Assembly (NCBI RefSeq): GCF_001854805.1
Contig: NZ_MBLO01000234.1
Span: forward strand, 62,001 to 126,000
DNA: 64,000 bases
Direction of reading: 5' to 3'
Origin: Pseudofrankia coriaricola
Lineage (GTDB): Bacteria > Actinomycetota > Actinomycetes > Frankiales > Frankiaceae
Below are positions 1 to 64,000 of this stretch, piece after piece. Every line of letters begins with the position of its first letter. The stretch's first letter is position 1. Both the position numbers and the translations under genes were made by a program. Below the pieces are notes generated by a model, which worked only from the letters and a program-made list of their open reading frames with translations, was not told where the DNA came from and did no database searches.

Positions 1-1199
1 AGGCGCTGGCCATCATCAATGTGATCTTCCCGCCGGCCGAGCGGGCGCGCGCGTTCGCGTACTTCGGCGTCACGGTCGGCCTGGGCGCGGTGTCCGGCCA
101 GGTCATCGGCGGCCTGCTCGTCGATCTGGACATCTTCGGGCTCGGCTGGCGACCCATCTTCCTGGTGAACGTGCCGATCGGGATCGTCGCCATGGCGGTG
201 GTCTGGCGGCTGCTGGCCGAGTCGAAGGCCGCAAGGCCCGAGCCACTGGACCTTGTCGGGCTCACGGCGCTCGCGGCCGGCCTCGGGCTGGTGCTCGTGC
301 CGCTGACGCTGGGCCGGGACGAGGGCTGGCCGGTCTGGACCTGGCTGGCGCTCGCCGCGGGTGTCGTGGTGCTGGCGGCCTTCGGCCGATGGGAGGCCAG
401 GCTCGCCCGGACGGGTGGCCACCCGATCGTCCCGCCGGCGGTGCTGCGGACCCGCCGGACCATCGCGGGCCTGCTGGTCAGCTTCGGGTTCTTCACCTTC
501 TTCGGCAGCTTCCTGCTCGCGGCGACGATCTTCCTGCAGGACGGGCAGCACCGCTCGCCCCTGAACGCCGGCCTCGTGTTCGGGCCCCTGGGTGTCGCGT
601 TCGCGCTGTCGTCCATGGCGGCCCGCGGCCTGGTGGCCCGGTACGGCCCGCGGACGCTCACCGTCGGCGCGGCGATCAGCTTCACCGGCCTCGCCGTGCT
701 GCTGGCCATGGTCGCGACCGAGGGCGTCGGCGTCCCGACCGGCGAGCTGATGCCGCCGCTGTTGGCCATCGGTGTCGGCAACGGCCTGATCGTCCCGGCG
801 CTCGTCGCCGCGGTCCTCGCCGGGGCGCCCGCGGACGTCAGCGGGGCGGTCAGCGGGCTGCTCACGACCACCCAGCAGGCGTCGGCGGCCCTCGGCGTCG
901 CCGGGGTGGGCACCGTGTTCTTCGCGGCGGCGGACCGCGGCGGGCCGGCTGACGGCCTGGTTGCCGCGCTCGTGTTCGATCTCGTCGGGATCGCCATCGC
1001 CGGCGCCGGCACGCTCCTGCTCCCACGCGGCGCCGCCGCGCCCGTGGTCGCCACGGTGGGATCGGTGGGCACCGTCGGCACGGTCGAAGCCGCCGGAGCC
1101 CTGGCCGCGACGACCATCGGGGCGAGCGGCTCACGCGACTGGGCGGTGGACGTGCCCACCCAGCTCAGCGCCGGCACGGACCTGCCGGCCAGGCTGTAG
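1..1199 (+). CDS. MFS drug exporter, DHA2 (EmrB/QacA) type, 5'-truncated by window edge
   Basis: The frame is already open at base 3 (ALAIINVIFPPAERARAF), so the start lies upstream of the window. The visible ~398 residues hold a glycine-rich helix (GLGAVSGQVIGG), the DHA2 signature GWRPIFLVNVPIGI and about nine further hydrophobic helices, as expected for the last two thirds of a 14-helix proton-driven exporter of the inner membrane. The C-terminus after the last helix is a low-complexity Ala/Gly/Val/Thr tail with a GSVGTVGTV repeat. The substrate cannot be read from sequence; multidrug or antibiotic efflux is usual for the family. The next gene faces the opposite way, so this gene ends its transcription unit here. 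Confidence 0.88.
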   Translation, partial: ALAIINVIFPPAERARAFAYFGVTVGLGAVSGQVIGGLLVDLDIFGLGWRPIFLVNVPIGIVAMAVVWRLLAESKAARPEPLDLVGLTALAAGLGLVLVPLTLGRDEGWPVWTWLALAAGVVVLAAFGRWEARLARTGGHPIVPPAVLRTRRTIAGLLVSFGFFTFFGSFLLAATIFLQDGQHRSPLNAGLVFGPLGVAFALSSMAARGLVARYGPRTLTVGAAISFTGLAVLLAMVATEGVGVPTGELMPPLLAIGVGNGLIVPALVAAVLAGAPADVSGAVSGLLTTTQQASAALGVAGVGTVFFAAADRGGPADGLVAALVFDLVGIAIAGAGTLLLPRGAAAPVVATVGSVGTVGTVEAAGALAATTIGASGSRDWAVDVPTQLSAGTDLPARL

Positions 1200-1267
1200 C
1201 CGCGCTCGCCAGGTTCCAGGCGGCGGGCTTGTGGCCGAGGCGCTCCGCGCCTCGGCCACGGCCCGTC

Positions 1268-1789
1268 TCAGGGGCGGTTCTGCATCGAGGCCGCGGCGTA
1301 GACGAGGTAGGACCAGAGCGTCTCGTCCTGGCTCGGGGACAGGCCGAGCGAGTCGACGGCGGCGCGCATGTGAGCGAGCCAGGCGTCCCGTTCGGTCGGT
1401 CCGATCGCGAACGGGACGTGCCGCATCCGCAGGCGAGGGTGGCCGCGCCGCTCGTGGTAGGTCGTCGGGCCGCCCCAGTACTGGATCAGGAAGAGCCGCA
1501 GCCGCTCCTCGGCGGGGCCGAGGTCCTCCTCCGGGTAGAGCGGGCGCAGCACCGGGTCGGCGGCGACACCCTCGTAGAAGTGGGCCACCAGCCGCCGGAA
1601 GGTCTCCTCGCCGCCGACGGACGCGTAGAACGTCTCGTCGGCCCGCGGCGGCGGCCCCACAGGGAGCATGGGCCGGGCCGGATCCGACGGGGGGCGCGCC
1701 GCGCCCGCCGAAGGCGGCGCCGCGTCCGCGGGCGGCCGCGCTGGCGCCGGCTCGGGGGTCGGCTGGGCAGGCGACGGCTGTCGGCTCAC
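1268..1789 (-). CDS. glbO: Group II truncated haemoglobin (trHbO)
   Basis: A heme protein of the 2-on-2 globin family that binds O2 and has been linked to respiration and to NO or peroxide chemistry. Residues about 51-173 form the globin: Tyr72 in HFYEGV (B10), Tyr85 (CD1), the proximal His124 in RMRHVPF and the group II Trp137 (G8) in DAWLAHM. The first ~50 residues are a Pro/Ala-rich extension that mycobacterial GlbO lacks. The GTG start at 1789 has GGAG close upstream; an in-frame ATG at 1669 would remove the extension. It lies just upstream of a GH13 gene on the same strand, an arrangement like glbO-aglA in mycobacteria. Confidence 0.9.
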   Translation of the reverse strand: MSRQPSPAQPTPEPAPARPPADAAPPSAGAARPPSDPARPMLPVGPPPRADETFYASVGGEETFRRLVAHFYEGVAADPVLRPLYPEEDLGPAEERLRLFLIQYWGGPTTYHERRGHPRLRMRHVPFAIGPTERDAWLAHMRAAVDSLGLSPSQDETLWSYLVYAAASMQNRP

Positions 1790-1865
1790 CGCTCCATTCT
1801 GCCCGTGGACCGGCGTCCACCGAGGAACGGTCCGACGGGAGGACCGTCCTCATGCCGCGGGGCTG

Positions 1866-4052
1866 TCATCCGGATGCCGTGGGGCTGTCATCCGGGCCGG
1901 CATCACCGGCCACCGCCCGGATGATCCAGGCGGCGGTGTCGGGTGGCATGACCAGGGTCTCGCCGTCGTGCTTGACCCGGTCGCTCGCGAGCAGCAGCTG
2001 GCCGGTCATGGGGACTCGTGCCTCGGCATTGGTGGTGAGGAGGCAGCTCAGCATGAGCCCGGCGCCCTGACCGACGGGCGACGGCCCGTCGTGGCCAGCG
2101 TTCGTGAGCAGTCTGGTGAGGGTCTTCCGGGCGGCGTCCGTGAGCGCCCCGGAGGGTGTGGACCGCCGCGGCCGCGCCTCGGTCGCGACCACGAGTCGGT
2201 CGAAGGCCAGCATGCTCTCCGGAACCCGCGGCCACTGGAGGCCGGTGACTCCGTCGGGGCGCTCCTGGAAGGAACGACGGACCGCCAGCGCGGACCGGAC
2301 CAGCCACCAGGTGGACGACGGGTCCGCGCGCTGCGCCTCGACGGTGAGCGCGGACCAGCCGGCGGGCTGCGGGAGCCAGGGGACGACGCCGGGAGCCGCG
2401 AAGCCGAACGGTGGCTCATGCCCCGACCACGGCAGCGGCACACGGCAGCCATCGCGGCCGGGCGAGGCGTGCCCCGAGCGTTCCCAGACCGGGTCCTGGC
2501 GGGCCTCCGGGGGCACGTCCACCTGCGGGAGGGCCAGCTCGTCGCCCTGGTAGAGGAACACCGCGCCCGGCAGCGCCAGCAGGGCCACCAGGGCGGCCCT
2601 GGCCCGGCGCAGGCCGGCCGCGCCGCCACCGTAGCGGGTCACCGGGCGCACGACGTCGTGGTTGGCGAGCACCCACGTCGGCGGCGCGCCGACGGCGGCC
2701 ATCGCCGCGAGGCCCTCCTGGATCGCCTGGCGCCACAGCGGCGCCGACCATTCGACGGCCAGCAGCGAGAACGAGAACGTCAGGTTCAGCTCGTCGGCGC
2801 GGACGTAGCGGGCCAGCCTGTCCGGGTCCTCGACCCAGGTCTCGCCGATGAGCACTGGTTCCCGGCCCGGGGTTCCTGCCGGATCGACGGAGCTCGGGGT
2901 CCCTGCCGGATCGACGGAGCTTGCGGACGGGGTCCCTGCCGGATCGGCGAAGCCGATCTGGGAGGTCGTGATCTGGGAGGTCCGGGAGTCGATCTGGGAG
3001 GTCCGGGAGCTTGCGGAGCCGATCTGGGAGGTCCGGGCCCGCCCGTAGCCGTCGACGATCGCGCGCCACGACCGGTAGACGTCGTGCACGCCCTCCTGGT
3101 CCCAGACGTGCGGTTCCAGCTTCTCCCGGAAGCCGGACTCCGGGGTGGCGAGCGGCCCTGGCGGGTTGTCGCGCAGCTCGCCGTCCTTGACCAGGCCGTG
3201 GGAGACGTCGATCCGAAACCCGTCGACGCCCCGGTCGAGCCAGAACCGCAGGGTCCGCTCGTGATCGGTGCGTACGGCCGGATCGGACCAGTCCCAGTCC
3301 GGCTGCTCGGGCGCGAACAGATGCAGGTACCACTCGGCGGGTGCGTCCCCGCTGGTGGGCGCGGGCGCGTCCCCGCTGGCGGGCGCGTCCGCGTCCTGGT
3401 CGGCGGGCGCGTCCTGGTCGGTCGGTGTCGCCGTGGCTCGCGAACCGGTGGGGACGGGGAGGCGGCGGGCCTGGTCCAGGCGGGTCCAGGCCCGGCCGCC
3501 GAAGACCGAGATCCAGTTGTTCGGTGGCTCGGCGCCGCCGGGGCCCCGGCCTGGGCGGATCAGGTAGCGGTGCCTGGCCGGGTCGCCGGGAGGCGCGGCG
3601 AGCGCCGCCTGGAAGGCCGGGTGGGCGTCGCTGGAGTGGTTGGGGACGAGGTCGACGAGCACGGCGAGGCCGAGGCGATGCGCCTCGGTGAGGAGTGCGT
3701 CGAAGGCGGCCAGGTCGCCGAACAGCGGGTCGACGTCGCGGTGGTCGGCGACGTCGTAGCCGTGGTCGGCCATCGGTGAGCGGTAGAACGGCGTGAGCCA
3801 GAGGCCGTCGACGCCAAGCTCGGCGAGGTCGGGCAGTCGGGCACGGATGCCGTCGAGGTCGCCGACCCCGTCGCCGTCCCCGTCCGCGAAGCTGCGGACA
3901 TATACCTCGTAGAACACGGCATCGCGGCACCAGCCGGCGGTTAGGGCCACCTGGCCATTCAAGCCGCGGGGGCGCGAGCTGTCGCCGAGATCGGCGAGGT
4001 CGGCCCATGTCGTGGCGCGGAGGACATCCGGCTGTCGTCGTGGCTGGTGCAT
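1866..4052 (-). CDS. GH13 alpha-glucosidase / oligo-1,6-glucosidase-like, with repeat insertions
   Basis: Cytoplasmic glycoside hydrolase family 13 enzyme expected to release glucose from malto- or isomalto-oligosaccharides. Visible are the first beta strand (FYEVYVRSFADGDGDGVGDL), region I (VDLVPNHSS), the nucleophile Asp282 in GFRIDVSH, the acid/base Glu404 in LIGETW and ANHDVVRP with the transition-state Asp. The nucleophile and acid/base are 122 residues apart because a repeat-built insert (about 338-395, units TSQI and VDPAGTP) sits just before the Glu strand. A second insert near 3345-3430 is built of Asp/Ala/Pro units. ATG 4052 was chosen; TTG 4085 and GTG 4082 are longer options. It probably works with malQ further along. 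Confidence 0.87.
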   Translation of the reverse strand: MHQPRRQPDVLRATTWADLADLGDSSRPRGLNGQVALTAGWCRDAVFYEVYVRSFADGDGDGVGDLDGIRARLPDLAELGVDGLWLTPFYRSPMADHGYDVADHRDVDPLFGDLAAFDALLTEAHRLGLAVLVDLVPNHSSDAHPAFQAALAAPPGDPARHRYLIRPGRGPGGAEPPNNWISVFGGRAWTRLDQARRLPVPTGSRATATPTDQDAPADQDADAPASGDAPAPTSGDAPAEWYLHLFAPEQPDWDWSDPAVRTDHERTLRFWLDRGVDGFRIDVSHGLVKDGELRDNPPGPLATPESGFREKLEPHVWDQEGVHDVYRSWRAIVDGYGRARTSQIGSASSRTSQIDSRTSQITTSQIGFADPAGTPSASSVDPAGTPSSVDPAGTPGREPVLIGETWVEDPDRLARYVRADELNLTFSFSLLAVEWSAPLWRQAIQEGLAAMAAVGAPPTWVLANHDVVRPVTRYGGGAAGLRRARAALVALLALPGAVFLYQGDELALPQVDVPPEARQDPVWERSGHASPGRDGCRVPLPWSGHEPPFGFAAPGVVPWLPQPAGWSALTVEAQRADPSSTWWLVRSALAVRRSFQERPDGVTGLQWPRVPESMLAFDRLVVATEARPRRSTPSGALTDAARKTLTRLLTNAGHDGPSPVGQGAGLMLSCLLTTNAEARVPMTGQLLLASDRVKHDGETLVMPPDTAAWIIRAVAGDAGPDDSPTASG

Positions 4053-4290
4053 GCTCGTTGCGCAAGGCGTAGATGTTCTCACCAAGCGAGCATTGGGTGA
4101 GCTGAACTACACTTCCCGAGTGGATGACGTGACTGCCCGTTATCACTCCACTCCGAGGAGTCCTCATATTGAGGCTTTCGGAGCGGAGGGACGGGACCGT
4201 CTCCCGGAGCCGGCGCGCCAGGCGCCCGGCTGCCCGGTGGCGGCTGACACGCCGCTGGCGGCCGACGCTCCGCCGGTAGCGGAGGTGGCG
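4053..4290. promoter_or_regulatory. Divergent promoter region of GH13 and PP2C genes
   Basis: About 240 bp between the chosen starts. The first 150 bp are less GC-biased at every third base than the flanking genes, as for non-coding DNA. On the minus strand the sequence CCTTGCGCAACG, with an 8-bp palindrome TTGCGCAA, lies about 12 bp before ATG 4052. It resembles a half-site pair of LacI/MalR-type sugar repressors, but this is only a resemblance. Confidence 0.35.
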
Positions 4291-6873
4291 ATGACGGCTG
4301 ACGTGCCGAGGAGCGCCGAATCACCGGACGAGAACGATCCGCCGGTCGCGGCTGAGGCGCCGGTCGAGCCCGCCGAGGACGGCGGGCCGGTCGAGACCGA
4401 CTCGCCCGCTGCGCCCGGTATGCCGGCGGCGGCCACACCCGCGGCGGCCGATGGGGCCGCGGGCGTCGCGCGGGCCCGGGCCGGTGGCGCGGCCGCCGCG
4501 GGTGACGGGCCGGCGCCTGTCCTGCCAGGAGACAGCAGGCTCTGGCGCTGCCTCGGGCCGTGGCGTGGCAGGCCCAGCGCGCGGCAGCCGAGCACGGGCG
4601 GCGAGCGGCCCGCCGCGGGCCGGGACAAACGCCACGACACCGGCCGCGACGCTGGGGCCGGCGGAGCCGGCTCGGGCCGGGTCGGCGCGGCGCGGCGCGC
4701 CGCGGCGCTGTGGGATGCCGCCCGGTCGCTGCCGGGCGCGCGGCGGCGGCACGCCGAGGAACGGGCCGTGCTGGAGGGCCTGCTGTTCCTGTCCGACGCG
4801 AGCCTGCGGCTCGGCGGCTCGCTCGAGCCATACCGGATCATCGAGATGGTGGTCGAGCTGGCGCGGCGCCGCCTGGGCGACGGCGCCATGCTCTGGCTGC
4901 GCGCGCCCGAGGGCGACGTGATCGACCTCGCCGCCGCGGACCACGTCGACCCGCAGGCCGCCGCCTTTGTCCGGGCGCGCACCGCGACCCGCCCGGCGCG
5001 CCTGAGTGACGACTACGCCCCGGGCGCGGTCGTGCGCACCGGCCAGCCGATGTGCGTTGACGACCTCACCCCGACGCTGCGCCGCGCGCTGTTCCCCGAT
5101 CCCCAGGATTACGTGCGCTTCCGCCAGTTCGGCTGGGGGCCGTCGATGACAGTGCCCCTGCCGTACGGCGACCAGGTCATCGGAGCCCTGACTCTCAGCC
5201 GGGCGCAGGGCGACCGTCCGTACACGAAGGTCGAGCAGACGATCGCGGAGGATCTGGCCCGCCGCGCCGCGCTCGCGCTCGTCAACGCCCGGATGTACCG
5301 CGAGTCCCAGGATGCCGGCCAGGCGCTGCAGCGCTCGCTGCTGCCGGCGCACCCGCCCGTTCTCGAGGGCGCCGACGTGGCGATGGAGTACCGGCCGGGC
5401 ACCACCGGCACCGAGGTCGGCGGTGACTTCTACGACGTCATCCCGCTGGCCGGCGGCCGGGTCGGGCTCGCGATCGGTGACGTGATGGGTCGGGGGCTGC
5501 GCGCCGCGGCGGTGATGGGCCAGCTGCGCGCCGCACTGCGGGCCTACGCGCTGGAGGAGTGGGGGCCCGCCGAGCTGCTGGCCCGTCTCGATGTGATGGT
5601 GTCCTCGCTGCCGGGCCTGCCGTTCGCGACCTGCCTGTACGGGATCTACGAGCCCGCCCGTGCCGCGCCGGTCACCGGTTCGCGAGACGCCGACCCTGCC
5701 GGGGACGGGCCGGGCCCCCAGTGCGCCCGGGTCGTGCTCGCCGGCGCCGGCCACCCGGCTCCGCTGCTGATACCCCCGGACGACGACCCGCACTACCTCG
5801 AGATCGACCCCGGGCTGCCCCTCGGGGTCGGCGACCCCGCGCACTTCTTCGAGTCGACCGTCGAGCTGCCGCCTGGCTCCAGCCTGGTGTTCTTCACCGA
5901 CGGCCTGGTCGAGTCGCGCCACCGCCCGCTGTCCGACGGCCTCGACCTGCTGCGGGCCGGGATGGGCGAGCAGATGGCCCGCCGCCGGGCCGCCGCGCGG
6001 CGCGCGGAGATCGATGCGGCGCGCCAGCGTCACCCGGCCGCCACGACAGCCGCCACGACGGCCGCGCCAACGCAGGAGCGCACGCCCGGCTCGTCCGGCT
6101 CGCCAGGTCCGGGTGCTCCGGCCCCTGACGCGGCGGTGGACCGCCGCGCCGGCGGAAGAGACCATTGGACAGGCCCGGAACGGCGCACGGGGGCCGAACG
6201 GCGTACCCGGGAGCGCCGGGCGCCCGGCCCCGGCCGGCCGCCCGGGGGGATCGAGCGCCGCCGCGGTGGCGACCGTCGCCGACGCACCCGGAGCGGGTTC
6301 TCCGTCCGCAGCTGGTCGGGACCGGACACCGTCGAGCTCGACGACAGCCACTGGCCGCAGAACGCCTCCCGCGCATTGCTGGAGCTCAGCCTGCTCGCCG
6401 CCGACCTGCCGCCCGACACCGACGACGACACGGCGCTGCTGGTGCTGACCACGCAGGCCGCCGGGCCGCCGCTGCTGGAGCTGGTGATGCCTCCGGTGGC
6501 CGCGTCCGCCGCGCAGGCGAGGAACGCGGTGCGGGCGGTGGTCGGGGCGCGCGCCCTCGGCCGGGCGGACGACGCGGCGCTGCTGGTCAGTGAGATCTGC
6601 ACCAACGCGATCAAACATGCCCGCAGCGAGCTGACGCTGCGGGTGTGGGCGGAGCCCGCGCGGCTGCGGATCAGCGTCGAGGACCGGGAGGGTACGACGC
6701 TGCCGAAGCCCGGCCGGGCGGCCCGCGGTGACCCGGAGGCAGAGTCCGGGTGGGGTCTGCTGCTCGTCGAGGCCCTCGCCGACGCCTGGGGCGTCCAGAC
6801 GACCCCCGGCGGCAAGCGCGTCTGGTTCGACCTCGACCTGCTCCGTCAGTCTCCGGATGTCGACGAGCCGTGA
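4291..6873 (+). CDS. GAF - PP2C (SpoIIE/RsbU-type) phosphatase fused to HATPase (RsbW-type) domain
   Basis: A soluble partner-switching regulator. After ~150 disordered Ala/Pro residues comes a GAF sensor domain (LLFLSDASLRLGGSLEPYRI to LALVNARMYRES), then a PP2C SpoIIE phosphatase (EVGGDFYDVIPL, IGDVMGRGLRAA, FFTDGLVESR, DDDTALLVL) and a C-terminal RsbW-like kinase fold (SEICTNAIKHA N-box, GWGLLLVEALAD G-box). An Arg-rich insert of ~130 residues with repeats such as GAERRTRERR interrupts the PP2C domain between TDGLVE and DDDTALL. ATG 4291 has GGAGGT 4 nt upstream; GTG 4120 gives a longer product but its extra codons lack the GC-rich third positions. Likely to control a SigB/F-type stress sigma factor through an anti-anti-sigma factor not in this window. 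Confidence 0.85.
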   Translation: MTADVPRSAESPDENDPPVAAEAPVEPAEDGGPVETDSPAAPGMPAAATPAAADGAAGVARARAGGAAAAGDGPAPVLPGDSRLWRCLGPWRGRPSARQPSTGGERPAAGRDKRHDTGRDAGAGGAGSGRVGAARRAAALWDAARSLPGARRRHAEERAVLEGLLFLSDASLRLGGSLEPYRIIEMVVELARRRLGDGAMLWLRAPEGDVIDLAAADHVDPQAAAFVRARTATRPARLSDDYAPGAVVRTGQPMCVDDLTPTLRRALFPDPQDYVRFRQFGWGPSMTVPLPYGDQVIGALTLSRAQGDRPYTKVEQTIAEDLARRAALALVNARMYRESQDAGQALQRSLLPAHPPVLEGADVAMEYRPGTTGTEVGGDFYDVIPLAGGRVGLAIGDVMGRGLRAAAVMGQLRAALRAYALEEWGPAELLARLDVMVSSLPGLPFATCLYGIYEPARAAPVTGSRDADPAGDGPGPQCARVVLAGAGHPAPLLIPPDDDPHYLEIDPGLPLGVGDPAHFFESTVELPPGSSLVFFTDGLVESRHRPLSDGLDLLRAGMGEQMARRRAAARRAEIDAARQRHPAATTAATTAAPTQERTPGSSGSPGPGAPAPDAAVDRRAGGRDHWTGPERRTGAERRTRERRAPGPGRPPGGIERRRGGDRRRRTRSGFSVRSWSGPDTVELDDSHWPQNASRALLELSLLAADLPPDTDDDTALLVLTTQAAGPPLLELVMPPVAASAAQARNAVRAVVGARALGRADDAALLVSEICTNAIKHARSELTLRVWAEPARLRISVEDREGTTLPKPGRAARGDPEAESGWGLLLVEALADAWGVQTTPGGKRVWFDLDLLRQSPDVDEP

Positions 6874-6966
6874 GCGTTATCGGCCGCAGCGGGTGACGGC
6901 ACATCGGATCCACGGGGACCCCGACGACTTGGCGCCGGTGGTCCGGTCCTCCGTCCGGAGGCTGGC

Positions 6967-7482
6967 TTAGGCGGTCGCGGCCTCGCCGAGGTCGGTCTTG
7001 AGGTACTCGGACCAGCGCGGGTCCATGCGACGACTCCCCAGAATGCGCCAGGCGGCTCCGCTCGGCGCGCGCGGCGCCGTGCGGAGCCGCCAGCCGAGAT
7101 CAGCGACGGCGCGGTCCGCTTTCAGATGATTGCAGCGGCCGCAGGCCGCCACCACGTTCTCCCAGACATGCGGGCCCCCACGGGACCGGGGAATGACATG
7201 GTCGAGCGACGTCGCCGGTGCGCCGCAGTACACGCACCGGTGATGGTCGCGGGCGAGGACGCCCTTGCGGGTCAGCGGGACCTGTGAGCGATAGGGAACC
7301 CGCACGAACCGCGCTAACCGGACGACGACGGGAACCTCGACGGCCGCTGCCACGGAGTGCAGGACCTGCCCACCGGCCTCGACCATCACCGCCTTGTCCG
7401 TGAGGACGAGGATGAGCGCCCTACGTTGGGACACCACGCACAGGGGCTCGTACGTGGCATTGAGAACCAGCGCCTCTGCCAC
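6967..7482 (-). CDS. HNH endonuclease-family protein
   Basis: A 171-residue protein with a canonical zinc-stapled HNH fold near residues 95-140: CVYCG, then DHVIPRSRGG with the catalytic DH, then ENVVAACGRCNHLKADR. The N-terminal half (EALVLNATYEPLCVVSQRRA) is the conserved lead of the short actinobacterial HNH proteins found near glbO and pepN. GTG 7482 was chosen because AGGAGGT sits 4 nt upstream; the longer open frame beyond it is shadow. Its substrate is unknown; chromosomal copies of this type may be repair or housekeeping nucleases rather than restriction enzymes. The gene converges on the PP2C phosphatase gene with 93 bp between stops. Confidence 0.88.
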   Translation of the reverse strand: MAEALVLNATYEPLCVVSQRRALILVLTDKAVMVEAGGQVLHSVAAAVEVPVVVRLARFVRVPYRSQVPLTRKGVLARDHHRCVYCGAPATSLDHVIPRSRGGPHVWENVVAACGRCNHLKADRAVADLGWRLRTAPRAPSGAAWRILGSRRMDPRWSEYLKTDLGEAATA

Positions 7483-8020
7483 GCCGACCTCCTGCCGAGT
7501 CGAGGCGGGCGCCCACCCGGGAGCCCGTCCTAACCAGCGTCTCCGGTGACAATGGATAGTCAAGCGTGTTCCGGCGCGGAACGCGAGCGTGTTTGCATGG
7601 TCATCTGGTGAGCGAAAGTGGCGATGGACATATCTGGTCGCCTTTGTCACGCCAACGTGTCGGTGGGATGACGGTCGCGTCGCGCAGCGTGTCGCCCCGC
7701 TGGCTCCTCGCGACGCCCCTGCTGGGCCGCGCCGCGGCGAGGCCGCGTGCCGGGTGCCGATCAGTCGGACGTATCCGACACCCCGTAAGGTGCTGGCCGT
7801 GGGCCCGCGGGGGGCGCGGACATGCCATCCCCGACCGGTCTGTCCTGGCCGCGTAGACCCAGCGGCGCCGTGGCGCGCGGGTTGGCGCCGCGTGCCGTGC
7901 CGGGCGCGCCTCGGCGGGCGCCTGGGGGTGCATCCGGTGACCGGCCCGCCCAGTGAGCGGCTCGCCACCCGGCGTGCGCCGCGCCCGAGGAGCCGACCGC
8001 CCGAGGAGGATGACCAGGCC
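7483..8020. other. Intergenic region between divergent HNH and mscS genes
   Basis: Over 530 bp with no gene that can be supported; long open frames here are GC-driven. It must carry both promoters. A small perfect inverted repeat GTTCCG-GCG-CGGAAC lies at 7568-7582, about 90 bp upstream of the HNH start, and could bind a regulator. Confidence 0.4.
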
Positions 8021-9247
8021 GTGTCCCTGCCCCTGATGCTCGCCGCCGGCGCGACGTCCACACCGTCGACGTCGACGTCCCCCACGCCGACCCCTGGCCT
8101 GCCCGACGTGAGCCTGGACGGGGTCAAGGCCGCGCTCATGGATGCCTGCGGCAATCCGCCCGGTTTCCTGTGTCGCACCGTCTACGACTCGACCCACAGC
8201 GACTACCTCGCCTCCGGTGCCCAGGTCTTCCTTGGCACGCCGGTGACGATCATCCTGATCCTGCTGGTGGCGACCGTCATCCGCTCGCTGCTGCACCGGC
8301 TGATCAAACGGACCACGCGGCACGCGGCGTCGGTGACCGGGAACGGCGGCCTGTTCCGCGGCGGCCTGCTCGGCGCGTTCGGTGACAGCGCGATCCTGCT
8401 GGAACGGCGCCGCCAGCGCGCCGAGACCGTCGGTTCGCTGCTGCGCAGCGTCGTGTCGATCGTGGTCTACGGGATCGCGTTCATCCTGGTTCTGGGCGAG
8501 CTCGGCATCAACCTCGCGCCGATCGTCGCCAGCGCCGGCGTACTCGGAATCGCTGTCGGTTTCGGCGCGCAGAACCTTGTCAAGGACTTTCTTTCCGGAA
8601 TCTTCATGTTGCTGGAGGACCAGTACGGGGTCGGCGATGTCATCGACGTCGGCACCATCTCCGGCACGGTCGAGGCCGTCACCTTCCGGATGACGCGGCT
8701 GCGCGACGTCGAGGGAACCGTCTGGTACGTCCGCAACGGCGAGATCACCAGAATCGGTAACAAGAGTCAGCAATGGGCGCGAACCGTGCTCGACGTGCCG
8801 CTGGATTACGACACCGACGTCGCCCGCGCCAAGGACGTCCTGCTGGAGACCACCCAGGTGATGTGGCGTGACGACCAGTGGGCCCTGCTCATCATCGAGG
8901 AGCCCGAGGTCTGGGGCATGGAATCGATGACGGCGGACGGTTACACGCTGCGCGTCGCCGTCAAGACCCTGCCGCTCAAGCAGTGGGACGTCGCCCGTGA
9001 GCTGCGCGAGCGCCTGCGCCTCGCGCTCGTCGGGGCCGGCATCAGCCTGGGTGCCCTGCAGCGCAGCCTCGTCGTCGTCGACGACGACGAGGAGGCCGAG
9101 CCCTCGTCCGAGGAGGACGAGGAGGCTGCGCCCGGCGCGCCGCCGCAGTTCGGCGACGACGTTCCGCCCCGCATCGACCCACCGGCCCAGCCCGGCCCGT
9201 CGCCGTCCTCAGGCCCGGGCGCAGCTCGCGGCGGCTCCGCGACCTGA
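8021..9247 (+). CDS. MscS-family small-conductance mechanosensitive channel
   Basis: Inner-membrane channel that opens under membrane tension to release solutes after hypo-osmotic shock. The 408-residue product has an N-terminal helix (GTPVTIILILLVATVI), a second pair (SIVVYGIAFILVL) and the pore-lining helix with the family hallmark GVLGIAVGFGAQNLVKDFLSGIF followed by EDQYGVGDVI, the start of the beta domain. The C-terminus is an acidic low-complexity tail (DDDEEAEPSSEEDEE, then Pro-rich). GTG 8021 was chosen with GAGGAGGA about 10 nt upstream; ATG 8036 is also possible. It stands alone, divergent from the HNH gene. Confidence 0.9.
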   Translation: MSLPLMLAAGATSTPSTSTSPTPTPGLPDVSLDGVKAALMDACGNPPGFLCRTVYDSTHSDYLASGAQVFLGTPVTIILILLVATVIRSLLHRLIKRTTRHAASVTGNGGLFRGGLLGAFGDSAILLERRRQRAETVGSLLRSVVSIVVYGIAFILVLGELGINLAPIVASAGVLGIAVGFGAQNLVKDFLSGIFMLLEDQYGVGDVIDVGTISGTVEAVTFRMTRLRDVEGTVWYVRNGEITRIGNKSQQWARTVLDVPLDYDTDVARAKDVLLETTQVMWRDDQWALLIIEEPEVWGMESMTADGYTLRVAVKTLPLKQWDVARELRERLRLALVGAGISLGALQRSLVVVDDDEEAEPSSEEDEEAAPGAPPQFGDDVPPRIDPPAQPGPSPSSGPGAARGGSAT

Positions 9248-9511
9248 GCCTTTCCACCTGGCCCGCCTGGCCCGCGCCGGATGCCGTCTCCGCCTGGGCG
9301 GCGGCGCCAAGGGAGCCAAGGGGGCCGACGAAGCGCCCTTCGCCTCACGCCGAATGCCCGGATCCCTGCCTCGTCCGGCACCCCCGTGGCGGCTCGGTTC
9401 ATGGCGCGGCCGGCCGACGCCGCCTGAAGGGATCCTGAACGGGGAACGAGATATCCCTGAGCCCTATGTCGGGACAGCCCCGAGAGGCGCCGGCCGGAGC
9501 AGACTGGGCAC

Positions 9512-10252
9512 GTGCGGGTACTGATTGTGGATGACGACGCGGCGGTTCGGCAGTCCCTGGAGCGGTCGCTCCGGTTCGAGGGATACGAGGTGGCCACGGC
9601 GGCCGACGGGATCGCGGCGCTCGAGCTGATCGCCAGGGAGCGGCCGGACATCGCCATTCTCGACGTGATGATGCCGCGGATGGACGGGCTGGAGGCCTGC
9701 CGGCAGCTGCGCGCCCGCGGCGACGACCTGCCCGTGCTCATGCTCACCGCCCGTGACGGGCTCGCTGACCGGGTCAGCGGTCTGGACGTCGGCGCGGATG
9801 ACTACCTCGTCAAGCCGTTCGCCCTGGAGGAGCTGTTCGCCCGGCTGCGGGCGCTCGCGCGCCGCTCGGCGCTCGCCGCCCGCACCGGCGCCAGGGCCGG
9901 CTCCTCCGCGGCGGTCGGCAGCGGCGTGCTCAGCTACGGCGGCGTGGCGCTCGACCCGAGCAGCCGGCAGGTCGTCCGGGGCGGCCGGGAACTGACGCTC
10001 ACCAAGACCGAGTTCGAGCTGCTGGAGCTCTTCCTCACCCATCCGCGCCAGGTGCTGTCCCGTTCCATGATCATGGAGCGGGTCTGGGGGTACGACTTCG
10101 GCCCGTCGTCGAACTCGCTGGAGGTGTTCGTGAGCTACCTGCGGCGCAAGCTCGAGGCGGCCGGTGAGCCACGGCTGCTGCACACCGTTCGCGGCGTCGG
10201 CTACGTGCTGCGCGAGCAGTCAGCGGCGCCGGCTCGTGAGCACTCACCGTGA
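9512..10252 (+). CDS. OmpR/MprA-type response regulator
   Basis: DNA-binding half of a two-component system. The receiver domain (residues 1-~118) has the acidic pocket VDDD and phospho-acceptor Asp51 in [12 protein letters not shown], the TAR switch and the KPF lysine. A linker ([13 protein letters not shown]) leads to the winged-helix domain ([51 protein letters not shown]). The sequence resembles the mycobacterial envelope-stress regulator MprA. GTG 9512 starts directly in MRVLIVDDD. The stop overlaps the kinase start (GTGA at 10249-10252), so the two are translationally coupled. Confidence 0.93.
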
Positions 10253-12123
10253 CCAACCCGTTCGACCTTCTCGCCGACAGGCATGTCGACCGCCCGCCGG
10301 ATGGCTCCACGAGCGGTGGCCAGGGCGGCCCCCAGAGTGGCCCCGGCACCGGTGATCCCCGCCGGCGGCGGCGCCGACGGTCATGGTTCTCGCGGCTGGC
10401 GCTGCGCAACCGGATGGCGCTGCTGGTCGGCGCCGCGGTGCTGGCCGGAATCGCGGTCGTCGCCGGTGTCGCGCTCGGCGCGACCAACGTCGTCCTGCGC
10501 AACTCCATCGACGACCAGCTGCGCCAGCAGGTCCAGGTCGCGGGCGACAACACCAAGCTCTGGTACGACACGGGATCCGACCCCAACAGTCCCGCCGACG
10601 ACCGCATCCAGATCTACGCGAACACGCTTGGCCTGCGCCTGCAGGTCTTTAGGCTGGACGGCACGATCCTCACGCCGTACAACCCTCAGGACTACGTCCA
10701 GCTGCCCGTGGACGGTGCCGATATCGCGATCGCACGGACGCAGGGCGACGAGGTCCGGCTGCGGACGGTGAAGGCCGACGGCAAGGAATACCGGGTTGCC
10801 ACCAAAGCGCTGCGGATGACGGCCGACGATTTCATCTACAACCCGTTCCCGCGCGACTACCGGATGGCGCCGCTCGAGCTCGGCCTCCAGCTCGCCCGCC
10901 CGATGTCGGACGTCACCAGCACGTTGGGTGAGCTCGGCCTGGTGATGCTGGTCGTGGGCATCGTCGGTGTGGGCGGGTCGATGGTCGCCGGCCTGCTGGT
11001 GGCGCGCGCAGCCCTGCGGCCGGTCGACGACGCCGCCGCCGCGGCCGAGCATGTGGCCCGCACCCAGGACCTGTCCGCGCTCATCCCGGTGACCGGCACC
11101 GACGAGATCGCCCGGCTCGCCGGAAGCCTGAACAGCATGCTGCGCGCCCTCGCGGCCTCCAAGGCGCGGCAGCGCCAACTGGTCGACGACGCCAGCCACG
11201 AGCTGCGCACCCCGCTGACCAGCCTGCGTACCAACATCGAGCTGCTCATCCGGTCCGAGGCGAACCCGCACCGCGCGCTGCCCGCGGCCGACCGGGCGGA
11301 CCTGCTGCGGGACGTCGACGGCCAGACGCGCGAGCTGACCGGGCTGGTGAGCGAGCTCGTCGAGCTCGCGCGCGACGAGGCACCGGTGGAGGAGGTCGAG
11401 CGGCTCGACCTGGCCGAGGTGGTGGCCGCGGCCGTCGAGCGGGCGCGGCGGCGCGCGACTCCGAAGGGCATCGTGATCAAGGTGACGTCGGCCCCTTCCT
11501 GGGTCGACGGGCGGCCGAACATGCTGGAACGGGCGGTCACCAACCTGCTCGACAACGCGGTCAAGTTCTCCCCGGTGGACTCGGCCGTGCACGTCCAGAC
11601 CGCCGCCGGCGAGGTGGTCGTCAGCGACGAGGGGCCGGGCATCGCGGCGGAGGACCGCCCGCACGTCTTCGAGCGCTTCTACCGGTCGACCGACGCCCGC
11701 AGCCTTCCCGGGTCCGGGCTCGGCCTGGCGATCGTCGCCGACGCGGTGCACACCCACGGCGGCACGGTCACGGCGGGGGAGGCCCCGGACGGCGGCGCGC
11801 GCATGCACGTGCGGCTGCCCCTCGCCTCACCGCCGGAAACGCCGCCCGCGCCCTTCTGGGACGGCTCCCAGGCCCCGCCGAGGGAGTCCTGGGCGCCGCC
11901 CTGGGCGGCACCAGACCCCCCGTCCGGACCGACGCCGGACCCGCCGGCACCGGGGGCGCTGGACCCGCCCGGTCCGGCGGCCTCGCGGACATTCGACGCG
12001 CCGGAGGCGCCGGGCCCTCGCGGCCCTGACATCGAGGCCGTCCGTCGCGCCTATCTCGGTTTCACCACCGCCGATCGCGCCGACCCGCACAGCTCCGGTG
12101 GGGGCGCCGACACCAAGCCTTAG
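10249..12123 (+). CDS. Two-component sensor histidine kinase, MprB-like
   Basis: Membrane sensor partner of the preceding regulator. A cytoplasmic basic N-terminus ([10 protein letters not shown]) is followed by a first membrane helix (about 55-80), an extracytoplasmic sensor of ~140 residues, a second helix ([24 protein letters not shown]), HAMP, the HisKA box with phospho-acceptor His317 in [14 protein letters not shown] and an HATPase domain (N box [11 protein letters not shown]1 DEGPGI, G2 GSGLGLAIV). The last ~90 residues are Pro-rich and disordered. The GTG start overlaps the regulator's stop by four bases. The signal is unknown; cell-envelope stress is the role of the closest known family. 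Confidence 0.93.
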
Positions 12124-12233
12124 ACGTCGCATTGTTCCGACTGTCCAACGCGGGGAGCAGGATCCCTGCCCGAGGCGGTGCCCGGCGGCGGGCCTGGAGC
12201 GTCCGGCCACGGGACCGCCCTAGGCTGCTCGTC

Positions 12234-14663
12234 ATGGATCTCGCCGACCCCGCGCTCGCCGCGCTCGCCGCGGCCTACGGCGTCGCGACCGGCTACCAGG
12301 ACGCCCACGACCGGCCGGTCGCCGTCTCGGCCACGGCGGTGCGGCGCGTGCTGGAGCTGATGGGCGTCGACACCGCCGACGCGGCCGCGGCGCTTGACCA
12401 GGCTCGGACCGCCCCGTGGCGGCGGCTGTCGCCGGCCAGCGTGGTCGTGAAGGCATCCGCGCCGCGTCCCGTCGTCCTGCGTCTGCCGGCGCGGCTCGTG
12501 GCCTCCGTGCGGGGCGGGCCGGAAGCCGACGCCGGTGTGGACTGCGAGCTCGAGCTGGGCGACGGTGGCGGACGGGTCGCGGTGGCGCTCGGAGCGGTGG
12601 GGGAGCGCCGGGAGATCGACGGCGAGGAGCTGGCCGCGGTGCTGGCGCCGCTGCCCCCGGGGCTGCCGCTGGGCGACCACACCCTGCGGGTGCGTGCGGG
12701 CGGGCGCGAGAGCGTGACCCAGGTCGTCGCCGTGCCGGACCGGGTGCCCGAGCCCACCGACAGCCGCCCTGGCACGCGACCACGCCGACCCGACGCGGGC
12801 GTCCCCGGTATCCCTGGGGACCTTCCCAGCGCAGCCTTGGGCGCCGCCGGGCAGGCGTCGGCCTCGCGGGACCACGACCACCGGCGGGGCGACAGGATGT
12901 GGGGCTGGATGGCGCAGCTCTACGCGCTGCGCTCGGCCGGCTCGTGGGGGATCGGCGACTACGCCGACCTCGCCCAGCTCGCCGCCTGGTCGGGCTCGGC
13001 GGCCGGCGGTCGCGCGGACGTCCTGCTCGTCAACCCGCTGCACGCGGCCGCGCCCACGCTGCCCGTCCAGCCGTCGCCCTACTACCCGACGAGCCGGCGC
13101 TTCCTTTCGCCGCTCTACCTGCGCCCGGAACACATCCCCGAGTACGCCGCGGCCGACGAGGCGACCCGCGCCGCCGTCGACGGCTATGCCGCCGCGGCGC
13201 GCAAGTCCCAGCAGGGCGGCGGCACCGAGTCCCTCCCGGCGGGGCGGGCGCGGGCGACCGGCGTCGTCGCGGCTGGTCCGGCGGTGGCCGGCGACGACGA
13301 GTTCGGCCAGCTGATCGACCGGGACGCCGCGTGGGAGGCCAAGCAGGCGGCGCTGGAGCTGCTGTTCGCCGTCCCGGCGCCGGCGGCCGGCGCCGGCGCC
13401 GAGGGCGACGACGAGCTGTCGGGGTTCGCGACGTGGTGCGCACTCGCCGAGCGGCACGGCCCCGACTGGCGGCGATGGCCAGCCGGCCTGCGCGACCGGG
13501 ACCCCGCCGCCGTCGCCGAGGCCCGGCGCGAGCTCGCGGACCGGGTCGCCTTCCACCGCTGGCTGCAGGACCGCTGCGAGGAGCAGGTGGCCGCGGCCCA
13601 GGCCGCCGCGCTCGCGGCCGGGATGCGGGTCGGCGTCGTCCACGACCTGGCCGTCGGCGTGGACCCCGCCGGCGCCGACACCTGGGCCGGCCGGGACGCC
13701 TACGCGGCGGGCGCGAGCATCGGCGCTCCGCCCGACACCTTCAACCAGCAGGGCCAGGACTGGGGGCTGCCGCCGTGGCGGCCCGACCGGCTCGCCGCGT
13801 CCGGCTACGCGCCGCTGCGCAGTATGGTCGCCGCGGTCCTCGCCCGCGGCGGCGGGCTGCGCGTCGACCACATCCTGGGGCTCTTCCGGCTGTGGTGGAT
13901 CCCGGTCGGCGCGGGCGCCGCGAACGGCACGTTCGTCCGCTACGACGCCGAGGCGATGCTCGGTGTGATCGCGCTGGAGGCGGCGCGAGCCGGCGCGGTG
14001 ATCGTCGGCGAGGACCTGGGCACTGTCGAGTCGACGGTCGCGACCACGCTGGCCGGCGCCGGCGTGCTCGGCTCGTCGGTGCTGTGGTTCGAGAACGACG
14101 CCGACGGCGTCCCGCTCCCGCCGAGCGCCTGGCGGGAGCGCACGATGGCCAGCGTCACCACGCACGACCTGCCGACCGCCGCCGGCTTCCTGCTGGGCGA
14201 GCATGTCCGCGCCCGCGCCGACCGCGGCCTGCTCGGCCGCCCGGTGGCGGACGAGACGGCCGACTGGCGCGTCGCCCGCGACCGCCTGCTGGCCCACCTG
14301 CGCTTCCACGGCCTGCTCACCGAGGACGGGGCCACCGCCGCCCAGGGCACGGCACCGGCGGGGACCGCGGACGGCGACGAGCTGGACCCGGCTCTGGTCC
14401 GGGACGCCGCGCTCGGGATGCACCGCCTCCTGGTCGCCACACCGGCACGCATCATTCTCGCCGCGCCCGGTGACGCCGTTGGTGACCGCCACCAGCCCAA
14501 CCTGCCCGGCACGGTCGACAGCTACCCGAACTGGCGCCTTCCGGTCCGTGACGACCGCGGTGTCGCCGTCACCATCGAGGACCTGATGACCGACACCCGG
14601 GTCGCCCGTCTTGTCGACATCCTGTCCGAGGTGTCCACGGCCCGCCCGCCGGCTACCACCTGA
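12234..14663 (+). CDS. malQ: 4-alpha-glucanotransferase (amylomaltase), GH77
   Basis: Cytoplasmic disproportionating enzyme that transfers alpha-1,4-glucan segments between maltodextrins. Product of 809 residues, the long actinobacterial form. The GH77 motifs are clear: WGWMAQLYALRS entry, LLVNPLHA, SPYYPTSRRFLSPLY, the nucleophile Asp in LRVDHILGLFRLWWIP, the acid/base Glu in VIVGEDLGTV and the third acid in SVTTHDLPT. ATG 12234 was chosen because the first helix (MDLADPALAALAAAYGV) is typical of the family; no strong ribosome binding site is visible. The gene probably cooperates with the GH13 enzyme at the left of the window in glycogen or maltodextrin breakdown. Confidence 0.93.
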   Translation: MDLADPALAALAAAYGVATGYQDAHDRPVAVSATAVRRVLELMGVDTADAAAALDQARTAPWRRLSPASVVVKASAPRPVVLRLPARLVASVRGGPEADAGVDCELELGDGGGRVAVALGAVGERREIDGEELAAVLAPLPPGLPLGDHTLRVRAGGRESVTQVVAVPDRVPEPTDSRPGTRPRRPDAGVPGIPGDLPSAALGAAGQASASRDHDHRRGDRMWGWMAQLYALRSAGSWGIGDYADLAQLAAWSGSAAGGRADVLLVNPLHAAAPTLPVQPSPYYPTSRRFLSPLYLRPEHIPEYAAADEATRAAVDGYAAAARKSQQGGGTESLPAGRARATGVVAAGPAVAGDDEFGQLIDRDAAWEAKQAALELLFAVPAPAAGAGAEGDDELSGFATWCALAERHGPDWRRWPAGLRDRDPAAVAEARRELADRVAFHRWLQDRCEEQVAAAQAAALAAGMRVGVVHDLAVGVDPAGADTWAGRDAYAAGASIGAPPDTFNQQGQDWGLPPWRPDRLAASGYAPLRSMVAAVLARGGGLRVDHILGLFRLWWIPVGAGAANGTFVRYDAEAMLGVIALEAARAGAVIVGEDLGTVESTVATTLAGAGVLGSSVLWFENDADGVPLPPSAWRERTMASVTTHDLPTAAGFLLGEHVRARADRGLLGRPVADETADWRVARDRLLAHLRFHGLLTEDGATAAQGTAPAGTADGDELDPALVRDAALGMHRLLVATPARIILAAPGDAVGDRHQPNLPGTVDSYPNWRLPVRDDRGVAVTIEDLMTDTRVARLVDILSEVSTARPPATT

Positions 14664-14850
14664 TCGCCGGTGTCCTCTCCCGCCGGCCCAGGTCCGCCGG
14701 CAGGGGCACGCTCAAGGGTCTACGTCCGGTGGACGGAATCTGCTGGATGCCTCCGCCCGCGCGAGGCTTCGCCAACTGTCGCGTGGGCTTCGGCCACCGG
14801 CGGACCATGCGGCTCTCGCGGGGGACTGGTTGCCGGTAGTCTTCGGAACC

Positions 14851-15231
14851 GTGACTCGCCGTCCTGTCCGCCGCGGGGCGCGTCGTGCGCTGACGCTGGC
14901 CGCGTTGACCACCCTGACCTTGCCGCTCTTCTCCGCGGCGGCTTTCGCGGACGGGGGGAGGATCGGCACGCACTACAGCCCGGATCCGCTCTCTCCGCTG
15001 GAGTCCTGGCTGATCTACGGCGGCACTATCGTCGCCGGCTTCCTGGTCGCCCTGATCCTCACCGCGCTGTCCGGCGGCAAGAGCTCGGATCGTTACCGCC
15101 CCGGGCAGCCCTGGGAGCACCAGGAGGTCTGGCTCGGCGGTGAGGGGGCCGCCGAGGGCGCCGAGCCGACGGCGCAGGAGACCGCGGGAACGGCGGCGCC
15201 GGGCTCCGGCGGAGCCAGTGGCAGCTGGTGA
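14851..15231 (+). CDS. Small secreted/membrane protein of unknown function
   Basis: A 126-residue protein. The N-terminus TRRPVRRGARRALTLAALTT...LFSAAAFADGG looks like a signal peptide with a basic n-region, a hydrophobic core and an Ala-x-Ala cut site. A single membrane helix follows (LIYGGTIVAGFLVALILTALSGG), then a short Gly/Ala-rich tail. GTG 14851 was chosen to begin the signal peptide; the longer frame upstream reads as non-coding. The stop lies 14 bp inside the next gene, so the two are likely co-translated. I do not recognise a characterised family. Confidence 0.65.
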   Translation: MTRRPVRRGARRALTLAALTTLTLPLFSAAAFADGGRIGTHYSPDPLSPLESWLIYGGTIVAGFLVALILTALSGGKSSDRYRPGQPWEHQEVWLGGEGAAEGAEPTAQETAGTAAPGSGGASGSW

Positions 15232-15616
15232 GGCGTTCCGCCAGGACCAGATCGACCGGCTGAACAACGCCCGGCTGCTCGCCGAGCGGCAGACCGGTAT
15301 CGGTTTTCACGTCCGGGTCGGCGCGGTCTCGGGTGACCCGAAGACCGCCGCCGAGCGGCTCCTCGGCGAGATCGTCGGCGGTCAGTCCGCCGCCGCCGTT
15401 CTCGTTCTCGTCTCGCCAGGGCAGCGGTTCGTCCGGATCGCCACCACCCCGGCTGCCCGCCGCCGGATCCCCGACGCGGCCGCCTCGCTCGCCACGTTGT
15501 CGATGACATCCAGCTTCGCTGTCGGCGATCTGGTCGGTGGCCTCGTCTCCGGGCTTCGCCAGCTCGCGGACGTGGCCGGACCGCCACCCGAGTCGGTTCC
15601 GGTCGGCGCGGCGTAG
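15218..15616 (+). CDS. DUF5130/TPM-like domain protein
   Basis: A 132-residue protein: FRQDQIDRLNNARLLAERQTGIGFHVRVG, AAVLVLVSPGQRFVRIATTPAARRRIPD, then SFAVGDLVGGLVSGLRQLAD. This matches the general plan of the TPM-like fold (alternating strands, a final amphipathic helix) that actinobacterial annotation usually labels DUF5130; the match is from memory. GTG 15218 has GGAG 3 nt upstream and overlaps the end of the preceding membrane-protein gene by 14 bp. Having an anchored partner directly upstream suggests a role at the membrane. No enzymatic residues can be named. Confidence 0.68.
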   Translation: MAAGEAFRQDQIDRLNNARLLAERQTGIGFHVRVGAVSGDPKTAAERLLGEIVGGQSAAAVLVLVSPGQRFVRIATTPAARRRIPDAAASLATLSMTSSFAVGDLVGGLVSGLRQLADVAGPPPESVPVGAA

Positions 15617-15839
15617 CCCGGGCAGGTACCTGCCCGGGCTACGCGCGTGGAGCAGTCTCCGGCCAGGCCGACGCGAGCTGTCGCCACGTCGACCCGCCAC
15701 TGTCCACGAGGCCGTGCCCGCCGGGCCAAGACGGCCGGGCCGCCTTCGTCGGCGCCGCGGCCTAGCCGAGACAGAGACGCATCCGTCTTTGGGCTCGGCC
15801 ATGGCTCGATCGCCAGTCGCGATCCAGCGCCCAGAACCC

Positions 15840-15872
15840 TTGCCGCCCTACTGAGTTCGATATATGAACTCA
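15840..15872 (+). promoter_or_regulatory. Promoter with overlapping palindromic operator for the MFS pump
   Basis: A perfect inverted repeat TGAGTTC-N7-GAACTCA occupies 15852-15872 and its spacer is the AT-rich GATATAT. TTGCCG at 15840-15845 and TATGAA at 15863-15868 could be -35 and -10 boxes 17 bp apart, placing the operator over the -10 box. It lies about 45 bp upstream of the MFS start, so a TetR/MarR-type repressor is likely; none is encoded next to it. Confidence 0.55.
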
Positions 15873-15916
15873 CAGATTGCCCGAGGCGCGGGCGGCGGCA
15901 ACGGAGGTCTGTGACG

Positions 15917-17455
15917 GTGGATGACGCGTTGCGAACGGCGCCCTCGACGGACGAGGCGGGAGGCTCGGCGGTCCCCACGGGACGTTCCACGACCGCCGCG
16001 CCGAGGGAGGTCGCCACCGGCGGCGCGCCCTGGACCGGGCCGGCTGCTGCGCCGACGGGTCAGCCCGGCGCGGCCGGCGCCGGGGCGGGCTGGCGGGCGC
16101 GGGCTGTGTTGTGGGTGGTGTGCGCGGCGGTGTTCATGGCCAACCTGGACCTGTTCATCGTCAACATCGCCTTCCCGGACATCCAGCGGGACCTGGGCGG
16201 CGGGCTGTCGACGCTGTCCTGGGTGCTCAACGGCTACGCGATCGTCTTCGCGGCGCTGCTCGTGCCCGCCGGGCGGCTGGCCGACCGCCACGGGCACCGG
16301 GGCGGGTTCCTGCTCGGCACCGTGCTGTTCACCGCGGCGAGCGCGCTGTGCGCCGCGAGCCCTGGTGTCGGGTCGCTGGTCGTCGGCCGGGTCGTGCAGG
16401 CGGCCGGCGCGGCGGTGCTGCTGCCGACGAGCCTCGCGCTGCTGCTCGCGGTGACTCCGGCCGAGGGCCGCGCGGCCGCGGTGCGCGGCTGGGCGGCGGT
16501 CGGCGGTCTCGCCGCCGCGCTGGGCCCGGTCGTGGGCGGCCTGCTCGTCGAGCTGGACTGGCGGTGGGTGTTCCTGGTGAACCTGCCGGTCGGCGTCGCG
16601 ACCCTCGTGCTCGGTGCCCGAGTGCTGCCGCGGCGGCGGGAGGAGAACCCCGGGCCGCTGCCGGATGCCGCCGGCGTGCTCGCGTTGACGGCCGGCATCG
16701 GCCTGCTCGCGCTTGGCCTGGTGAAGTCCTCCGACTGGGGCTGGGGGTCGGCCGAGGTCGTCGGGAGCCTGGTGGGCGCCTCCGTGCTGCTGGCCGGGTT
16801 CGTCGCGAGGTCGATGCGCCACCCCTCGCCCGTGGTCGAGTTCTCCCTGCTGCGCACGCCGGGGTTCTCGCCCGCGGCGGTCGCGCTGTTCCTGTTCTGC
16901 ATCGCCTTCGCCGCGATGCTGCTCTCGCTGGTCACTTACATGGCCGGCGCCTGGAACTGGTCGGCCTTGAGGATCGGTCTCGCGGTCACTCCGGGGCCGG
17001 CGATGGTGCCGCCGGTGGCGCTGCTGCTGGCGGGCCCGCTGATCGCCCGGTTCGGCCTCTGGCGGACCGCGGGCACCGGCGCCCTGATCTACGCCGTCGG
17101 GGCGGCGTGGTGGGCGCTGCGGGTCGGGCAGCACGCGGACTACGCCGCGGACGTGCTGCCCGGCATGCTGCTCACCGGCATCGGCGTGGGGCTTGTGATG
17201 CCGACGCTGACCGCCGGGGCGACCGCCGTGCTGCCCCCTGACCGGCTTGCCACCGGCAGCGCGGTGGTGAGCATGGCCCGCCAGGTCGCGAGCGTCCTCG
17301 GTGTGGCCATCCTCGTCGCGATCGTCGGTTCTCCGGCGCCTCAGCGATTCGTGCACGCGTTCCACGAGGGCTGGTGGTTCGTCGCGGCCACCAGCCTCGC
17401 GGCCTCGGTGACCGCCTTCGTGGGCCTGCGGCCGCGCCGGGCGGCCCTGGCCTAG
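15917..17455 (+). CDS. MFS multidrug exporter, DHA2 (EmrB/QacA) family
   Basis: A 14-helix proton antiporter of the inner membrane. After ~55 disordered residues the first helix reads VCAAVFMANLDLFIVNIAFPDIQRDLG, carrying the DHA2 motif D1 (LDLFIVNIAFP). Motif A is GRLADRHGHRGG, motif C is GLAAALGPVVGGLL and the helix-6 signature is WRWVFLVNLPVG. GTG 15917 was chosen because GGAGGT at 15903-15908 stands 8 nt away; GTG 15911 is too close. The palindrome in its promoter suggests it is induced by a ligand of a TetR/MarR repressor. The substrate is unknown. It is a second DHA2 pump besides the one at the left edge. Confidence 0.9.
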   Translation: MDDALRTAPSTDEAGGSAVPTGRSTTAAPREVATGGAPWTGPAAAPTGQPGAAGAGAGWRARAVLWVVCAAVFMANLDLFIVNIAFPDIQRDLGGGLSTLSWVLNGYAIVFAALLVPAGRLADRHGHRGGFLLGTVLFTAASALCAASPGVGSLVVGRVVQAAGAAVLLPTSLALLLAVTPAEGRAAAVRGWAAVGGLAAALGPVVGGLLVELDWRWVFLVNLPVGVATLVLGARVLPRRREENPGPLPDAAGVLALTAGIGLLALGLVKSSDWGWGSAEVVGSLVGASVLLAGFVARSMRHPSPVVEFSLLRTPGFSPAAVALFLFCIAFAAMLLSLVTYMAGAWNWSALRIGLAVTPGPAMVPPVALLLAGPLIARFGLWRTAGTGALIYAVGAAWWALRVGQHADYAADVLPGMLLTGIGVGLVMPTLTAGATAVLPPDRLATGSAVVSMARQVASVLGVAILVAIVGSPAPQRFVHAFHEGWWFVAATSLAASVTAFVGLRPRRAALA

Positions 17456-17511
17456 GCGGCGGCGGCTCGGGCCCTACCGCGTGGTCGCGCGGCCCGCGGC
17501 GCGCCGCCGCC

Positions 17512-17546
17512 GGGCCAGCCGTGGCGGGATCCGCCACGGCTGGCCC
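17512..17546. terminator. Bidirectional hairpin terminator
   Basis: A perfect 16-bp stem (GGGCCAGCCGTGGCGG / complement) with a 3-base loop lies between the converging MFS and pepN genes. There is no T tract, which is usual for GC-rich actinobacteria. Confidence 0.7.
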
Positions 17547-17619
17547 AGCGCCGCGAGCCCGCCGGGAAGCCGGCGATCCGGGAGGCCCGGCCTCGGCGCC
17601 GCCTCCCCGCCAGCGGCCC

Positions 17620-20178
17620 TTAGCCGGCGGCCGACGCCGCCTCAACGTCCCTCGCGCGGGCGGCCAAGGCCCGGACGAGCCCGTCGCGGCCCTCGGCGAG
17701 GGCGCGGCGCAGCGGGGGCGCCGGGTCCTCGTTAGCGAGGTAGGCGTCCACCTTGTCGATCGTCGCCTGCTCGATGACGCCGTCGGGGAAGAGCATCTGG
17801 GTGATCGTCTGCGCGGTGTCGAAGCTGCGCGTCTTCCAGATCTCGGCGATCTCGGCGAAGTAGCGGTCCACGTAGGGCTTCGTCAGCTCCCGCTGGCTGG
17901 AGATCCAGAAACCGCCCAGCGTAGCCACCAGGAGGTGGTTGGACAGCTTGTCAGACTCCATGACCGCCGCCCAGGCCGCCGCCTTCGCGTCGGGGGTCGG
18001 CCGGGCGCTGCGCGCCGTGGCCGCCCGCTTCTCACCCGCCGCCGTGGCGTCGCGGGCCAGCTCCGCGTCGATCTCGGCGTCGCCGTAGACGCCGCGGGCG
18101 ACCAGCTGGGTCAGCAGCGTCCAGCGCAGCTCGGTGTCCAGCGCGAGGCCCTCGATCACGTCGCGGCCCTCGAAGATCGCCCGGATCTTCTCGACCTGCC
18201 CGGGGTCCTCGGCCTGGGCGAACGTCGTCGTGAACACCAGCTGCAGGTCGCTGCCGCCGGGCGCGGCCCGCATCAGCTCCTCGGCCCGCGCGCACAGTGC
18301 CCGCAGCGCCGCCGACCGGTTCGCCGGGTCGCCATAGCTGTCGAGCGTGAGCGCGGCCCGCGCGAGCAGCGTCTGCACGACGCCGATGTCGTCCTCGGCG
18401 TCGGCACCGGACAGCACCAGCTGGACGTAGTCGCGGGCGGCGAGCTCCGCGTCGCGGGTCATGTCCCACGCCGCCGCCCAGCACAGCGTGCGCGGCAGCG
18501 ACGCCCGCACTTTGCCGATGTCGCTGACCAGCGTCCGCAGGGAGTCGTCGTCGAGGCGGATCTTGGCGAACGTCAGGTCGTCGTCGTTGACCAGCAGCAG
18601 TTCGGGGCGCCGCGCGCCGACCAGCTTCGCCACCTCGGTGAGCTCGCCGACGACGTCCAGCTCGACCCGCTCGCGCCGGACCAGGTCACCCTTCTCGTCC
18701 CGGTCGTAGAGGCCGATCGCGACGCGGTGCGGCCGCAGCGTCTGGGACGCGGTCGGCGGCGAGGACGCCGGCTCCTGGACGACGTCGAACGCGGTGAAAA
18801 GACCCGACGAGTCGGTCTCGAACCGCGGGCGCAACGTGTTGACACCGGTGGTTTCCAGCCAGTCGCGCGACCAGGCGGTGAGCTTGCGGCCGCTGGACTT
18901 CTCCAGCTCGTCGAGCAGGTCGCGCAGCTCGGTGTTGCCGAACTCGTAGGCGCGGAAGTAGCTGCGCAGGCCGGCGAGGAACTCCTCCTGACCGACCCAG
19001 GCGACGAGCTGCTTGAGGACGGAGGCGCCCTTGGCGTAGGTGATGCCGTCGAAGTTCGTGCGCACCGCGTCCATGTCGACGGCGTCCGCGACGATCGGGT
19101 GGGTGGACGACAGCTGGTCCTGGCGGTAGGCCCACGCCTTCTCCGCGTTCGCGAACGTCGTCCAGCCGTTGGTGAACCGGGTCGAGTCGACCTGCGCGAG
19201 CACCGACATGTAGGTCGCGAACGACTCGTTCAGCCACAGGTCGTCCCACCAGCGCATGGTGACCAGGTCGCCGAACCACATGTGCGCCATCTCGTGCAGG
19301 ATGGTCTCGGCGCGCCGCTCCCGGCGGGCCTCGGTCACCTTGGCGCGGAAGACATAGTCCTCCAGGAACGTCACGCAGCCGGCGTTCTCCATCGCGCCGG
19401 CGTTGAACTCCGGCACGAACAGCTGGTCGTACTTGCCGAACGGGTACCGGTAGTCGAACACCCGGTGGTAGAAGTCGAAGCCCTGCCTGGTGATCTCGAA
19501 CAGCTCCGCCGGGTCGAGGAACTCCGCGAGCGAGCGCCGGCAGTACAGCCCGAGGTCGATGCCATCGTGGTGGTCGCGGACCTCGTGGTACGGGCCGGCG
19601 ACCAGCGCGGTGATGTAGGTGGACATCACCGGGGTCTGCAGGAATCGGATCACGCGCACGCCGATCGCCGCCTCGGTGACAGCCGCGACCGGGCCGTTCG
19701 AGATGATCTTCCAGTCGGCCGGGGCGGTGACGCTCAGCGTGAAGGAAGCCTTCAGGTCGGGCTGGTCGAAGCAGGCGTACATCCGGTGCGCGTCATACGT
19801 CTCGAACTGGGTGTAGAGGTATACCGCCTCGTCGACCGGGTCGACGAACCTGTGCAGGCCCTCACCCGTGCGCGAGTAGGCGCAGTCGGCGGCGACGACG
19901 AGCCGGTTCGACTCGGCGAGGTTCGCCAGCGTGATCCGGTCGCCGTCGAACACCTCGGCGGGGTCCAGTGCGACGCCGTTGAGCGCGATCTCCCGCACCG
20001 CCGGCGCCGCCAGCTCGATGAAGGTCGTCGCTCCGGGCTCGGTCGCGGTGAACGTGACGGTGGTCGTCGACGCGAAGGTCTCGTGACCGGTCGTCAGGTC
20101 GAGCTCGACGTCGTAGGAGGAGACGTTCAGCAGGCGGGCGCGCGCGCTCGCCTCGTCACGGGTGAGGTTGTTCGGCAC
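17620..20178 (-). CDS. pepN: Aminopeptidase N (M1 metallopeptidase)
   Basis: Zinc exopeptidase removing N-terminal residues from peptides, normally cytoplasmic in actinobacteria. 852 residues, the normal length. The exopeptidase motif GAMEN is intact (FNAGAMENAG), followed by HEMAHMWFGDLVTMRWWDDLWLNESFA, which supplies the zinc ligands His, His and Glu and the catalytic Glu. The C-terminal helical ERAP1-like domain is present. GTG 20178 gives the family N-terminus (PNNLTRDEASARARLL) and has GAGAGGA upstream. However, the frame stays open through a 60-bp tandem repeat array, and the last repeat offers an ATG at 20229 with a better AAAGGAGG site, which would add 17 residues (MFFFAPSEATGSQERIR). 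Confidence 0.94.
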   Translation of the reverse strand: MPNNLTRDEASARARLLNVSSYDVELDLTTGHETFASTTTVTFTATEPGATTFIELAAPAVREIALNGVALDPAEVFDGDRITLANLAESNRLVVAADCAYSRTGEGLHRFVDPVDEAVYLYTQFETYDAHRMYACFDQPDLKASFTLSVTAPADWKIISNGPVAAVTEAAIGVRVIRFLQTPVMSTYITALVAGPYHEVRDHHDGIDLGLYCRRSLAEFLDPAELFEITRQGFDFYHRVFDYRYPFGKYDQLFVPEFNAGAMENAGCVTFLEDYVFRAKVTEARRERRAETILHEMAHMWFGDLVTMRWWDDLWLNESFATYMSVLAQVDSTRFTNGWTTFANAEKAWAYRQDQLSSTHPIVADAVDMDAVRTNFDGITYAKGASVLKQLVAWVGQEEFLAGLRSYFRAYEFGNTELRDLLDELEKSSGRKLTAWSRDWLETTGVNTLRPRFETDSSGLFTAFDVVQEPASSPPTASQTLRPHRVAIGLYDRDEKGDLVRRERVELDVVGELTEVAKLVGARRPELLLVNDDDLTFAKIRLDDDSLRTLVSDIGKVRASLPRTLCWAAAWDMTRDAELAARDYVQLVLSGADAEDDIGVVQTLLARAALTLDSYGDPANRSAALRALCARAEELMRAAPGGSDLQLVFTTTFAQAEDPGQVEKIRAIFEGRDVIEGLALDTELRWTLLTQLVARGVYGDAEIDAELARDATAAGEKRAATARSARPTPDAKAAAWAAVMESDKLSNHLLVATLGGFWISSQRELTKPYVDRYFAEIAEIWKTRSFDTAQTITQMLFPDGVIEQATIDKVDAYLANEDPAPPLRRALAEGRDGLVRALAARARDVEAASAAG

Positions 20179-20192
20179 TCGGATCCTCTCTT

Positions 20193-20428
20193 GACTCCCG
20201 GTAGCCTCCGAAGGCGCGAAGAAGAACATTTTCGCACCTCCTTTGGCCACACGACTCCCGGTAGCCTCCGGAGGCGCGAAGAAGAGCATTTTCGCGCCTC
20301 CTTTGGCCACGTGACTCCGGTAGGCCTCCGGAGGCGCGAAGAAGAGCATTTTCGCGCCTCCTTTGGCCACGTGCCTCGGTAGGCCTCCGAAGGCGCGGCG
20401 GAAGAACCATTCCCGCCAGTCTTCCACG
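20193..20428 (-). repeat. Tandem array (4 units, 60 bp) of SD-hairpin leader element upstream of pepN
   Basis: Three near-identical 60-bp units (20193-20252, 20253-20312, 20313-20372) and a fourth degenerate one up to ~20428. Read on the pepN strand each intact unit holds AAAGGAGG, then GCGAAA, then ATG. The GGAGGYGCGAA arm pairs with a TTCGCGCCTYC arm 10 bases later, so the ribosome site is inside an 11-bp stem and the AUG is in the loop. Sixty is a multiple of three and no stop intervenes, so every unit's AUG is in frame with pepN. The fourth unit has lost the SD. Confidence 0.85.
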
Positions 20429-20628
20429 CTGCGTGGGCGGCCGGGCCGTGCCCGCGCTCATCGCGCCGCCCACGGTGGCGCGTGCCGGGTCGGGCTGTCA
20501 GCGGTCCATCAACGATGTGGGACGATTCCGGCGTGGTCTCGGGGCCGCGCGTCCGGCCGGCCGGTTCCGCGGTCCGGCCCTGAATCGCCGGTTATCCGGC
20601 ACAACGCTCGACCGGAGGAGAGCGCCAG

Positions 20629-22248
20629 GTGGAACGGGCCGCGCGCGGCGAGCAGTCCGACCCGCCGCCGCCGCCAGGCGGCGACGACACGCCGGACGCG
20701 GACGCCCACGGCACGGACGAGGTCGACAACACCGCCGAGGTCGACAACACCGCCGATGTCGCTGACACCGCCGACAGCGGCGACACCGGGAGCGGCAATG
20801 GCGCCGGGGACGGCGACGGCACTGGGAGCCCCGACGAAGTTGGCGGCTCCGACGACGCGGACGTCGTCGATGCCGACCCTGATGCCGATGACCCTGATGC
20901 CGATGACCCTGATGCCGATGACGCCGATGCCGATGACGCCGACCGCGCTGGTCCGGATGACGGGCCGGGTGATGACGGGCCGGGCGCGGGAGCACCCCCT
21001 CCGGGCGGGCGCCTCCGAGCGAACCTGCAGGGGCGGGTCCAGGCGCGCCGGGCCGCCAGCGCCGCCGCCGCCCGCCGGGCCGCCGAGGTGGCCGAGGCCG
21101 AGGCGGCGGCGCGCCGGGCTGAGGCCGACGCGCGGCGGGCCGCGGCGGCCGAGGAGGCCGCCCGGCTCTCGACACGGGATCGGGCCGAACGGGCGGTGCC
21201 GCTGGCGTTACGAGTCAGCGCCGGCTGGTCGTGGCGGCTGCTTGTCGTCGCCGCCGCGGTCTACGTCGTGGTGGTCGTGCTCGGGCGGATCCGCACCGTC
21301 GTCATCCCTGTCGTCGCCGGCCTGCTGATCAGCGCGCTGATCGTCCCGATCGCGCACCGGCTGCAGCGGATCGGCGTGCCGCGGCTGGCCTCGGCGTTCA
21401 TCGCGCTGCTGACCTTCTTCGTCCTGATCGGTGGCGCGGCGGTCGCCGTCGGTTTCAACGCGGCCAATGAGTTGCCGAAGGTCATCGACCAGGTCAGTGC
21501 GGGTATCGACCAGGTCCGCGACTACCTGATCAACGGCCCGCTGAACCTGTCGCAGAAGCAGATCGACGACCTGGTCAACAGCATCCAGCATTCGCTCAGC
21601 GAGAACCGGGGCAAGGTGCTGTCCGGTGTGATCACAACAGCCTCGGTGCTGTTCGAGGTGCTCACCACCATCCTGGTCACGCTGTTCGCCACCTTCTTCT
21701 TCGTCTATGACGGCGCCGGGATCTGGGACTGGATCGTGTCCCGGTTCCCGGCGACCGCCGAGGAGCGGGTCCGCGGCGCGGGCAGGGAGGCGTGGAACAC
21801 CCTCACCGGCTACATCCGCGGCACCGTGTTCGTCGCGGTCGTCGACTCCCTCGGCATCTCCATCGGCCTGGTCGCGGTGGGCACGCCCCTGGTCGCTCCG
21901 CTGGCACTTCTGACGTTCTTCGGTGGATTCATTCCGATCATCGGCGCGACGGTGGCTGGCGTCGCGGCCATTCTGGTCACGCTGGTGGCCAAGGGAGTGG
22001 TGCCGGCGATCATCGTGGCCGGCGTGGTGCTGTTCGTCCAGCAGGTCGAGGGCCACCTGCTGCAGCCACTGGTGATGCGCCGCGCGGTGCGGCTGCACCC
22101 GCTCGCGATCGTGATCGCGCTGTCGGCCGGCGCCGTGCTCGCCGGGATCCCCGGAGCGGTCGTCGCCGTGCCGACCGTGGCGGTGATCAACCGGGTGGCG
22201 AGATATCTCGCCGCAAGCGGGAAGGCACCGCCCGCGGCGGATGGTTGA
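20629..22248 (+). CDS. AI-2E family (PF01594-type) permease
   Basis: Polytopic membrane protein of the AI-2E/TqsA-YhhT superfamily, whose members export signals or exchange ions. About 185 N-terminal residues are cytoplasmic and low-complexity: two EVDNTA units, then a run of DADDP-type acidic repeats (20881-20940), then an Ala/Arg-rich coiled-coil-like stretch (AAARRAAEVAEAEAAARRAEADARRAA). The core begins at LLVVAAAVYVVVVVLGRI, with FIALLTFFVLIGGAAVAV, VFVAVVDSLGISIGLVAVGTPLVAPLALLTFFGGFIPIIGA and EGHLLQPLVMRRAVRLHPLAIV, the family C-terminal signature. GTG 20629 has GGAGGAG 8 nt upstream. The real substrate cannot be told. Confidence 0.88.
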   Translation: MERAARGEQSDPPPPPGGDDTPDADAHGTDEVDNTAEVDNTADVADTADSGDTGSGNGAGDGDGTGSPDEVGGSDDADVVDADPDADDPDADDPDADDADADDADRAGPDDGPGDDGPGAGAPPPGGRLRANLQGRVQARRAASAAAARRAAEVAEAEAAARRAEADARRAAAAEEAARLSTRDRAERAVPLALRVSAGWSWRLLVVAAAVYVVVVVLGRIRTVVIPVVAGLLISALIVPIAHRLQRIGVPRLASAFIALLTFFVLIGGAAVAVGFNAANELPKVIDQVSAGIDQVRDYLINGPLNLSQKQIDDLVNSIQHSLSENRGKVLSGVITTASVLFEVLTTILVTLFATFFFVYDGAGIWDWIVSRFPATAEERVRGAGREAWNTLTGYIRGTVFVAVVDSLGISIGLVAVGTPLVAPLALLTFFGGFIPIIGATVAGVAAILVTLVAKGVVPAIIVAGVVLFVQQVEGHLLQPLVMRRAVRLHPLAIVIALSAGAVLAGIPGAVVAVPTVAVINRVARYLAASGKAPPAADG

Positions 22249-22313
22249 CGCCGGATGGGGAACGTGGCGGGCGACAGCCCCGCCGGGTGGACCGTCCGGA
22301 CAGGAGACAGCAC

Positions 22314-23093
22314 GTGACTGCAGGGACAGGCGTCGAGACTGTGTCATCGGTGGCCGGGAGCGGGCCGGCGGTAGTGGCCGATTTCTGGTTCGACCCGAGC
22401 TGCCCGTGGGCGTTCCTGACGTCCCGGTGGATGCTCGAGGTCCAGAAGGTGCGGCCCGTCGAGATCCGCTGGCACGTCATGAGCCTGGCGGTACTCAACG
22501 GCGGGCGTGACGACATTCCCGAGCCCTACAAGTCGATGATCCCGCTGATGTGGGGCCCGGTCCGGATCGCCGTGGCCGCGGCCGCCGCGCACGGCGACGA
22601 GGTGCTCGGGCCGCTCTACACCGCGCTCTCGCGGCGCCGCCACGTCGACAAGGTGGAGTGGGGCCGCGACGTCTTCGAGGCCGCGCTGGCCGAGGTCGGC
22701 CTGCCGGTGTCGCTCGCCGACGCGGCCGAGTCCACGGAGTACGACGAGCAGGTGCGCGCGAGCCACGCCGAGGGCATCGGCCGCGTCGGCATGGACGTCG
22801 GCACCCCGGTGGTCGCCGTGGGCGATGTGGCGCTGTTCGGCCCGGTCATGACCCCGACGCCGACCGGTGAGGCGGCTGGCCGGCTGTGGGACGGTTTCCT
22901 GCTCGTGGCCCAGACGCCGGGCTTCTACGAGCTCAAGCGGACCCGCGATGTCGGCCCGACGTTCGACAATCTGACCTTTGACGTGCCGACGGTGAGCGCG
23001 GACCCGACCTTCGGCGGGTTGGTGAGGCCGAACCCGGCGACCACGTCCGAGCCGGTCGAGCGGCCGGAGAAGCTCGCCGCCCGCGAGTCCTGA
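22314..23093 (+). CDS. DsbA-fold oxidoreductase, Rv2466c (mycothiol-dependent nitroreductase) family
   Basis: Cytoplasmic thioredoxin-fold protein. It follows Rv2466c closely in pattern: VADFWFDPxCPW, ITSRW-like LTSRWMLEVQKVR, FHVMSLA-like WHVMSLAVLN, WGPVRIAVAA, VGTPVVAVGDVALFGPVM, LWDGFL and FYELKRTR. Rv2466c uses a CPWC motif with mycothiol; here the motif is Cys30-Pro-Trp-Ala33, so the resolving cysteine is missing and only monothiol chemistry (or none) is possible. GTG 22314 has AGGAG 7 nt upstream. It lies between the permease and rpiB, close to pepN, an order shared from memory with mycobacteria. Confidence 0.88.
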   Translation: MTAGTGVETVSSVAGSGPAVVADFWFDPSCPWAFLTSRWMLEVQKVRPVEIRWHVMSLAVLNGGRDDIPEPYKSMIPLMWGPVRIAVAAAAAHGDEVLGPLYTALSRRRHVDKVEWGRDVFEAALAEVGLPVSLADAAESTEYDEQVRASHAEGIGRVGMDVGTPVVAVGDVALFGPVMTPTPTGEAAGRLWDGFLLVAQTPGFYELKRTRDVGPTFDNLTFDVPTVSADPTFGGLVRPNPATTSEPVERPEKLAARES

Positions 23094-23187
23094 CCGGCGC
23101 GAGTCTCACGGGATGGTGGGGGCGCGGCGGCGACGTCCACCGCGCCACCGCCACGCCGTGCCGCGCGAGAGGGCATGATGGCTCATC

Positions 23188-23682
23188 GTGCGCGTCCATC
23201 TCGGTTCTGACCATGCCGGCTACCACCTGAAGACCGCCCTCATCGAGCGGCTGGCAGAGCTCGGCCACACCCCGGTAGACCACGGCCCAGGCGAGTACGA
23301 CCCCGACGACGACTACCCCCCGTTCGTCATGGCCGCCGCCGCGGCCGTCGCCGCCGAGTCGGGCAGCCTCGGGATCGTCATCGGCGGATCCGGCAACGGC
23401 GAGGCCATCGCCGCCAACAAGGTCGCCGGGGCGCGCGCGGCACTCGCCTGGTCCGAGGAGACCGCGCGGCTCGGCCGCCAGCACAACGACGCGAACGTGC
23501 TCAGCCTGGGCGCGCGGATGCACGAGGTCGCCGAGGCGGTCGCCTTCGCCGAGGTGTTCCTGTCGACTCCGTTCTCCGACGAGGCGCGGCACACCCGCCG
23601 CCTGCGGATGCTGACCGCCTACGAGCGCACCGGCGAGCTCCCGCCCGTCCCTTCCGGCGCCCCCGTCCCGCCCGCGGTCTGA
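23188..23682 (+). CDS. rpiB: Ribose-5-phosphate isomerase B
   Basis: Interconverts ribose 5-phosphate and ribulose 5-phosphate in the pentose phosphate pathway. 164 residues with the RpiB/LacAB hallmarks: HLGSDHAGYHLK at the N-terminus (phosphate and ring-opening residues Asp and His) and GGSGNGEAIAANKVAGARAAL, which has the catalytic-base Glu of the actinobacterial type in place of the cysteine of E. coli RpiB, then NDANVLSLGARM. GTG 23188 begins precisely at the conserved VRVHLGSDH. The 3' end overlaps the opposite-strand hypothetical gene by 64 bp. Confidence 0.94.
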   Translation: MRVHLGSDHAGYHLKTALIERLAELGHTPVDHGPGEYDPDDDYPPFVMAAAAAVAAESGSLGIVIGGSGNGEAIAANKVAGARAALAWSEETARLGRQHNDANVLSLGARMHEVAEAVAFAEVFLSTPFSDEARHTRRLRMLTAYERTGELPPVPSGAPVPPAV

Positions 23683-24197
23683 CCGCGCCGGGCAGCCCAG
23701 CTCGGCGACGGCCGCCCGCTGGGCCGGGCGGGACTCGCCCGGTCGGCCGCTGTCCGGTCCCGGTCGGGCCCGGACCGGTCGGCGCCGGCCCGCGCCTGGA
23801 GCCGTTCGGCGATGACCCTCTCGGCCTGGGTGACGTCGTCCGCGTCCGGGCGGGCGACGTCACGGGCCCGCATGGCCGCGCTGAGGCTGAGCTTGCTGCG
23901 TCCGGCGCCGACGAGTCCGCGCAGTGCGCCGTCGGCGTCGTCGCCGGTCCGTCGTCCCCGCCCGCCTGCCGGCCACGTCCGACTCTCCCGCGGCGGCCCC
24001 GTGGGCTCGTCGCCACTGGGGGAGGGTGGCGGCGCTGGCCAGCGCCGTGACGCCCGAGCCCGTACCGGACGAGCCTCGGGCGGCGGCTTCCCGCCATGGC
24101 CGCCCTCGTGACCTCCTTCGCGCGAGCCCTCGTGCCCAGCCTCGCGTGACCCATCGCGCCAGCCGTCCCGATCTCGGTCCCGCCCAAGGCCAGCCAT
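23619..24197 (-). CDS. Conserved-type actinobacterial hypothetical protein
   Basis: A 192-residue, mostly disordered protein. The first ~45 residues are a degenerate Gly/His/Asp/Arg repeat (REAGHEGSREGGHEGGHGG). The C-terminal part contains the only ordered-looking stretch, KLSLSAAMRARDVARPDADDVTQAERVIAERL, which has the look of a short helical motif seen in small actinobacterial proteins. ATG 24197 has GGAGGA 3 nt upstream, which supports a real gene. Its end overlaps rpiB antisense by 64 bp. Function unknown. Confidence 0.5.
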   Translation of the reverse strand: MAGLGRDRDRDGWRDGSREAGHEGSREGGHEGGHGGKPPPEARPVRARASRRWPAPPPSPSGDEPTGPPRESRTWPAGGRGRRTGDDADGALRGLVGAGRSKLSLSAAMRARDVARPDADDVTQAERVIAERLQARAGADRSGPDRDRTAADRASPARPSGRPSPSWAARRGQTAGGTGAPEGTGGSSPVRS

Positions 24198-24226
24198 GTT
24201 TCCTCCGTCCCCAGGCCGTCCGCGCC

Positions 24227-24274
24227 CGCCGGCCGCCCGTTGCCGGCCGCGCGGCCGGCAACGGGCGGCCGGCG
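24227..24274. repeat. 48-bp perfect palindrome without loop
   Basis: The 24 bases 24227-24250 (CGCCGGCCGCCCGTTGCCGG onward) are followed with no spacer by their exact reverse complement, 24251-24274. It lies 30 bp upstream of the minus-strand hypothetical gene and could form a cruciform or a very stable hairpin. Confidence 0.9.
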
Positions 24275-24633
24275 ACAGGAGAGTCCATTGTCCGGCGCGC
24301 CCGCCGATGAGGCGGCTGGTTCGCTCATGGAACCAGCTCATCGAAAGGCCACGTGTCGCCCAATCGTCACCCACCGTGGGGGCGACGGGGCGCCGTTGGT
24401 GGCCGGCCGCGATGGTGGGCGGCGCGCGGGTGTGCGTCCGGCGGCGCGCGCGGGCGGCGCGATCAGCCGTCGTGTCATGGGGATGTGCACGTTCTGTTGC
24501 TTTTTGTCTAGCAGTGGTTCGTGTTGGGTGTACTGCTCCGTAACGTCAATGTAGGTATCAACGTCCGGGCAACGGCGCGCCATCGGTAACTTGTCTGCCG
24601 AGTTGGCGGCGGATGGGTGAGTAAAGTTCCACG
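24275..24633. other. AT-richer intergenic region before GT2 gene
   Basis: About 360 bp without a supportable gene. From about 24480 on the base composition falls well below the local GC level (T-rich runs such as TTGCTTTTTGTCTAG), which marks a promoter region or a transferred segment for the downstream glycosyltransferase. Confidence 0.4.
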
Positions 24634-25647
24634 ATGTCGGACTCGTCCCTGGACGATGCTTTTCGACACATCAGCCCGAAGATGCTATTCGCGCAACGGC
24701 CGGCAGGCGCCTGTCGCGAAGTCGGCGCAGCGTGGGGTGGGACTTTGGACTGGGTGCCCGTGAGCGTGGTCATCCCGGCGTTCAACGAGGCCCGCCGGCT
24801 CCCCTGGTCGCTCCCCGTCCTCTCGGACGTCCTACGCCGGTTTCCCGGCGCCGAGCTGATCGTCGTCGACGACGGCAGCACCGACGACACCGCCCGGATA
24901 GCCGGCGAACTGCTGCGCGACGTACCGAACAGCCGGGTGATCAGACTCCCGTGGAACAACGGGAAGGGCGCCGCGGTCCGGGTCGGCGTGGCCGCCGCCA
25001 TCGGCGAGGCGATCGTGTTCATGGACGCCGACCTGGCCTCCGACGTCTCCGACCTGCCGCTGCTGCTGGCGGAGCTGGAGCATGCCGAGGTCGTGCTCGG
25101 CTCGCGCCGGCTCGGCCGGGGCGCGGACCGCGCCGCCTCGCGCCGCCTGGGCAGCTGGGCGTTCAACCAGCTCACCCGCTCGCTGGTCTCCCTCGACCTT
25201 GCCGACACCCAGTGCGGCTTCAAGGCGTTCCGCCACGCCGAGGCAAAGGTCCTCTTCGGCCTGTCGCAGGTAAACGGATTCGGCTTCGACGTCGAGGTGC
25301 TCAGCCTCGCGCGATCGCTCGGCTACCGGATCGCCGAGATCCCGGTTCGCTGGTCGGAGGAGCCGGGGGGGACGTTCCGGGTCGTCCGGCACACCCCGGC
25401 GATGCTGGCCGAGCTCGCGCGGGCACGCCGCCATGCCCACCGGGCCGTGCCAGGAGGGCCGGTGACACCCAGCGCGTGGCCGAGCCGGGGCCGCGACGTC
25501 GCCGGGCCGCCGAAGCCGGCCACGGACCCGTCGCCGGCGAGCCCGCCCGCGGCGCAGGCCGGAAGCCCGCCGTCGGCCGCGCCGACGCAGGTTCCGGCTC
25601 TGCCCCAGGAAGTGCCCCAGGAAGCCGGTCGCATCCGCGGCTTGTAA
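24634..25647 (+). CDS. GT2 glycosyltransferase, dolichyl/polyprenyl-phosphate glucosyltransferase-like
   Basis: Membrane-associated GT-A enzyme expected to move a sugar from a nucleotide donor to a polyprenyl phosphate or a wall glycan. Motifs: VSVVIPAFNEARRLP, the donor site VVDDGSTDDT, NNGKGAAVR, the metal-binding DADLAS, GSRRLGRG and DTQCGFKAFR, with FGFDVEVLSLARSLGYRIAEIPVRW typical of Alg5-like enzymes. About 75 C-terminal residues are Pro/Ala-rich. ATG 24634 was chosen; the first ~45 codons have untypical third positions, so a start nearer VPVSVV is possible. It is a close paralogue of the enzyme at 29.6 kb. Confidence 0.87.
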   Translation: MSDSSLDDAFRHISPKMLFAQRPAGACREVGAAWGGTLDWVPVSVVIPAFNEARRLPWSLPVLSDVLRRFPGAELIVVDDGSTDDTARIAGELLRDVPNSRVIRLPWNNGKGAAVRVGVAAAIGEAIVFMDADLASDVSDLPLLLAELEHAEVVLGSRRLGRGADRAASRRLGSWAFNQLTRSLVSLDLADTQCGFKAFRHAEAKVLFGLSQVNGFGFDVEVLSLARSLGYRIAEIPVRWSEEPGGTFRVVRHTPAMLAELARARRHAHRAVPGGPVTPSAWPSRGRDVAGPPKPATDPSPASPPAAQAGSPPSAAPTQVPALPQEVPQEAGRIRGL

Positions 25648-25728
25648 CGCGGCGACGAGCGGGACGGCGGGGCGTCGGCGGTACGGTCCCGGCCGCCCGC
25701 CCCGGGCCTGCCGCCGGTCTGAGCGCGT

Positions 25729-25746
25729 GGCGCCGCCGGCGGCGCC
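25729..25746. terminator. Palindromic terminator candidate
   Basis: An 18-bp perfect palindrome (GGCGCCGCCGGCGGCGCC) lies between the converging GT2 and GT4 genes. The position suits a terminator, but without loop or T tract the call is tentative. Confidence 0.4.
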
Positions 25747-25797
25747 CGCCGGACATCTCCTGGCTGTGACACGGGCCCCTGGCCGTGCGCGGGTCGG

Positions 25798-27381
25798 TCA
25801 GCGGTCAGCGGCGATGTTGGGGGACGCGGCGCTCTCCCAGCCGGCGTCCATGGGGTGCGCGTCAGCGTCGGAGGACCAGGCCCGGCCGGTGGCGAGGAGC
25901 AGGTCGGTGCCGGTGGCGGGGCGCAGGCGCGCGGTGTGGCCGGGGACGCCAGCCCGGGCGAGCGCCGCGCGGGCCTGGGCCGGCGACGCGCCGTAGAGGA
26001 GCGCCACCGCGCCGTCGGCTGGGGGCTCGCCTCCGTCCGCGAGGCTCGTCCGGTAGACGAGGTCCGTCCGGCGCAGCCGCGGCGGCGGCTCGTCGCGCCC
26101 CAATGGGAACCGGACGAGAGTGACGGCGTTGTCGGGCCGACGCCGGTCGCGCCGGCCAGCGCGGGCGAGCTCGGCGTCGAGGACCGTCGCGAGGAGCGCG
26201 GCGGTCGCCTCCCAGCGGAACCCGGCCGCCCACCGGCGCGCGCCGGTGCGCAGCGCGGCCGCGCGGGCCGGGTCGCGCAGCTCGGCGAGCGCCAGATCGA
26301 CGGTCTCGGCAAGCCTCGCGGGCGTGTCGAGCAACCAGCCGGTCTCGCCGTCGCGGACCGCGTCCCGCAGCCCCGGCACCCGGAAGGCGACCGCCGGGAC
26401 CCCCAGCGCGTTCGCCTCCAGCACGGACAGTCCCCAGCCCTCGCCGTGCGACGGGTTGACCGTCAGCCAGGCGCTGGCCAGCAGCGTGTCGCGGGTCGCC
26501 GCGTCGGTGTGGCCATGCCAGCGGAGAACCGCGCCGCTGTCCGGGCCGCCCTGGTCCAGACCGAGCTCGCCGGCGCGCGCGGTCAGCCGTTCCCGGTCAG
26601 GGCCGTCACCGACGAGGTGCACCACCAGGCCGGGATGGCTCGCGGCCAGGGTGGGGATCGCCTCGAGCAGCAGGTGCAGCCGCTTGTGCGGGACCAGGCG
26701 GCCGACGCAGACGACCGTCGGGCTCGCCGCCTGGCCGGTGTCGGTGTCGGTGGGGACGATCGCCGGGGTCACCCCGTTGGGGACGAGGAAGCGCGGCCCG
26801 GGCAGGCCCAGCACGGTTCGTGCCTCGTCCCGCGTCGACGGGGACACGGCCGCGACCGGGCGGCGCCGGTAGACCCAGCGGCTGCCCGGCGCCTCCAGCA
26901 GCTGGCCCACCCGGGCGACCGGGCCGGGGAAGAACAGCGGGAACTGCTTCTGGTGCACGTGGTGGAGCACCTGCACCACCGGGGTGGCCGCGGGCAGCAC
27001 CAGCGGGCTGAAGAACGGGATCCCGTTCTGGCAGTCGACCACCGCGTCGACGCCGCGTGGTGACCTGGCGAGCCGGGCCAGCCGGCGAAGCACCGACGGG
27101 TAGACGCCGAACGCGCCGCCGCCGCGGTGGACCATGACGCCGTCCGTGTCGGCCAGGGCCGGCAGCCCCGGCGGCCGGGCCGTGAGCAGTGTGACCTTCA
27201 CGCCGGCGGCCGCGAACCGCGCGGCGACCGACTGGCAGAAAAGCTCGGCGCCGCCCGCCTGGGGATGCTCCAGATCCCGCCAGTTCAGGAAGACCACGTG
27301 CCGGCCGGCCAGCCGGCCGACCGCGCGCGCCGCGATGTCAGCGTGTGGCTGCTCGCCGGGCGCGTAGGCAGGGGTGCCCAC
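25798..27381 (-). CDS. GT4-family glycosyltransferase
   Basis: GT-B fold enzyme for cell-surface glycan assembly, acting on the cytoplasmic face. N-terminal domain: HVVFLNWRDLEHPQAGGAE, the usual GT4 glycine turn, then VVDCQNGIPFFSPL and VLHHVHQKQFPLFF. C-terminal domain: VVCVGRLVPHKRLHLLLEAIP, LVGDGPDRERL and the donor-binding EX7E motif in HGEGWGLSVLEANALGVPAVAF. An extra ~120-residue C-terminal domain (NAVTLVRFPLGRD to the end) is not typical of GT4. GTG 27381 was chosen (VGTPAYAPGEQ); a longer frame runs to 27462. It faces the flippase gene across a ~400-bp intergenic region. Confidence 0.88.
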   Translation of the reverse strand: MGTPAYAPGEQPHADIAARAVGRLAGRHVVFLNWRDLEHPQAGGAELFCQSVAARFAAAGVKVTLLTARPPGLPALADTDGVMVHRGGGAFGVYPSVLRRLARLARSPRGVDAVVDCQNGIPFFSPLVLPAATPVVQVLHHVHQKQFPLFFPGPVARVGQLLEAPGSRWVYRRRPVAAVSPSTRDEARTVLGLPGPRFLVPNGVTPAIVPTDTDTGQAASPTVVCVGRLVPHKRLHLLLEAIPTLAASHPGLVVHLVGDGPDRERLTARAGELGLDQGGPDSGAVLRWHGHTDAATRDTLLASAWLTVNPSHGEGWGLSVLEANALGVPAVAFRVPGLRDAVRDGETGWLLDTPARLAETVDLALAELRDPARAAALRTGARRWAAGFRWEATAALLATVLDAELARAGRRDRRRPDNAVTLVRFPLGRDEPPPRLRRTDLVYRTSLADGGEPPADGAVALLYGASPAQARAALARAGVPGHTARLRPATGTDLLLATGRAWSSDADAHPMDAGWESAASPNIAADR

Positions 27382-27777
27382 AGGTGGTCCGTCCTTCCTC
27401 GTCGGCCGCCCATGGCCGGACCCACCGTCACGCGGCCCGCGCCGGACAACCTGGACATCCACGACTCTAAGAGGTCAGGCCACACCGCCGGGCGCAGCCC
27501 CGCCCCGACGAGGCCTCAGCGCAACCCAGCCACCGCTAGTGACAGCGCATTGGCGCAATGCCAAAGCGACCACGTCCTGACCTCGGCCCAGAGCAGCCCC
27601 GTCCATACGCATCAGCCCCGGAACCAGGTGGGGAGGGCGCTCAGCGCCCGACACGGGGCGAGCGCGTCCAGCGCCTCGCCCCGGCGGAAGGTTCCCAAGG
27701 CTCAGTCATACGATTGCGCGGGTCCTGGGCCGACATGGCCGGCCGGAGACCGTTACCCGGCGTAGTGGGAGAGGGCG
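27382..27777. other. Intergenic region between divergent GT4 and flippase genes
   Basis: About 400 bp that should hold two promoters. I see no gene, strong hairpin or repeat in it. Confidence 0.4.
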
Positions 27778-29361
27778 ATGGCGCTGGTGGTTCGGCGGGA
27801 CCTCGTCGCCGAGCTGTTGCGTGGTCCGGCGGCCCTTGCCATCGCCGGCGTCCTGACCAATGGCTTCAACCTGATCATGAACCTGGTGCTCGCCCGGGCG
27901 CTTGATCCGGCCGGGTACGGCGCCTTCGGGGTTCAGACCAACATTTTCATGATCCTTTCGGTTGTCGGCACGGCGGTGCTGACGGCGACCGTGCACCGCG
28001 AGTCGGCCCAGATCGGCGACACCCGCCGTGAGCGGCGTGCCTGGATCCGCCAGCTACGCAACGTCACCTGGGTCGCGATCCTGGTCGCCTCGCTCCTCTC
28101 GCTCGCGTTGTGCAAGCCGATCGCGGTGGTGCTGTCCTACCCGCACCCGTTCGCGATCGCCGAGGCGGCCGTCGCCGCCGCGATCTGGGTGGCGCTCTGT
28201 GTCGAGCGTGGCCTCCTGCAGGCCAGGGGCAACTACCCGGCGCTGGCGCGCAACCTGGTCTTCGAGTCGGGCTTCCGGATCACCTGCGTCGTCGTCCTCG
28301 TCTCGGCCGGCCTCGGCGTGAACGGCGCCGGTCTCGCCCTCGCTCTCGGCTGCCTCGCCGGCGGCGAGCACGCCCGCCACGCGGTCGCGCGCACGCCGTC
28401 GCTGATCCGCCGCGCCTTGGGCACCCGGCTGAGCGAGCGGACCGAGGGCGTCACGCCCACGGCGACGGGGCCGATCCCGATCGTGCCGGTGGCGGCGTCG
28501 CCCCGGCGTACCAGGGACAGCCTGATCGCCGAGTCGTCGGTCGCGCTGGCCACGCTGGTGCCGCTCGCGTTGCTGCAGAACATGGACGTCGTCATCGTCG
28601 GCTGGCGCAACCCGAGCGGCGTCGGCGGCTACGCGGCGATCTCCACGGCCTGCAAGGTGCCGGTGTTCATCGGTCTGGCGGTGGCCAACTTCCTGCTGCC
28701 GGAGGCCGCCCGCCGGCGCAGAGAGGGCCTGCCGGCCGGGCGGGCGCTCGCGATGGCGCTGGTGTTCGTGGTGACGCCAGGGCTGTTCCTGGCTGCCGTC
28801 GGCGCGGTCGCCGGCCGCCAGATGCTCTCTCTGGTGTTCGGTCCCGACCTCGCGGTGGCGGCGCCCTCGCTGTGGGTGCTGGCGATCGCGATGACGTGCC
28901 TCGCGGCCACCCTGATGTTCGCCACCTACCTGCTTGGCGCCGGCTACCGGAAGATCGTCTGGGCGCTGACCTGCTGCACCCCGCTGACCGCGGTCGTGCT
29001 CACGCTCGCGGGTGGCATGGTGATGCGGACGGCCCTGGCGGGTCTCGCCTGCCAGGCGTTCACGGCCACCGTCGCCGGCGCGCTCGTGTACCGGCTGCAC
29101 AGCCACCACCTCGCCCCCGCCACGGCCGCCCACCATGTCGGTACCGACGGGGTGGGCAGGGGAGCGGAGGCCGCTCCCGTGGAGGCCGCTTCCGCGGACG
29201 CCGCCTCAACAGAAGCCGGCTCTCGCTCCGCGTCGGTAACGGGCACGACGGACGTACCGGGCCTGACCGGGGCGAACGAGCCATTTGATGCGTCAGCGGC
29301 ACAGACCCGGCATAATCTGACGGGTCACGAGCGGCCCTCGCCGAGTGTGACGGCGAACTGA
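27778..29361 (+). CDS. Polysaccharide flippase (Wzx/MATE-like, PST family)
   Basis: Multi-helix membrane protein that flips lipid-linked sugar units outward. 527 residues; the opening LAIAGVLTNGFNLIMNLVLARALDPAGYGAFG is the classic start of PST/Wzx exporters (first helix, then the LxxxxYG motif). Twelve or so helices follow, split by a loop with a Pro/Thr-rich stretch (~215-240). The last ~85 residues are a cytoplasmic low-complexity tail with an Ala/Glu repeat (EAAPVEAASADAAS). ATG 27778 follows GGGAGAGGGCG. Standing between two GT2 paralogues and a GT4 gene, it defines the segment as a glycan export cluster. Confidence 0.88.
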   Translation: MALVVRRDLVAELLRGPAALAIAGVLTNGFNLIMNLVLARALDPAGYGAFGVQTNIFMILSVVGTAVLTATVHRESAQIGDTRRERRAWIRQLRNVTWVAILVASLLSLALCKPIAVVLSYPHPFAIAEAAVAAAIWVALCVERGLLQARGNYPALARNLVFESGFRITCVVVLVSAGLGVNGAGLALALGCLAGGEHARHAVARTPSLIRRALGTRLSERTEGVTPTATGPIPIVPVAASPRRTRDSLIAESSVALATLVPLALLQNMDVVIVGWRNPSGVGGYAAISTACKVPVFIGLAVANFLLPEAARRRREGLPAGRALAMALVFVVTPGLFLAAVGAVAGRQMLSLVFGPDLAVAAPSLWVLAIAMTCLAATLMFATYLLGAGYRKIVWALTCCTPLTAVVLTLAGGMVMRTALAGLACQAFTATVAGALVYRLHSHHLAPATAAHHVGTDGVGRGAEAAPVEAASADAASTEAGSRSASVTGTTDVPGLTGANEPFDASAAQTRHNLTGHERPSPSVTAN

Positions 29362-29441
29362 CTCGTCGGGACCGCGGTCCTTGGCGGCAGTAGCCAGAGA
29401 TGGTCACGGTAAGTACAGCCCACAGGGACCTGAACGCAAAA

Positions 29442-29458
29442 AGTAACACAAAGTTACT
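29442..29458 (+). promoter_or_regulatory. Inverted repeat, candidate operator of second GT2 gene
   Basis: AGTAAC-ACAAA-GTTACT is a perfect 6-5-6 inverted repeat in an AT-rich segment about 50 bp upstream of a good -35 box. It could bind a regulator or mark a second promoter. Confidence 0.4.
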
Positions 29459-29508
29459 AGGCCTAAAGAGTGCGCGTCCGTGGACGAATGGCTACAGTAC
29501 TGACACGC

Positions 29509-29536
29509 TTGACACTCTATGTCGTAGATGTATGTC
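29509..29536 (+). promoter_or_regulatory. Sigma-70-type promoter of second GT2 gene
   Basis: A consensus -35 box TTGACA (29509-29514) and TATGTC (29531-29536) stand 16 bp apart, about 75 bp upstream of the ATG, in a stretch much poorer in GC than its surroundings. Confidence 0.5.
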
Positions 29537-29612
29537 TGTTCAGCGGCCGGAAGCTGGCGCCCGACGGCCCAACATGCCCTGTTGTTCATCTATTGACGCG
29601 GCGGGGGTTTTG

Positions 29613-30776
29613 ATGGGCAAGGTCTCTTTAAGTGTTGTTATCCCGGCTTTCAATGAGGCCCACCGGCTTCCGTCGTCCCTTCCCGTCCTTTCGGATGCCC
29701 TGCGTGCCCTTTCGCTCGACGACGCCGAGGTGATCGTCGTTGACGACGGCAGTGTCGACGACACCGCCGAGATAGCCGCGGAACTGCTGCGCGACCTGGC
29801 GAAAGGCCGTGTCATCAGCCTGCCGAGCAACAATGGGAAGGGCGCCGCGGTGCGGGCCGGAGTCGCCGCCGCCACGGGCGAGGCGATCGTGTTCATGGAC
29901 GCCGACCTGGCCTCCGACGTCTCCGAGCTGCCGGCGCTGCTGGCGGCGCTCCAGGACGCCGAGGTGGCGCTCGGGTCGCGCCGGCTGGGCCACGGCGTCG
30001 ACCGCGCCGTCACCCGTCGCGTGGGCAGCTGGGCGTTCCACGGGATCTCCCGACTGCTGGTTCCGCTCGGCCTCGCTGACACCCAGTGCGGCTTCAAGGC
30101 TTTCCGGCACGCCGAGGCGAAGATCCTCTTCGACCGGTCCGAGGCCACCGGCTTCGGTTTCGACGTCGAGGTGCTCGCCATCGCCCGGTCGCTGGACTAC
30201 CGGATCGCTGAGGTTCCGGTGCGCTGGATCGAGAAGCCGGACGGGACGTTCCGCGCCGGGCGGCACACTCCAGCGATGCTCGTCGACCTGCTCAGGGCCC
30301 GCCGGCATATCACCCGGGCAGGCCAGCGGGCGCGCGTCGCCGGGCTCGTGCCCGCCGGGCCGCCGCGTGGCGGAGGCAACGGCCAGGCAGGGGGCGGCCG
30401 TAGCGGCCCGGGCCCCGCTGGCCTTGGCAGGGCCGGCCGGCCAGCAGTCACCCCGTCGGCGGCTTCGGCGGAGCCGAGACGCCCTGACCGGGTCCCGATC
30501 CGGCCGGTGTCACCGGCGCCACCGGCGTGGCTGCGGGCCGGGGGGAGGTCTGTGCTGCCCTGCTCGCCCACCCCGCACGCGGATTCAGCCAGGCCGAGGC
30601 GCCTTGACCGGGCACCGGCATGGCCGGCCTCGTCGACCTCACCGGCCTCGGCTACGGCGGCCGCACCGGTTTCGTCGGCCTCACCGGCGTCGCAGGCGTG
30701 GCTGCGGGCCGGGGCGAGGTCCGCGCTGCCGCGCTCGCCAACGATGCGGCCGGCCGGCCCGGCCAGGCACCGATGA
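29613..30776 (+). CDS. GT2 glycosyltransferase, second paralogue
   Basis: Same fold and motifs as the GT2 enzyme at 24.6 kb: SVVIPAFNEAHRLP, VVDDGSVDDT, SNNGKGAAVRAGVAAATGEA, DADLASDVSELP, DTQCGFKAFRHAEAKILF and FGFDVEVLAIARSLDYRIAEVPVRW. The catalytic ~240 residues are roughly two-thirds identical to the paralogue by eye. The C-terminal ~150 residues differ: Gly-rich, then two degenerate copies of a unit containing AWLRAGxRSxLPxSPT, an internal duplication. ATG 29613 was chosen; ATG 29574 would add MPCCSSIDAAGVL. The first codons are AT-rich, unlike the rest. The product probably modifies or supplies a lipid-linked sugar for the flippase. Confidence 0.86.
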   Translation: MGKVSLSVVIPAFNEAHRLPSSLPVLSDALRALSLDDAEVIVVDDGSVDDTAEIAAELLRDLAKGRVISLPSNNGKGAAVRAGVAAATGEAIVFMDADLASDVSELPALLAALQDAEVALGSRRLGHGVDRAVTRRVGSWAFHGISRLLVPLGLADTQCGFKAFRHAEAKILFDRSEATGFGFDVEVLAIARSLDYRIAEVPVRWIEKPDGTFRAGRHTPAMLVDLLRARRHITRAGQRARVAGLVPAGPPRGGGNGQAGGGRSGPGPAGLGRAGRPAVTPSAASAEPRRPDRVPIRPVSPAPPAWLRAGGRSVLPCSPTPHADSARPRRLDRAPAWPASSTSPASATAAAPVSSASPASQAWLRAGARSALPRSPTMRPAGPARHR

Positions 30777-30802
30777 GGCCGGGCCGGCCGGGCTGGCCGG
30801 CA

Positions 30803-30827
30803 GCCCGCGGCGTGCCGCGCCGCGGGC
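30803..30827. terminator. Bidirectional hairpin terminator
   Basis: A 10-bp GC stem (GCCCGCGGCG / CGCCGCGGGC) with loop TGCCG lies between the converging GT2 and ABC permease genes. Confidence 0.65.
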
Positions 30828-30834
30828 CACACGG

Positions 30835-31620
30835 TCAGGACGTCATGTCGCGGTAGCGGAAGAGGAGGGCCGTGATGAGCGCGGCCACGAGGCCGTACAG
30901 CAGAATGCGCAGGCCGGCGTCGGCGTAGGTGGTCGGGTAGCCGTGGCCGCCGTTGGCGATGTCCTGCAGCAGCTGGCCGGGCAGCCAGTGGCCGGCGGTC
31001 CCCCAGATGCCCGTGACGATGATCTCCACCGGCAGCACGTACGCGAGCCCGACCGAGATTGCCGCCGCCGGAGACCTGAACACGATGGCGACCAGCGCGC
31101 CGAGCACCCCGTATCCCCAGGCGTTGAGCAGGTTGTTGGCGATCCCCTTGCCTAGCTCGCGCATCCCCGCCGCCGACGTCCAGGCGTCCGTCGGCACGCC
31201 CTTGATCGGCGCGAGGACGAACGACAGCGCGACGCTGACGGCCGCCGCCGCGAGCACGACGAGCGTGATGAACGACGCGAGCGCCAGGCATTTGCCCGCG
31301 AGCAGCTGTAGACGGTGCGGCTGGGCCATGAGCTGGTTGCGCAGGGTGCCCCGGCTGTAGTCGCCCGCGAGCGCCGCGGCGACCACGCACAGCCCGACAA
31401 CGCCGAGCAGGATGCTGATCGCGTTCAGCCCGTCGACGATGCCGGTGGGCCGAGCCAGGGAGCTGGTGTGCGGGTAGTCGCCGTAGAACTCGCGCCCACC
31501 GGTGGCCATGAAGGTCAGCACGGCGCCGAGGGCGGCGACGGCCGCCGTCGCGCTGAACGTGCCGACGACGAACCGTCGGCGCCGCAGCGGGAGCCACTCG
31601 GCGAGGAATGCCCGGGCCAT
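30835..31620 (-). CDS. ABC transporter permease (ABC-2 type)
   Basis: Membrane half of an ABC-2 transporter, 261 residues, with six hydrophobic helices: FSATAAVAALGAVLTFMA, ISILLGVVGLCVVAAALAG, FITLVVLAAAAVSVALSFVL, AWGYGVLGALVAIVF, AAISVGLAYVLPVEIIVTGI and ILLYGLVAALITALLF. The cytoplasmic motif GDYSRGTLRNQLMAQPHR after the second helix is typical of ABC-2 permeases that pair with DrrA/BcrA-like ATPases. Its ATG follows the ATPase stop with no gap (TAG then ATG), so the two are translated together. Substrate unknown; antibiotic or lipid export is common in the family. Confidence 0.85.
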   Translation of the reverse strand: MARAFLAEWLPLRRRRFVVGTFSATAAVAALGAVLTFMATGGREFYGDYPHTSSLARPTGIVDGLNAISILLGVVGLCVVAAALAGDYSRGTLRNQLMAQPHRLQLLAGKCLALASFITLVVLAAAAVSVALSFVLAPIKGVPTDAWTSAAGMRELGKGIANNLLNAWGYGVLGALVAIVFRSPAAAISVGLAYVLPVEIIVTGIWGTAGHWLPGQLLQDIANGGHGYPTTYADAGLRILLYGLVAALITALLFRYRDMTS

Positions 31621-32994
31621 CTATAGACCTCCCCGATGCCGGCCCGACCCGGTCTGGGAGGTCGGGGACGAGCGCGTACGGCCGGCGTCGGCCCCCTGAC
31701 CGGGCTCGGCCGGGTAGACGTCCGGCGCGGCGGTCTCGGCCGCGGCGGTCTCGGCCGCCGGTGCCGCGGCCCAGCGGCCCCTGACCGTCTGGACGCTGGG
31801 CAGCGGGTCGCTGGACAGGACGTCGCCGTCGGTGCCGCCGGTGGCGCGCAGGAACGTCTCCTCCAGGTTCGGCCGGTGGGTGCGCAGGCCGCGCAGCGCG
31901 ATGCCGGCCCGCATCGCGGCCCGGTTCAGGTCGGCCGCCATCCGCTCCGGCGCGTGCGCGACGACGACGACGCGCTGGTCGCACGAGTGCGCCGCGACTG
32001 TCGGCGGCCCGTCGAGGCGGATCTCCGCCCGCACGCCGTCGTCGGCGAGCACGGTGAGCAGCCGGCGCGCGTCGGCGCAGCGCTCGGGGGTGAGCAGGAT
32101 CCGTGGGTCCCCGGCGGCCAGCAGCTCGCTGGTGCGGCCCTGGAACAGCAGTCGCCCACCGCGGATCATCACCACGTGGTCGCAGATCTGCTCGACCTCG
32201 GAAAGCAGGTGGCTGGAGACGAACACGGTCATCCCGCCGTCGGCGAGCTCACGCAGCAGCGCGCGGATCTCCCGGATACCCGCCGGGTCCAGCCCGTTCG
32301 TCGGCTCGTCAAGGATCAGCAGCTCCGGCTTTGACAGCAGCGCGGCGGCGATGCCGAGGCGCTGCTTCATGCCGAGCGAGTAGCTGGCGAACGGGTCGCC
32401 CGCCCGGCCCGTGAGCCGGACCATCCGCAGCACCTCGTAGATCCGGTGGTTGTCGACGCCGCGCAGCACCGCCAGCTGCCGCAGGTTCTCCCGGCCGGAC
32501 AGCCCCGGGTGGAAGGTCGGCCCCTCGATCATCGCGCCGACGTGGCTGAGGTAGCGCTCCGGGTGGCTTATCGGCTCGCCGAGGACATAGCCGACGCCTT
32601 CGGTCGGGCGGACCAGCCCGAGCAGCATCCGCAGCGTCGTCGACTTGCCCGCGCCGTTGGGCCCGACGAACCCGGACAGGGCGCCCACCGGTACGTCGAG
32701 GTCGAGGCGGTCCACGGAGCGGCGATGGTCATGCAGCTTGGTGAGCCCGCGGGTCCAGATCGCCGCGTCCGGGCGCCGGCCGAGGCCGGCATGCGGGTCG
32801 CGGTGTGGGTCGCGGTGCGGCAGGTGCGGGTGGGGGAGATGCGGGTGGGGCAGGCGGGCATGCCCGTGCAGCGGGTGCGGCAGCCGCAGGTTGGGCAGGT
32901 TCGGGAACACCGACGTGCTCGGCTCCCTGATCACGGCGGGGCGGGTCTCGCCGCGCCCGCGCCGGCCCGCCCGTCCCCGCTCGCCCGACGTCAT
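31621..32994 (-). CDS. ABC transporter ATPase with His-rich N-terminal extension
   Basis: Energy-coupling subunit of the BcrA/DrrA type. Walker A GPNGAGKST, signature YSLGMKQRL, Walker B LLILDEPTNGLD and the switch His in FVSSHLLSEVEQ are intact. About 80 residues precede the ATPase domain and contain a histidine/proline array (LPHPHLPHPHLPHRDPHRDPH) that could bind metal. About 130 residues follow it, ending in an Ala/Glu repeat (AAETAAAETAA). ATG 32994 has GGAGGA 8 nt upstream. First gene of a two-gene operon with the permease. Confidence 0.88.
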   Translation of the reverse strand: MTSGERGRAGRRGRGETRPAVIREPSTSVFPNLPNLRLPHPLHGHARLPHPHLPHPHLPHRDPHRDPHAGLGRRPDAAIWTRGLTKLHDHRRSVDRLDLDVPVGALSGFVGPNGAGKSTTLRMLLGLVRPTEGVGYVLGEPISHPERYLSHVGAMIEGPTFHPGLSGRENLRQLAVLRGVDNHRIYEVLRMVRLTGRAGDPFASYSLGMKQRLGIAAALLSKPELLILDEPTNGLDPAGIREIRALLRELADGGMTVFVSSHLLSEVEQICDHVVMIRGGRLLFQGRTSELLAAGDPRILLTPERCADARRLLTVLADDGVRAEIRLDGPPTVAAHSCDQRVVVVAHAPERMAADLNRAAMRAGIALRGLRTHRPNLEETFLRATGGTDGDVLSSDPLPSVQTVRGRWAAAPAAETAAAETAAPDVYPAEPGQGADAGRTRSSPTSQTGSGRHRGGL

Positions 32995-33573
32995 CCGGTG
33001 GTTCCTCCCGCAAGGCAGATCACGACTGTGCGCGCGAGGTATCCGTCACGTAACGGCGCGTGCGTCCTAGCGCAGGCCTACCCGCTCTGGTGTTGGCCGT
33101 ACCGGGCGAGCACCCCGGCTCCGGTCTCGGGCCGCGCGGTAGCCCGGCGTCGGCCCGCCTCGCGCCGAGACGGACGCATACCGCGTAGTGACCGCGCGTC
33201 ACCAGTGTCGACCGGCCATGTCTGCTTCCGAGCCGCTGGGCGACAATGGCCCACAATGTGTAGTCCCGGAGGGAGGCGCTCCGGTTCCGTCCGCCACTAG
33301 CTCCGACACGCCGGGTTGTGCGATGCCGGGAACCTCCCTCAGACAGCGGGACCGGCGGCTCACGCGGCCCGCCAGGTCGGCTTGGCCCGCCGCGGCCGGA
33401 TCGGGCGAGCACGGTTGGCGGGCGGGCGCGCGAACAGACGAATGAGAGCGTGGGCGGGGAGAGCCGCCCGGGCTGGGATGGCGCCCACCGGGTGGCGGAA
33501 GATCCCCGTGGGGCGAGGTCGGGTCGAAGGAGCGCCGGGGTGATGTCGGCGCCGTGGATGCCAGGGAGTGATC
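32995..33573. other. Intergenic region between divergent ABC operon and PP2C phosphatase gene
   Basis: Almost 580 bp. Open frames occur on both strands but none has a start site, domain or codon pattern I can support. It must contain two promoters; no convincing -35/-10 pair or repeat was found. Confidence 0.4.
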
Positions 33574-35406
33574 GTGGGCGGATCGGCGGGGCTGCGCCAC
33601 GGCATCCGCGTGCTGGTCGGGCTCGCCGTCGTCGCGGTCATCGCGACGATGATCCTCGCCGTCTACTCGTCGGTCCGGGCGAACGACGCCGCGGCGGAGC
33701 GCGCGAACCGGCTCGACCCGGCCGCGACCGTCACCGCCCAGCTCTACACGGCGTTCGTCGACCAGCGGAGCGCACTGCGTGGCTACCTCATCTCCGCCGG
33801 CGCGAACGACCAGCTGCTCGACCCCTTTCGCGACGCGGAGACGAACATCCCCCTCCTGACCGTCCGGATGCGTAGCCTGGTCGCCGACTTCCCCGACCTG
33901 CTCACCCGGGTTGACACGCTGAGCCGCACGTACCAGACCTGGCGGGACGGCGTCGTCCAGTCGGAGCTCGACGAGGCGGCCGGCGGCAACGCGCTGGCCG
34001 CGCAGCTCCTCGAGATCAGCGACGTCAGCCTGCAGCGTTTCCGGGACCTGCGCACGGCCAACGAGGGCCTCACGAAGGCCATCGCGGACGAGCAGTCCGC
34101 GGCGACCGGCCGGGTGAAGAACTCGGCGGACCTGCTGCTCACCTCGGTCGGCACCGTCGTCGCCGTGCTGCTGGCGATGTCGCTGCTCATGCTCGTCCTT
34201 TCCCGGCGCTGGCTCATCCTCCCGATCAACGAGCTGCGCCGGGCGGTGAACGCCGTCGCCGCCGGTCGCCACGACACCACGATTCCCGCCGTCGGCCCGC
34301 GCGAGATCGTCGACCTCGCCGGCAACGTCGAGGCGATGCGCGCCCAGCTGGTGAGCCTGGTCCGTCAGAACGAGCGTTCCTGGGAGGCGCTCGCCCAGGA
34401 GGGCCCTGCGGTGATGGCGCTGCGGGACGCGCTGACCCCGTCGTCGCTGCGCGACACGGCGGGGCTGGAGCTGTTGGGCCGGGTCGACCCGGCCGAGGGC
34501 GCGCTCGCGGGCGACTGGTTCGACGCCATCGAGATGCCCGACGGCCGGGTCGCGATCGTCGTCGGCGACGTCGCCGGGCACGGCGCGGCCTCCGGCGTCT
34601 TCGCGTTGCGGCTCAAGCAGCTGCTCACGGCGTCGCTGTCGCGTGGCTCCGAGCCCGCGACGGCTGTGCAGTGGGTGGTCGAGGCTCTCGGCGACACCGA
34701 CGAGACGTTCGCGACCGTGCTGATCGCGCTCATCGACCCAGTGGACGGCGAGGTCATCTACGCCAACGCCGGCCACCCGGACGCGCTTGTGCTGCGCGCG
34801 GGCAGGTCCACCGCGGCCGGCGCCGGCGCGCGGACGCGCGCCCGTGCCGCCGCCGGCTATCGGGCCGGCTATGTGGGCGGGCGCGACGACTTCGACGAGA
34901 TCGACGAGATCGAGGACCTTGACGACCTGGACAGGCTCGAGGACCTGGACGACCTTGACAAGCTGGACGACGGGGACGGCCTCGGCGACGTCAACGACCT
35001 CGTCGGGCTCGACCGTCTCGATGATCTCGACGACCCGGAGGGCCTGGACCGGCTGGCCGGGCTGGGCCTGGTGGAGCCGTTGGAGTCGACCGGGCCGCTG
35101 ATGTCCAGCCTGGTCGCCGAGCCGGGGGCCTGGCGCACCGGTCGGCTTCGCCTGCGCCATGGCGACGTTCTGTTCGTCTATACCGACGGCCTGGTCGAGG
35201 CGCGTGACGACGGTGGCCGGCTGTTCGGCCGCCACCGGCTCGTCGGCGAGCTGATCCGCGTCTCCGGACGCTCGCCCGACCGGCTGCTCGACGATGTGTT
35301 CGCGGCCGTGCGCAGCCACGCCCCCGGCCGCCCCAGCGACGACCGCACCGCCATCGCCCTCTCGCTGAGCCCGGCCGTTCCGGGAGCCCGCCGAGCCCGG
35401 ACATAG
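33574..35406 (+). CDS. Membrane-bound PP2C (SpoIIE/RsbU-type) phosphatase with HAMP domain
   Basis: Membrane phosphatase for partner-switching regulation. One helix near the N-terminus (about 11-31), an extracytoplasmic helical sensor of ~150 residues (CHASE3-like), a second helix (LLLTSVGTVVAVLLAMSLLMLVLS), HAMP (RWLILPINELRRAVNAVAAGRHD) and a PP2C domain with GDWFDAIEMPDG, VVGDVAGHGAASG, YANAGHPDALVL and YTDGLVEARDDGGRLFG. Between AGHP and TDGLVE lies an acidic repeat insert of ~65 residues (about 435-502) made of DDLDRLEDL-like units. GTG 33574 with AGGGAG 5 nt upstream was preferred to GTG 33568. Its target anti-anti-sigma factor is not nearby. Confidence 0.87.
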   Translation: MGGSAGLRHGIRVLVGLAVVAVIATMILAVYSSVRANDAAAERANRLDPAATVTAQLYTAFVDQRSALRGYLISAGANDQLLDPFRDAETNIPLLTVRMRSLVADFPDLLTRVDTLSRTYQTWRDGVVQSELDEAAGGNALAAQLLEISDVSLQRFRDLRTANEGLTKAIADEQSAATGRVKNSADLLLTSVGTVVAVLLAMSLLMLVLSRRWLILPINELRRAVNAVAAGRHDTTIPAVGPREIVDLAGNVEAMRAQLVSLVRQNERSWEALAQEGPAVMALRDALTPSSLRDTAGLELLGRVDPAEGALAGDWFDAIEMPDGRVAIVVGDVAGHGAASGVFALRLKQLLTASLSRGSEPATAVQWVVEALGDTDETFATVLIALIDPVDGEVIYANAGHPDALVLRAGRSTAAGAGARTRARAAAGYRAGYVGGRDDFDEIDEIEDLDDLDRLEDLDDLDKLDDGDGLGDVNDLVGLDRLDDLDDPEGLDRLAGLGLVEPLESTGPLMSSLVAEPGAWRTGRLRLRHGDVLFVYTDGLVEARDDGGRLFGRHRLVGELIRVSGRSPDRLLDDVFAAVRSHAPGRPSDDRTAIALSLSPAVPGARRART

Positions 35407-35480
35407 TGGCCTGGCCTCGTCATATGTCCTGAGGACGACGAACCTGCGTGATGGCAAGGTTTTTGGGTAGATCCCTGACC

Positions 35481-36236
35481 ATGAGCGACGAGTCCGGTCG
35501 GTCGACCAAGTCGACCGACACTTTGCCTCCCACCACCCCCGACGGAGCCGCCGCGTCCCGCCGCGGTGGCCGGAGCGCGCGGCTGCCCTCCCTCGGCGGC
35601 CTGATCAGGCTCGTGGCGTTGCTGGTCGTCCTGGCGGTACTCGCCGGCGCGGTCAGCTTCGTCGCCGGCTGGCGGCCGTCGTTCCTCCACAACCCGTTCA
35701 GTGAGAAGAAGGTCGACCGTAGCTCCCCGGCGGTGCTGCGGTCGCTGGAGAACATCAGCGACTACCACGCGGCGAGCGCCCACCTCGAGGTGGTCGTCGA
35801 CGTCGAGGACGACACGAAGTGGATCCCGTCCTCGCTCAAGGGCGAGCGGGTGCTCTTCGTCGGCGTCGGCACCGTCGACTCGGTGGTCAGCTTCTCCGGC
35901 CTCGACGGCAAGCGGGTCACTGTCGACGAGGCGACCAAGTCCGTGACCATCAAGCTGCCAGCGCCGACGCTCGGCAAGGCGAACCTCGACCTGAAGCGCA
36001 GCTACGTCGTCGCCCGCCAGCGCGGCGTGCTCGACCGGGTCGGGGGCCTGTTCGGCGGTCAGAGCACCGATCAGGACCTCTACGTCAGGGCGACCCAGCA
36101 GATGCAGGCGGCCGCGGCCACAGACGGCCAGGTGATCGCGTTGGGCAAGCAGAACACGACTGCGATGCTGCGCGGCCTGCTCGGCGCACTGGGCTACACC
36201 AACATCACCGTCACCTTCGAGGAGGACAAGAAGTGA
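35481..36236 (+). CDS. DUF4230 membrane-anchored protein
   Basis: 251 residues. A disordered N-terminus rich in Ser/Thr and Arg precedes a single helix (LIRLVALLVVLAVLAGAVSFVAG). The extracytoplasmic part has the DUF4230 plan: LRSLENISDYHAASAHLEVVVDVE, LFVGVGTVDSVVSFSGLD, VTVDEATKSVTIKLPAPTLGKANLDL and NTTAMLRGLLGALGYTNITVTFE. ATG 35481 was chosen; ATG 35451 or GTG 35448 would extend it by about ten residues, and none has a strong ribosome site. The biochemical role of DUF4230 is not known. Confidence 0.8.
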   Translation: MSDESGRSTKSTDTLPPTTPDGAAASRRGGRSARLPSLGGLIRLVALLVVLAVLAGAVSFVAGWRPSFLHNPFSEKKVDRSSPAVLRSLENISDYHAASAHLEVVVDVEDDTKWIPSSLKGERVLFVGVGTVDSVVSFSGLDGKRVTVDEATKSVTIKLPAPTLGKANLDLKRSYVVARQRGVLDRVGGLFGGQSTDQDLYVRATQQMQAAAATDGQVIALGKQNTTAMLRGLLGALGYTNITVTFEEDKK

Positions 36237-36264
36237 GGTAGGGCGGAACGCTCCGCCTCGACAA

Positions 36265-36295
36265 GGGCCCGGGCGCGCGCGACGCGCCCGGGCCC
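36265..36295 (+). terminator. Strong hairpin terminator after DUF4230 gene
   Basis: A 13-bp stem GGGCCCGGGCGCG with a 5-base loop and its exact complement. A weaker GGCGGA-ACGC-TCCGCC hairpin precedes it at 36242-36257. Confidence 0.7.
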
Positions 36296-36377
36296 GCGCG
36301 CGTCCGGCGCCGGGTATGCGACGGTAGGCGGCGGGCCGGGGACTGCCAGGACACTCAGGGACAGTGGAGGCGCCGCG

Positions 36378-37283
36378 ATGACGACGACGGACCACGGCGA
36401 GGCCGCCGGCCAGACGGGGCCGGCCGCGGAGCTGGTCGACTATGGGTTCTCGCCGGGGCTCAAGGCGCTGCGGGTCCAGCGCCGCGGCGATGACGGGCGG
36501 GTCGTCCAGGTGACGATGCTCGGCCCGGGCAAGGGCAACGCGATGGGGCCGGACTTCTTCCGCGAGCTCCCCGAGGTCTTCGCGGCGCTGGACGGGGATG
36601 ACTCGGTGCGCGCCGTCGTCATCGCCGGCTCCGGCGCGCACTTCTGCTACGGGCTGGACCTGACCGCGATGCTCGGTGGGCTCACCGCGGGCGGCGCGGA
36701 CGACGGCGGCCTCGCCGGGGCCCGCACGGCGATGCTCGAGAAGGTCCGCTCCCTGCAGCGCGCCCTCGACGCGGTGGCCGGGTGCCGCAAGCCGGTCGCC
36801 GCGGCCATCTGGGGCTGGTGCATCGGCGGCGGCGTCGACCTCGTCGCCGCCTGCGACGTCCGCTACGCGAGTGCCGACGCCCGGTTCAGCGTCCGGGAGG
36901 TGAAGGTGGCGATCGTGGCCGACCTCGGCAGCCTCCAGCGGCTCCCGGCGATCATCGGCGACGGCCACCTGCGCGAGCTCGCGCTCACCGGCAAGGACAT
37001 CGACGCCCGGCGCGCCGAGAAGATCGGCCTGGTCAACGACGTCCTGCCCGACCAGGCGGCGGCCTTCGCCGCCGCGCACGCCTTCGCCGACGAGGCCGCC
37101 GCCAATCCGCCGCTCGTCGTCCAGGGAGTCAAGGAGATCCTCGACGTCGCCCGTGGCCCGGCGGTGGCTGCCGGGCTGCGCTACGTCTCGGCGTGGAACG
37201 CCGCCTTCCTGCCGTCCCACGACCTGAACGAGGCCGTCACCGCGTTCGTCGAGCGCCGCCCGCCTCGCTACCAGGGCCGCTGA
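36378..37283 (+). CDS. Crotonase-family enzyme, dienoyl-CoA isomerase / enoyl-CoA hydratase-like
   Basis: Acts on acyl-CoA thioesters. 301 residues with the crotonase oxyanion-hole segments GAHFCYGLDLTAMLGG and WGWCIGGGVDLVAACDVRYAS. The following stretch VREVKVAIVADLGSLQRLPAIIG carries the acidic residues in the spacing of delta3,5-delta2,4-dienoyl-CoA isomerase (ECH1): Asp in CDVRY, Glu in REVKV, Asp in VADLGS. The isomerase assignment is therefore preferred to a plain hydratase. ATG 36378 has GGAGG 7 nt upstream. It is a single gene converging on exonuclease III; a role in breakdown of unsaturated or branched acyl chains is inferred. Confidence 0.88.
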   Translation: MTTTDHGEAAGQTGPAAELVDYGFSPGLKALRVQRRGDDGRVVQVTMLGPGKGNAMGPDFFRELPEVFAALDGDDSVRAVVIAGSGAHFCYGLDLTAMLGGLTAGGADDGGLAGARTAMLEKVRSLQRALDAVAGCRKPVAAAIWGWCIGGGVDLVAACDVRYASADARFSVREVKVAIVADLGSLQRLPAIIGDGHLRELALTGKDIDARRAEKIGLVNDVLPDQAAAFAAAHAFADEAAANPPLVVQGVKEILDVARGPAVAAGLRYVSAWNAAFLPSHDLNEAVTAFVERRPPRYQGR

Positions 37284-37337
37284 CCCCGCCGCGACCGTCC
37301 CGGTGCCGGGCGGGCGGCTCGTCGCCGCCTCGCCGGG

Positions 37338-38261
37338 CTACTCGGCCGAGGCGGGTGGCTTGGGAGTGGAGGTGCGGCGGATCGTGGCGGCGGCGCGGCC
37401 TCGCTGCGCGCCGCCGCCCGACGAGCTCCTGGCCGACGGCGGCGGGACCATCGGGCCGACGTCGCCGTCCGGGGCCGTGTCGAGGTCGACGACGACCGGG
37501 GCGTGGTCGGAGGTGCCGGTGCCCTTGCGGGCCGCCCGGTCGACCCATACGGCGGCGACCCGTTTCGCGAGGTCGGCGCTCGCCAGCGTCAGGTCGATGC
37601 GCATGCCCATGTTCTTCGGGAAGCACAGCGCCCGGTAGTCCCAGTAGGTGTAGACCACGTCGTCCGGCCAGCGGGTTCGCAGCACGTCTACCAGGCCGAC
37701 CTCGGTCACCGCCCGCAGCGCGGCTCGCTCCGGCTCCGTGACGTGGGTGGCGCCGACGAAGTCGGCGGGATCCCAGACGTCGGCGTCGGTGGGGGCGATG
37801 TTGAAATCGCCGCAGGCCATCGTCGGCCGGTGCGGCGCCGCCTCGGCGAGCACACCGCGCAGCGCGGCGAGCCATTCGAGCTTGTAGGCGTAGTGCGGGT
37901 CCTCAGGCGTACGGCCGTTGGGGATATAGAGCGACCAGATCCGGATGCCACCGCAGGTCGCGGCGACGGCCCGCGGCTCGTGTGTGCCCGCGGGGAAGCC
38001 CGGGTCGCCGGGCAGGCCGCGCTCGACGTCGTCGAGGCCCTCCCGGGACAGCAGCGCCACCCCGTTCCAACGGCCGTCGCCGTGGTGGGCGTAGCGGTAG
38101 CCCCGGCGGAAGAGGTCCTCGTCGAAGGCCTCGGCGAACGACTGGTCGTCGAGCTTGGTCTCCTGCAGGCACACCACGTCGGGCTGAGCACGGTCGAGCC
38201 ATTCGATCAGCCGCGCCTGCCGGGCCTTGGCCGAGTTGATGTTCCACGTCGCGATCCGCAC
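37338..38261 (-). CDS. xthA: Exodeoxyribonuclease III (AP endonuclease, EEP family)
   Basis: DNA-repair nuclease that cuts at abasic sites and trims 3' ends. Motifs of the exonuclease/endonuclease/phosphatase fold: RIATWNINSAKAR, VCLQETKLDD (catalytic Glu), SLYIPNGR, CGDFNIAPTDADVWDP and the final TSDHAPVVVDL with the Asp-His pair. After the domain comes a ~50-residue Ser/Gly/Arg-rich tail that the standard enzyme does not have. GTG 38261 begins at the conserved VRIATWN; the frame extends to a TTG at 38291. Confidence 0.92.
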   Translation of the reverse strand: MRIATWNINSAKARQARLIEWLDRAQPDVVCLQETKLDDQSFAEAFDEDLFRRGYRYAHHGDGRWNGVALLSREGLDDVERGLPGDPGFPAGTHEPRAVAATCGGIRIWSLYIPNGRTPEDPHYAYKLEWLAALRGVLAEAAPHRPTMACGDFNIAPTDADVWDPADFVGATHVTEPERAALRAVTEVGLVDVLRTRWPDDVVYTYWDYRALCFPKNMGMRIDLTLASADLAKRVAAVWVDRAARKGTGTSDHAPVVVDLDTAPDGDVGPMVPPPSARSSSGGGAQRGRAAATIRRTSTPKPPASAE

Positions 38262-38457
38262 ATCGAAGACGTTAGTCCCCCCGTCCGACAAGCCACGTGA
38301 TCCTCCCGCCCCCGCCTCCGGCGGATGGGGCGGGACAGGAGGGGGGCTCGTCAGACCTTGGCCCGGCGGCCGGCGGCCGGCCCGCCGGGCGCGGCCGCCG
38401 CGTCCGCGGGGCAGCTTCGCGCTGTCGGTGTCGGTGTCGCCGTGGGTGGCGGTGGCG

Positions 38458-38985
38458 TCAGTGGCCGCGGTTGGTGAGGCCGTAGGAGATCGAGCGCAGG
38501 CGCCACTCCAACGACCGGCCGTGGGCCCGCCGTGCCTCGACCGGGTCGGTGCCGGCGGCGGGGGCGTCGTCGGGCGTGGTGGACAGATGCGCCTTCAGTA
38601 GCGGGAAGGCGAGCCGCTCCTCGGCGTCGAGGTGCTCGTTGACGATCAGGTGCAGCTCGGCGAGCATGTCGGCGCGCTCGGCCAGCGGGAAGGACCGGTC
38701 GTCGGCGCCGGCGAGCAGCACCGCGATAGTCGCGCGCTGGCCCTCGAGCCGGTCGATGTCGGTCGCGGCGGCCGGGGCTCGGTCGCGCAGGACCGGCCAG
38801 ACGAGCTCGTCCTGGCCCGCCTGGTGGCCGCGGAACCGGGTGATCGCGGATGCGATCTCGTCTTCGATGCGTGCGGCGTGGGCGGCGTCGCGCGGGGTGC
38901 GCGCGGCGCGCGCGAGGCGGCCGAACTCGCCCCTCATCCACACGTGGGTGAGACGGATTGGCGAGAGGTCGGTGGTGGTGAGCAT
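38458..38985 (-). CDS. Hemerythrin-like (HHE) domain protein
   Basis: A 175-residue four-helix bundle expected to bind a di-iron centre and sense or carry O2, NO or iron. Candidate ligands are visible in order: His14 in LTHVWMRGEF, His and Glu in FRGHQAGQDELVWPVL, and His and Glu in VNEHLDAEERLAFPLL. The ~45 residues after the last helix are loosely structured. The ATG at 38985 has AAGGTG upstream. Single gene on the same strand as exonuclease III, 196 bp upstream of it. Confidence 0.87.
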   Translation of the reverse strand: MLTTTDLSPIRLTHVWMRGEFGRLARAARTPRDAAHAARIEDEIASAITRFRGHQAGQDELVWPVLRDRAPAAATDIDRLEGQRATIAVLLAGADDRSFPLAERADMLAELHLIVNEHLDAEERLAFPLLKAHLSTTPDDAPAAGTDPVEARRAHGRSLEWRLRSISYGLTNRGH

Positions 38986-39396
38986 CGTTGATCACACCTT
39001 CGGAGGCGACGGGTGCGAGACCCGTGCAGGGGCTGGATGGTGCCTACGTGTAAATGATTACGCCCGAGGGAGCCTTCCGGTTACAATTTGTCCCCTACTC
39101 GACGCGGACTGTAGCAGTTGCGGGCGCGACGCGTCCCGGCCAGCGACGGGCCGCCTCGACTTCGCCCGCCGCTGGCGGCCGAAGTCGAGATCTCCCGCGG
39201 TGCGCCAGGGCCAGTGAGGAAATCAGTCCAGAATGCCTGGCAATTGCCGCACTGGTGGTGGCGTCGCCCTGTCGGTTGCCGGACCTCCTGGGCCGCCGCG
39301 CGCGTGCCCGAGACAAGACCGCCGGTCCGGCTGTCAGCCTGCCAGGCTGACAGCCGGACCGACGGTCGGTGGGTCCGGATTGGTCGACCGGTGTGG
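38986..39396. other. Intergenic region between hemerythrin and ferritin-like genes
   Basis: About 410 bp holding the hemerythrin promoter and the ferritin-like gene's terminator. Around 39050-39075 the sequence is AT-richer (CGTGTAAATGATTACG). No gene was supported. Confidence 0.4.
39323..39361 (-). terminator. Long hairpin terminator
   Basis: A perfect 19-bp stem (CGGTCCGGCTGTCAGCCTG and complement) with a one-base spacer, 36 bp after the stop of the ferritin-like gene. It is the longest terminator-like stem in the window apart from the 48-bp palindrome. Confidence 0.65.
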
Positions 39397-40578
39397 TCAG
39401 GGGGTCGCGCCCCCGGCGACGGCGGGCAGCGCGTCGGCGACCTCGGTGGAAACGGCCGTGCCGTCCGCGGCGGCGATGGTGGCGGCGACCTCGGCGCGGC
39501 GGCTGGCGAGCTCGGACCGCTCCCGTGCCGCGGCCTGCCGGCGCTCGTCGTCAAGGTCGTCGGCGATGCGCTCGTCCGCGGCCATCAGCGCGCCGAGATC
39601 GACGTTCACCATGTCCAGGACGCCAAGCTTCGTATAGGCGTCGCGAATGGTCGGGCCCCAGAGGCCGATGTCCTTCATGCACGGCACGATCCGGCTGAAA
39701 AGCAGCGTCTGGAACGTCCTGAAGTAATCGGAGTTCTTGACCAGCTCGGTGCTTTCGGCGAGGTCCAGCCCGACGTTCTCCCAGACCTCGGCGCCGTTGA
39801 GCCGCTCGTACATCAGGAAACAGCCTTCGGCGGCGAACTGTTCACGCTCGGCCCGCTCGGCGTCGGTGAGCTCCTTGTAGTAGTCGCGCAGCGCGAGCCG
39901 GCCGAACGCGACGTGGCGGGCCTCATCCTGCATGACGTAGGCCAGTATCTGCTTGGGCAGCGGGAGCGGCCTCATGTCGCGCAGCAGGCCGAACGCGGCC
40001 AACGCCAGCCCCTCGATGAGCACCTGCATGCCCAGGTAGGGAATGTCCCAACGGCTGTCGGACAGCGTCTGGTCGAGCAGCAGCCTCAGATGCTCGTTGA
40101 TCGGGTAGATCAGGCTGAGCTTCTCATGCAGGAACCGCGAATAGACCTCGACGTGGCGGGACTCGTCGATGGTCTGCGTCGTCGCGTAGAACTTCGCGTC
40201 CATATCCGGGACCGACTCGACGATCCGGGCGCTGCAGACCATCGCCCCCTGCTCGCCGTGCAGGAACTGGCTGAACTGCCAGGACGCCAGATGGTGGCGC
40301 AGCTCGTCCCGGTTCGCGTCCGACATCTTGTCCCACGCCGGGGTGCCGTAGATCGCGACCGCCTCATCGGGCAGCCCGAGCGGCCGGCCGTAGGGCACCT
40401 GGAGTGACCAGTCGATCCGGGTGCCCGCGTCCCACTGCTTGTCCTTGCCCTTCTGGTACAGGGCGAGCAGCCGCTCGCGGCCCTCGTCGTACTCCCAGCT
40501 GAACCGGGCCGCCCCGGAGGCCGGGACGTCCCAGGTCGCGCGTTCGACGGGCTCGACGTACCGCGGGTAGGTGGACAT
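39397..40578 (-). CDS. Ferritin-like di-iron carboxylate protein (RNR-R2/AurF-like superfamily)
   Basis: 393 residues forming a four-helix di-iron bundle. The ligand set is complete: Glu in FLHGEQGAM, Glu and His in TIDESRHVEVY, Glu in LIEGLALAAFG, and Glu and His in MQDEARHVAFG. Two ExxH motifs with two lone Glu are diagnostic of the superfamily of ribonucleotide reductase R2, AurF and acyl-ACP desaturases. The substrate is not determinable; hydroxylase, N-oxygenase or desaturase are all open. ATG 40578 was chosen (MSTYPRYVEPVERATW); the frame runs 220 bp further without coding character. The final ~70 residues are Ala-rich. Single gene with a long upstream region. Confidence 0.82.
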   Translation of the reverse strand: MSTYPRYVEPVERATWDVPASGAARFSWEYDEGRERLLALYQKGKDKQWDAGTRIDWSLQVPYGRPLGLPDEAVAIYGTPAWDKMSDANRDELRHHLASWQFSQFLHGEQGAMVCSARIVESVPDMDAKFYATTQTIDESRHVEVYSRFLHEKLSLIYPINEHLRLLLDQTLSDSRWDIPYLGMQVLIEGLALAAFGLLRDMRPLPLPKQILAYVMQDEARHVAFGRLALRDYYKELTDAERAEREQFAAEGCFLMYERLNGAEVWENVGLDLAESTELVKNSDYFRTFQTLLFSRIVPCMKDIGLWGPTIRDAYTKLGVLDMVNVDLGALMAADERIADDLDDERRQAAARERSELASRRAEVAATIAAADGTAVSTEVADALPAVAGGATP

Positions 40579-41313
40579 GACGTTCAGCCCCCTCTCCCGA
40601 CCCACCGGCCCACCGGTCCCGCGGGGTGATGGGGCGGAGGGCGGAGGACGGATCGGTCTGGTGCGGTCGCGTCCGGGAAGGACGCGGCCCTGTGCGGTGA
40701 CGCTGGCAGTGGTCGGCCCTGGCGGCGGCCTCCGGCAGTCAAGGACGGTCAGACAGTCAGCACCTCTGATCGTGCCAAACCCGACGGTCAGAGACACCCC
40801 CCGGCGACCAACTTTGTTACCTGCGGGTCACTTCGGCGGGCGCGCCGGACACCCGGCTACTGCCGCGCCAATGAACGCTCGCCCCCGGCCTGCTCCAACA
40901 GGCCAACGATCAGTCAGACGCTACGCTTCACCGGCGGCGCGCTACGTCTGACCGATCTCCAGAACTCGCGCCGTGGCGGGCCAACGTTGCCTGTCGCGGC
41001 ACCAGGTGATGCCTTGGCGCACGACTGCGCGAACTCGTCCGTCCCGACTCCGCCCAGCCGCACCGCGGCCGCTCTTCGTGACCAGCGCATCCGGGATGTA
41101 CCGGGCGGCGGACCTGCGCCGTCGGCGCCGCGACGCGGCCGCACTGGTCGAAACCTGGCCACGGCCCGCGTTCGCGTCGCCGGGCTGGCTGCACACGGTC
41201 AGCCGCCGTTCCGGCGGGCGTTCTGGCTGCCGCCCCGGCCTCAGCGCACGATCAGCGAGGCTTTCGACGCCACCGCCACCGCCACCGCCACACCGCCACC
41301 GGGTCAGGTCAGG
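40579..41313. other. Long intergenic region, ferritin-like gene promoter side
   Basis: 735 bp with several open frames that I judge to be shadows (no domains, no start sites). An inverted repeat GTCAGACG (40913-40920) / CGTCTGAC (40945-40952) with a 24-base spacer is the only clear structure and may be a weak terminator or binding site. At least the promoter of the ferritin-like gene must be here. Confidence 0.4.
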
Positions 41314-43551
41314 TCAGCGGCCCTGGGGGCCCCAGGAGCCTTGGCCGGGGGTGGGCGGGTGCTGGGCGCCGGGCTGGGATGGCCGCGGGACGCCGCCGGT
41401 CGGTGGCCCCGGGGGCCGGTAGCCGGGGCCACCAGCCTGGCCGGGCGCCGGGTAGACGGGAGAGCCGTGACCGGGGGTGCCCGGTGCCGGCGCGCCGGCG
41501 GGGTCGTAGGCGGCGACCGCGCTGGCGGCGACGCCGGCGGCGGCCGGGCGGCCGACCTTGGGCTCGATGCGGCGCAGCGTGACCGACGTCAGGTAGAGCA
41601 GGACGGCGCCGAGCGCCAGGGCCACGGCGATGTCGAGCACCCAGACGCCCGCGCTGTGGTTCCAGAGCGTGTCGCGGGGCGCGGTGCCGATCCGGTCGTC
41701 GCCGAGCTTGCCGGCGTTGTTGAGATCGTCGGTCGCGGCGAGTGCGGCGAAGGCCCAGCGTGCCGGGGCGAGCCAGCTGACCTGCTGCAGCCCGAGCCCG
41801 TCCGACACGGTGATCAGACCGCCGGAGAGCACCAGCTGCGCCATCGTGATCAGGACCAGGAACGGCATCGTCTTGTCGGCGTTGTCGACGAGTGTCGAGA
41901 CGAGCAGGCCGATCATCATCGACACGAGCGCGGCGACGACGATCGCGATGAGGCACTCCAGCAGCGGCGAACTGACCACCACCGCCTCTTCCGGCGTGCG
42001 CCCGACCAGGCCGATCAGCGTGAAGATGATGCACTGCAGCGTCGTGATGCCGGTCAGGATGACGATCTTCGAGCCGAGATAGGCCGATCTGGACAGGCCT
42101 ATGGTGCGTTCTCGACGATAGATGTCCCGTTCTTTGACGATTTCGCGTACCGAGTTGGCCATGCCCATGAAACAGGCGCACAGGATGAGCACGACGAGGA
42201 CCTTCGTCGCGTCGCTGTTCGGCCGGCCGTTTGCCAGTACCCCTAGGCCGTTCGGCGCGGGAATGACCCGCGGGATGATACCCAGGAAGACGGGGAACGC
42301 GGCGATCAGGCGCAGGTACGACCTGTCCGCCAGGATGACCTTCAGATAGCGGCGGGTCAGCGTCGACAGCTGCTTGGGCACCGACTGCTGACGGATGCTC
42401 GGCAGCGCCGGCGGCGCGGTCCGCACCGACGGCGCGACCATGGCCGACGGCACGTAGTACTCGGAGGCGCGGAACCGGGCCGCCATCTGCTCGCCCGGGG
42501 TCGCCTCAAGCTCCCGGAAGACGTCGACGAAGTCCTTGAAGTCCCGCTTGCCGAAGTAGGTCAGCGCCCCGTCCGGCGGGCCGAAGTAGGCGATGAAACC
42601 ACCGGGGGACAGCACCAGGACGTAGTCGCATCGGTCGAGGAACAACACGCTGTGGGTGACGACGATGACGGTGCGGCCCTGCTCGTCGGCGGAGCCCGCG
42701 CCACCACCCTTGGCCAGCGTCCGCAACGTGTCCATCACGGCCTGGTCGTTGGCGGGGTCAAGACCCGACGTCGGCTCGTCGAGGAACAGCAGCGACGGCC
42801 GGGTCAGCAGCTCCAGCGCGACGCTGGTGCGCTTCTTCTGGCCGCCGGACAGGCGCGAGACCGGGGTGTCGGCATGCTGCGTGAGCCCCAGCTCGCCAAT
42901 CGTCTCCAGGACGCGGGCGCGCCGCTCGTCGGTGGTGGTGTCTGCGGGGAAGCGCAGCTCGGCGCCGTACTCAAGGGCCTGGCGGACGGTCAGCTGGGCG
43001 TGCAGCGGGTCGGCCTGCGGGACGTAGCCGATCCGGCGGCGCAGCTCGTCGTACTCGTCGTAGAGGTCGCGGCCGGCGTAGCGGACGGTGCCGGCGTCGG
43101 CTGGGCGGAAGCCGGTGAGCGCGTTGAGCAGCGTCGACTTGCCGGCGCCGGACGGGCCGACGACGCCGAGCAGCGAGCGGGCCGGCAGCCGGAACGTCAT
43201 GTCGCGCATCAGCTGCTTGGTGCCGGCCCAGACGTTGAGGCTGGTCGCCTCGAACGCGACGTCGCCCGAGTCGCGGTACTCGACGAGCGTCGCGCCGTCG
43301 AGCTGGTACAGGTGGTGGCCGATCGCGATCACGTCGCGCTGCCCGACGGGGGCGCGCTGCACGCGTTGGCCGTTGACGAACGTGCCGTTCGACGTGTCGA
43401 GGTCGATGACCTCGGCACCGCCGCGGTGCAGCAGCAGTTCGGCGTGGTGGCGGGAGGCGAGCAGGTCCGGGACCGAGACGTCGTTGTCGCGGGACCGGCC
43501 GAGCCGGATCCGGCCGCCGGAGATCGGGTGGACCTTGCGCGCGGCCGGCAC
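41314..43551 (-). CDS. FHA domain - ABC transporter (ABCG half-transporter type), main part of a split gene
   Basis: Rv1747-like exporter. Visible are an FHA phosphothreonine-binding domain (GRIRLGRSRDNDVSVPDLLASRHHAEL, DTSNGTFVNG), an ABCG-type ATPase (Walker A GPSGAGKST, signature RLSGGQKKR, Walker B LLFLDEPTSGLD) and six helices (from LRLIAAFPVFLGIIPRVI to AVALALGAVLLYLTSV). A ~90-residue Pro/Gly tail follows. GTG 43551 has no ribosome site, and the frame continues upstream as a Pro/Ala linker (AQRPAAAAPPAQRAAQPAPP) that joins a second FHA domain lying one frame away. The gene is therefore probably one FHA-FHA-ABC unit broken by a +1 shift. Confidence 0.85.
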   Translation of the reverse strand: MPAARKVHPISGGRIRLGRSRDNDVSVPDLLASRHHAELLLHRGGAEVIDLDTSNGTFVNGQRVQRAPVGQRDVIAIGHHLYQLDGATLVEYRDSGDVAFEATSLNVWAGTKQLMRDMTFRLPARSLLGVVGPSGAGKSTLLNALTGFRPADAGTVRYAGRDLYDEYDELRRRIGYVPQADPLHAQLTVRQALEYGAELRFPADTTTDERRARVLETIGELGLTQHADTPVSRLSGGQKKRTSVALELLTRPSLLFLDEPTSGLDPANDQAVMDTLRTLAKGGGAGSADEQGRTVIVVTHSVLFLDRCDYVLVLSPGGFIAYFGPPDGALTYFGKRDFKDFVDVFRELEATPGEQMAARFRASEYYVPSAMVAPSVRTAPPALPSIRQQSVPKQLSTLTRRYLKVILADRSYLRLIAAFPVFLGIIPRVIPAPNGLGVLANGRPNSDATKVLVVLILCACFMGMANSVREIVKERDIYRRERTIGLSRSAYLGSKIVILTGITTLQCIIFTLIGLVGRTPEEAVVVSSPLLECLIAIVVAALVSMMIGLLVSTLVDNADKTMPFLVLITMAQLVLSGGLITVSDGLGLQQVSWLAPARWAFAALAATDDLNNAGKLGDDRIGTAPRDTLWNHSAGVWVLDIAVALALGAVLLYLTSVTLRRIEPKVGRPAAAGVAASAVAAYDPAGAPAPGTPGHGSPVYPAPGQAGGPGYRPPGPPTGGVPRPSQPGAQHPPTPGQGSWGPQGR

Positions 43552-43739
43552 CGACGGGTTCGTGGTGGTCGGTACGCCCGACGGGCCGGTCCCGGCCCCA
43601 AGTACCGGCTGGCCGGCCAGGACGGGCAGGAGCTGAGGGGTGGGCGGTATCTGAGGGCCGGGCTGGACTGGCGGAGCGGGCTGGGCCGCGCGCTGTGCGG
43701 GGGGAGCGGCGGCAGCCGGCCGCTGCGCCTTCGCCGGCG

Positions 43740-44041
43740 CCGGGGACTGCGGTGATGACGACTTCCGGACCGTCGACCCCGCCCAGGCGGATCCTTGCCA
43801 CCTCGCCGAGCTGGAGCTCCACCTCGGTGACGCGGCGGCCGTCCCGCCAGATCCCGTTGGCGCTCTGGTCGACGACCCGCCAGCCGGACGCCGACGGCGC
43901 GAGCAGCACGTGCTGGCGCGACACCTTGCTGTCGCTGATCGCGATGGTCGAGGACCGGGCCCTGCCGATCACCGCGGATTCCGGACCGGTGAGCAGCGCC
44001 TCTCCCGCCGATGTCGTCACCCGAAGAGCGGTGCTGACCAC
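43740..44041 (-). pseudogene. N-terminal FHA domain of the split FHA-FHA-ABC gene
   Basis: The ~100-residue segment STALRVTTSAGEALLTGPES, then VIGRARSSTIAISDSKVSRQHVLL and VVDQSANGIWRDGRRV, is a complete FHA domain with the Arg, Ser and His of the phosphothreonine pocket. GTG 44041 has GGAGG 8 nt upstream, so this is the true start of the transporter gene. After about 43745 the reading frame degenerates to Arg/Pro-rich shadow, while the linker and the rest of the protein continue in the next frame. A run of six G (43699-43704) is the most likely slip site. Confidence 0.72.
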
Positions 44042-44560
44042 CCCGTCCCCCTCCGCTGTACTGCTCGTCTACGCCTGGGCACCGCGATGCGGGCGTCCAG
44101 CCGCGTGATGATCACGCGGCCTGAGCGCCGCGTTACCGCCGGCCCGGCCATCCCCCACGGACCGGCAAGCGCGAATCTGGTCCGCGCGTTTCGGTCCTAC
44201 GTTGACAAACACGCTAGTGCGCCCAGGTTCCGCACGGAACGGGCGGGTCCTTACAGCCGTGTCGAATTTCCGACGGCACATGCATCGAAACGCAGTGGGT
44301 AGGCAAAGCACTACGGACGGGTATCCAGGGGCTGGCTCAACTCGACCCGGCGGGACGTGGCCTGGCGGGGAGTGGACTGGCGGGACCTGGCTGTCAGTGC
44401 CTGCCTGGCAGGGCCCGGCCGTCAGCGGCCGGCAGCCAGCGGCCGCGGACGCCGGCCGAATCCGCCGACGGATCCCTCGTCCGGCACCGGTCCGGCACCG
44501 GTCACACCATAAGGCCGGAAAACCATCTAAATCGGTGACAAAGTTCTGAGGAGGAAGCAA
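44042..44560. other. Intergenic region between divergent FHA-ABC and Hsp20 genes
   Basis: About 520 bp. It contains TTGACA at 44202-44207 without a convincing -10 partner and a stretch of short CTGGC/CGGGA repeats near 44340-44450. I looked for CIRCE (HrcA) and HAIR (HspR) elements in front of hsp20 and saw neither. Confidence 0.4.
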
Positions 44561-45040
44561 ATGGCACTCCCCGCGCGTAGCGGCGACGTCCGCCCGATGC
44601 TGGCGAAGTGGGACCCGTTCCGGGAGATCGAGGACGCCTGGGCGAAGATGGGCAGCCTCCTCGGCGACGTGGTCGGTGGCGGGGCGCCGGAGGGCCGCAC
44701 TTTCAGCACCCTGGCCAACATGATCACCCCGGTCGACATCGAGGAGACCGATGACGGGTTCATCGTCGAGATCGATCTCCCCGGCGTCTCGAAGAAGAAC
44801 ATCACCATCGACCTGCAGGACAACGAGCTGATCGTCGGTGGCGCGATCGAGGAGCGGGAGCGCACCGGCAAGCTGCGCCGTCAGGCCCGCCGCACCGGCT
44901 CGTTCGAGCACCGCATAGCGCTGCCCGGCGACGTCGACCCCGAGTCGGTCCGCGCCTCGCTGTGCGACGGCGTCCTGACCATTCGCCTCGCCAAGCAGCG
45001 TGCCACCCACCCGCGCCGCATCGAGATCGACGCCGCCTGA
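44561..45040 (+). CDS. Hsp20/alpha-crystallin small heat-shock protein
   Basis: ATP-independent holdase. 159 residues with the alpha-crystallin core from about 55 (TPVDIEETDDGFIVEIDLPGVSKKNITIDLQDNELIVGG) to 145, containing the A-x-x-x-n-G-v-L-like motif ASLCDGVLTIRLAK. The N-terminal arm WDPFREIEDAWAKMGSLLG is typical of actinobacterial Hsp20. The C-terminal tail RRIEIDAA carries the short I-x-I anchoring motif. ATG 44561 follows GAGGAGG at a good distance. Single gene converging on the TetR gene. Confidence 0.93.
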   Translation: MALPARSGDVRPMLAKWDPFREIEDAWAKMGSLLGDVVGGGAPEGRTFSTLANMITPVDIEETDDGFIVEIDLPGVSKKNITIDLQDNELIVGGAIEERERTGKLRRQARRTGSFEHRIALPGDVDPESVRASLCDGVLTIRLAKQRATHPRRIEIDAA

Positions 45041-45086
45041 CCCACGCGGCGCAAAGGACGAGCCCGCGGGCCTACCGATGGCGAAA

Positions 45087-45980
45087 CTAGATCACCCGGG
45101 GGACCTTGGGGCCGGTGACGCCCCAGAAGACGAGGCGGATCATCGCCTGGCGCAGGTCGGCGACGTGGATCTCCCAGGCCTCGAAGCCGGGCTGATGGGC
45201 GGCGACATGCGCGAGCATCGAGACGAGCGCGCCGGCCATCGCCATCGGCTCGACCTCGGCGCTGCGCCCGGCGCGGGTCTGCGCCTCCTCGACCGCGCCC
45301 GCGAGTGACCTCGTGATCGCGTTGAGCATGCGCACCCGGGCGCGGCGGAACCGCTGGTCGCCCTCCTCGGTGAGCAGGTCGACGACCCGCAGTACCGGCT
45401 GGTGCGCCTGCCAGAACGTCAGGAACCCGTCGACAAGCGACTCCGCGCTGTGCCAGCCGGCGGCACCCCGCCACGGCCTGGCACCGACGAGGTCCGACAG
45501 GTGGGAGCCCTGGTCGGCGACCTGCTCGGCGAGCGCGAGCATCGCCGTCTCCATGTCGACGAAGTACTGGTAGAAGGTCGCGGGTGAGGTGCCCGCCTCG
45601 CGCGTGACGTCGGTGACCGTGAGCTCCCGGTACGGGGTCGTCTCCAACATCGCCGCGGCGCAGTCCAGCAGGCGGGCCCTGGTCGCGAGACCTCGCCGGC
45701 CCGGCACCCGGCCGTCCGCCGCCCGCGGCGCCGCGGCGGCCGGGCTGGTGTCGGCCGAGCTCGCGGCGTCGGCCGGGCCCGCCTCTGTCGCGGCGCCCGC
45801 CTCGGTCGGCACGCCCGGCTCGCCCGCGTCGCCCTGGCCGTTGCCCGCGTCTGCGCCGACCGCGAGCCGGGCGCTGGCTCCGCCCGCCGCCGCGCGGCCG
45901 CGGCCCCGAGGACTCTGGTGGGGGGAGGCATTGGCGGGCTTGGCGGTCTTGTCGAGGGCAGGGGCGTCGGCTGGAGACAC
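45087..45980 (-). CDS. TetR-family transcriptional regulator
   Basis: Helix-turn-helix repressor. The DNA-binding part begins near residue 95 (RRGLATRARLLDCAAAMLETTPYRELTVTDVTREAGTSPATFYQYFVDMETAMLALA), preceded by an unusually long Ala/Gly/Pro-rich disordered arm. The C-terminal ligand domain has FLTFWQAHQPVLRVVDLLTEEGD. GTG 45980 was chosen; a start near GTG of VPGRRGLATR would remove the arm. A copy of the CTGACGGNCCGTCAG-type operator (46003-46017) lies 22 bp upstream of the start, and further copies stand before the LLM, unknown and P450 genes, so the protein is the best candidate for their repressor and may regulate itself. Confidence 0.85.
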   Translation of the reverse strand: MSPADAPALDKTAKPANASPHQSPRGRGRAAAGGASARLAVGADAGNGQGDAGEPGVPTEAGAATEAGPADAASSADTSPAAAAPRAADGRVPGRRGLATRARLLDCAAAMLETTPYRELTVTDVTREAGTSPATFYQYFVDMETAMLALAEQVADQGSHLSDLVGARPWRGAAGWHSAESLVDGFLTFWQAHQPVLRVVDLLTEEGDQRFRRARVRMLNAITRSLAGAVEEAQTRAGRSAEVEPMAMAGALVSMLAHVAAHQPGFEAWEIHVADLRQAMIRLVFWGVTGPKVPRVI

Positions 45981-46317
45981 GTGGTAAGCGTAAGGCGACG
46001 ACCCGACGGAGCGTCAGAAGCAGGCCATGTGACCATCTTCACCGACCGTGGCCACGGCTAGCCACGGCCAGCGCCCGGTATGGGCACCAGACCTCGCCTT
46101 TCGCGCATTTTTCCTGCTGGTGGTCCGCTCGCCTAGGCAGCGTCTGCCCAGCCCGCCGGCCCGGTCCGCCGAGGTCCGGCATGAGGCAGGGCTTCGGTCT
46201 GACGCCCGATCAGGTGGCCGGACCGTGTGGCCGTCTCCCTTCATGGTCAGTCATGCCTGGCACGGCCCAGGTGGTGCCGCCCCTCGCCTTCGGCGCCACA
46301 CGGGAACCGCCGCGGCG
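45981..46317. other. Intergenic region upstream of TetR gene
   Basis: About 340 bp with the TetR operator near its left end and a short inverted repeat CCGTGGC-N8-GCCACGG near 46047-46068. Its right end is the 3' side of the SDR gene. No gene was found. Confidence 0.4.
46003..46017. promoter_or_regulatory. Operator of the CTGA-N7-TCAG family before the TetR gene
   Basis: CCGACGGAGCGTCAG matches 12 of the 14 fixed positions of CTGACGGNCCGTCAG and lies 22 bp upstream of the TetR start, the usual place of an autoregulatory site. Confidence 0.5.
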
Positions 46318-47409
46318 CTAGGCCGGGGCCTGGGCGGCGGCGTCGGCGCGCAGCAGGTGAGGATGGCGGGCGGTGACCATGACGCGCAGGCCCTCGCGCC
46401 ACGGGACGCCCGCCCGGCCGACCCGCTCGTGCAGCGTCGTCAGGTCCATGACGACGCTGCCCAGGGTCGCCTTCGTGTACTCGAACGTCGCCGGGATGCC
46501 GGTGAGCGCCGTGAGCTCGGCGCACCACTCCTGGACGCTGGGCGTCTCGGGCCCGGCCCAGTTGAGGACCGTCGCCGGCACCTCCGCCACCGCCAGCAGG
46601 CCGGGGATCATGGCCGCGATGTCGTCGTCGTGCAGCAGCTGGTAGCGGGTGGGTGTCGCGTCCGCCTCGCTCTCGCCGTAGACGGGCACCGCCATCCCGG
46701 CGGCCATCATCTGCAGGTGGTAGTCGGGCAGGCCGCCGGCCGTCGGGCCGTAGGGAACGTTCAGCCGCGCTATCGTCGTCGGCAGGCCGAAGCGGCGGGC
46801 CGCGTACCGTGCCGCGCTCTCGGCGGCGATCTTGCAGACGCTGTAGGTGTGCAGGAACGGCCAGACGGCGTGGCTGTCGCCGAGCGCGTGGTCCTCCGCC
46901 AGCACGCCATCGTGGTCGGGCGCGTAGACCGCGCCCGAGCTGCAGTACAGGAACGCCCGCGCGATCCCGGCGTAGCGCTCGGCGAGCGCCAGGGTCCCGC
47001 CGACGTTGCCGTCCAGGTCGACGTTCCAGCGGTTGCTCTTGACGACCCCGAAATGCAGGACGAACTCGACCCGCTCGGGCAGCTGGGACAGCTCGCCGGT
47101 GACGAGGTCGGCGGGGGTGGCGCGCACCCCGGCCGCGGTCAGCTCCTCGCGCAGCGCCGCGTCCTTGAACCGGGCCGCGCCGTAGACGGTGTTGTTCCTG
47201 GCGAGCGCGACCGCGAGCGGGCGGGCGACCTGGCCGGTCACGCCGGTCACGAGGATCGTCCGGTCGACAAGATCGACGGGGCCCAGCGGGCCCGCCGCAC
47301 CCTTCGCCGCCTCGGGGTACTCGTCGGCGTCGCCGGCGCCCGCGGCCGTCGCGCCGGCGAGCTGGTCGTAGCTCGTGCCACCGGAGGGTGCCTCGGCGGT
47401 GTCGGACAT
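46318..47409 (-). CDS. NAD-dependent epimerase/dehydratase (extended SDR)
   Basis: Rossmann-fold oxidoreductase of 363 residues. Cofactor motif TGVTGQVARPLAVALA (GxxGxxA) begins near residue 57 after a disordered N-terminus; the catalytic pair is in YSVCKIAAES (Tyr-x3-Lys) and LYCSSGAVYAP supplies the Ser. The substrate is unknown; neighbours suggest oxidation or reduction in a catabolic route rather than sugar-nucleotide metabolism. ATG 47409 has GGAGG 8 nt upstream and follows the alcohol dehydrogenase stop by 14 bp, so it is the last gene of the ALDH-EthD-ADH-SDR operon. Confidence 0.87.
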   Translation of the reverse strand: MSDTAEAPSGGTSYDQLAGATAAGAGDADEYPEAAKGAAGPLGPVDLVDRTILVTGVTGQVARPLAVALARNNTVYGAARFKDAALREELTAAGVRATPADLVTGELSQLPERVEFVLHFGVVKSNRWNVDLDGNVGGTLALAERYAGIARAFLYCSSGAVYAPDHDGVLAEDHALGDSHAVWPFLHTYSVCKIAAESAARYAARRFGLPTTIARLNVPYGPTAGGLPDYHLQMMAAGMAVPVYGESEADATPTRYQLLHDDDIAAMIPGLLAVAEVPATVLNWAGPETPSVQEWCAELTALTGIPATFEYTKATLGSVVMDLTTLHERVGRAGVPWREGLRVMVTARHPHLLRADAAAQAPA

Positions 47410-47423
47410 CGAGTGCGCCTCCG

Positions 47424-48542
47424 TCAGCTCACGTCGTGGACGATGACGCCGCGGATGTTGCGGCCCGCGAGCATGTCCGTGTACCCGGCGTTGATCTCCT
47501 CCAGCGGGTAGCGGTTGGTGATCAGCTCGTCGAGCTTGAGCTGGCCGGAGCGGTAGAGCCGGAACAGCGTCGGCAGGTCCGAGCGGGCGTTGCACGCGCC
47601 GAACAGGGTGCCGCGCAGCTCCTTCTGGAAGATCGCCAGGTCGAACAGGGACAGCTTGACGTCGTTGTCCTGGACCGGCGACACGCCGGTGACGACGACC
47701 CGCCCGCCCTTGGAGACCAGCGCCATCGTCGGCGCGATGTGTTGGTCGCCCTTGACGACGCCGACGGTGATGATCGCGGCGTCGGCCATCGCCCCGTGGG
47801 TCAGGTCGCGGACGAGCGCGGTCGCCTCGTCCAGGTCGGCCGCCGCGTGGGTGGCGCCGAAGATCTTGGCGGCGTCCCGCTTGGACTCGACCGGGTCGAC
47901 GGCGATGATCCGCTCGGCGCCGGCGATCCGCGCGCCCTGGACCGCGTTCATCCCGACGCCGCCGGCGCCGACGACGACAACCGTCTCGCCGGGGACGACC
48001 CTCGCGGTGTGGACCGCCGAGCCATAGCCGGTCGGCACGCCGCAGGAGACGAGCGCGGCCACATCCATCGGGATGTCGTCGTCGATCTTGACGATGCTGC
48101 GTTCGTGCAGCACCGTGTACTCGCTGAACGTGCCGAGGAAGCAGATTGCCGAGAGGTCCTGGCCGCGGGCGTGGAAGCGGGCGGTGCCGTCCACGCCGTA
48201 GCCCATCATCAGGTTCGCGCCAAGGTCGCACAGGTTCGAGCGGCCGCTCGCGCACCAGCGGCACTGCCCGCACGACGGCATGAACGTACAGATCACGTGG
48301 TCGCCCGGGGCGACGCTCGTGACCTCGGGTCCGACGGACTCGACGACGCCGGCGCCCTCGTGACCGCCGACGATCGGCGTGCCGGCGCCCATGTCGCCGG
48401 TGCGTAGGTGGTCGTCGGAGTGGCACATGCCGGAGACGTGCCAGCGGACCAGCACCTCGCCGGCCTTCGGCGGGTCGAGCTCGATCTCCTCGACGGTCCA
48501 GGGCTGGTTCAGCCCCCACATCACCGCTGCCTTGGTGCGCAT
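47424..48542 (-). CDS. NDMA-dependent (mycofactocin-associated type) zinc alcohol dehydrogenase
   Basis: Medium-chain dehydrogenase of 372 residues. The opening MRTKAAVMWGLNQPWTVEEIELDPPKAGEVL is characteristic of the Rxyl_3153/NDMA-dependent subfamily, which holds its NAD tightly and is re-oxidised by an external carrier, mycofactocin in known cases. Catalytic zinc ligands: Cys in GMCHSDDH and His-Glu in GGHEGAG. Structural zinc: four Cys in CGQCRWCASGRSNLC. Rossmann motif VVGAGGVGMN. A hairpin leader element with a 17-residue ORF ends 6 nt before the ATG and supplies AAGGAGG. The aldehyde product could pass to the operon's aldehyde dehydrogenase. Confidence 0.9.
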   Translation of the reverse strand: MRTKAAVMWGLNQPWTVEEIELDPPKAGEVLVRWHVSGMCHSDDHLRTGDMGAGTPIVGGHEGAGVVESVGPEVTSVAPGDHVICTFMPSCGQCRWCASGRSNLCDLGANLMMGYGVDGTARFHARGQDLSAICFLGTFSEYTVLHERSIVKIDDDIPMDVAALVSCGVPTGYGSAVHTARVVPGETVVVVGAGGVGMNAVQGARIAGAERIIAVDPVESKRDAAKIFGATHAAADLDEATALVRDLTHGAMADAAIITVGVVKGDQHIAPTMALVSKGGRVVVTGVSPVQDNDVKLSLFDLAIFQKELRGTLFGACNARSDLPTLFRLYRSGQLKLDELITNRYPLEEINAGYTDMLAGRNIRGVIVHDVS

Positions 48543-48548
48543 GACCCG

Positions 48549-48602
48549 TCAGGCCTCCTTAGAGTCCGGGGGGCCTCCGGAGACGCGATGGAAGATCATC
48601 AT
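48549..48602 (-). CDS. Leader ORF (17 aa) of hairpin element before alcohol dehydrogenase
   Basis: MMIFHRVSGGPPDSKEA. Its first ATG overlaps the EthD stop (ATGA at 48599-48602) and its stop is 6 nt before the dehydrogenase ATG. The GGAGG serving it lies in the hairpin stem. The same peptide pattern (M-x-F/L-x-R/A-x-S-G-G) recurs in the other copies. Whether it is translated is unproven; the arrangement suggests translational coupling. Confidence 0.45.
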   Translation of the reverse strand: MMIFHRVSGGPPDSKEA

Positions 48603-48619
48603 CGCACCTCCTCTGGCCA
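48572..48619 (-). repeat. SD-hairpin leader element, copy in ALDH-ADH operon
   Basis: GGAGGTGCGATG pairs with CATCGCGTCTCC around a 9-base loop. Compared with the pepN array the stem end has changed on both sides (AA/TT to ATG/CAT) and two pairs are G-U, so pairing is retained. The element supplies the last codons and stop of the EthD gene (KWPEEVR) and the start of the leader ORF. Confidence 0.8.
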
Positions 48620-49333
48620 TTTCTGCACGTACTCGCCGAGTACATATGTGTTCGGACGGTAGCGGGCCGCTGTCGCGTCCGGCAGTGTCACGAGATCGAC
48701 GGCGTGCAGCGGCGGCGCGCCCGGGCTCAGCGTGTCGAGTACCCGGTAGCGGACGGCGCCGGGGATGGCGTCCGGGCCGTCCGGCTCGTCGGCCGCCTCC
48801 TCGCCCGTGTCGTCGGTGAGGAAGAGCCGGGCGAGCACGACGCCGGGCGAGCGTCCGCGCGCCCCCACCACGCCAGCGGCGGCATCGGCCACCCCGGCCG
48901 CCTCGCCCGGGGGGTGCGCGGCCGTGTCCGCCTCCGCGGGGACCAGGACCTCGCGGCTGACGCGGTACATGTGGAAGCCCTCGAGGAAGCTCGCCGCGTC
49001 GTCGATCACGGCCTTCCAGTTCTCCGTCGAGTCCCAGCCCTTGGCCGGGTCGACGAACGCGTCGACCGACTCGGTGTGGATCTCGGTGACCGCGTCCAGC
49101 GGCAGCGGCAGCGGCCCGTGGCCGCCCTCGACGAGGCGCACGACGTAGCGGCCGGTCGCCGTCGAGTGCGCCACGCTCATCGGGGCGTGCACGCCGAGGT
49201 AGTGGTCGCGGAACTGGTCCTCGGACACGCCGTCCTTGCGGGTGAACAGGAACAGCAGGATCTCGCCGGCGGGCGCCTCGTCCGGGCCGGCCCCACCGGC
49301 GCCGGCTAACGCGCCGGTCCCCTCCCCGCTCAC
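48599..49333 (-). CDS. EthD-domain-like protein (ferredoxin-fold, dimeric alpha/beta barrel)
   Basis: 244 residues. The N-terminal half has the EthD pattern EILLFLFTRKDGVSEDQFRDHYLGVHAPMSVAHS (the RKxGxxxxxFxxHYxxxHaP signature), then VTEIHTESVDAFVDPAKGWDS. A second, more degenerate half (VLARLFLTDDTG to HAVDLVTLPDATAAR) may be a second copy of the fold. EthD proteins often accompany P450s and dehydrogenases in degradation clusters, with poorly defined roles. GTG 49333 overlaps the ALDH stop (GTGA), and the C-terminus KWPEEVR plus stop come from the inserted hairpin element. Confidence 0.78.
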   Translation of the reverse strand: MSGEGTGALAGAGGAGPDEAPAGEILLFLFTRKDGVSEDQFRDHYLGVHAPMSVAHSTATGRYVVRLVEGGHGPLPLPLDAVTEIHTESVDAFVDPAKGWDSTENWKAVIDDAASFLEGFHMYRVSREVLVPAEADTAAHPPGEAAGVADAAAGVVGARGRSPGVVLARLFLTDDTGEEAADEPDGPDAIPGAVRYRVLDTLSPGAPPLHAVDLVTLPDATAARYRPNTYVLGEYVQKWPEEVR

Positions 49334-50859
49334 GCGCCCGCTCCGTCCGTGCTCGCTCCGTTCGTACTGGCCGCGCCCGCCGCGCCCGCGCCCGTCTCGG
49401 GGGCCGGGGCCGGCGGGGTCCAGCCGGCCGGGAGGTTCACCGACTGGTACTCCAGGTAGGCGGCCAGTCCCTCCGGCCCGAGCTCGCGGCCGACCCCGGA
49501 CTCCTTGAAGCCGCCGAACGGCGCGGCGTTCTCCAGCATGAACGTGTTGACGTTGAACGTCCCGGTGCGGATCCGGGCCGAGATCTCCAGGCCCCGGTCG
49601 ACGTCCGCCGTCCACACCGAGCCGGACAGGCCATAGCGGGAGTCGTTGGCGATCGCCACCGCCTCCTCGACCCCCGAGTAGGGGATGACCGACAGGACCG
49701 GACCGAAGATCTCCTCCTGGGCGATCTTCATGCTGTTGTCGACCTCGGTGAACACGGTCGGCTCGACGTAGAAGCCCCGGTCCAGCTCGGCCGGCCGGCC
49801 GCCGCCGAGCGCGACCTTGGCACCGGCCTCCCGGCCAGCCGCGATGTAGCCCTCGACCCGTTCGCGCTGCCGCGCGGCCACCAGTGGGCCGATGTCGGTC
49901 GCGGGGTCGAGCGGGTCGCCGACCTTCATTGCCCCCACTTTGGCGACGAGCGCCTCGACGATCTCGTCGTAGCGCTCCCGCGGCGCGAGCAGCCGGGTCT
50001 GCCCGACGCAGGCCTGCCCGTTGTTCATCAGCGCGGCCGGCAGCAGCGCCGGCAGGGCCGCCTCGACGTCCACGTCCGGCAGCAGCAGGGCGGCGGACTT
50101 GCCGCCGAGCTCGAGCGTGCAGCGGGCGAGCCGCTCGCCGCAGATCGAGGCGATCCGCCGTCCGGCGGCCGTCGAGCCGGTGAAGCTGACCTTGTCGACG
50201 CCGGGATGGCGGACGAGATGCTCGGCGACCTCGCGGTGCGCCGGCACGATGCTGACGACGCCCGGCGGCAGGCCGGCCTCCTCGACGGCCTCCGCGAGCA
50301 GCCAGGCCGACAGCGGCGTCTCCGGCGCCGGCTTGATCACGATCGTCGAGCCGGAGGCGAGCGCCGGGCCCAGCTTCAGCGCGGTGACGTAGAGCGGCAC
50401 GTTCCACGGCACGATCGCCCCGACGACGCCGATCGGCAGCCGGCGGACCAGGGCGGGGCCGAGCATCCCCGCCCGCACGTCGGTGAACGCGAACGTCCGC
50501 GCCAGGTTCGCGAAGTAGTCCAGCGCGAACGTCGTCGAGTAGACCTGCCCGAACAGCGCCCAGCTCACCGGGCTGCCCATCTCGGTGCTGATCGTGCGGG
50601 CGACCTCCTCCGCCTTCCCGTTCAGCGCCGCCGCGATCCGCCCGATGGCGTCGGCCCGCTCGGCGGGCGACATGCGCGGCCAGGGGCCGTTGTCGAAGGC
50701 GTCCCTGGCCGCGGCGACCGAGGCGTCCAGGTCGGCGGTGGTGCCCTCCGGCACCCGTCCGACCGTCTCCTCGGTGTGTGGCGAGACCACGTCGATGGTG
50801 CCGGTCCCGGCGGGCGCGGCCCACGCGCCCCCGATGAACAGCCGGTCGTGGACCTGCAT
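49330..50859 (-). CDS. Aldehyde dehydrogenase (NAD(P)+-dependent, ALDH superfamily)
   Basis: Oxidises an aldehyde to the acid. 509 residues; motifs PWNVPL (Asn of the oxyanion hole), FTGSTAAGRRI cofactor loop, general base Glu in LELGGKSA, nucleophile Cys in NNGQACVGQTR and EEIFGPVLSVIPY. The C-terminal FGGFKESGVGRELGPEGLAAYLEYQSV is typical. ATG 50859 has GGAGG 6 nt upstream. First gene of the operon ALDH-EthD-ADH-SDR; a KstR-like box sits about 130 bp upstream in the shared intergenic region with the LLM gene. Confidence 0.93.
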   Translation of the reverse strand: MQVHDRLFIGGAWAAPAGTGTIDVVSPHTEETVGRVPEGTTADLDASVAAARDAFDNGPWPRMSPAERADAIGRIAAALNGKAEEVARTISTEMGSPVSWALFGQVYSTTFALDYFANLARTFAFTDVRAGMLGPALVRRLPIGVVGAIVPWNVPLYVTALKLGPALASGSTIVIKPAPETPLSAWLLAEAVEEAGLPPGVVSIVPAHREVAEHLVRHPGVDKVSFTGSTAAGRRIASICGERLARCTLELGGKSAALLLPDVDVEAALPALLPAALMNNGQACVGQTRLLAPRERYDEIVEALVAKVGAMKVGDPLDPATDIGPLVAARQRERVEGYIAAGREAGAKVALGGGRPAELDRGFYVEPTVFTEVDNSMKIAQEEIFGPVLSVIPYSGVEEAVAIANDSRYGLSGSVWTADVDRGLEISARIRTGTFNVNTFMLENAAPFGGFKESGVGRELGPEGLAAYLEYQSVNLPAGWTPPAPAPETGAGAAGAASTNGASTDGAGA

Positions 50860-50987
50860 CGTCGCCTCCGTCCGCCGGTCGCCCGGCGCCGCTGGGGTCG
50901 GTGTCGTCCGGGACCTGGCGTCGTCGCGGTCACGCGCGTGCCACGGCTGGACGAGTGGCCTGGCTCACTGGATCGGACGCCCGAAAA

Positions 50988-51003
50988 CTAGTACGAGTTC
51001 TAG
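50988..51003. promoter_or_regulatory. KstR-like palindromic operator
   Basis: CTAGTACGAGTTCTAG is a palindrome with one mismatched pair. The inner 14 bases fit the KstR consensus TNNAACNNGTTNNA at all but one fixed position. It lies midway between the divergent ALDH and LLM genes. Confidence 0.6.
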
Positions 51004-51025
51004 AAATCCGCAATGCTTCCTGACA

Positions 51026-51072
51026 GCCAAAGGAGGCGCGAAAATGCTCTTCCTTCGCGCCTCCGGCGGCCC
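51026..51072 (+). repeat. SD-hairpin leader element, copy upstream of LLM gene
   Basis: A perfect 11-bp stem, GGAGGCGCGAA (51032-51042) with TTCGCGCCTCC (51054-51064), and an 11-base loop containing ATG. AAAGGAGG precedes and enters the stem. The opposite-strand copy at 52.2 kb stands on the other side of the LLM gene. Confidence 0.85.
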
Positions 51073-51148
51073 GGTTACCAGAAGCACTGACGGCCCGTCA
51101 GCCAGGGGGGGCCAGGCCGGCTGGACGCGACGACAGGAGGACACATGA
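51044..51148 (+). CDS. Leader ORF (34 aa) coupled to LLM gene
   Basis: Starts at the ATG in the hairpin loop (MLFLRASGGPVTRSTDG and on) and ends in a TGA that overlaps the LLM start codon (ATGA at 51145-51148). Its body spans the CTGACGGCCCGTCAG operator. The overlap is the usual sign of translational coupling. No known peptide family. Confidence 0.45.
   Translation: MLFLRASGGPVTRSTDGPSARGGQAGWTRRQEDT
51087..51101. promoter_or_regulatory. Perfect operator CTGACGGCCCGTCAG
   Basis: A perfect 15-bp palindrome (7-bp arms around one base) 43 bp before the LLM start. Related sites lie before the TetR gene, in the 53.3-kb divergent region and upstream of the P450. Confidence 0.6.
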
Positions 51149-52161
51149 CCGCGGACCTGAAGCTGGGCCTCAACCTCGGCTACTGGCCGGCGAGCCCGCC
51201 ACCCGGCCAGCTGGAGCTGGTCAAGGAGGCCGACGCCTGCGGCTACGACTCCCTGTGGACCGCCGAGGCGTGGGGCTCCGACGCCATCACCCCGCTCGCC
51301 TGGTACGGCGCGCACACCAGCCGAATCAAGCTCGCTACCGGCCTGATCCAGCTTTCGGCCCGCACCCCGGCCTGTACGGCGATGACCGTGGCCACCCTCG
51401 ACCACCTCTCCGGCGGCCGGGTGATCCTGGGCCTCGGCGTCTCCGGGCCGCAGGTCGTGGAGGGCTGGTACGGCCAGCCGTTCCCGCGGCCGCTCGCCCG
51501 CACCCGCGAGTACGTCGGGATCATCCGTAAGGCGCTGGCCCGCGAGGAACCGGTGACGAACGACGGCGCGCACTACCCGCTGCCGTACCCGGGCGGCACG
51601 GGCCTCGGCAAGCCACTGAAGATGATCGTCCATCCGCTGCGCGGCCGCGTCCCGATCTACCTCGGCGCCGAGGGCCCGCGCAACGTCGCGCTCGCCGCCG
51701 AGATCGCCGACGGCTGGGTCCCGATCTTCTACCACGCCGAGCGCGGCCCGAAGGCCTACGCCGACGCGCTCGAGGGCGCTCCCGCCGGATTCGAGATCGC
51801 CTGCCCGGTGACGGTGAACGTCACCGACGACGTCGCGGCCGGGCTCGCGGTGGTCAAGTGGACGCTTGCGTTCTACATCGGCGGGATGGGCGCGAAGACG
51901 GCGAACTTCCACTTCAACCTCATCGGCCGGCTCGGCTACGCCGCCGAGGCCGCCGAGGTCCAGCGCCTCTTCCTGGCCGGCGACCGGGCCGCCGCCGCGG
52001 CCGCCGTCCCCGACGACCTCGCCGACGGCATCGCCCTCGTCGGCCCGCCCGCCCGCATCCGCGAGCGCCTCCAGCTGTGGCGCGACTCCCCGGTGACGAC
52101 CCTTCTCGTCGGCGGCGTCAAGGACCCGGCCCACCTGCGCACCCTCGCCGCCCTGCTCTGA
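51145..52161 (+). CDS. LLM-class (F420- or flavin-dependent) oxidoreductase
   Basis: Luciferase-like TIM-barrel enzyme of 338 residues, expected to use coenzyme F420 or FMN. Family features: LGLNLGYWPASPPPGQLELVKEADACGYDSLWTAEAWGSDAI, then ATGLIQLSARTPACTAMTVATLDHLSGGRVILGLGVSGPQVVEGWYG, then PIYLGAEGPRNVALAAEIADGWVPIFY. This is the F420-linked reductase/dehydrogenase pattern common in actinobacterial lipid metabolism. ATG 51145 has AGGAGG close upstream. Inverted copies of the hairpin element flank the gene, a KstR-like box and a perfect operator precede it, and the substrate is unknown. Confidence 0.9.
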   Translation: MTADLKLGLNLGYWPASPPPGQLELVKEADACGYDSLWTAEAWGSDAITPLAWYGAHTSRIKLATGLIQLSARTPACTAMTVATLDHLSGGRVILGLGVSGPQVVEGWYGQPFPRPLARTREYVGIIRKALAREEPVTNDGAHYPLPYPGGTGLGKPLKMIVHPLRGRVPIYLGAEGPRNVALAAEIADGWVPIFYHAERGPKAYADALEGAPAGFEIACPVTVNVTDDVAAGLAVVKWTLAFYIGGMGAKTANFHFNLIGRLGYAAEAAEVQRLFLAGDRAAAAAAVPDDLADGIALVGPPARIRERLQLWRDSPVTTLLVGGVKDPAHLRTLAALL

Positions 52162-52188
52162 GGGCCCGTTAATGCTTCCGGGGACGGC

Positions 52189-52235
52189 GGCCTCCGGAGA
52201 TGCGAAGGAGGAGCATTTTCGCACCTCCTTTGGCC
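52189..52235 (-). repeat. SD-hairpin leader element, orphan copy after LLM gene
   Basis: On the minus strand GGAGGTGCGAA pairs with TTCGCATCTCC; the T-A pair here replaces the C-G pair of other copies, a compensatory change. A 15-residue ORF (MLLLRISGGRRPRKH) runs from 52216 to 52169 and stops just short of the LLM stop codon. No minus-strand gene follows, so here it may serve only as a terminator or be a mobile remnant. Confidence 0.8.
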
Positions 52236-52332
52236 CTCTAGCGGATAGGGCCGCGGCGGCGGCCACGCAGGGCGGTGGAAAACTGGCGTTGGCCGTCCGG
52301 TCGACGTCGGGCTGACTTGGTGCCGAAGGTGA

Positions 52333-52355
52333 GCCCGTCCTCTAGAGGAGCGGGC
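52333..52355 (-). terminator. Hairpin overlapping the stop of the second LLM gene
   Basis: GCCCG-TCCTCT-AGAGGA-G-CGGGC forms an 11-bp stem with a one-base bulge; the central 12 bases are a perfect palindrome. The stop codon (52342-52344) is inside it. Confidence 0.55.
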
Positions 52356-53277
52356 CGACCTCGGTACCGAACGCGGTGATCTGGTCGGTGAGCTCGGCCA
52401 GGGTCCGGCTGGGGAAGCGCACCTGCAGGTGGGTGACGCCGATCGCGGCGTACTCGCGCAGGTTCTCGGCGAGCTCGGCCGGCGTGCCGCTGGCGCAGGG
52501 GCGGTCGACGTCCCAGCCGGGCGTGCCGACGTACAGCCACTCGGTGACGGCGCCGACGGCCGCCGCGGTCTCGATCCCGGCGGCGGCCCGCTCCTTGGCC
52601 AGCAGCTCCACCAGCGGGCGCATCTCGCCGCGCGCGGTGCCCTGCGGAAGCCAGCCGTCGTAGCGGGCGGCGCGGCGGACGGCGGCGGGCGCCGACCCGC
52701 CGACCCAGATCGGCGGGCGCGGGGACTGGACGGGCCTGGGTGCCTGGCCCAGGCCGCCGCCGGCCGGGTCGGTGAGCGCGAACTCGTCGCGCAGCGCCGC
52801 GTCGACGTCCGTGAGGGACGCGTCCAGGAGCTGGCCGCGCCGGTGGAAGTCGACCCCCAGAGCGGCGAACTCCTCGGGGACGTGGCCGGCGCCGACGCCG
52901 ACGATCACCCGGCCGCCCGAGAGGGCGTCCAGAGTGGCGAACGCCTTCGCCGTGACCAGCGGGTGCCGATAGGTGACGTTGAAGACGTGGGACAGCAGGC
53001 GGGTGCGCGTCGTATGGGCCGCGAGCCAGCCGAGCGTGGCGATGGTGTCGTACCAGACGGTGCTCATCGCGGCGGCGAGCCGGCGGGGGATCGCGACGTG
53101 ATCGCACACGCCGATGTAGTCGAAGCCGGCCGCGTCGGCGGCGGCGGCGACGACGGCCAGCTCCGCGGGGCCCGCCGTGCGCTCCCACGGCTCGGCGAAC
53201 AGCGCGCTCTGCGCCTGGACGGGCAGCTGCATGCCGTAGGCGAGCCCGCCCACGGCCCGGGGGTCTGTCGAGGTCAC
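52342..53277 (-). CDS. LLM-class flavin/F420-dependent oxidoreductase, second gene
   Basis: 311-residue luciferase-like enzyme, different subgroup from the one at 51.1 kb. Features: LAVVAAAADAAGFDYIGVCDHVAIP, TRTRLLSHVFNVTYRHPLVTAKAFATLDALSGGRVIVGVGAGHVPEEFAALGVDF, PPIWVGGSAPAAVRRAARYDGWLPQG. The motif DALSGGRVIVGVGAGH is the phosphate-binding region for F420 or FMN. GTG 53277 was chosen (VTSTDPRAV); longer starts read into the divergent promoter. It is divergent from the unknown gene at 53.4 kb and shares with it an operator-like sequence. Substrate unknown; neighbours suggest steroid- or terpenoid-like compounds. Confidence 0.88.
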   Translation of the reverse strand: MTSTDPRAVGGLAYGMQLPVQAQSALFAEPWERTAGPAELAVVAAAADAAGFDYIGVCDHVAIPRRLAAAMSTVWYDTIATLGWLAAHTTRTRLLSHVFNVTYRHPLVTAKAFATLDALSGGRVIVGVGAGHVPEEFAALGVDFHRRGQLLDASLTDVDAALRDEFALTDPAGGGLGQAPRPVQSPRPPIWVGGSAPAAVRRAARYDGWLPQGTARGEMRPLVELLAKERAAAGIETAAAVGAVTEWLYVGTPGWDVDRPCASGTPAELAENLREYAAIGVTHLQVRFPSRTLAELTDQITAFGTEVGPLL

Positions 53278-53299
53278 GGACCCGGAGTGTAGAAGATTT

Positions 53300-53316
53300 T
53301 CTGACGGGTCGACAGA
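53300..53316. promoter_or_regulatory. Degenerate operator in divergent promoter
   Basis: TCTGACGGGTCGACAGA keeps the TCTG/CAGA ends and 12 of 14 fixed positions of CTGACGGNCCGTCAG. It lies 23 bp upstream of the LLM start and about 90 bp upstream of the opposite gene, in an AT-richer pocket. Confidence 0.45.
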
Positions 53317-53408
53317 TTCTCGGTGCGACGCTGGCCTACGCTGGCCCACGCCCACGACTCGGACGAGCGACAGGACCGTCCGGACCAGCCACGAGAGAGG
53401 CAGGCGCG

Positions 53409-54371
53409 ATGACGACCACCAGCGAGCCCGGCGGGACGGCCACTCCCGACGCCGGGACCGGCCAGCCGGCGACCGTGACGAGGGACCCGGCCGAGCCCGT
53501 CGCGTGGGCCGACCCGGACCCGGCCTACACGGGGCTCGCCGCGGTCGGGCCGTACACGGTCGAGATCGGCTCGGCGCTGATCACGATGGTCGAGCCGGGG
53601 CTGGGCCACGAGCACGCCTACAACCGCTGGTACGAGGACGACCACTTCTACGCCGGCGCGATGGCGATGCCGTGGATGTTCGCCGGCCGCCGCTGGGTCG
53701 CCACCCGCGACCTGCAGCTGCTGCGCCGCCCGCACGACTCCGCGATCGCCCAGCCGGTCGCCACCGGCTGCTACCTCGCGGTCTACTGGATCACGAGGGG
53801 CCGCCAGGAGGAGCACATGCGCTGGACGGTGGCCACCAACCAGCGTCTCCTGCCGGACGGGCGGGTCTACCTGGACCGCGACCACATCTTCACCGCGTTC
53901 CAGCGCTACCTGGGGGCGTCCTACCGGGACGCCCCGGCGCCGGGTGGCCCGTCGAGCCCGCGTGACGTCCACGCGCTCGACTACCCGTACCGGGGCTTGG
54001 TGGTGGAGGTCATCGACGCGCCGGCCGAGGCCGCCGAACCGGGCGGCGCCGGGGTCGCGGGGGTCCTCGAGTGGCTGCGGGCCGAGCGGGCGCCGCGGGT
54101 GCTGGGCGTGCCCGGCGTCGCGATGGGCCTGTACTTCACCCCGCTGCCGCTGCCGGAGAACCGGATGTCCTACGTCAAGCAGGTCGAGGGGCTCGGCCGG
54201 CGGGTGACCGTGCTGTGGTTCCTGGAGACCGACCCGGGCTCGGTGTGGGACGAGGCATTCGGGGGAGCCGCCGAGGAGGCCGAGGCCGGTGGCGCCGGTC
54301 GTCTTGAGCTCGTCGCGCCCTTCATCCCGACCCTGCCCGGCACCGACACCTACGTCGACCAGCTGCGCTGA
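53409..54371 (+). CDS. Conserved-looking protein of unknown function (EthD-like fold possible)
   Basis: 320 residues, no signal peptide or membrane helix. The best conserved-looking part is YTVEIGSALITMVEPGLGHEHAYNRWYEDDHFYAGAMAMPWMFAGRRWVATRDLQLLR, where NRWYEDDHFY resembles the HYxxxHaP segment of dimeric alpha/beta-barrel proteins (EthD type). A second region, RMSYVKQVEGLGRRVTVLWFLETD, may be its partner. ATG 53409 follows GAGAGGCAGG. Divergent from an LLM gene and sharing its operator, it probably serves the same pathway. I do not recognise a named family. Confidence 0.7.
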   Translation: MTTTSEPGGTATPDAGTGQPATVTRDPAEPVAWADPDPAYTGLAAVGPYTVEIGSALITMVEPGLGHEHAYNRWYEDDHFYAGAMAMPWMFAGRRWVATRDLQLLRRPHDSAIAQPVATGCYLAVYWITRGRQEEHMRWTVATNQRLLPDGRVYLDRDHIFTAFQRYLGASYRDAPAPGGPSSPRDVHALDYPYRGLVVEVIDAPAEAAEPGGAGVAGVLEWLRAERAPRVLGVPGVAMGLYFTPLPLPENRMSYVKQVEGLGRRVTVLWFLETDPGSVWDEAFGGAAEEAEAGGAGRLELVAPFIPTLPGTDTYVDQLR

Positions 54372-54536
54372 TCCCGTTTTTCCACGGGTCCGCCAATCCC
54401 GCGGGTCCCGCTCAGCCCGCCGATCCCGCCCGCGGCCGGAAGCCCGTTCACCCATGCCGAGCGATCCGGGCCCGCCGGCCCGCCGGCCCGCGGGGCTGCG
54501 GGGCTGCCGGGTGCCCGGTCCGTCCCACCGCGAATC

Positions 54537-54551
54537 CTGATGGACCGTCAG
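54537..54551. promoter_or_regulatory. Operator CTGATGGACCGTCAG
   Basis: Matches 13 of 14 fixed positions of CTGACGGNCCGTCAG, 540 bp before the P450 start and 165 bp after the stop of the upstream gene. Confidence 0.5.
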
Positions 54552-54834
54552 CCAATGGGCGGCCCCACCCGCCCGGCCGACTTGCCGTCGCCGGCTCCTG
54601 CCCAGGCGGTGCCGGGGAGGAACCGGCGACGGGTGTCCTGACGCCGGTGCTCTCGGTGGCTGGGTGGTGGCCCGCGCCCCGGCGGTCGTCCCACGACGTG
54701 GCGTCGCCGGCTGGCCCGGCGGCTCGGGCCTCCCGCCCACCTGTGGTCAAGGGTGACGTACCGAGCGTCTCTGGTACCGGGCGAGGGGGGTGAGCGGCCT
54801 CGACGCCGGCCGCCCACCCTGCCGCCTGCCCGTC

Positions 54835-54907
54835 TTTACAGATTTTCCCTTCGCTGAAAGGCGCGTTGAGGGTTGGCAACTTTACAAATTTGTCCCAAAC
54901 TGAAAGT
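54835..54907 (+). repeat. Direct repeat pair in P450 promoter
   Basis: Two 27-base copies 46 bp apart: TTTACAGATTTTCCC and on to CTGAAAGG, and TTTACAAATTTGTCCC and on to CTGAAAGT. TTTACA and CTGAAAG are exactly 19 bases apart in both. The second copy holds the palindrome ACAAATTTGT. Such spacing (about four and a half turns) suits an activator or two promoter copies. Confidence 0.6.
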
Positions 54908-54922
54908 CCCGTAGGGCTCGTG

Positions 54923-54941
54923 ACCTGACGGGTGCTCAGGT
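54923..54941. promoter_or_regulatory. Inverted repeat ACCTGA-N7-TCAGGT
   Basis: Perfect 6-bp arms with a 7-base spacer, the same CTGA-N7-TCAG geometry as the other operators but with a diverged centre, 150 bp upstream of the P450 start and 16 bp after the direct repeats. Confidence 0.45.
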
Positions 54942-55092
54942 CGGGCCGCGAGAACCTGCTCCGGCGATGGCCACGCCGACGGCGCGACCGTCGGCCGGCC
55001 GCCGCGGGCGCGGGCCCCAGCGGGGGCCGCCCCAGTACCCGCCCGCCTCGCCCGCCCTCGTCAGGCCGGTTGTGCCGCACCCGGAGGTCCCC

Positions 55093-56328
55093 ATGGCATC
55101 GCAGATCAGCCTCGACACCATCGACGTCTACGACCCCGATCTGTACGTCACCGGTGTCCCGCACGACCAGTTCGCCGTGCTGCGGGCCGAGGCCCCGGTC
55201 TTCCGGCACGCCGACCACGAGCTGCCGGACGGGTTCTGGGCGGTGACCAGGCACGCCGACGTCACGTACGTCTCCCGCAATCCGGAGATCTTCTCGTCGC
55301 ACAGGCAGACCTGCTTTCTCAACGAGCAGGACCCCGAGCGGCTGGCCGAGCAGCAGATGATGATGGTCAACCAGGACCCGCCGGACCACACCCGGCTGCG
55401 TAGCCTGCTCAACCGCGGCTTCACGCCGCGCACGGTCGGCCGGCTCGCCGGCAAGATCCAGAGTGCCTGCGACACGATCGTGGACAAGGCGCTGGCCGCC
55501 GGCTCCGGCGACTTCGTGGCGCTGTGCGCGGCTGAGCTGCCCCTCGTGGTAATCGCGGAGCTGATGGGCGTCCCGAACGCCGACCGCTACAAGATCTTCG
55601 AATGGTCGAACCGGATGCTGGCGGCCGACGATCCCGAGCTCAGTCCGGCCCCCGACGAGGGCGTGGTAGCCGCGGCGGAGGCCTACGCCTACGCCAACGA
55701 GCTGGGCAAGGCGAAGCGAGGGTGCCCGGTCGACGACATCGTCAGCAAGCTGGTCGTCCCGGACGAGAACGGCCACGAACTGTCGGAGCTCGAGTTCGAC
55801 CTGTTCTTCATTCTGTTGATGGTCGCCGGTAACGAGACCACCCGGAACGCGATCTCCGGTGGCATGCAGGCTCTGATCGACTACCCGGAACAGTGGGAGC
55901 GGCTGCGCGCCGACCCAGACCGGATGGCGCGTCTCGCCGCTGACGAGATGGTCCGCTGGGCGAGCCCGGTGATGGGCTTCCGGCGTACCGCCACCCGCGA
56001 CGTCGAGCTCTCCGGCCAGCTCATCAGGGAGAACGACAAGGTCATCATGTACTACACGGCGGCCAACTTCGACGAGGCGGTGTTCGAGAACCCGCACGCG
56101 TTCGACATCGGCCGCGACCCGAACCCGCATGTCGGCTTCGGCGGCGGCGGCCCGCACTTCTGCCTGGGCCGCTGCGTAGCCTGCTCAACCGCGGCTTCAC
56201 GCCGCGCACGGTCGGCCGGCTCGCCGGCAAGATCCAGAGTGCCTGCGACACGATCGTGGACAAGGCGCTGGCCGCCGGCTCCGGCGACTTCGTGGCGCTG
56301 TGCGCGGCTGAGCTGCCCCTCGTGGTAA
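55093..56328 (+). CDS. Cytochrome P450, CYP125/124-like, broken after the heme motif by tandem duplication
   Basis: Heme monooxygenase resembling the steroid/lipid hydroxylases CYP125 and CYP124. The first ~360 residues are normal: DPDLYVTGVPHDQF, NQDPPDHTRLRSLLNRGFTPR, I-helix VAGNETTRNAISGG, ExxR in ADEMVRW, then PNPHVGFGGGGPHFCLGR with the heme-ligand Cys. Directly after FCLGR the frame enters a second copy of the gene's middle, shifted by two bases, and runs out after ~50 foreign residues (CVACSTAASRR). Helix L (HLAQLEIEI) is therefore lost. ATG 55093 has GGAGG 5 nt upstream. Removing one repeat copy would restore a 409-residue enzyme. Confidence 0.85.
   Translation: MASQISLDTIDVYDPDLYVTGVPHDQFAVLRAEAPVFRHADHELPDGFWAVTRHADVTYVSRNPEIFSSHRQTCFLNEQDPERLAEQQMMMVNQDPPDHTRLRSLLNRGFTPRTVGRLAGKIQSACDTIVDKALAAGSGDFVALCAAELPLVVIAELMGVPNADRYKIFEWSNRMLAADDPELSPAPDEGVVAAAEAYAYANELGKAKRGCPVDDIVSKLVVPDENGHELSELEFDLFFILLMVAGNETTRNAISGGMQALIDYPEQWERLRADPDRMARLAADEMVRWASPVMGFRRTATRDVELSGQLIRENDKVIMYYTAANFDEAVFENPHAFDIGRDPNPHVGFGGGGPHFCLGRCVACSTAASRRARSAGSPARSRVPATRSWTRRWPPAPATSWRCARLSCPSW
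55395..56170 (+). repeat. First copy of 776-bp tandem direct duplication
   Basis: Runs from CTGCGTAGC in the codons LRSLL of the P450 to the codons of FCLGR. The second copy begins at the next base and is identical wherever compared, including several hundred bases of coding sequence. The junction has only 2 bp of shared sequence (GC). Confidence 0.93.
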
Positions 56329-56946
56329 TCGCGGAGCTGATGGGCGTCCCGAACGCCGACCGCTACAAGATCTTCGAATGGTCGAACCGGATGCTGGCGG
56401 CCGACGATCCCGAGCTCAGTCCGGCCCCCGACGAGGGCGTGGTAGCCGCGGCGGAGGCCTACGCCTACGCCAACGAGCTGGGCAAGGCGAAGCGAGGGTG
56501 CCCGGTCGACGACATCGTCAGCAAGCTGGTCGTCCCGGACGAGAACGGCCACGAACTGTCGGAGCTCGAGTTCGACCTGTTCTTCATTCTGTTGATGGTC
56601 GCCGGTAACGAGACCACCCGGAACGCGATCTCCGGTGGCATGCAGGCTCTGATCGACTACCCGGAACAGTGGGAGCGGCTGCGCGCCGACCCAGACCGGA
56701 TGGCGCGTCTCGCCGCTGACGAGATGGTCCGCTGGGCGAGCCCGGTGATGGGCTTCCGGCGTACCGCCACCCGCGACGTCGAGCTCTCCGGCCAGCTCAT
56801 CAGGGAGAACGACAAGGTCATCATGTACTACACGGCGGCCAACTTCGACGAGGCGGTGTTCGAGAACCCGCACGCGTTCGACATCGGCCGCGACCCGAAC
56901 CCGCATGTCGGCTTCGGCGGCGGCGGCCCGCACTTCTGCCTGGGCC
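56171..56946 (+). repeat. Second copy of 776-bp tandem direct duplication
   Basis: Same content as 55395-56170. Because 776 is not a multiple of three, the second copy is read in another frame from the first. Unique sequence resumes around 56949 with the genuine C-terminal codons. Confidence 0.93.
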
Positions 56947-57098
56947 GCCACCTCGCGCAGCTGGAGATCGAGATCATGTACCGGACGCTGGCCCGCCGCG
57001 TCGCCCAGGTCGTGCCGACCGCCGCGCCGCGCCGCCTGCGCTCGAACTTCATCAACGGCGTCAAGGAGATGCAGGTCCGCCTCATCCCCGCCGACTGA
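56256..57098 (+). pseudogene. P450 C-terminal fragment from the second copy
   Basis: An open frame of 280 residues from GTG 56256 to the true stop of the P450 (FINGVKEMQVRLIPAD). It contains the I-helix, ExxR, heme motif FCLGRHLAQLEIEIMYRTLARR and C-terminus but lacks the first ~130 residues, including part of the substrate pocket. The GTG has no ribosome site. A separate functional protein is unlikely; it is the 3' half of the disrupted gene. Confidence 0.8.
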
Positions 57099-57195
57099 GC
57101 CGCCGACTGATGCGGGCCCCGGGCCTGGTGGGGCGTACCGCGCCGCGGGCGACCTGGCTCGGGCGGGCCAGCCAGCCGGGGCACGGAGACCTACC

Positions 57196-58164
57196 GTGAA
57201 CAAACGACCAACAGTTCGTGGCGAGCTGTGTCAACATCACGACATGAGGTCGCTGGGTGACGCGCTGGCTGTGATGGTCGCGTGCGGCGAGGGATGGCCG
57301 TCCATCCATGCCGAGCTGGTGCACCGCTATGACCCGGGCACTCTCGCGGACGCGCGCCGCGCGGCGCTCGCGCGCGACCTCGAGGCCAGGACCCGCGACG
57401 AACCAGCCACGGGCGGCGGGCGGGGCGCCGCGGCAGGCGGCGGCCCCGGCGGCTGGGGCAGGCCTGGCTCCGACTGGGAGTCGATCCTCGACGCCTGGGC
57501 CGCGGACCTCGACGACGAGGGAACGCCCGGCCTCGGCGGCGGGGGAGCGGCCTCGCGGGTCCCGGCCGGGACCGTGCCGGCGGCGTTTCTGCCGGCGCCC
57601 GCCCCGCCCGCCCGCGGCGAGGACGCCACCGACCCGGTGGTCCGCCGCGGCCGGCTGCTCGCCGCCGACGGCAGGCTGCGGGTCGAGTGGCCCGACGAGG
57701 ACGAGGTGACGGTCGTCGTCGGTGAGCACTGGCGCCGCCGCCGCGGCGAAGCCGTCAGCGGCACCGGGACCATCAGCGGCACCGGGACCATCAGCGGCAC
57801 CGGGACCATCAGCGCCCCGGACCCGCCTCGCCGGCCCGGCCTCGTCGTGCGGGAGCAGCTGCTCGTCCGCCCCTGGCTACTGCTGTCCTGGCTGCGGCCG
57901 AGGCTGGTCGCGCCGGTCCAGGCCGGTGGCCGGCCCTCGACCCGCCTGACCATGGCGCCCCGCCCCGGCCCGCGCCCGCCGGCACTTGAAGGGCTCGCCG
58001 ACGGCGCACAGCGCTTCGACCTCGTCCTGGACGACGAGACCGGCGTCATCGTCGAGCTCGCCGCCTACTACCTCGGCCGGCTCGTGGAGCGCCGCGCGCT
58101 ACGCCACCTGACCGTGGGCGATACCCCGGACCCCCGTCTGTTCGACCTGACGGCTCTCGGCTGA
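57196..58164 (+). CDS. Hypothetical protein with internal GTGTIS repeats
   Basis: 322 residues, cytoplasmic by appearance. The N-terminal part (LGDALAVMVACGEGWPSIHAELVHRYDPGTLADARRAALARDLEAR) is helical; a Gly-rich linker follows. The C-terminal part alternates beta segments (VVRRGRLLAADGRLRVEWPDEDEVTVVVGEHW) and ends in FDLVLDDETGVIVELAAYYLGRLVERRALRHLTVGDTPDPRLFDLTALG. Three exact 18-bp units (57760-57813) encode GTGTIS x3 in the middle. GTG 57196 has GGAG 7 nt upstream; ATG 57244 is an alternative. No known family or function recognised. Confidence 0.68.
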   Translation: MNKRPTVRGELCQHHDMRSLGDALAVMVACGEGWPSIHAELVHRYDPGTLADARRAALARDLEARTRDEPATGGGRGAAAGGGPGGWGRPGSDWESILDAWAADLDDEGTPGLGGGGAASRVPAGTVPAAFLPAPAPPARGEDATDPVVRRGRLLAADGRLRVEWPDEDEVTVVVGEHWRRRRGEAVSGTGTISGTGTISGTGTISAPDPPRRPGLVVREQLLVRPWLLLSWLRPRLVAPVQAGGRPSTRLTMAPRPGPRPPALEGLADGAQRFDLVLDDETGVIVELAAYYLGRLVERRALRHLTVGDTPDPRLFDLTALG

Positions 58165-58176
58165 CGGCCTCCGCCC

Positions 58177-58932
58177 TCAACCGGCGGCGTAGGCATTGAC
58201 GCCGAGGCTGACGGCGAGGCATAAGGCGGCGGCGGACACGGCGAGCCGGACGGCCGTCGCCGGCAGGACCCGGACGATCGCCGGTCCGACGGCGCCGCCC
58301 ACGAGCAGCCCGGCCGCGAGTGCCCCGACCGCCGCCCAGTGCACCGGGGCGACGAGCGCGAACGCGAAGGCCGCCAGCAGGTTCGCGAACCCGCCGGACA
58401 CGGTCTTGACGGCGTTCACCCGCGCCAGCGGCTCCGGCAGCGCCAGCGCGAGCACGGCCAGCAGCGCCACCCCACCGCCGGCGCCGAAGTAGCCGAGATA
58501 GACACCCACGCCGAGCACCGCGGCGCTCACCGGGAGCCCCCGTTCGTCGATCACGCCCGCCGGCCTTCGCACCAGCCGCGGCTGCAGCGCGAGCAGCACC
58601 GCGGCCCCCGCGATCAGCCACGGCACGGCCAGCGTGAACGCCCCCGGCGGCGTCGCCAGCAGCAGCACCGCGCCCGCCGAGCCGCCGAGCAGCGTCAACG
58701 CGCCGTACCGCAGCACCCGCTGCGTCTGGCCCGAGAGCTCCGGCCGGGAGCCGGCGACCGCGCCGACGGCGATGGAGACCAGCGCGACCGTGTTGGTGAC
58801 GTTGGCGTCCAGGGGATGCAGCCCGACAGCGAGCAGCGCCGGGTAGGAGACCAGCGACGCGAGCCCCACCGTCCCGGTGATCCCGGCCAGCAGGCCGGCG
58901 ACGACCAGCATCGCGAGGTCGGCGGCGCTCAT
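58177..58932 (-). CDS. TauE/SafE family permease (sulfite exporter-type)
   Basis: Inner-membrane protein of 251 residues with about eight helices, from LAMLVVAGLLAGITGTVGLASLVSYPALLAVGL to LAVSAAALCLAVSLGVNAYAAG. The repeated signature of the family is present twice: PLDANVTNTVALVSIAVGAVAGSRPEL and VYLGYFGAGGGVALLAVLALALPEPLARVNAVKTVSG. Members export sulfite, sulfoacetate or other small organic anions. ATG 58932 was chosen; the frame continues upstream but reads as non-coding. It converges on the hypothetical gene and is divergent from the nitronate monooxygenase gene. Confidence 0.87.
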   Translation of the reverse strand: MSAADLAMLVVAGLLAGITGTVGLASLVSYPALLAVGLHPLDANVTNTVALVSIAVGAVAGSRPELSGQTQRVLRYGALTLLGGSAGAVLLLATPPGAFTLAVPWLIAGAAVLLALQPRLVRRPAGVIDERGLPVSAAVLGVGVYLGYFGAGGGVALLAVLALALPEPLARVNAVKTVSGGFANLLAAFAFALVAPVHWAAVGALAAGLLVGGAVGPAIVRVLPATAVRLAVSAAALCLAVSLGVNAYAAG

Positions 58933-59271
58933 CGCGCCATCCCGGCCGAGGCGCGCCGGACGCCGGAACGGGCCAGCCGGTGAAGCGTCGAGGACAACCG
59001 GCGTGGCACGCGGCGACGCTATCCGTCCCCCGAGCATGGCCACCTGGGCCGCGGCGCGGATGTGAGCAACGGATCCGAGCCGGTCCGGGTCCGGCCCTCG
59101 GGTGCCGTCGGCGAGGGCGAGGGCGATATTCGCGGATTGGCTTGCCTCGGGCGCCCGCCACGGCAAAACTAGAACTCGTTTCAGTCTGGGCTGGATATGC
59201 CGGAAGGCTAGTCACAGTGGGACGCAAGCCGGGGACGGAAAGTAACCGTAGAAAAGACGAGAGGGGTTGTG
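58933..59271. other. Divergent intergenic region before nitronate monooxygenase
   Basis: About 340 bp containing a KstR-like box at 59170-59183 and an AT-richer stretch (GTAACCGTAGAAAAGACG) just before the coding start. No gene was found. Confidence 0.45.
59170..59183. promoter_or_regulatory. KstR-like box (exact consensus)
   Basis: TAGAACTCGTTTCA fits TNNAACNNGTTNNA at every fixed position and is preceded by AAAAC, as in mycobacterial sites. It is about 90 bp upstream of the nitronate monooxygenase start. Confidence 0.62.
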
Positions 59272-60387
59272 GTGCGAACACCTATCTGTGACCGGCTCGG
59301 CATCGAGTTCCCGATCTTCGCGTTCTCGCACTGCCGCGACGTCGTCGCCGCGGTGAGCCGGGCCGGCGGGTTCGGGGTGCTCGGCGCGCTGGCGTTCAAC
59401 GCGGAGGAGCTCGAGGTCGAGCTTTCCTGGATCGACGACCATGTCGATGGCAAGCCCTACGGCGTCGACATCGTCATGCCGAACGCGTACATGGGCAAGG
59501 GCGAGGGTCTCACCCGGGAGAAGATCTCCGGTCTCGTGCCGGCGGAGCACCGGGCGTTCGTCGACTCGGTGCTCGCCGAGTACGGCGTCCCGCCGCTGCC
59601 CGAGGACGCCGAGGACGGCCGCGACATCAAGGCCGCCGGCCTCGCCGTCGACCTGGAGGGCCCCGGCCAGGTCGAGGTGGCGCTCAAGCACCCGACGCGC
59701 CTGCTCGTCAACGCCCTCGGCCCGCCGCCGAAGGAGGTCGTCGACCGGGCGCACGAGCACGGCATCCTGGTCGGGGCGCTGGTCGGCAGCCCGCGGCACG
59801 CCGTCAAGCAGGTCGAGCAGGGCGTCGACATCATCGTCGCGCAGGGCACCGAGGCCGGCGGGCACACGGGCGAGATAGGGACGATGGTGCTTGTCCCCGA
59901 TGTCGTCGACGCCGTCGGGCCGGGCGTGCCGGTGCTCGCGGCCGGCGGCATCGGCTCGGGGCGGCAGGTGGCGGCGGCGCTCGCGCTCGGCGCGCAGGGC
60001 GCCTGGACCGGCTCGATCTGGCTCACGGTCGCCGAGGCGGACACCAACCTGGCCGCCGTCGACAACCTGCTGAAGGCCACCTCGCGGGACACCGTCCGGT
60101 CGCGCTCGATGACGGGCAAGCCCGCCCGCCTGCTGCGCAACGCCTGGACGGATGCGTGGGAGAGGCCGGACGCGCCGAAGACGCTGCCGATGCCGCTGCA
60201 GGGCGTCGTCTGGGCCGAGGCCGCCCGCCGGTTCACCCGGGCCGGCACGCCGGAGCTCAACGGGTTCCCGGTCGGCCAGATCGTCGGGCGGATGAACGCC
60301 CGCCGCCCCGCCGCCGAGGTCGTGCACGGCCTCGTGGAGGAATGGATCGCCACGACCCAGCGGCTGTCGGGCCTGATCGAGGAGTAG
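59272..60387 (+). CDS. Nitronate monooxygenase / 2-nitropropane dioxygenase-family flavoprotein
   Basis: FMN-dependent TIM-barrel enzyme of 371 residues. Features: RTPICDRLGIEFPIFAFSHCRDVVAAVSRAGGFGVLGA, DIIVAQGTEAGGHTGEIGTMVLVPDVVDAV (GxEAGGHxG phosphate loop) and VLAAGGIGSGRQVAAALALGAQGAWTGSIWL. Family members oxidise nitronates or act as flavin reductases on ring-cleavage intermediates; a homologue (IpdC) belongs to the mycobacterial cholesterol regulon, from memory. GTG 59272 was preferred over GTG 59269 because GAGGGG is 5 nt away. A KstR-like box upstream fits a steroid-related role. A terminator hairpin follows at 60400. Confidence 0.88.
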   Translation: MRTPICDRLGIEFPIFAFSHCRDVVAAVSRAGGFGVLGALAFNAEELEVELSWIDDHVDGKPYGVDIVMPNAYMGKGEGLTREKISGLVPAEHRAFVDSVLAEYGVPPLPEDAEDGRDIKAAGLAVDLEGPGQVEVALKHPTRLLVNALGPPPKEVVDRAHEHGILVGALVGSPRHAVKQVEQGVDIIVAQGTEAGGHTGEIGTMVLVPDVVDAVGPGVPVLAAGGIGSGRQVAAALALGAQGAWTGSIWLTVAEADTNLAAVDNLLKATSRDTVRSRSMTGKPARLLRNAWTDAWERPDAPKTLPMPLQGVVWAEAARRFTRAGTPELNGFPVGQIVGRMNARRPAAEVVHGLVEEWIATTQRLSGLIEE

Positions 60388-60399
60388 GACGGCCCGGGC

Positions 60400-60428
60400 C
60401 CCGGCCTGGCGCGCGAGGCCAGGCCGGG
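60400..60428 (+). terminator. Hairpin terminator
   Basis: An 11-bp stem CCCGGCCTGGC / GCCAGGCCGGG with a 7-base loop, 13 bp after the nitronate monooxygenase stop. Confidence 0.65.
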
Positions 60429-60539
60429 AGCCGTGCCGGCCATACCGGCGTCTGGCCGGGACAACGCCGCTCGGGAAGCGGCGCCCACCGCATGGCGTCC
60501 CTTCTGAGAAACGACGAACGTCGCAGGGAGCTGAGCCTG

Positions 60540-61940
60540 ATGGCACCGCAGCCGCCGAACGCCGCGCACCCCGACGCGGCGAGCCCGACCGCGGCGAGCC
60601 CGACCGCGATGAGCGCCGGCCCCGCGGGCCCGGGCCCCGCCGGCCCGAGCCCCACGAGCCCAGGGTCCGAGGGCCAGGGCGCCGCGGGCCAGGAGGCAGC
60701 GGCTCCGGCGATCGACACCGGCTGGTTCCGGCAGGTGCTGGGGAACTTTCCCACCGGCGTGGCCGTGGTCACTGGCCTCGACAAGGGCGGCGCGCCCGTG
60801 GGGCTCGCGGTCGGCTCCTTCACGTCGGCGTCGCTCGACCCGCCGCTCGTCGCGTTCTTCCCGGACCGCCGGTCGAGCAGCTGGCCGCGGATCGCGGCCA
60901 CCGGCCGGTTCTGCGTGAACATCCTCGGCTACGACCAGGAGTCGGTCTGCCGGACGTTCGCCGTCCGCGGCGGCGACAAGTTCGCCGAGCTGCCCTGGCG
61001 GCCGGCGCCGTCAGGGGCGCCGATCCTCGACGGTGCCGTCGCCTGGATCGACTGCGACCTCGAGGCCGTCCACCCGGCCGGCGACCATGACCTGGTGCTC
61101 GGCCTGGTGCGCGTCCTGGACGTCGGCCGCTCGGCGTTGCCGCTGGTCTTCTTCCAGGGTGGCTACGGCCGGTTCTCGCCGCTCTCGCTCGCCGCCTGGG
61201 AGGGCGACCTCGCCGTCCAGCTGCGCACCGCCGACCTCGCCCGCCCGCAGATGGAGGAGCTGGCCGCCCGGCTCGGCGCCGAGTGCGTGGCCAGCGCCGC
61301 GGTCGGTGACGAGATGGTACTGGTCGCGAACGCGGTCTCCGGGTCGTCGCCCTCCGGTGAGCTGCCGACCCGGGTCGGGCAGCGCATCCCGTTCCTGCCG
61401 CCGCTGGGCACCGCGTTCGTCGCCTGGGCGGGCGAGCTCGCCCGGCGTGCCTGGCTGGACCGGGCGGGCAGGGACTGCCCACCCGGCACCGCCCGGGCGC
61501 TGGAGACGACCCTCGCCGAGGTCCGCGCCGCCGGCTACGCCGTCGGCCGGGGCGCCGGCTGGCACGGCGAGCTGAACACCGTGCTGGCCAAGGCCGACCC
61601 CACGGACCCCGCGGACCCCGGCCACGACGCGGTGCGCCGGCTGATCCGCGCCCTTCCGCCCGGCTACGAGTCGCCGTCGGCGGCGCCCACGCCCACGTCC
61701 GGCGACGGCCAGGCGAGCCTCGAAGAGGGGCGCGGGGCTCGCGGCGGCAGGGAGGACGAGCTGCGCACCGTGTCCGCGCCCGTCTTCGGCCGCGACGGGA
61801 CGGTCGTGCTGGTCCTGACGCTCATCGGTGTCCACGGCCCGCTCGGCGCCACCGCCGCCGGCGGCGAGGACCCGGTCGCCGCCCTGCGTGCCGCCGCCGC
61901 CACCGTGACCACCGCGCTCGGCGGCCACCACCCCGGCTGA
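60540..61940 (+). CDS. Flavin reductase domain protein with IclR-effector-like C-terminal domain
   Basis: 466 residues in two parts. After a Pro/Ala-rich N-terminus (about 55 residues) comes a flavin-reductase/FMN-binding split barrel: FRQVLGNFPTGVAVVTGLDKGGAPVGLAVGSFTSASLDPPLVAFF, RFCVNILGYDQESVCRTFA, GAVAWIDCDLEAVHPAGDHDLVLGLV. The second part (TADLARPQMEELAARLGAECVA to the end) contains RVGQRIPFLPPLGTAFVAWAGE and TLAEVRAAGYAVGRGAGWHGELN, which resembles the ligand-binding (GAF-like) domain of IclR regulators but has no helix-turn-helix. It may sense a substrate and tune reductase activity. ATG 60540 was chosen; ATG 60492 is an in-frame alternative. Confidence 0.8.
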   Translation: MAPQPPNAAHPDAASPTAASPTAMSAGPAGPGPAGPSPTSPGSEGQGAAGQEAAAPAIDTGWFRQVLGNFPTGVAVVTGLDKGGAPVGLAVGSFTSASLDPPLVAFFPDRRSSSWPRIAATGRFCVNILGYDQESVCRTFAVRGGDKFAELPWRPAPSGAPILDGAVAWIDCDLEAVHPAGDHDLVLGLVRVLDVGRSALPLVFFQGGYGRFSPLSLAAWEGDLAVQLRTADLARPQMEELAARLGAECVASAAVGDEMVLVANAVSGSSPSGELPTRVGQRIPFLPPLGTAFVAWAGELARRAWLDRAGRDCPPGTARALETTLAEVRAAGYAVGRGAGWHGELNTVLAKADPTDPADPGHDAVRRLIRALPPGYESPSAAPTPTSGDGQASLEEGRGARGGREDELRTVSAPVFGRDGTVVLVLTLIGVHGPLGATAAGGEDPVAALRAAAATVTTALGGHHPG

Positions 61941-62004
61941 CCTGGCCCCGTGCGTCCTCGAGGGCGGGGCGGGGGGAGGACGCCGGGGCGCGCGCTGGAG
62001 CAGG

Positions 62005-63198
62005 ATGGCCGGCGTGGAAGAGCCGTCAGCGTCGTCATCACCGTCCGCCTCCTCATCTCCTGACCTCCCGTCCGTGGGCTCCTCGTCCGTGCGCTCGTCG
62101 CCGCGGGATGCCCCGTCGGCCCCGTCCGGCACACAGTCGGGCGGTGGCGGCGCCTCGGCCACCGGCGGCCGGTTCCGGTGGGGTATCGCGGGTACCGGCA
62201 TGATCGCCAGGGAGTTCGCCCGCGATCTCGCGCTGGTCGAGGACGCCGAGCTGGTCGCCGTCGGCTCGCGGGGCGCCGAGCGTGCCGAGGCGTTCGGCGC
62301 CGAGTTCGCGGTGCCGCGCCGCCACGGCTCCTACGAGGCGCTCGCCGCGGACCCGGAGGTCGACATCGTCTACGTCGCCTCGCCACACCCGGCCCACCTC
62401 GCGCACACGCTGCTGTTCCTCGGCGAGGGCAAGCACGTCCTGTGCGAGAAGCCACTCGCGCTGAACGCCGCGCAGGCCGGCGAGATGGCCGCCGCGGCCG
62501 CCGCCGCCGGCCGGTTCCTGATGGAGGCGGTGTGGAGCCGGTTCACCCCGGGCTACCAGGTGATGCGCGACCTGGTCGGCGGCGGCGAGATCGGTGACGT
62601 GCTGCTGGTCGAGGCCGAGTTCGGCTTCCGCGCGCCGTTCGATCCGGCCCACCGGCTGTTCGACCCGGCGCTCGGCGGCGGCAGCGTGCTGGACATCGGC
62701 ATCTACCCGGTGCAGTTCGCCCACCTGCTGCTCGGCGCCCCGGACGGCGTCACCGCCGGCGGCATCATCGGCGCCACCGGGGTCGACGAGCACGTCGTCG
62801 CCGTGCTGCGCTACGACGCGGGCGCGCTCGCCGTCGCGACGTCGTCGCTGCGTGCCGACCTGCCGGGGGCGGCCCGGATCACCGGCACCCGCGGGTCGCT
62901 GGAGTTCCCCGCGTCGATGTGGGCACCGGAGGTGCTGTGGGTGCGGACGCCGGCGGCGCCTGTCCGCATCGGGGGCGCGGCGGACGGCCCGGCCCCCGAA
63001 CGCCGGATCGAGACGCCGCTGACCGGGATCGGTCTGCACTACCAGGTGCGCCACGTCCATGACCGGCTGCGCGCCGGCCATCTCGACAGCGACGTGATGC
63101 CGCCGGCGGAGAGCGTCCGCGTCGCGGCCACCCTCGACCGCGTCCGCGCCGTCCTCGGCGTTCGTTACCCGGGCGAGGCCTCGATCCCCGTGCCTTAG
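62005..63198 (+). CDS. Gfo/Idh/MocA-family NAD(P)-dependent oxidoreductase
   Basis: Rossmann-fold dehydrogenase, 397 residues, with a Ser/Pro-rich N-terminal extension of ~55 residues before FRWGIAGTGMIAREFARDLALVEDAELVAVGSRGAERAEAF (GxGxxA-type cofactor motif). The catalytic region is VLCEKPLALNAAQAGEM (EKP lysine), and RFLMEAVWSRFTPGY plus GGSVLDIGIYPVQFAHLLLGAPDGVTAGG (D-x-G-x-Y/x-H) match dihydrodiol- or sugar-dehydrogenase types of the family. The substrate is unknown. ATG 62005. The stop overlaps the opposite-strand MFS gene by a few bases, the two genes converging. Confidence 0.9.
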   Translation: MAGVEEPSASSSPSASSSPDLPSVGSSSVRSSPRDAPSAPSGTQSGGGGASATGGRFRWGIAGTGMIAREFARDLALVEDAELVAVGSRGAERAEAFGAEFAVPRRHGSYEALAADPEVDIVYVASPHPAHLAHTLLFLGEGKHVLCEKPLALNAAQAGEMAAAAAAAGRFLMEAVWSRFTPGYQVMRDLVGGGEIGDVLLVEAEFGFRAPFDPAHRLFDPALGGGSVLDIGIYPVQFAHLLLGAPDGVTAGGIIGATGVDEHVVAVLRYDAGALAVATSSLRADLPGAARITGTRGSLEFPASMWAPEVLWVRTPAAPVRIGGAADGPAPERRIETPLTGIGLHYQVRHVHDRLRAGHLDSDVMPPAESVRVAATLDRVRAVLGVRYPGEASIPVP

Positions 63199-64000
63199 GC
63201 CCGGGGCTCTGGGGCGCCGGCCGCCGGGGGCGCCGCCCGCTGGGCACGGCTGGGGCGGTCCACCCGGACCGCGAAGATGACGATGGCGGCGACGAGCAGC
63301 GGCCCGCAGACCAGCAGGCCGGCCTTGGGGCCGATCAGGGTCCACAGCCCGCCCGCGGTCAGCGTCGCGAACACCCGGCCGCCGCTCTGCAGCCCGGCGA
63401 GCACGCCGAACGCGGCGCGCCGCGAGTCTGGGCTGGTCAGCCGGGCCACGCCGGTGAACTCGGCGGTGTCGACCGCCCCGGCCGCCGCCCCGGCGAGCAG
63501 GAGGCAGAGCACCACTATCGCGTCGTCGCCCGCGCTGGCCCACGCCAGGCCGAGGTAGGCCCCCAGCAGGCTCAGCCCGCCGGCCGCGAGCACGAGGCTC
63601 GCGGCGGCACGGTCCGTCAGCCGGCCCGCGACCACCGCGCAGGCGGCGGCGCTGAGCTGGTAGAGCCCGTAGCAGAGGGCGACTCGCTGGACGACGGGCA
63701 GCGCCTCGCTCACGCTGACGATCTTGGAAGCCCGCAGCAGGAGCAGCACGACCGCGATGTTGGACGCCTCATAGCAGACGATCCCGAGCAGCAGGATGCC
63801 GAGCGGCCCGCCGCGCAGCTTTGTGATCTTGATCTGGGTGGGAGCGGATGGCGGCGGCGCGTCGGCCCGGCCACGCCGCAGGCCGAAGATGCTCACCACC
63901 ACCGCCAGTGCGACGGGTATCAGGGCGTAGCCGATGACGCCGCGAGTGTCGGTTACCTCCAGCAACACCGCCACCAGCAGCGCGCCGACGGCCGCGCCGA
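63195..64000 (-). CDS. MFS transporter, N-terminus beyond window edge
   Basis: The visible ~268 C-terminal residues hold about seven helices: VIGYALIPVALAVVVSIFGL, a basic cytoplasmic loop, then LGILLLGIVCYEASNIAVVLLLLRA, ALCYGLYQLSAAACAVVAGRLTDR (the second copy of motif A as GRLTDRAAASLVLAAGG), IVVLCLLLAGAAAGAVDTAEFTGVARL and LLVCGPLLVAAIVIFAVRV. This is the C-terminal half of a 12-helix major-facilitator protein; the frame is open to the window end. The substrate cannot be predicted. Confidence 0.8.
   Translation of the reverse strand, partial: GAAVGALLVAVLLEVTDTRGVIGYALIPVALAVVVSIFGLRRGRADAPPPSAPTQIKITKLRGGPLGILLLGIVCYEASNIAVVLLLLRASKIVSVSEALPVVQRVALCYGLYQLSAAACAVVAGRLTDRAAASLVLAAGGLSLLGAYLGLAWASAGDDAIVVLCLLLAGAAAGAVDTAEFTGVARLTSPDSRRAAFGVLAGLQSGGRVFATLTAGGLWTLIGPKAGLLVCGPLLVAAIVIFAVRVDRPSRAQRAAPPAAGAPEPRA

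Follow-up and report, generated by a model that had tools for sequence, protein, structure and literature searches.

In the draft genome of Frankia (now Pseudofrankia) sp. BMG5.36, a P450 gene that is assigned to the CYP125 family contains a 776-bp unit present twice, head-to-tail, with 0 differences between the copies (100% identity). On balance, we favour the reading that a recent, non-programmed tandem duplication mutation arose in the sequenced BMG5.36 culture and would have been carried by at least some of its cells.

Structure of the duplication

The repeat was identified by self-comparison of the window, i.e., the whole 64-kb stretch of DNA that was analysed, contig C234:62001-126000, and direct comparison within the window gave an exact run at offset 776 that extends from 55395 to 56172 (778 bp). 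This agrees base for base with the original prediction, in which 55395-56170 was said to be repeated immediately and identically with 2 bp of junction homology. Because the identity of the copies is 100%, chance as the source of a 776-bp repeat is excluded. The features concerned are as follows.

55395..56170, + strand: tandem unit, first copy (exact match at offset 776)
56171..56946, + strand: tandem unit, second copy, identical to the first (exact match at offset 776)
56171..56172, also 55395-55396 and 56947-56948, + strand: 2-bp junction homology GC (copy alignment; not above chance)
55093..56328, + strand: ORF1, putative CYP125-family P450 with an out-of-frame tail, 411 aa (ORF, Pfam p450, PDB matches)
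56256..57098, + strand: ORF2, N-terminally truncated P450 remainder, 280 aa, native residues 130-409, internal GTG start (ORF, Pfam p450)

At the left flank of the duplication, ...CACACCCG is followed by GCTGCGTAG; at the copy-copy junction, ...CCTGGGCC is followed by GCTGCGTAG; and at the right end, ...CCTGGGCC is followed by GCCACCTCG. The junction-spanning sequence of the two-copy form is thus CCTGGGCCGC joined to TGCGTAGCC.

Because the unit length of 776 is not divisible by 3, the P450 product is cut off just after the heme-cysteine loop. The native residues 1-360 of ORF1 end with the heme-loop motif FCLGR, and 51 foreign out-of-frame residues follow up to the stop. When the outer flanks are joined to give the one-copy form, a 409-codon frame results, equal in length to the orthologue in Pseudofrankia asymbiotica. 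Three further points of the original prediction were therefore borne out: the frame is shifted by the unit length (ORF1 leaves the native frame after residue 360), the first copy ends just past the heme cysteine (the native part of ORF1 stops at the end of FCLGR), and removal of one copy yields an enzyme of 409 residues.

Identity of the disrupted gene

Using the first 360 residues of ORF1 as the query, the best PDB matches were CYP125 proteins, with E = 9.5e-133 for CYP125MRCA and about 3e-97 for M. tuberculosis CYP125, whereas the structures of CYP124, CYP268 and CYP142 matched more weakly. Pfam p450 was assigned to both ORF1 and ORF2. By its closest characterised proteins, the disrupted gene is thus placed in the CYP125 (steroid C26-monooxygenase) family, consistent with the earlier description of a CYP125-like P450 split by a duplication. 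The likeness to this family extends over residues 9-359, while the assembled BMG5.36 copy differs in being without the native C-terminal 49 residues, and its substrate class is a putative one read from sequence. The heme-thiolate loop with its cysteine, GFGGGGPHFCLGR (native residues 348-360), is kept in ORF1; nevertheless, the enzyme would presumably be inactive in the two-copy form.

The P450 gene is surrounded by genes for two F420-dependent luciferase-like oxidoreductases, an aldehyde dehydrogenase, a TauE family transporter and a flavin-reductase-domain protein. This CYP125-family P450 is probably represented in the published BMG5.36 draft by a gene that is broken or split. Until the reads have been checked, this draft should not serve as a basis for counting functional CYP125 genes in Pseudofrankia.

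Ancestral state of the locus

The nearest named relatives are P. asymbiotica NRRL B-16386 (94% protein identity), Frankia nepalensis CN7 and Frankia sp. AgB1.9. In all six of the closest same-genus genomes, the P450 orthologue is single-copy, collinear and uninterrupted across the duplication site, and some of these single-copy orthologues are located on chromosome-size contigs. When aligned to the six orthologues, the two-copy query gives two matches across the duplicated part, while the one-copy form matches once and continuously over the junction. One copy is therefore the ancestral state of the gene. No duplication at this gene was found in independent strains, among the six same-genus orthologues and further homologues. 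In addition, comparison of the one-copy frame with the P. asymbiotica orthologue gave a dN of 0.030 and a dS of 0.169, which shows that purifying selection acted on the gene before the duplication event and until very recently. With 0 differences in 776 bp, either the two copies are of very recent origin, or recombination has kept them identical, or the second copy is not real.

The neighbourhood of the P450 gene is collinear with that of P. asymbiotica except for short gaps, and the matches in two other members of the genus (G006 and G001) are also in order over most of the compared stretch. Two segments near the P450 gene, 54375-54776 and 60393-60705 of the window, are absent at the equivalent place in P. 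asymbiotica; they are not evidently repeat elements, as just short weak matches to them occur elsewhere in the BMG5.36 genome.

Breakpoints of the duplication

A junction homology of at least 2 bp is reached at 22% of random window positions at equal spacing (P = 0.22); the 2-bp homology observed here is therefore uninformative, and a microhomology-driven duplication was rejected because the homology is at chance level. A mobile element or flanking repeats as the cause were likewise set aside, since the repeat search of the window found no insertion element or flanking repeat at the breakpoints, and no repeat of at least 40 bp besides the duplication itself. A stem-loop lies over the right breakpoint, where 56919-56929 pairs with 56942-56952, but its folding energy falls at the 31st percentile of random window positions, which argues against a hairpin-driven breakpoint. 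The 60-base folding energies and the G+C content are ordinary at both breakpoints. Taken together, the ordinary breakpoints, the chance-level homology and the lack of a flanking repeat in the window mean that the event resembles either a tandem duplication independent of homology or a random join in assembly.

Duplication mutation or assembly artefact

A recent duplication mutation and an assembly error are the two main alternatives. The BMG5.36 draft comprises 11,203,906 bp in 280 contigs and rests on 28x Illumina HiSeq 2x250 data, for which SPAdes 3.5 and ALLPATHS-LG served as assemblers (PMC5391423). An exact repeat of 776 bp spans roughly three reads and exceeds the usual insert, and its copy number is not reliably countable with 250-base reads. 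It is thus quite conceivable, and only somewhat less likely than a real duplication, that the second copy is an artefact of assembly or library. The true chromosome would then have a single copy, and with it an intact P450 of 409 residues, with a 776-bp overlap written twice from overlapping contigs of the two assemblers or from a few chimeric fragments. Faulty merging of two overlapping contigs, or such a chimeric fragment, would give a picture identical to the one observed, and the nature of the draft (short reads, 28x, two assemblers), the single-copy state of the locus in all relatives and the random-looking junction, with its unremarkable hairpin and GC content, are all compatible with this explanation. 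The single Ns scattered through the assembly, some of them clustered, also indicate local ambiguity. These Ns are thinly scattered in the BMG5.36 assembly and denser in that of P. asymbiotica; clusters in otherwise clean BMG5.36 contigs were seen at L056 (G000:C219:1-20000) and L088 (G000:C220:40001-60000), and perhaps mark local ambiguity between near-identical sequences.

On the other hand, the repeat sits within a 172-kb contig, the 64-kb window has an N count of 0, and exact overlaps of 776 bp are easily merged by assemblers. In a graph assembler, a join with a 2-bp overlap in an N-free contig normally requires reads that cross the junction; this speaks for the junction being real in some molecules at least. 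Moreover, a scan of 1.99 Mb (18%) of the BMG5.36 assembly for exact tandem duplications with a unit of at least 100 bp turned up this one alone, and 0.33 Mb of P. asymbiotica, which comes from the same laboratory and pipeline, and 0.2 Mb from each of two relatives with the locus on a chromosome-size contig yielded none. The scanned sequence does hold exact tandem repeats of short units (<100 bp). The scan therefore argues against a systematic assembler fault, while one isolated error is possible.

Under the favoured explanation of a recent duplication mutation, the starting point would be an intact single-copy CYP125-family P450 gene, of which a 776-bp segment was duplicated in direct order by replication or end-joining repair, leaving a junction practically free of homology (2 bp). 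The resulting frameshift would truncate the P450 just past the heme-cysteine loop and presumably inactivate the enzyme. One copy could subsequently be deleted at an appreciable rate, by RecA-dependent recombination or by RecA-independent template switching, and the culture may be mixed, with one-copy and two-copy cells, because long perfect tandem repeats should lose a copy at such a rate. Reversion by recombination is expected of any perfect tandem duplication and is nothing special to the P450 locus.

Comparison with known unstable duplications

Instability of tandem repeats is known from E. coli, where copies are lost without RecA through template switching (PMC8378479). This is a likely route for copy loss from a repeat of the BMG5.36 type, although the deletion rates in E. 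coli were measured on engineered 101-bp plasmid repeats, whereas the repeat described here is 776 bp long and known from an assembly. Similarly, in fission yeast ssp1, reversible tandem duplications arise through microhomology (reviewed in PMC13207564). There, too, a tandem copy of a gene segment disrupts the reading frame and could in principle be reversed, but ssp1 uses microhomology pairs and belongs to a different domain of life, while the BMG5.36 junction has 2 bp at chance level. The copy number of tandem repeats in M. tuberculosis promoters changes within a culture (PMC12817950), and in Streptococcus iniae a tandem rRNA-gene duplication is hard to distinguish from misassembly and appears unstable (PMC9176272). 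If real, the BMG5.36 duplication would be one more case of these known unstable tandem duplications, fresh, probably unstable and caught in a culture.

The closest parallel in geometry is found in the capsule genes of Streptococcus pneumoniae (the type 3 locus, cap8E and tts), in which spontaneous intragenic duplications are reported to cause phase variation (Waite et al. 2001, 2003, cited in PMC4022640). In both cases a perfect direct duplication inside an ORF inactivates the gene and the loss of one copy restores it; however, population switching was shown experimentally for the pneumococcal surface-antigen genes, whereas the BMG5.36 gene is a metabolic one known from a single assembled sequence. 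With this precedent, and with a perfect repeat that shifts the frame and, on collapsing, leaves a normal gene, a phase-variation-like switch could be imagined, in which the duplication forms and collapses at high frequency under selection, so that the P450 alternates between off and on within the population. We consider this very improbable, and it is harder still to credit that such high-frequency formation and collapse serves as a contingency mechanism for steroid or terpenoid metabolism. The site is unduplicated in every relative, the junction has no predisposing sequence, its microhomology being not above chance, and neither flanking repeats nor a mobile element occur at the breakpoints. 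This P450 gene is also not a typical contingency locus, and an obvious phenotype is doubtful, as the BMG5.36 genome contains further P450s of the CYP125-like type, the closest of which has 77% DNA identity and an intact frame. Nothing found supports a dedicated phase-variation system or genetic switch, and nothing shows that the duplication recurs or is selected. Thus, where the original prediction offered a very recent, a phase-variation-like or an artefactual event, its first and last options are retained and that of an evolved switch is not supported.

Other repeats in the window

Several other repeats were observed in the window. A perfect 18-bp tandem repeat (3.3 copies) is located at 57755-57814, and P. 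asymbiotica shares this reading frame with fewer copies. At 20192-20397, a 60-bp unit with the inverted repeat GGCGCGAA...TTTTCGCGCC is present in 3.5 tandem copies that are 85-92% alike, and two 300-bp stretches, 24846-25145 and 29720-30019, are 84% identical at a spacing of 4874 bp.
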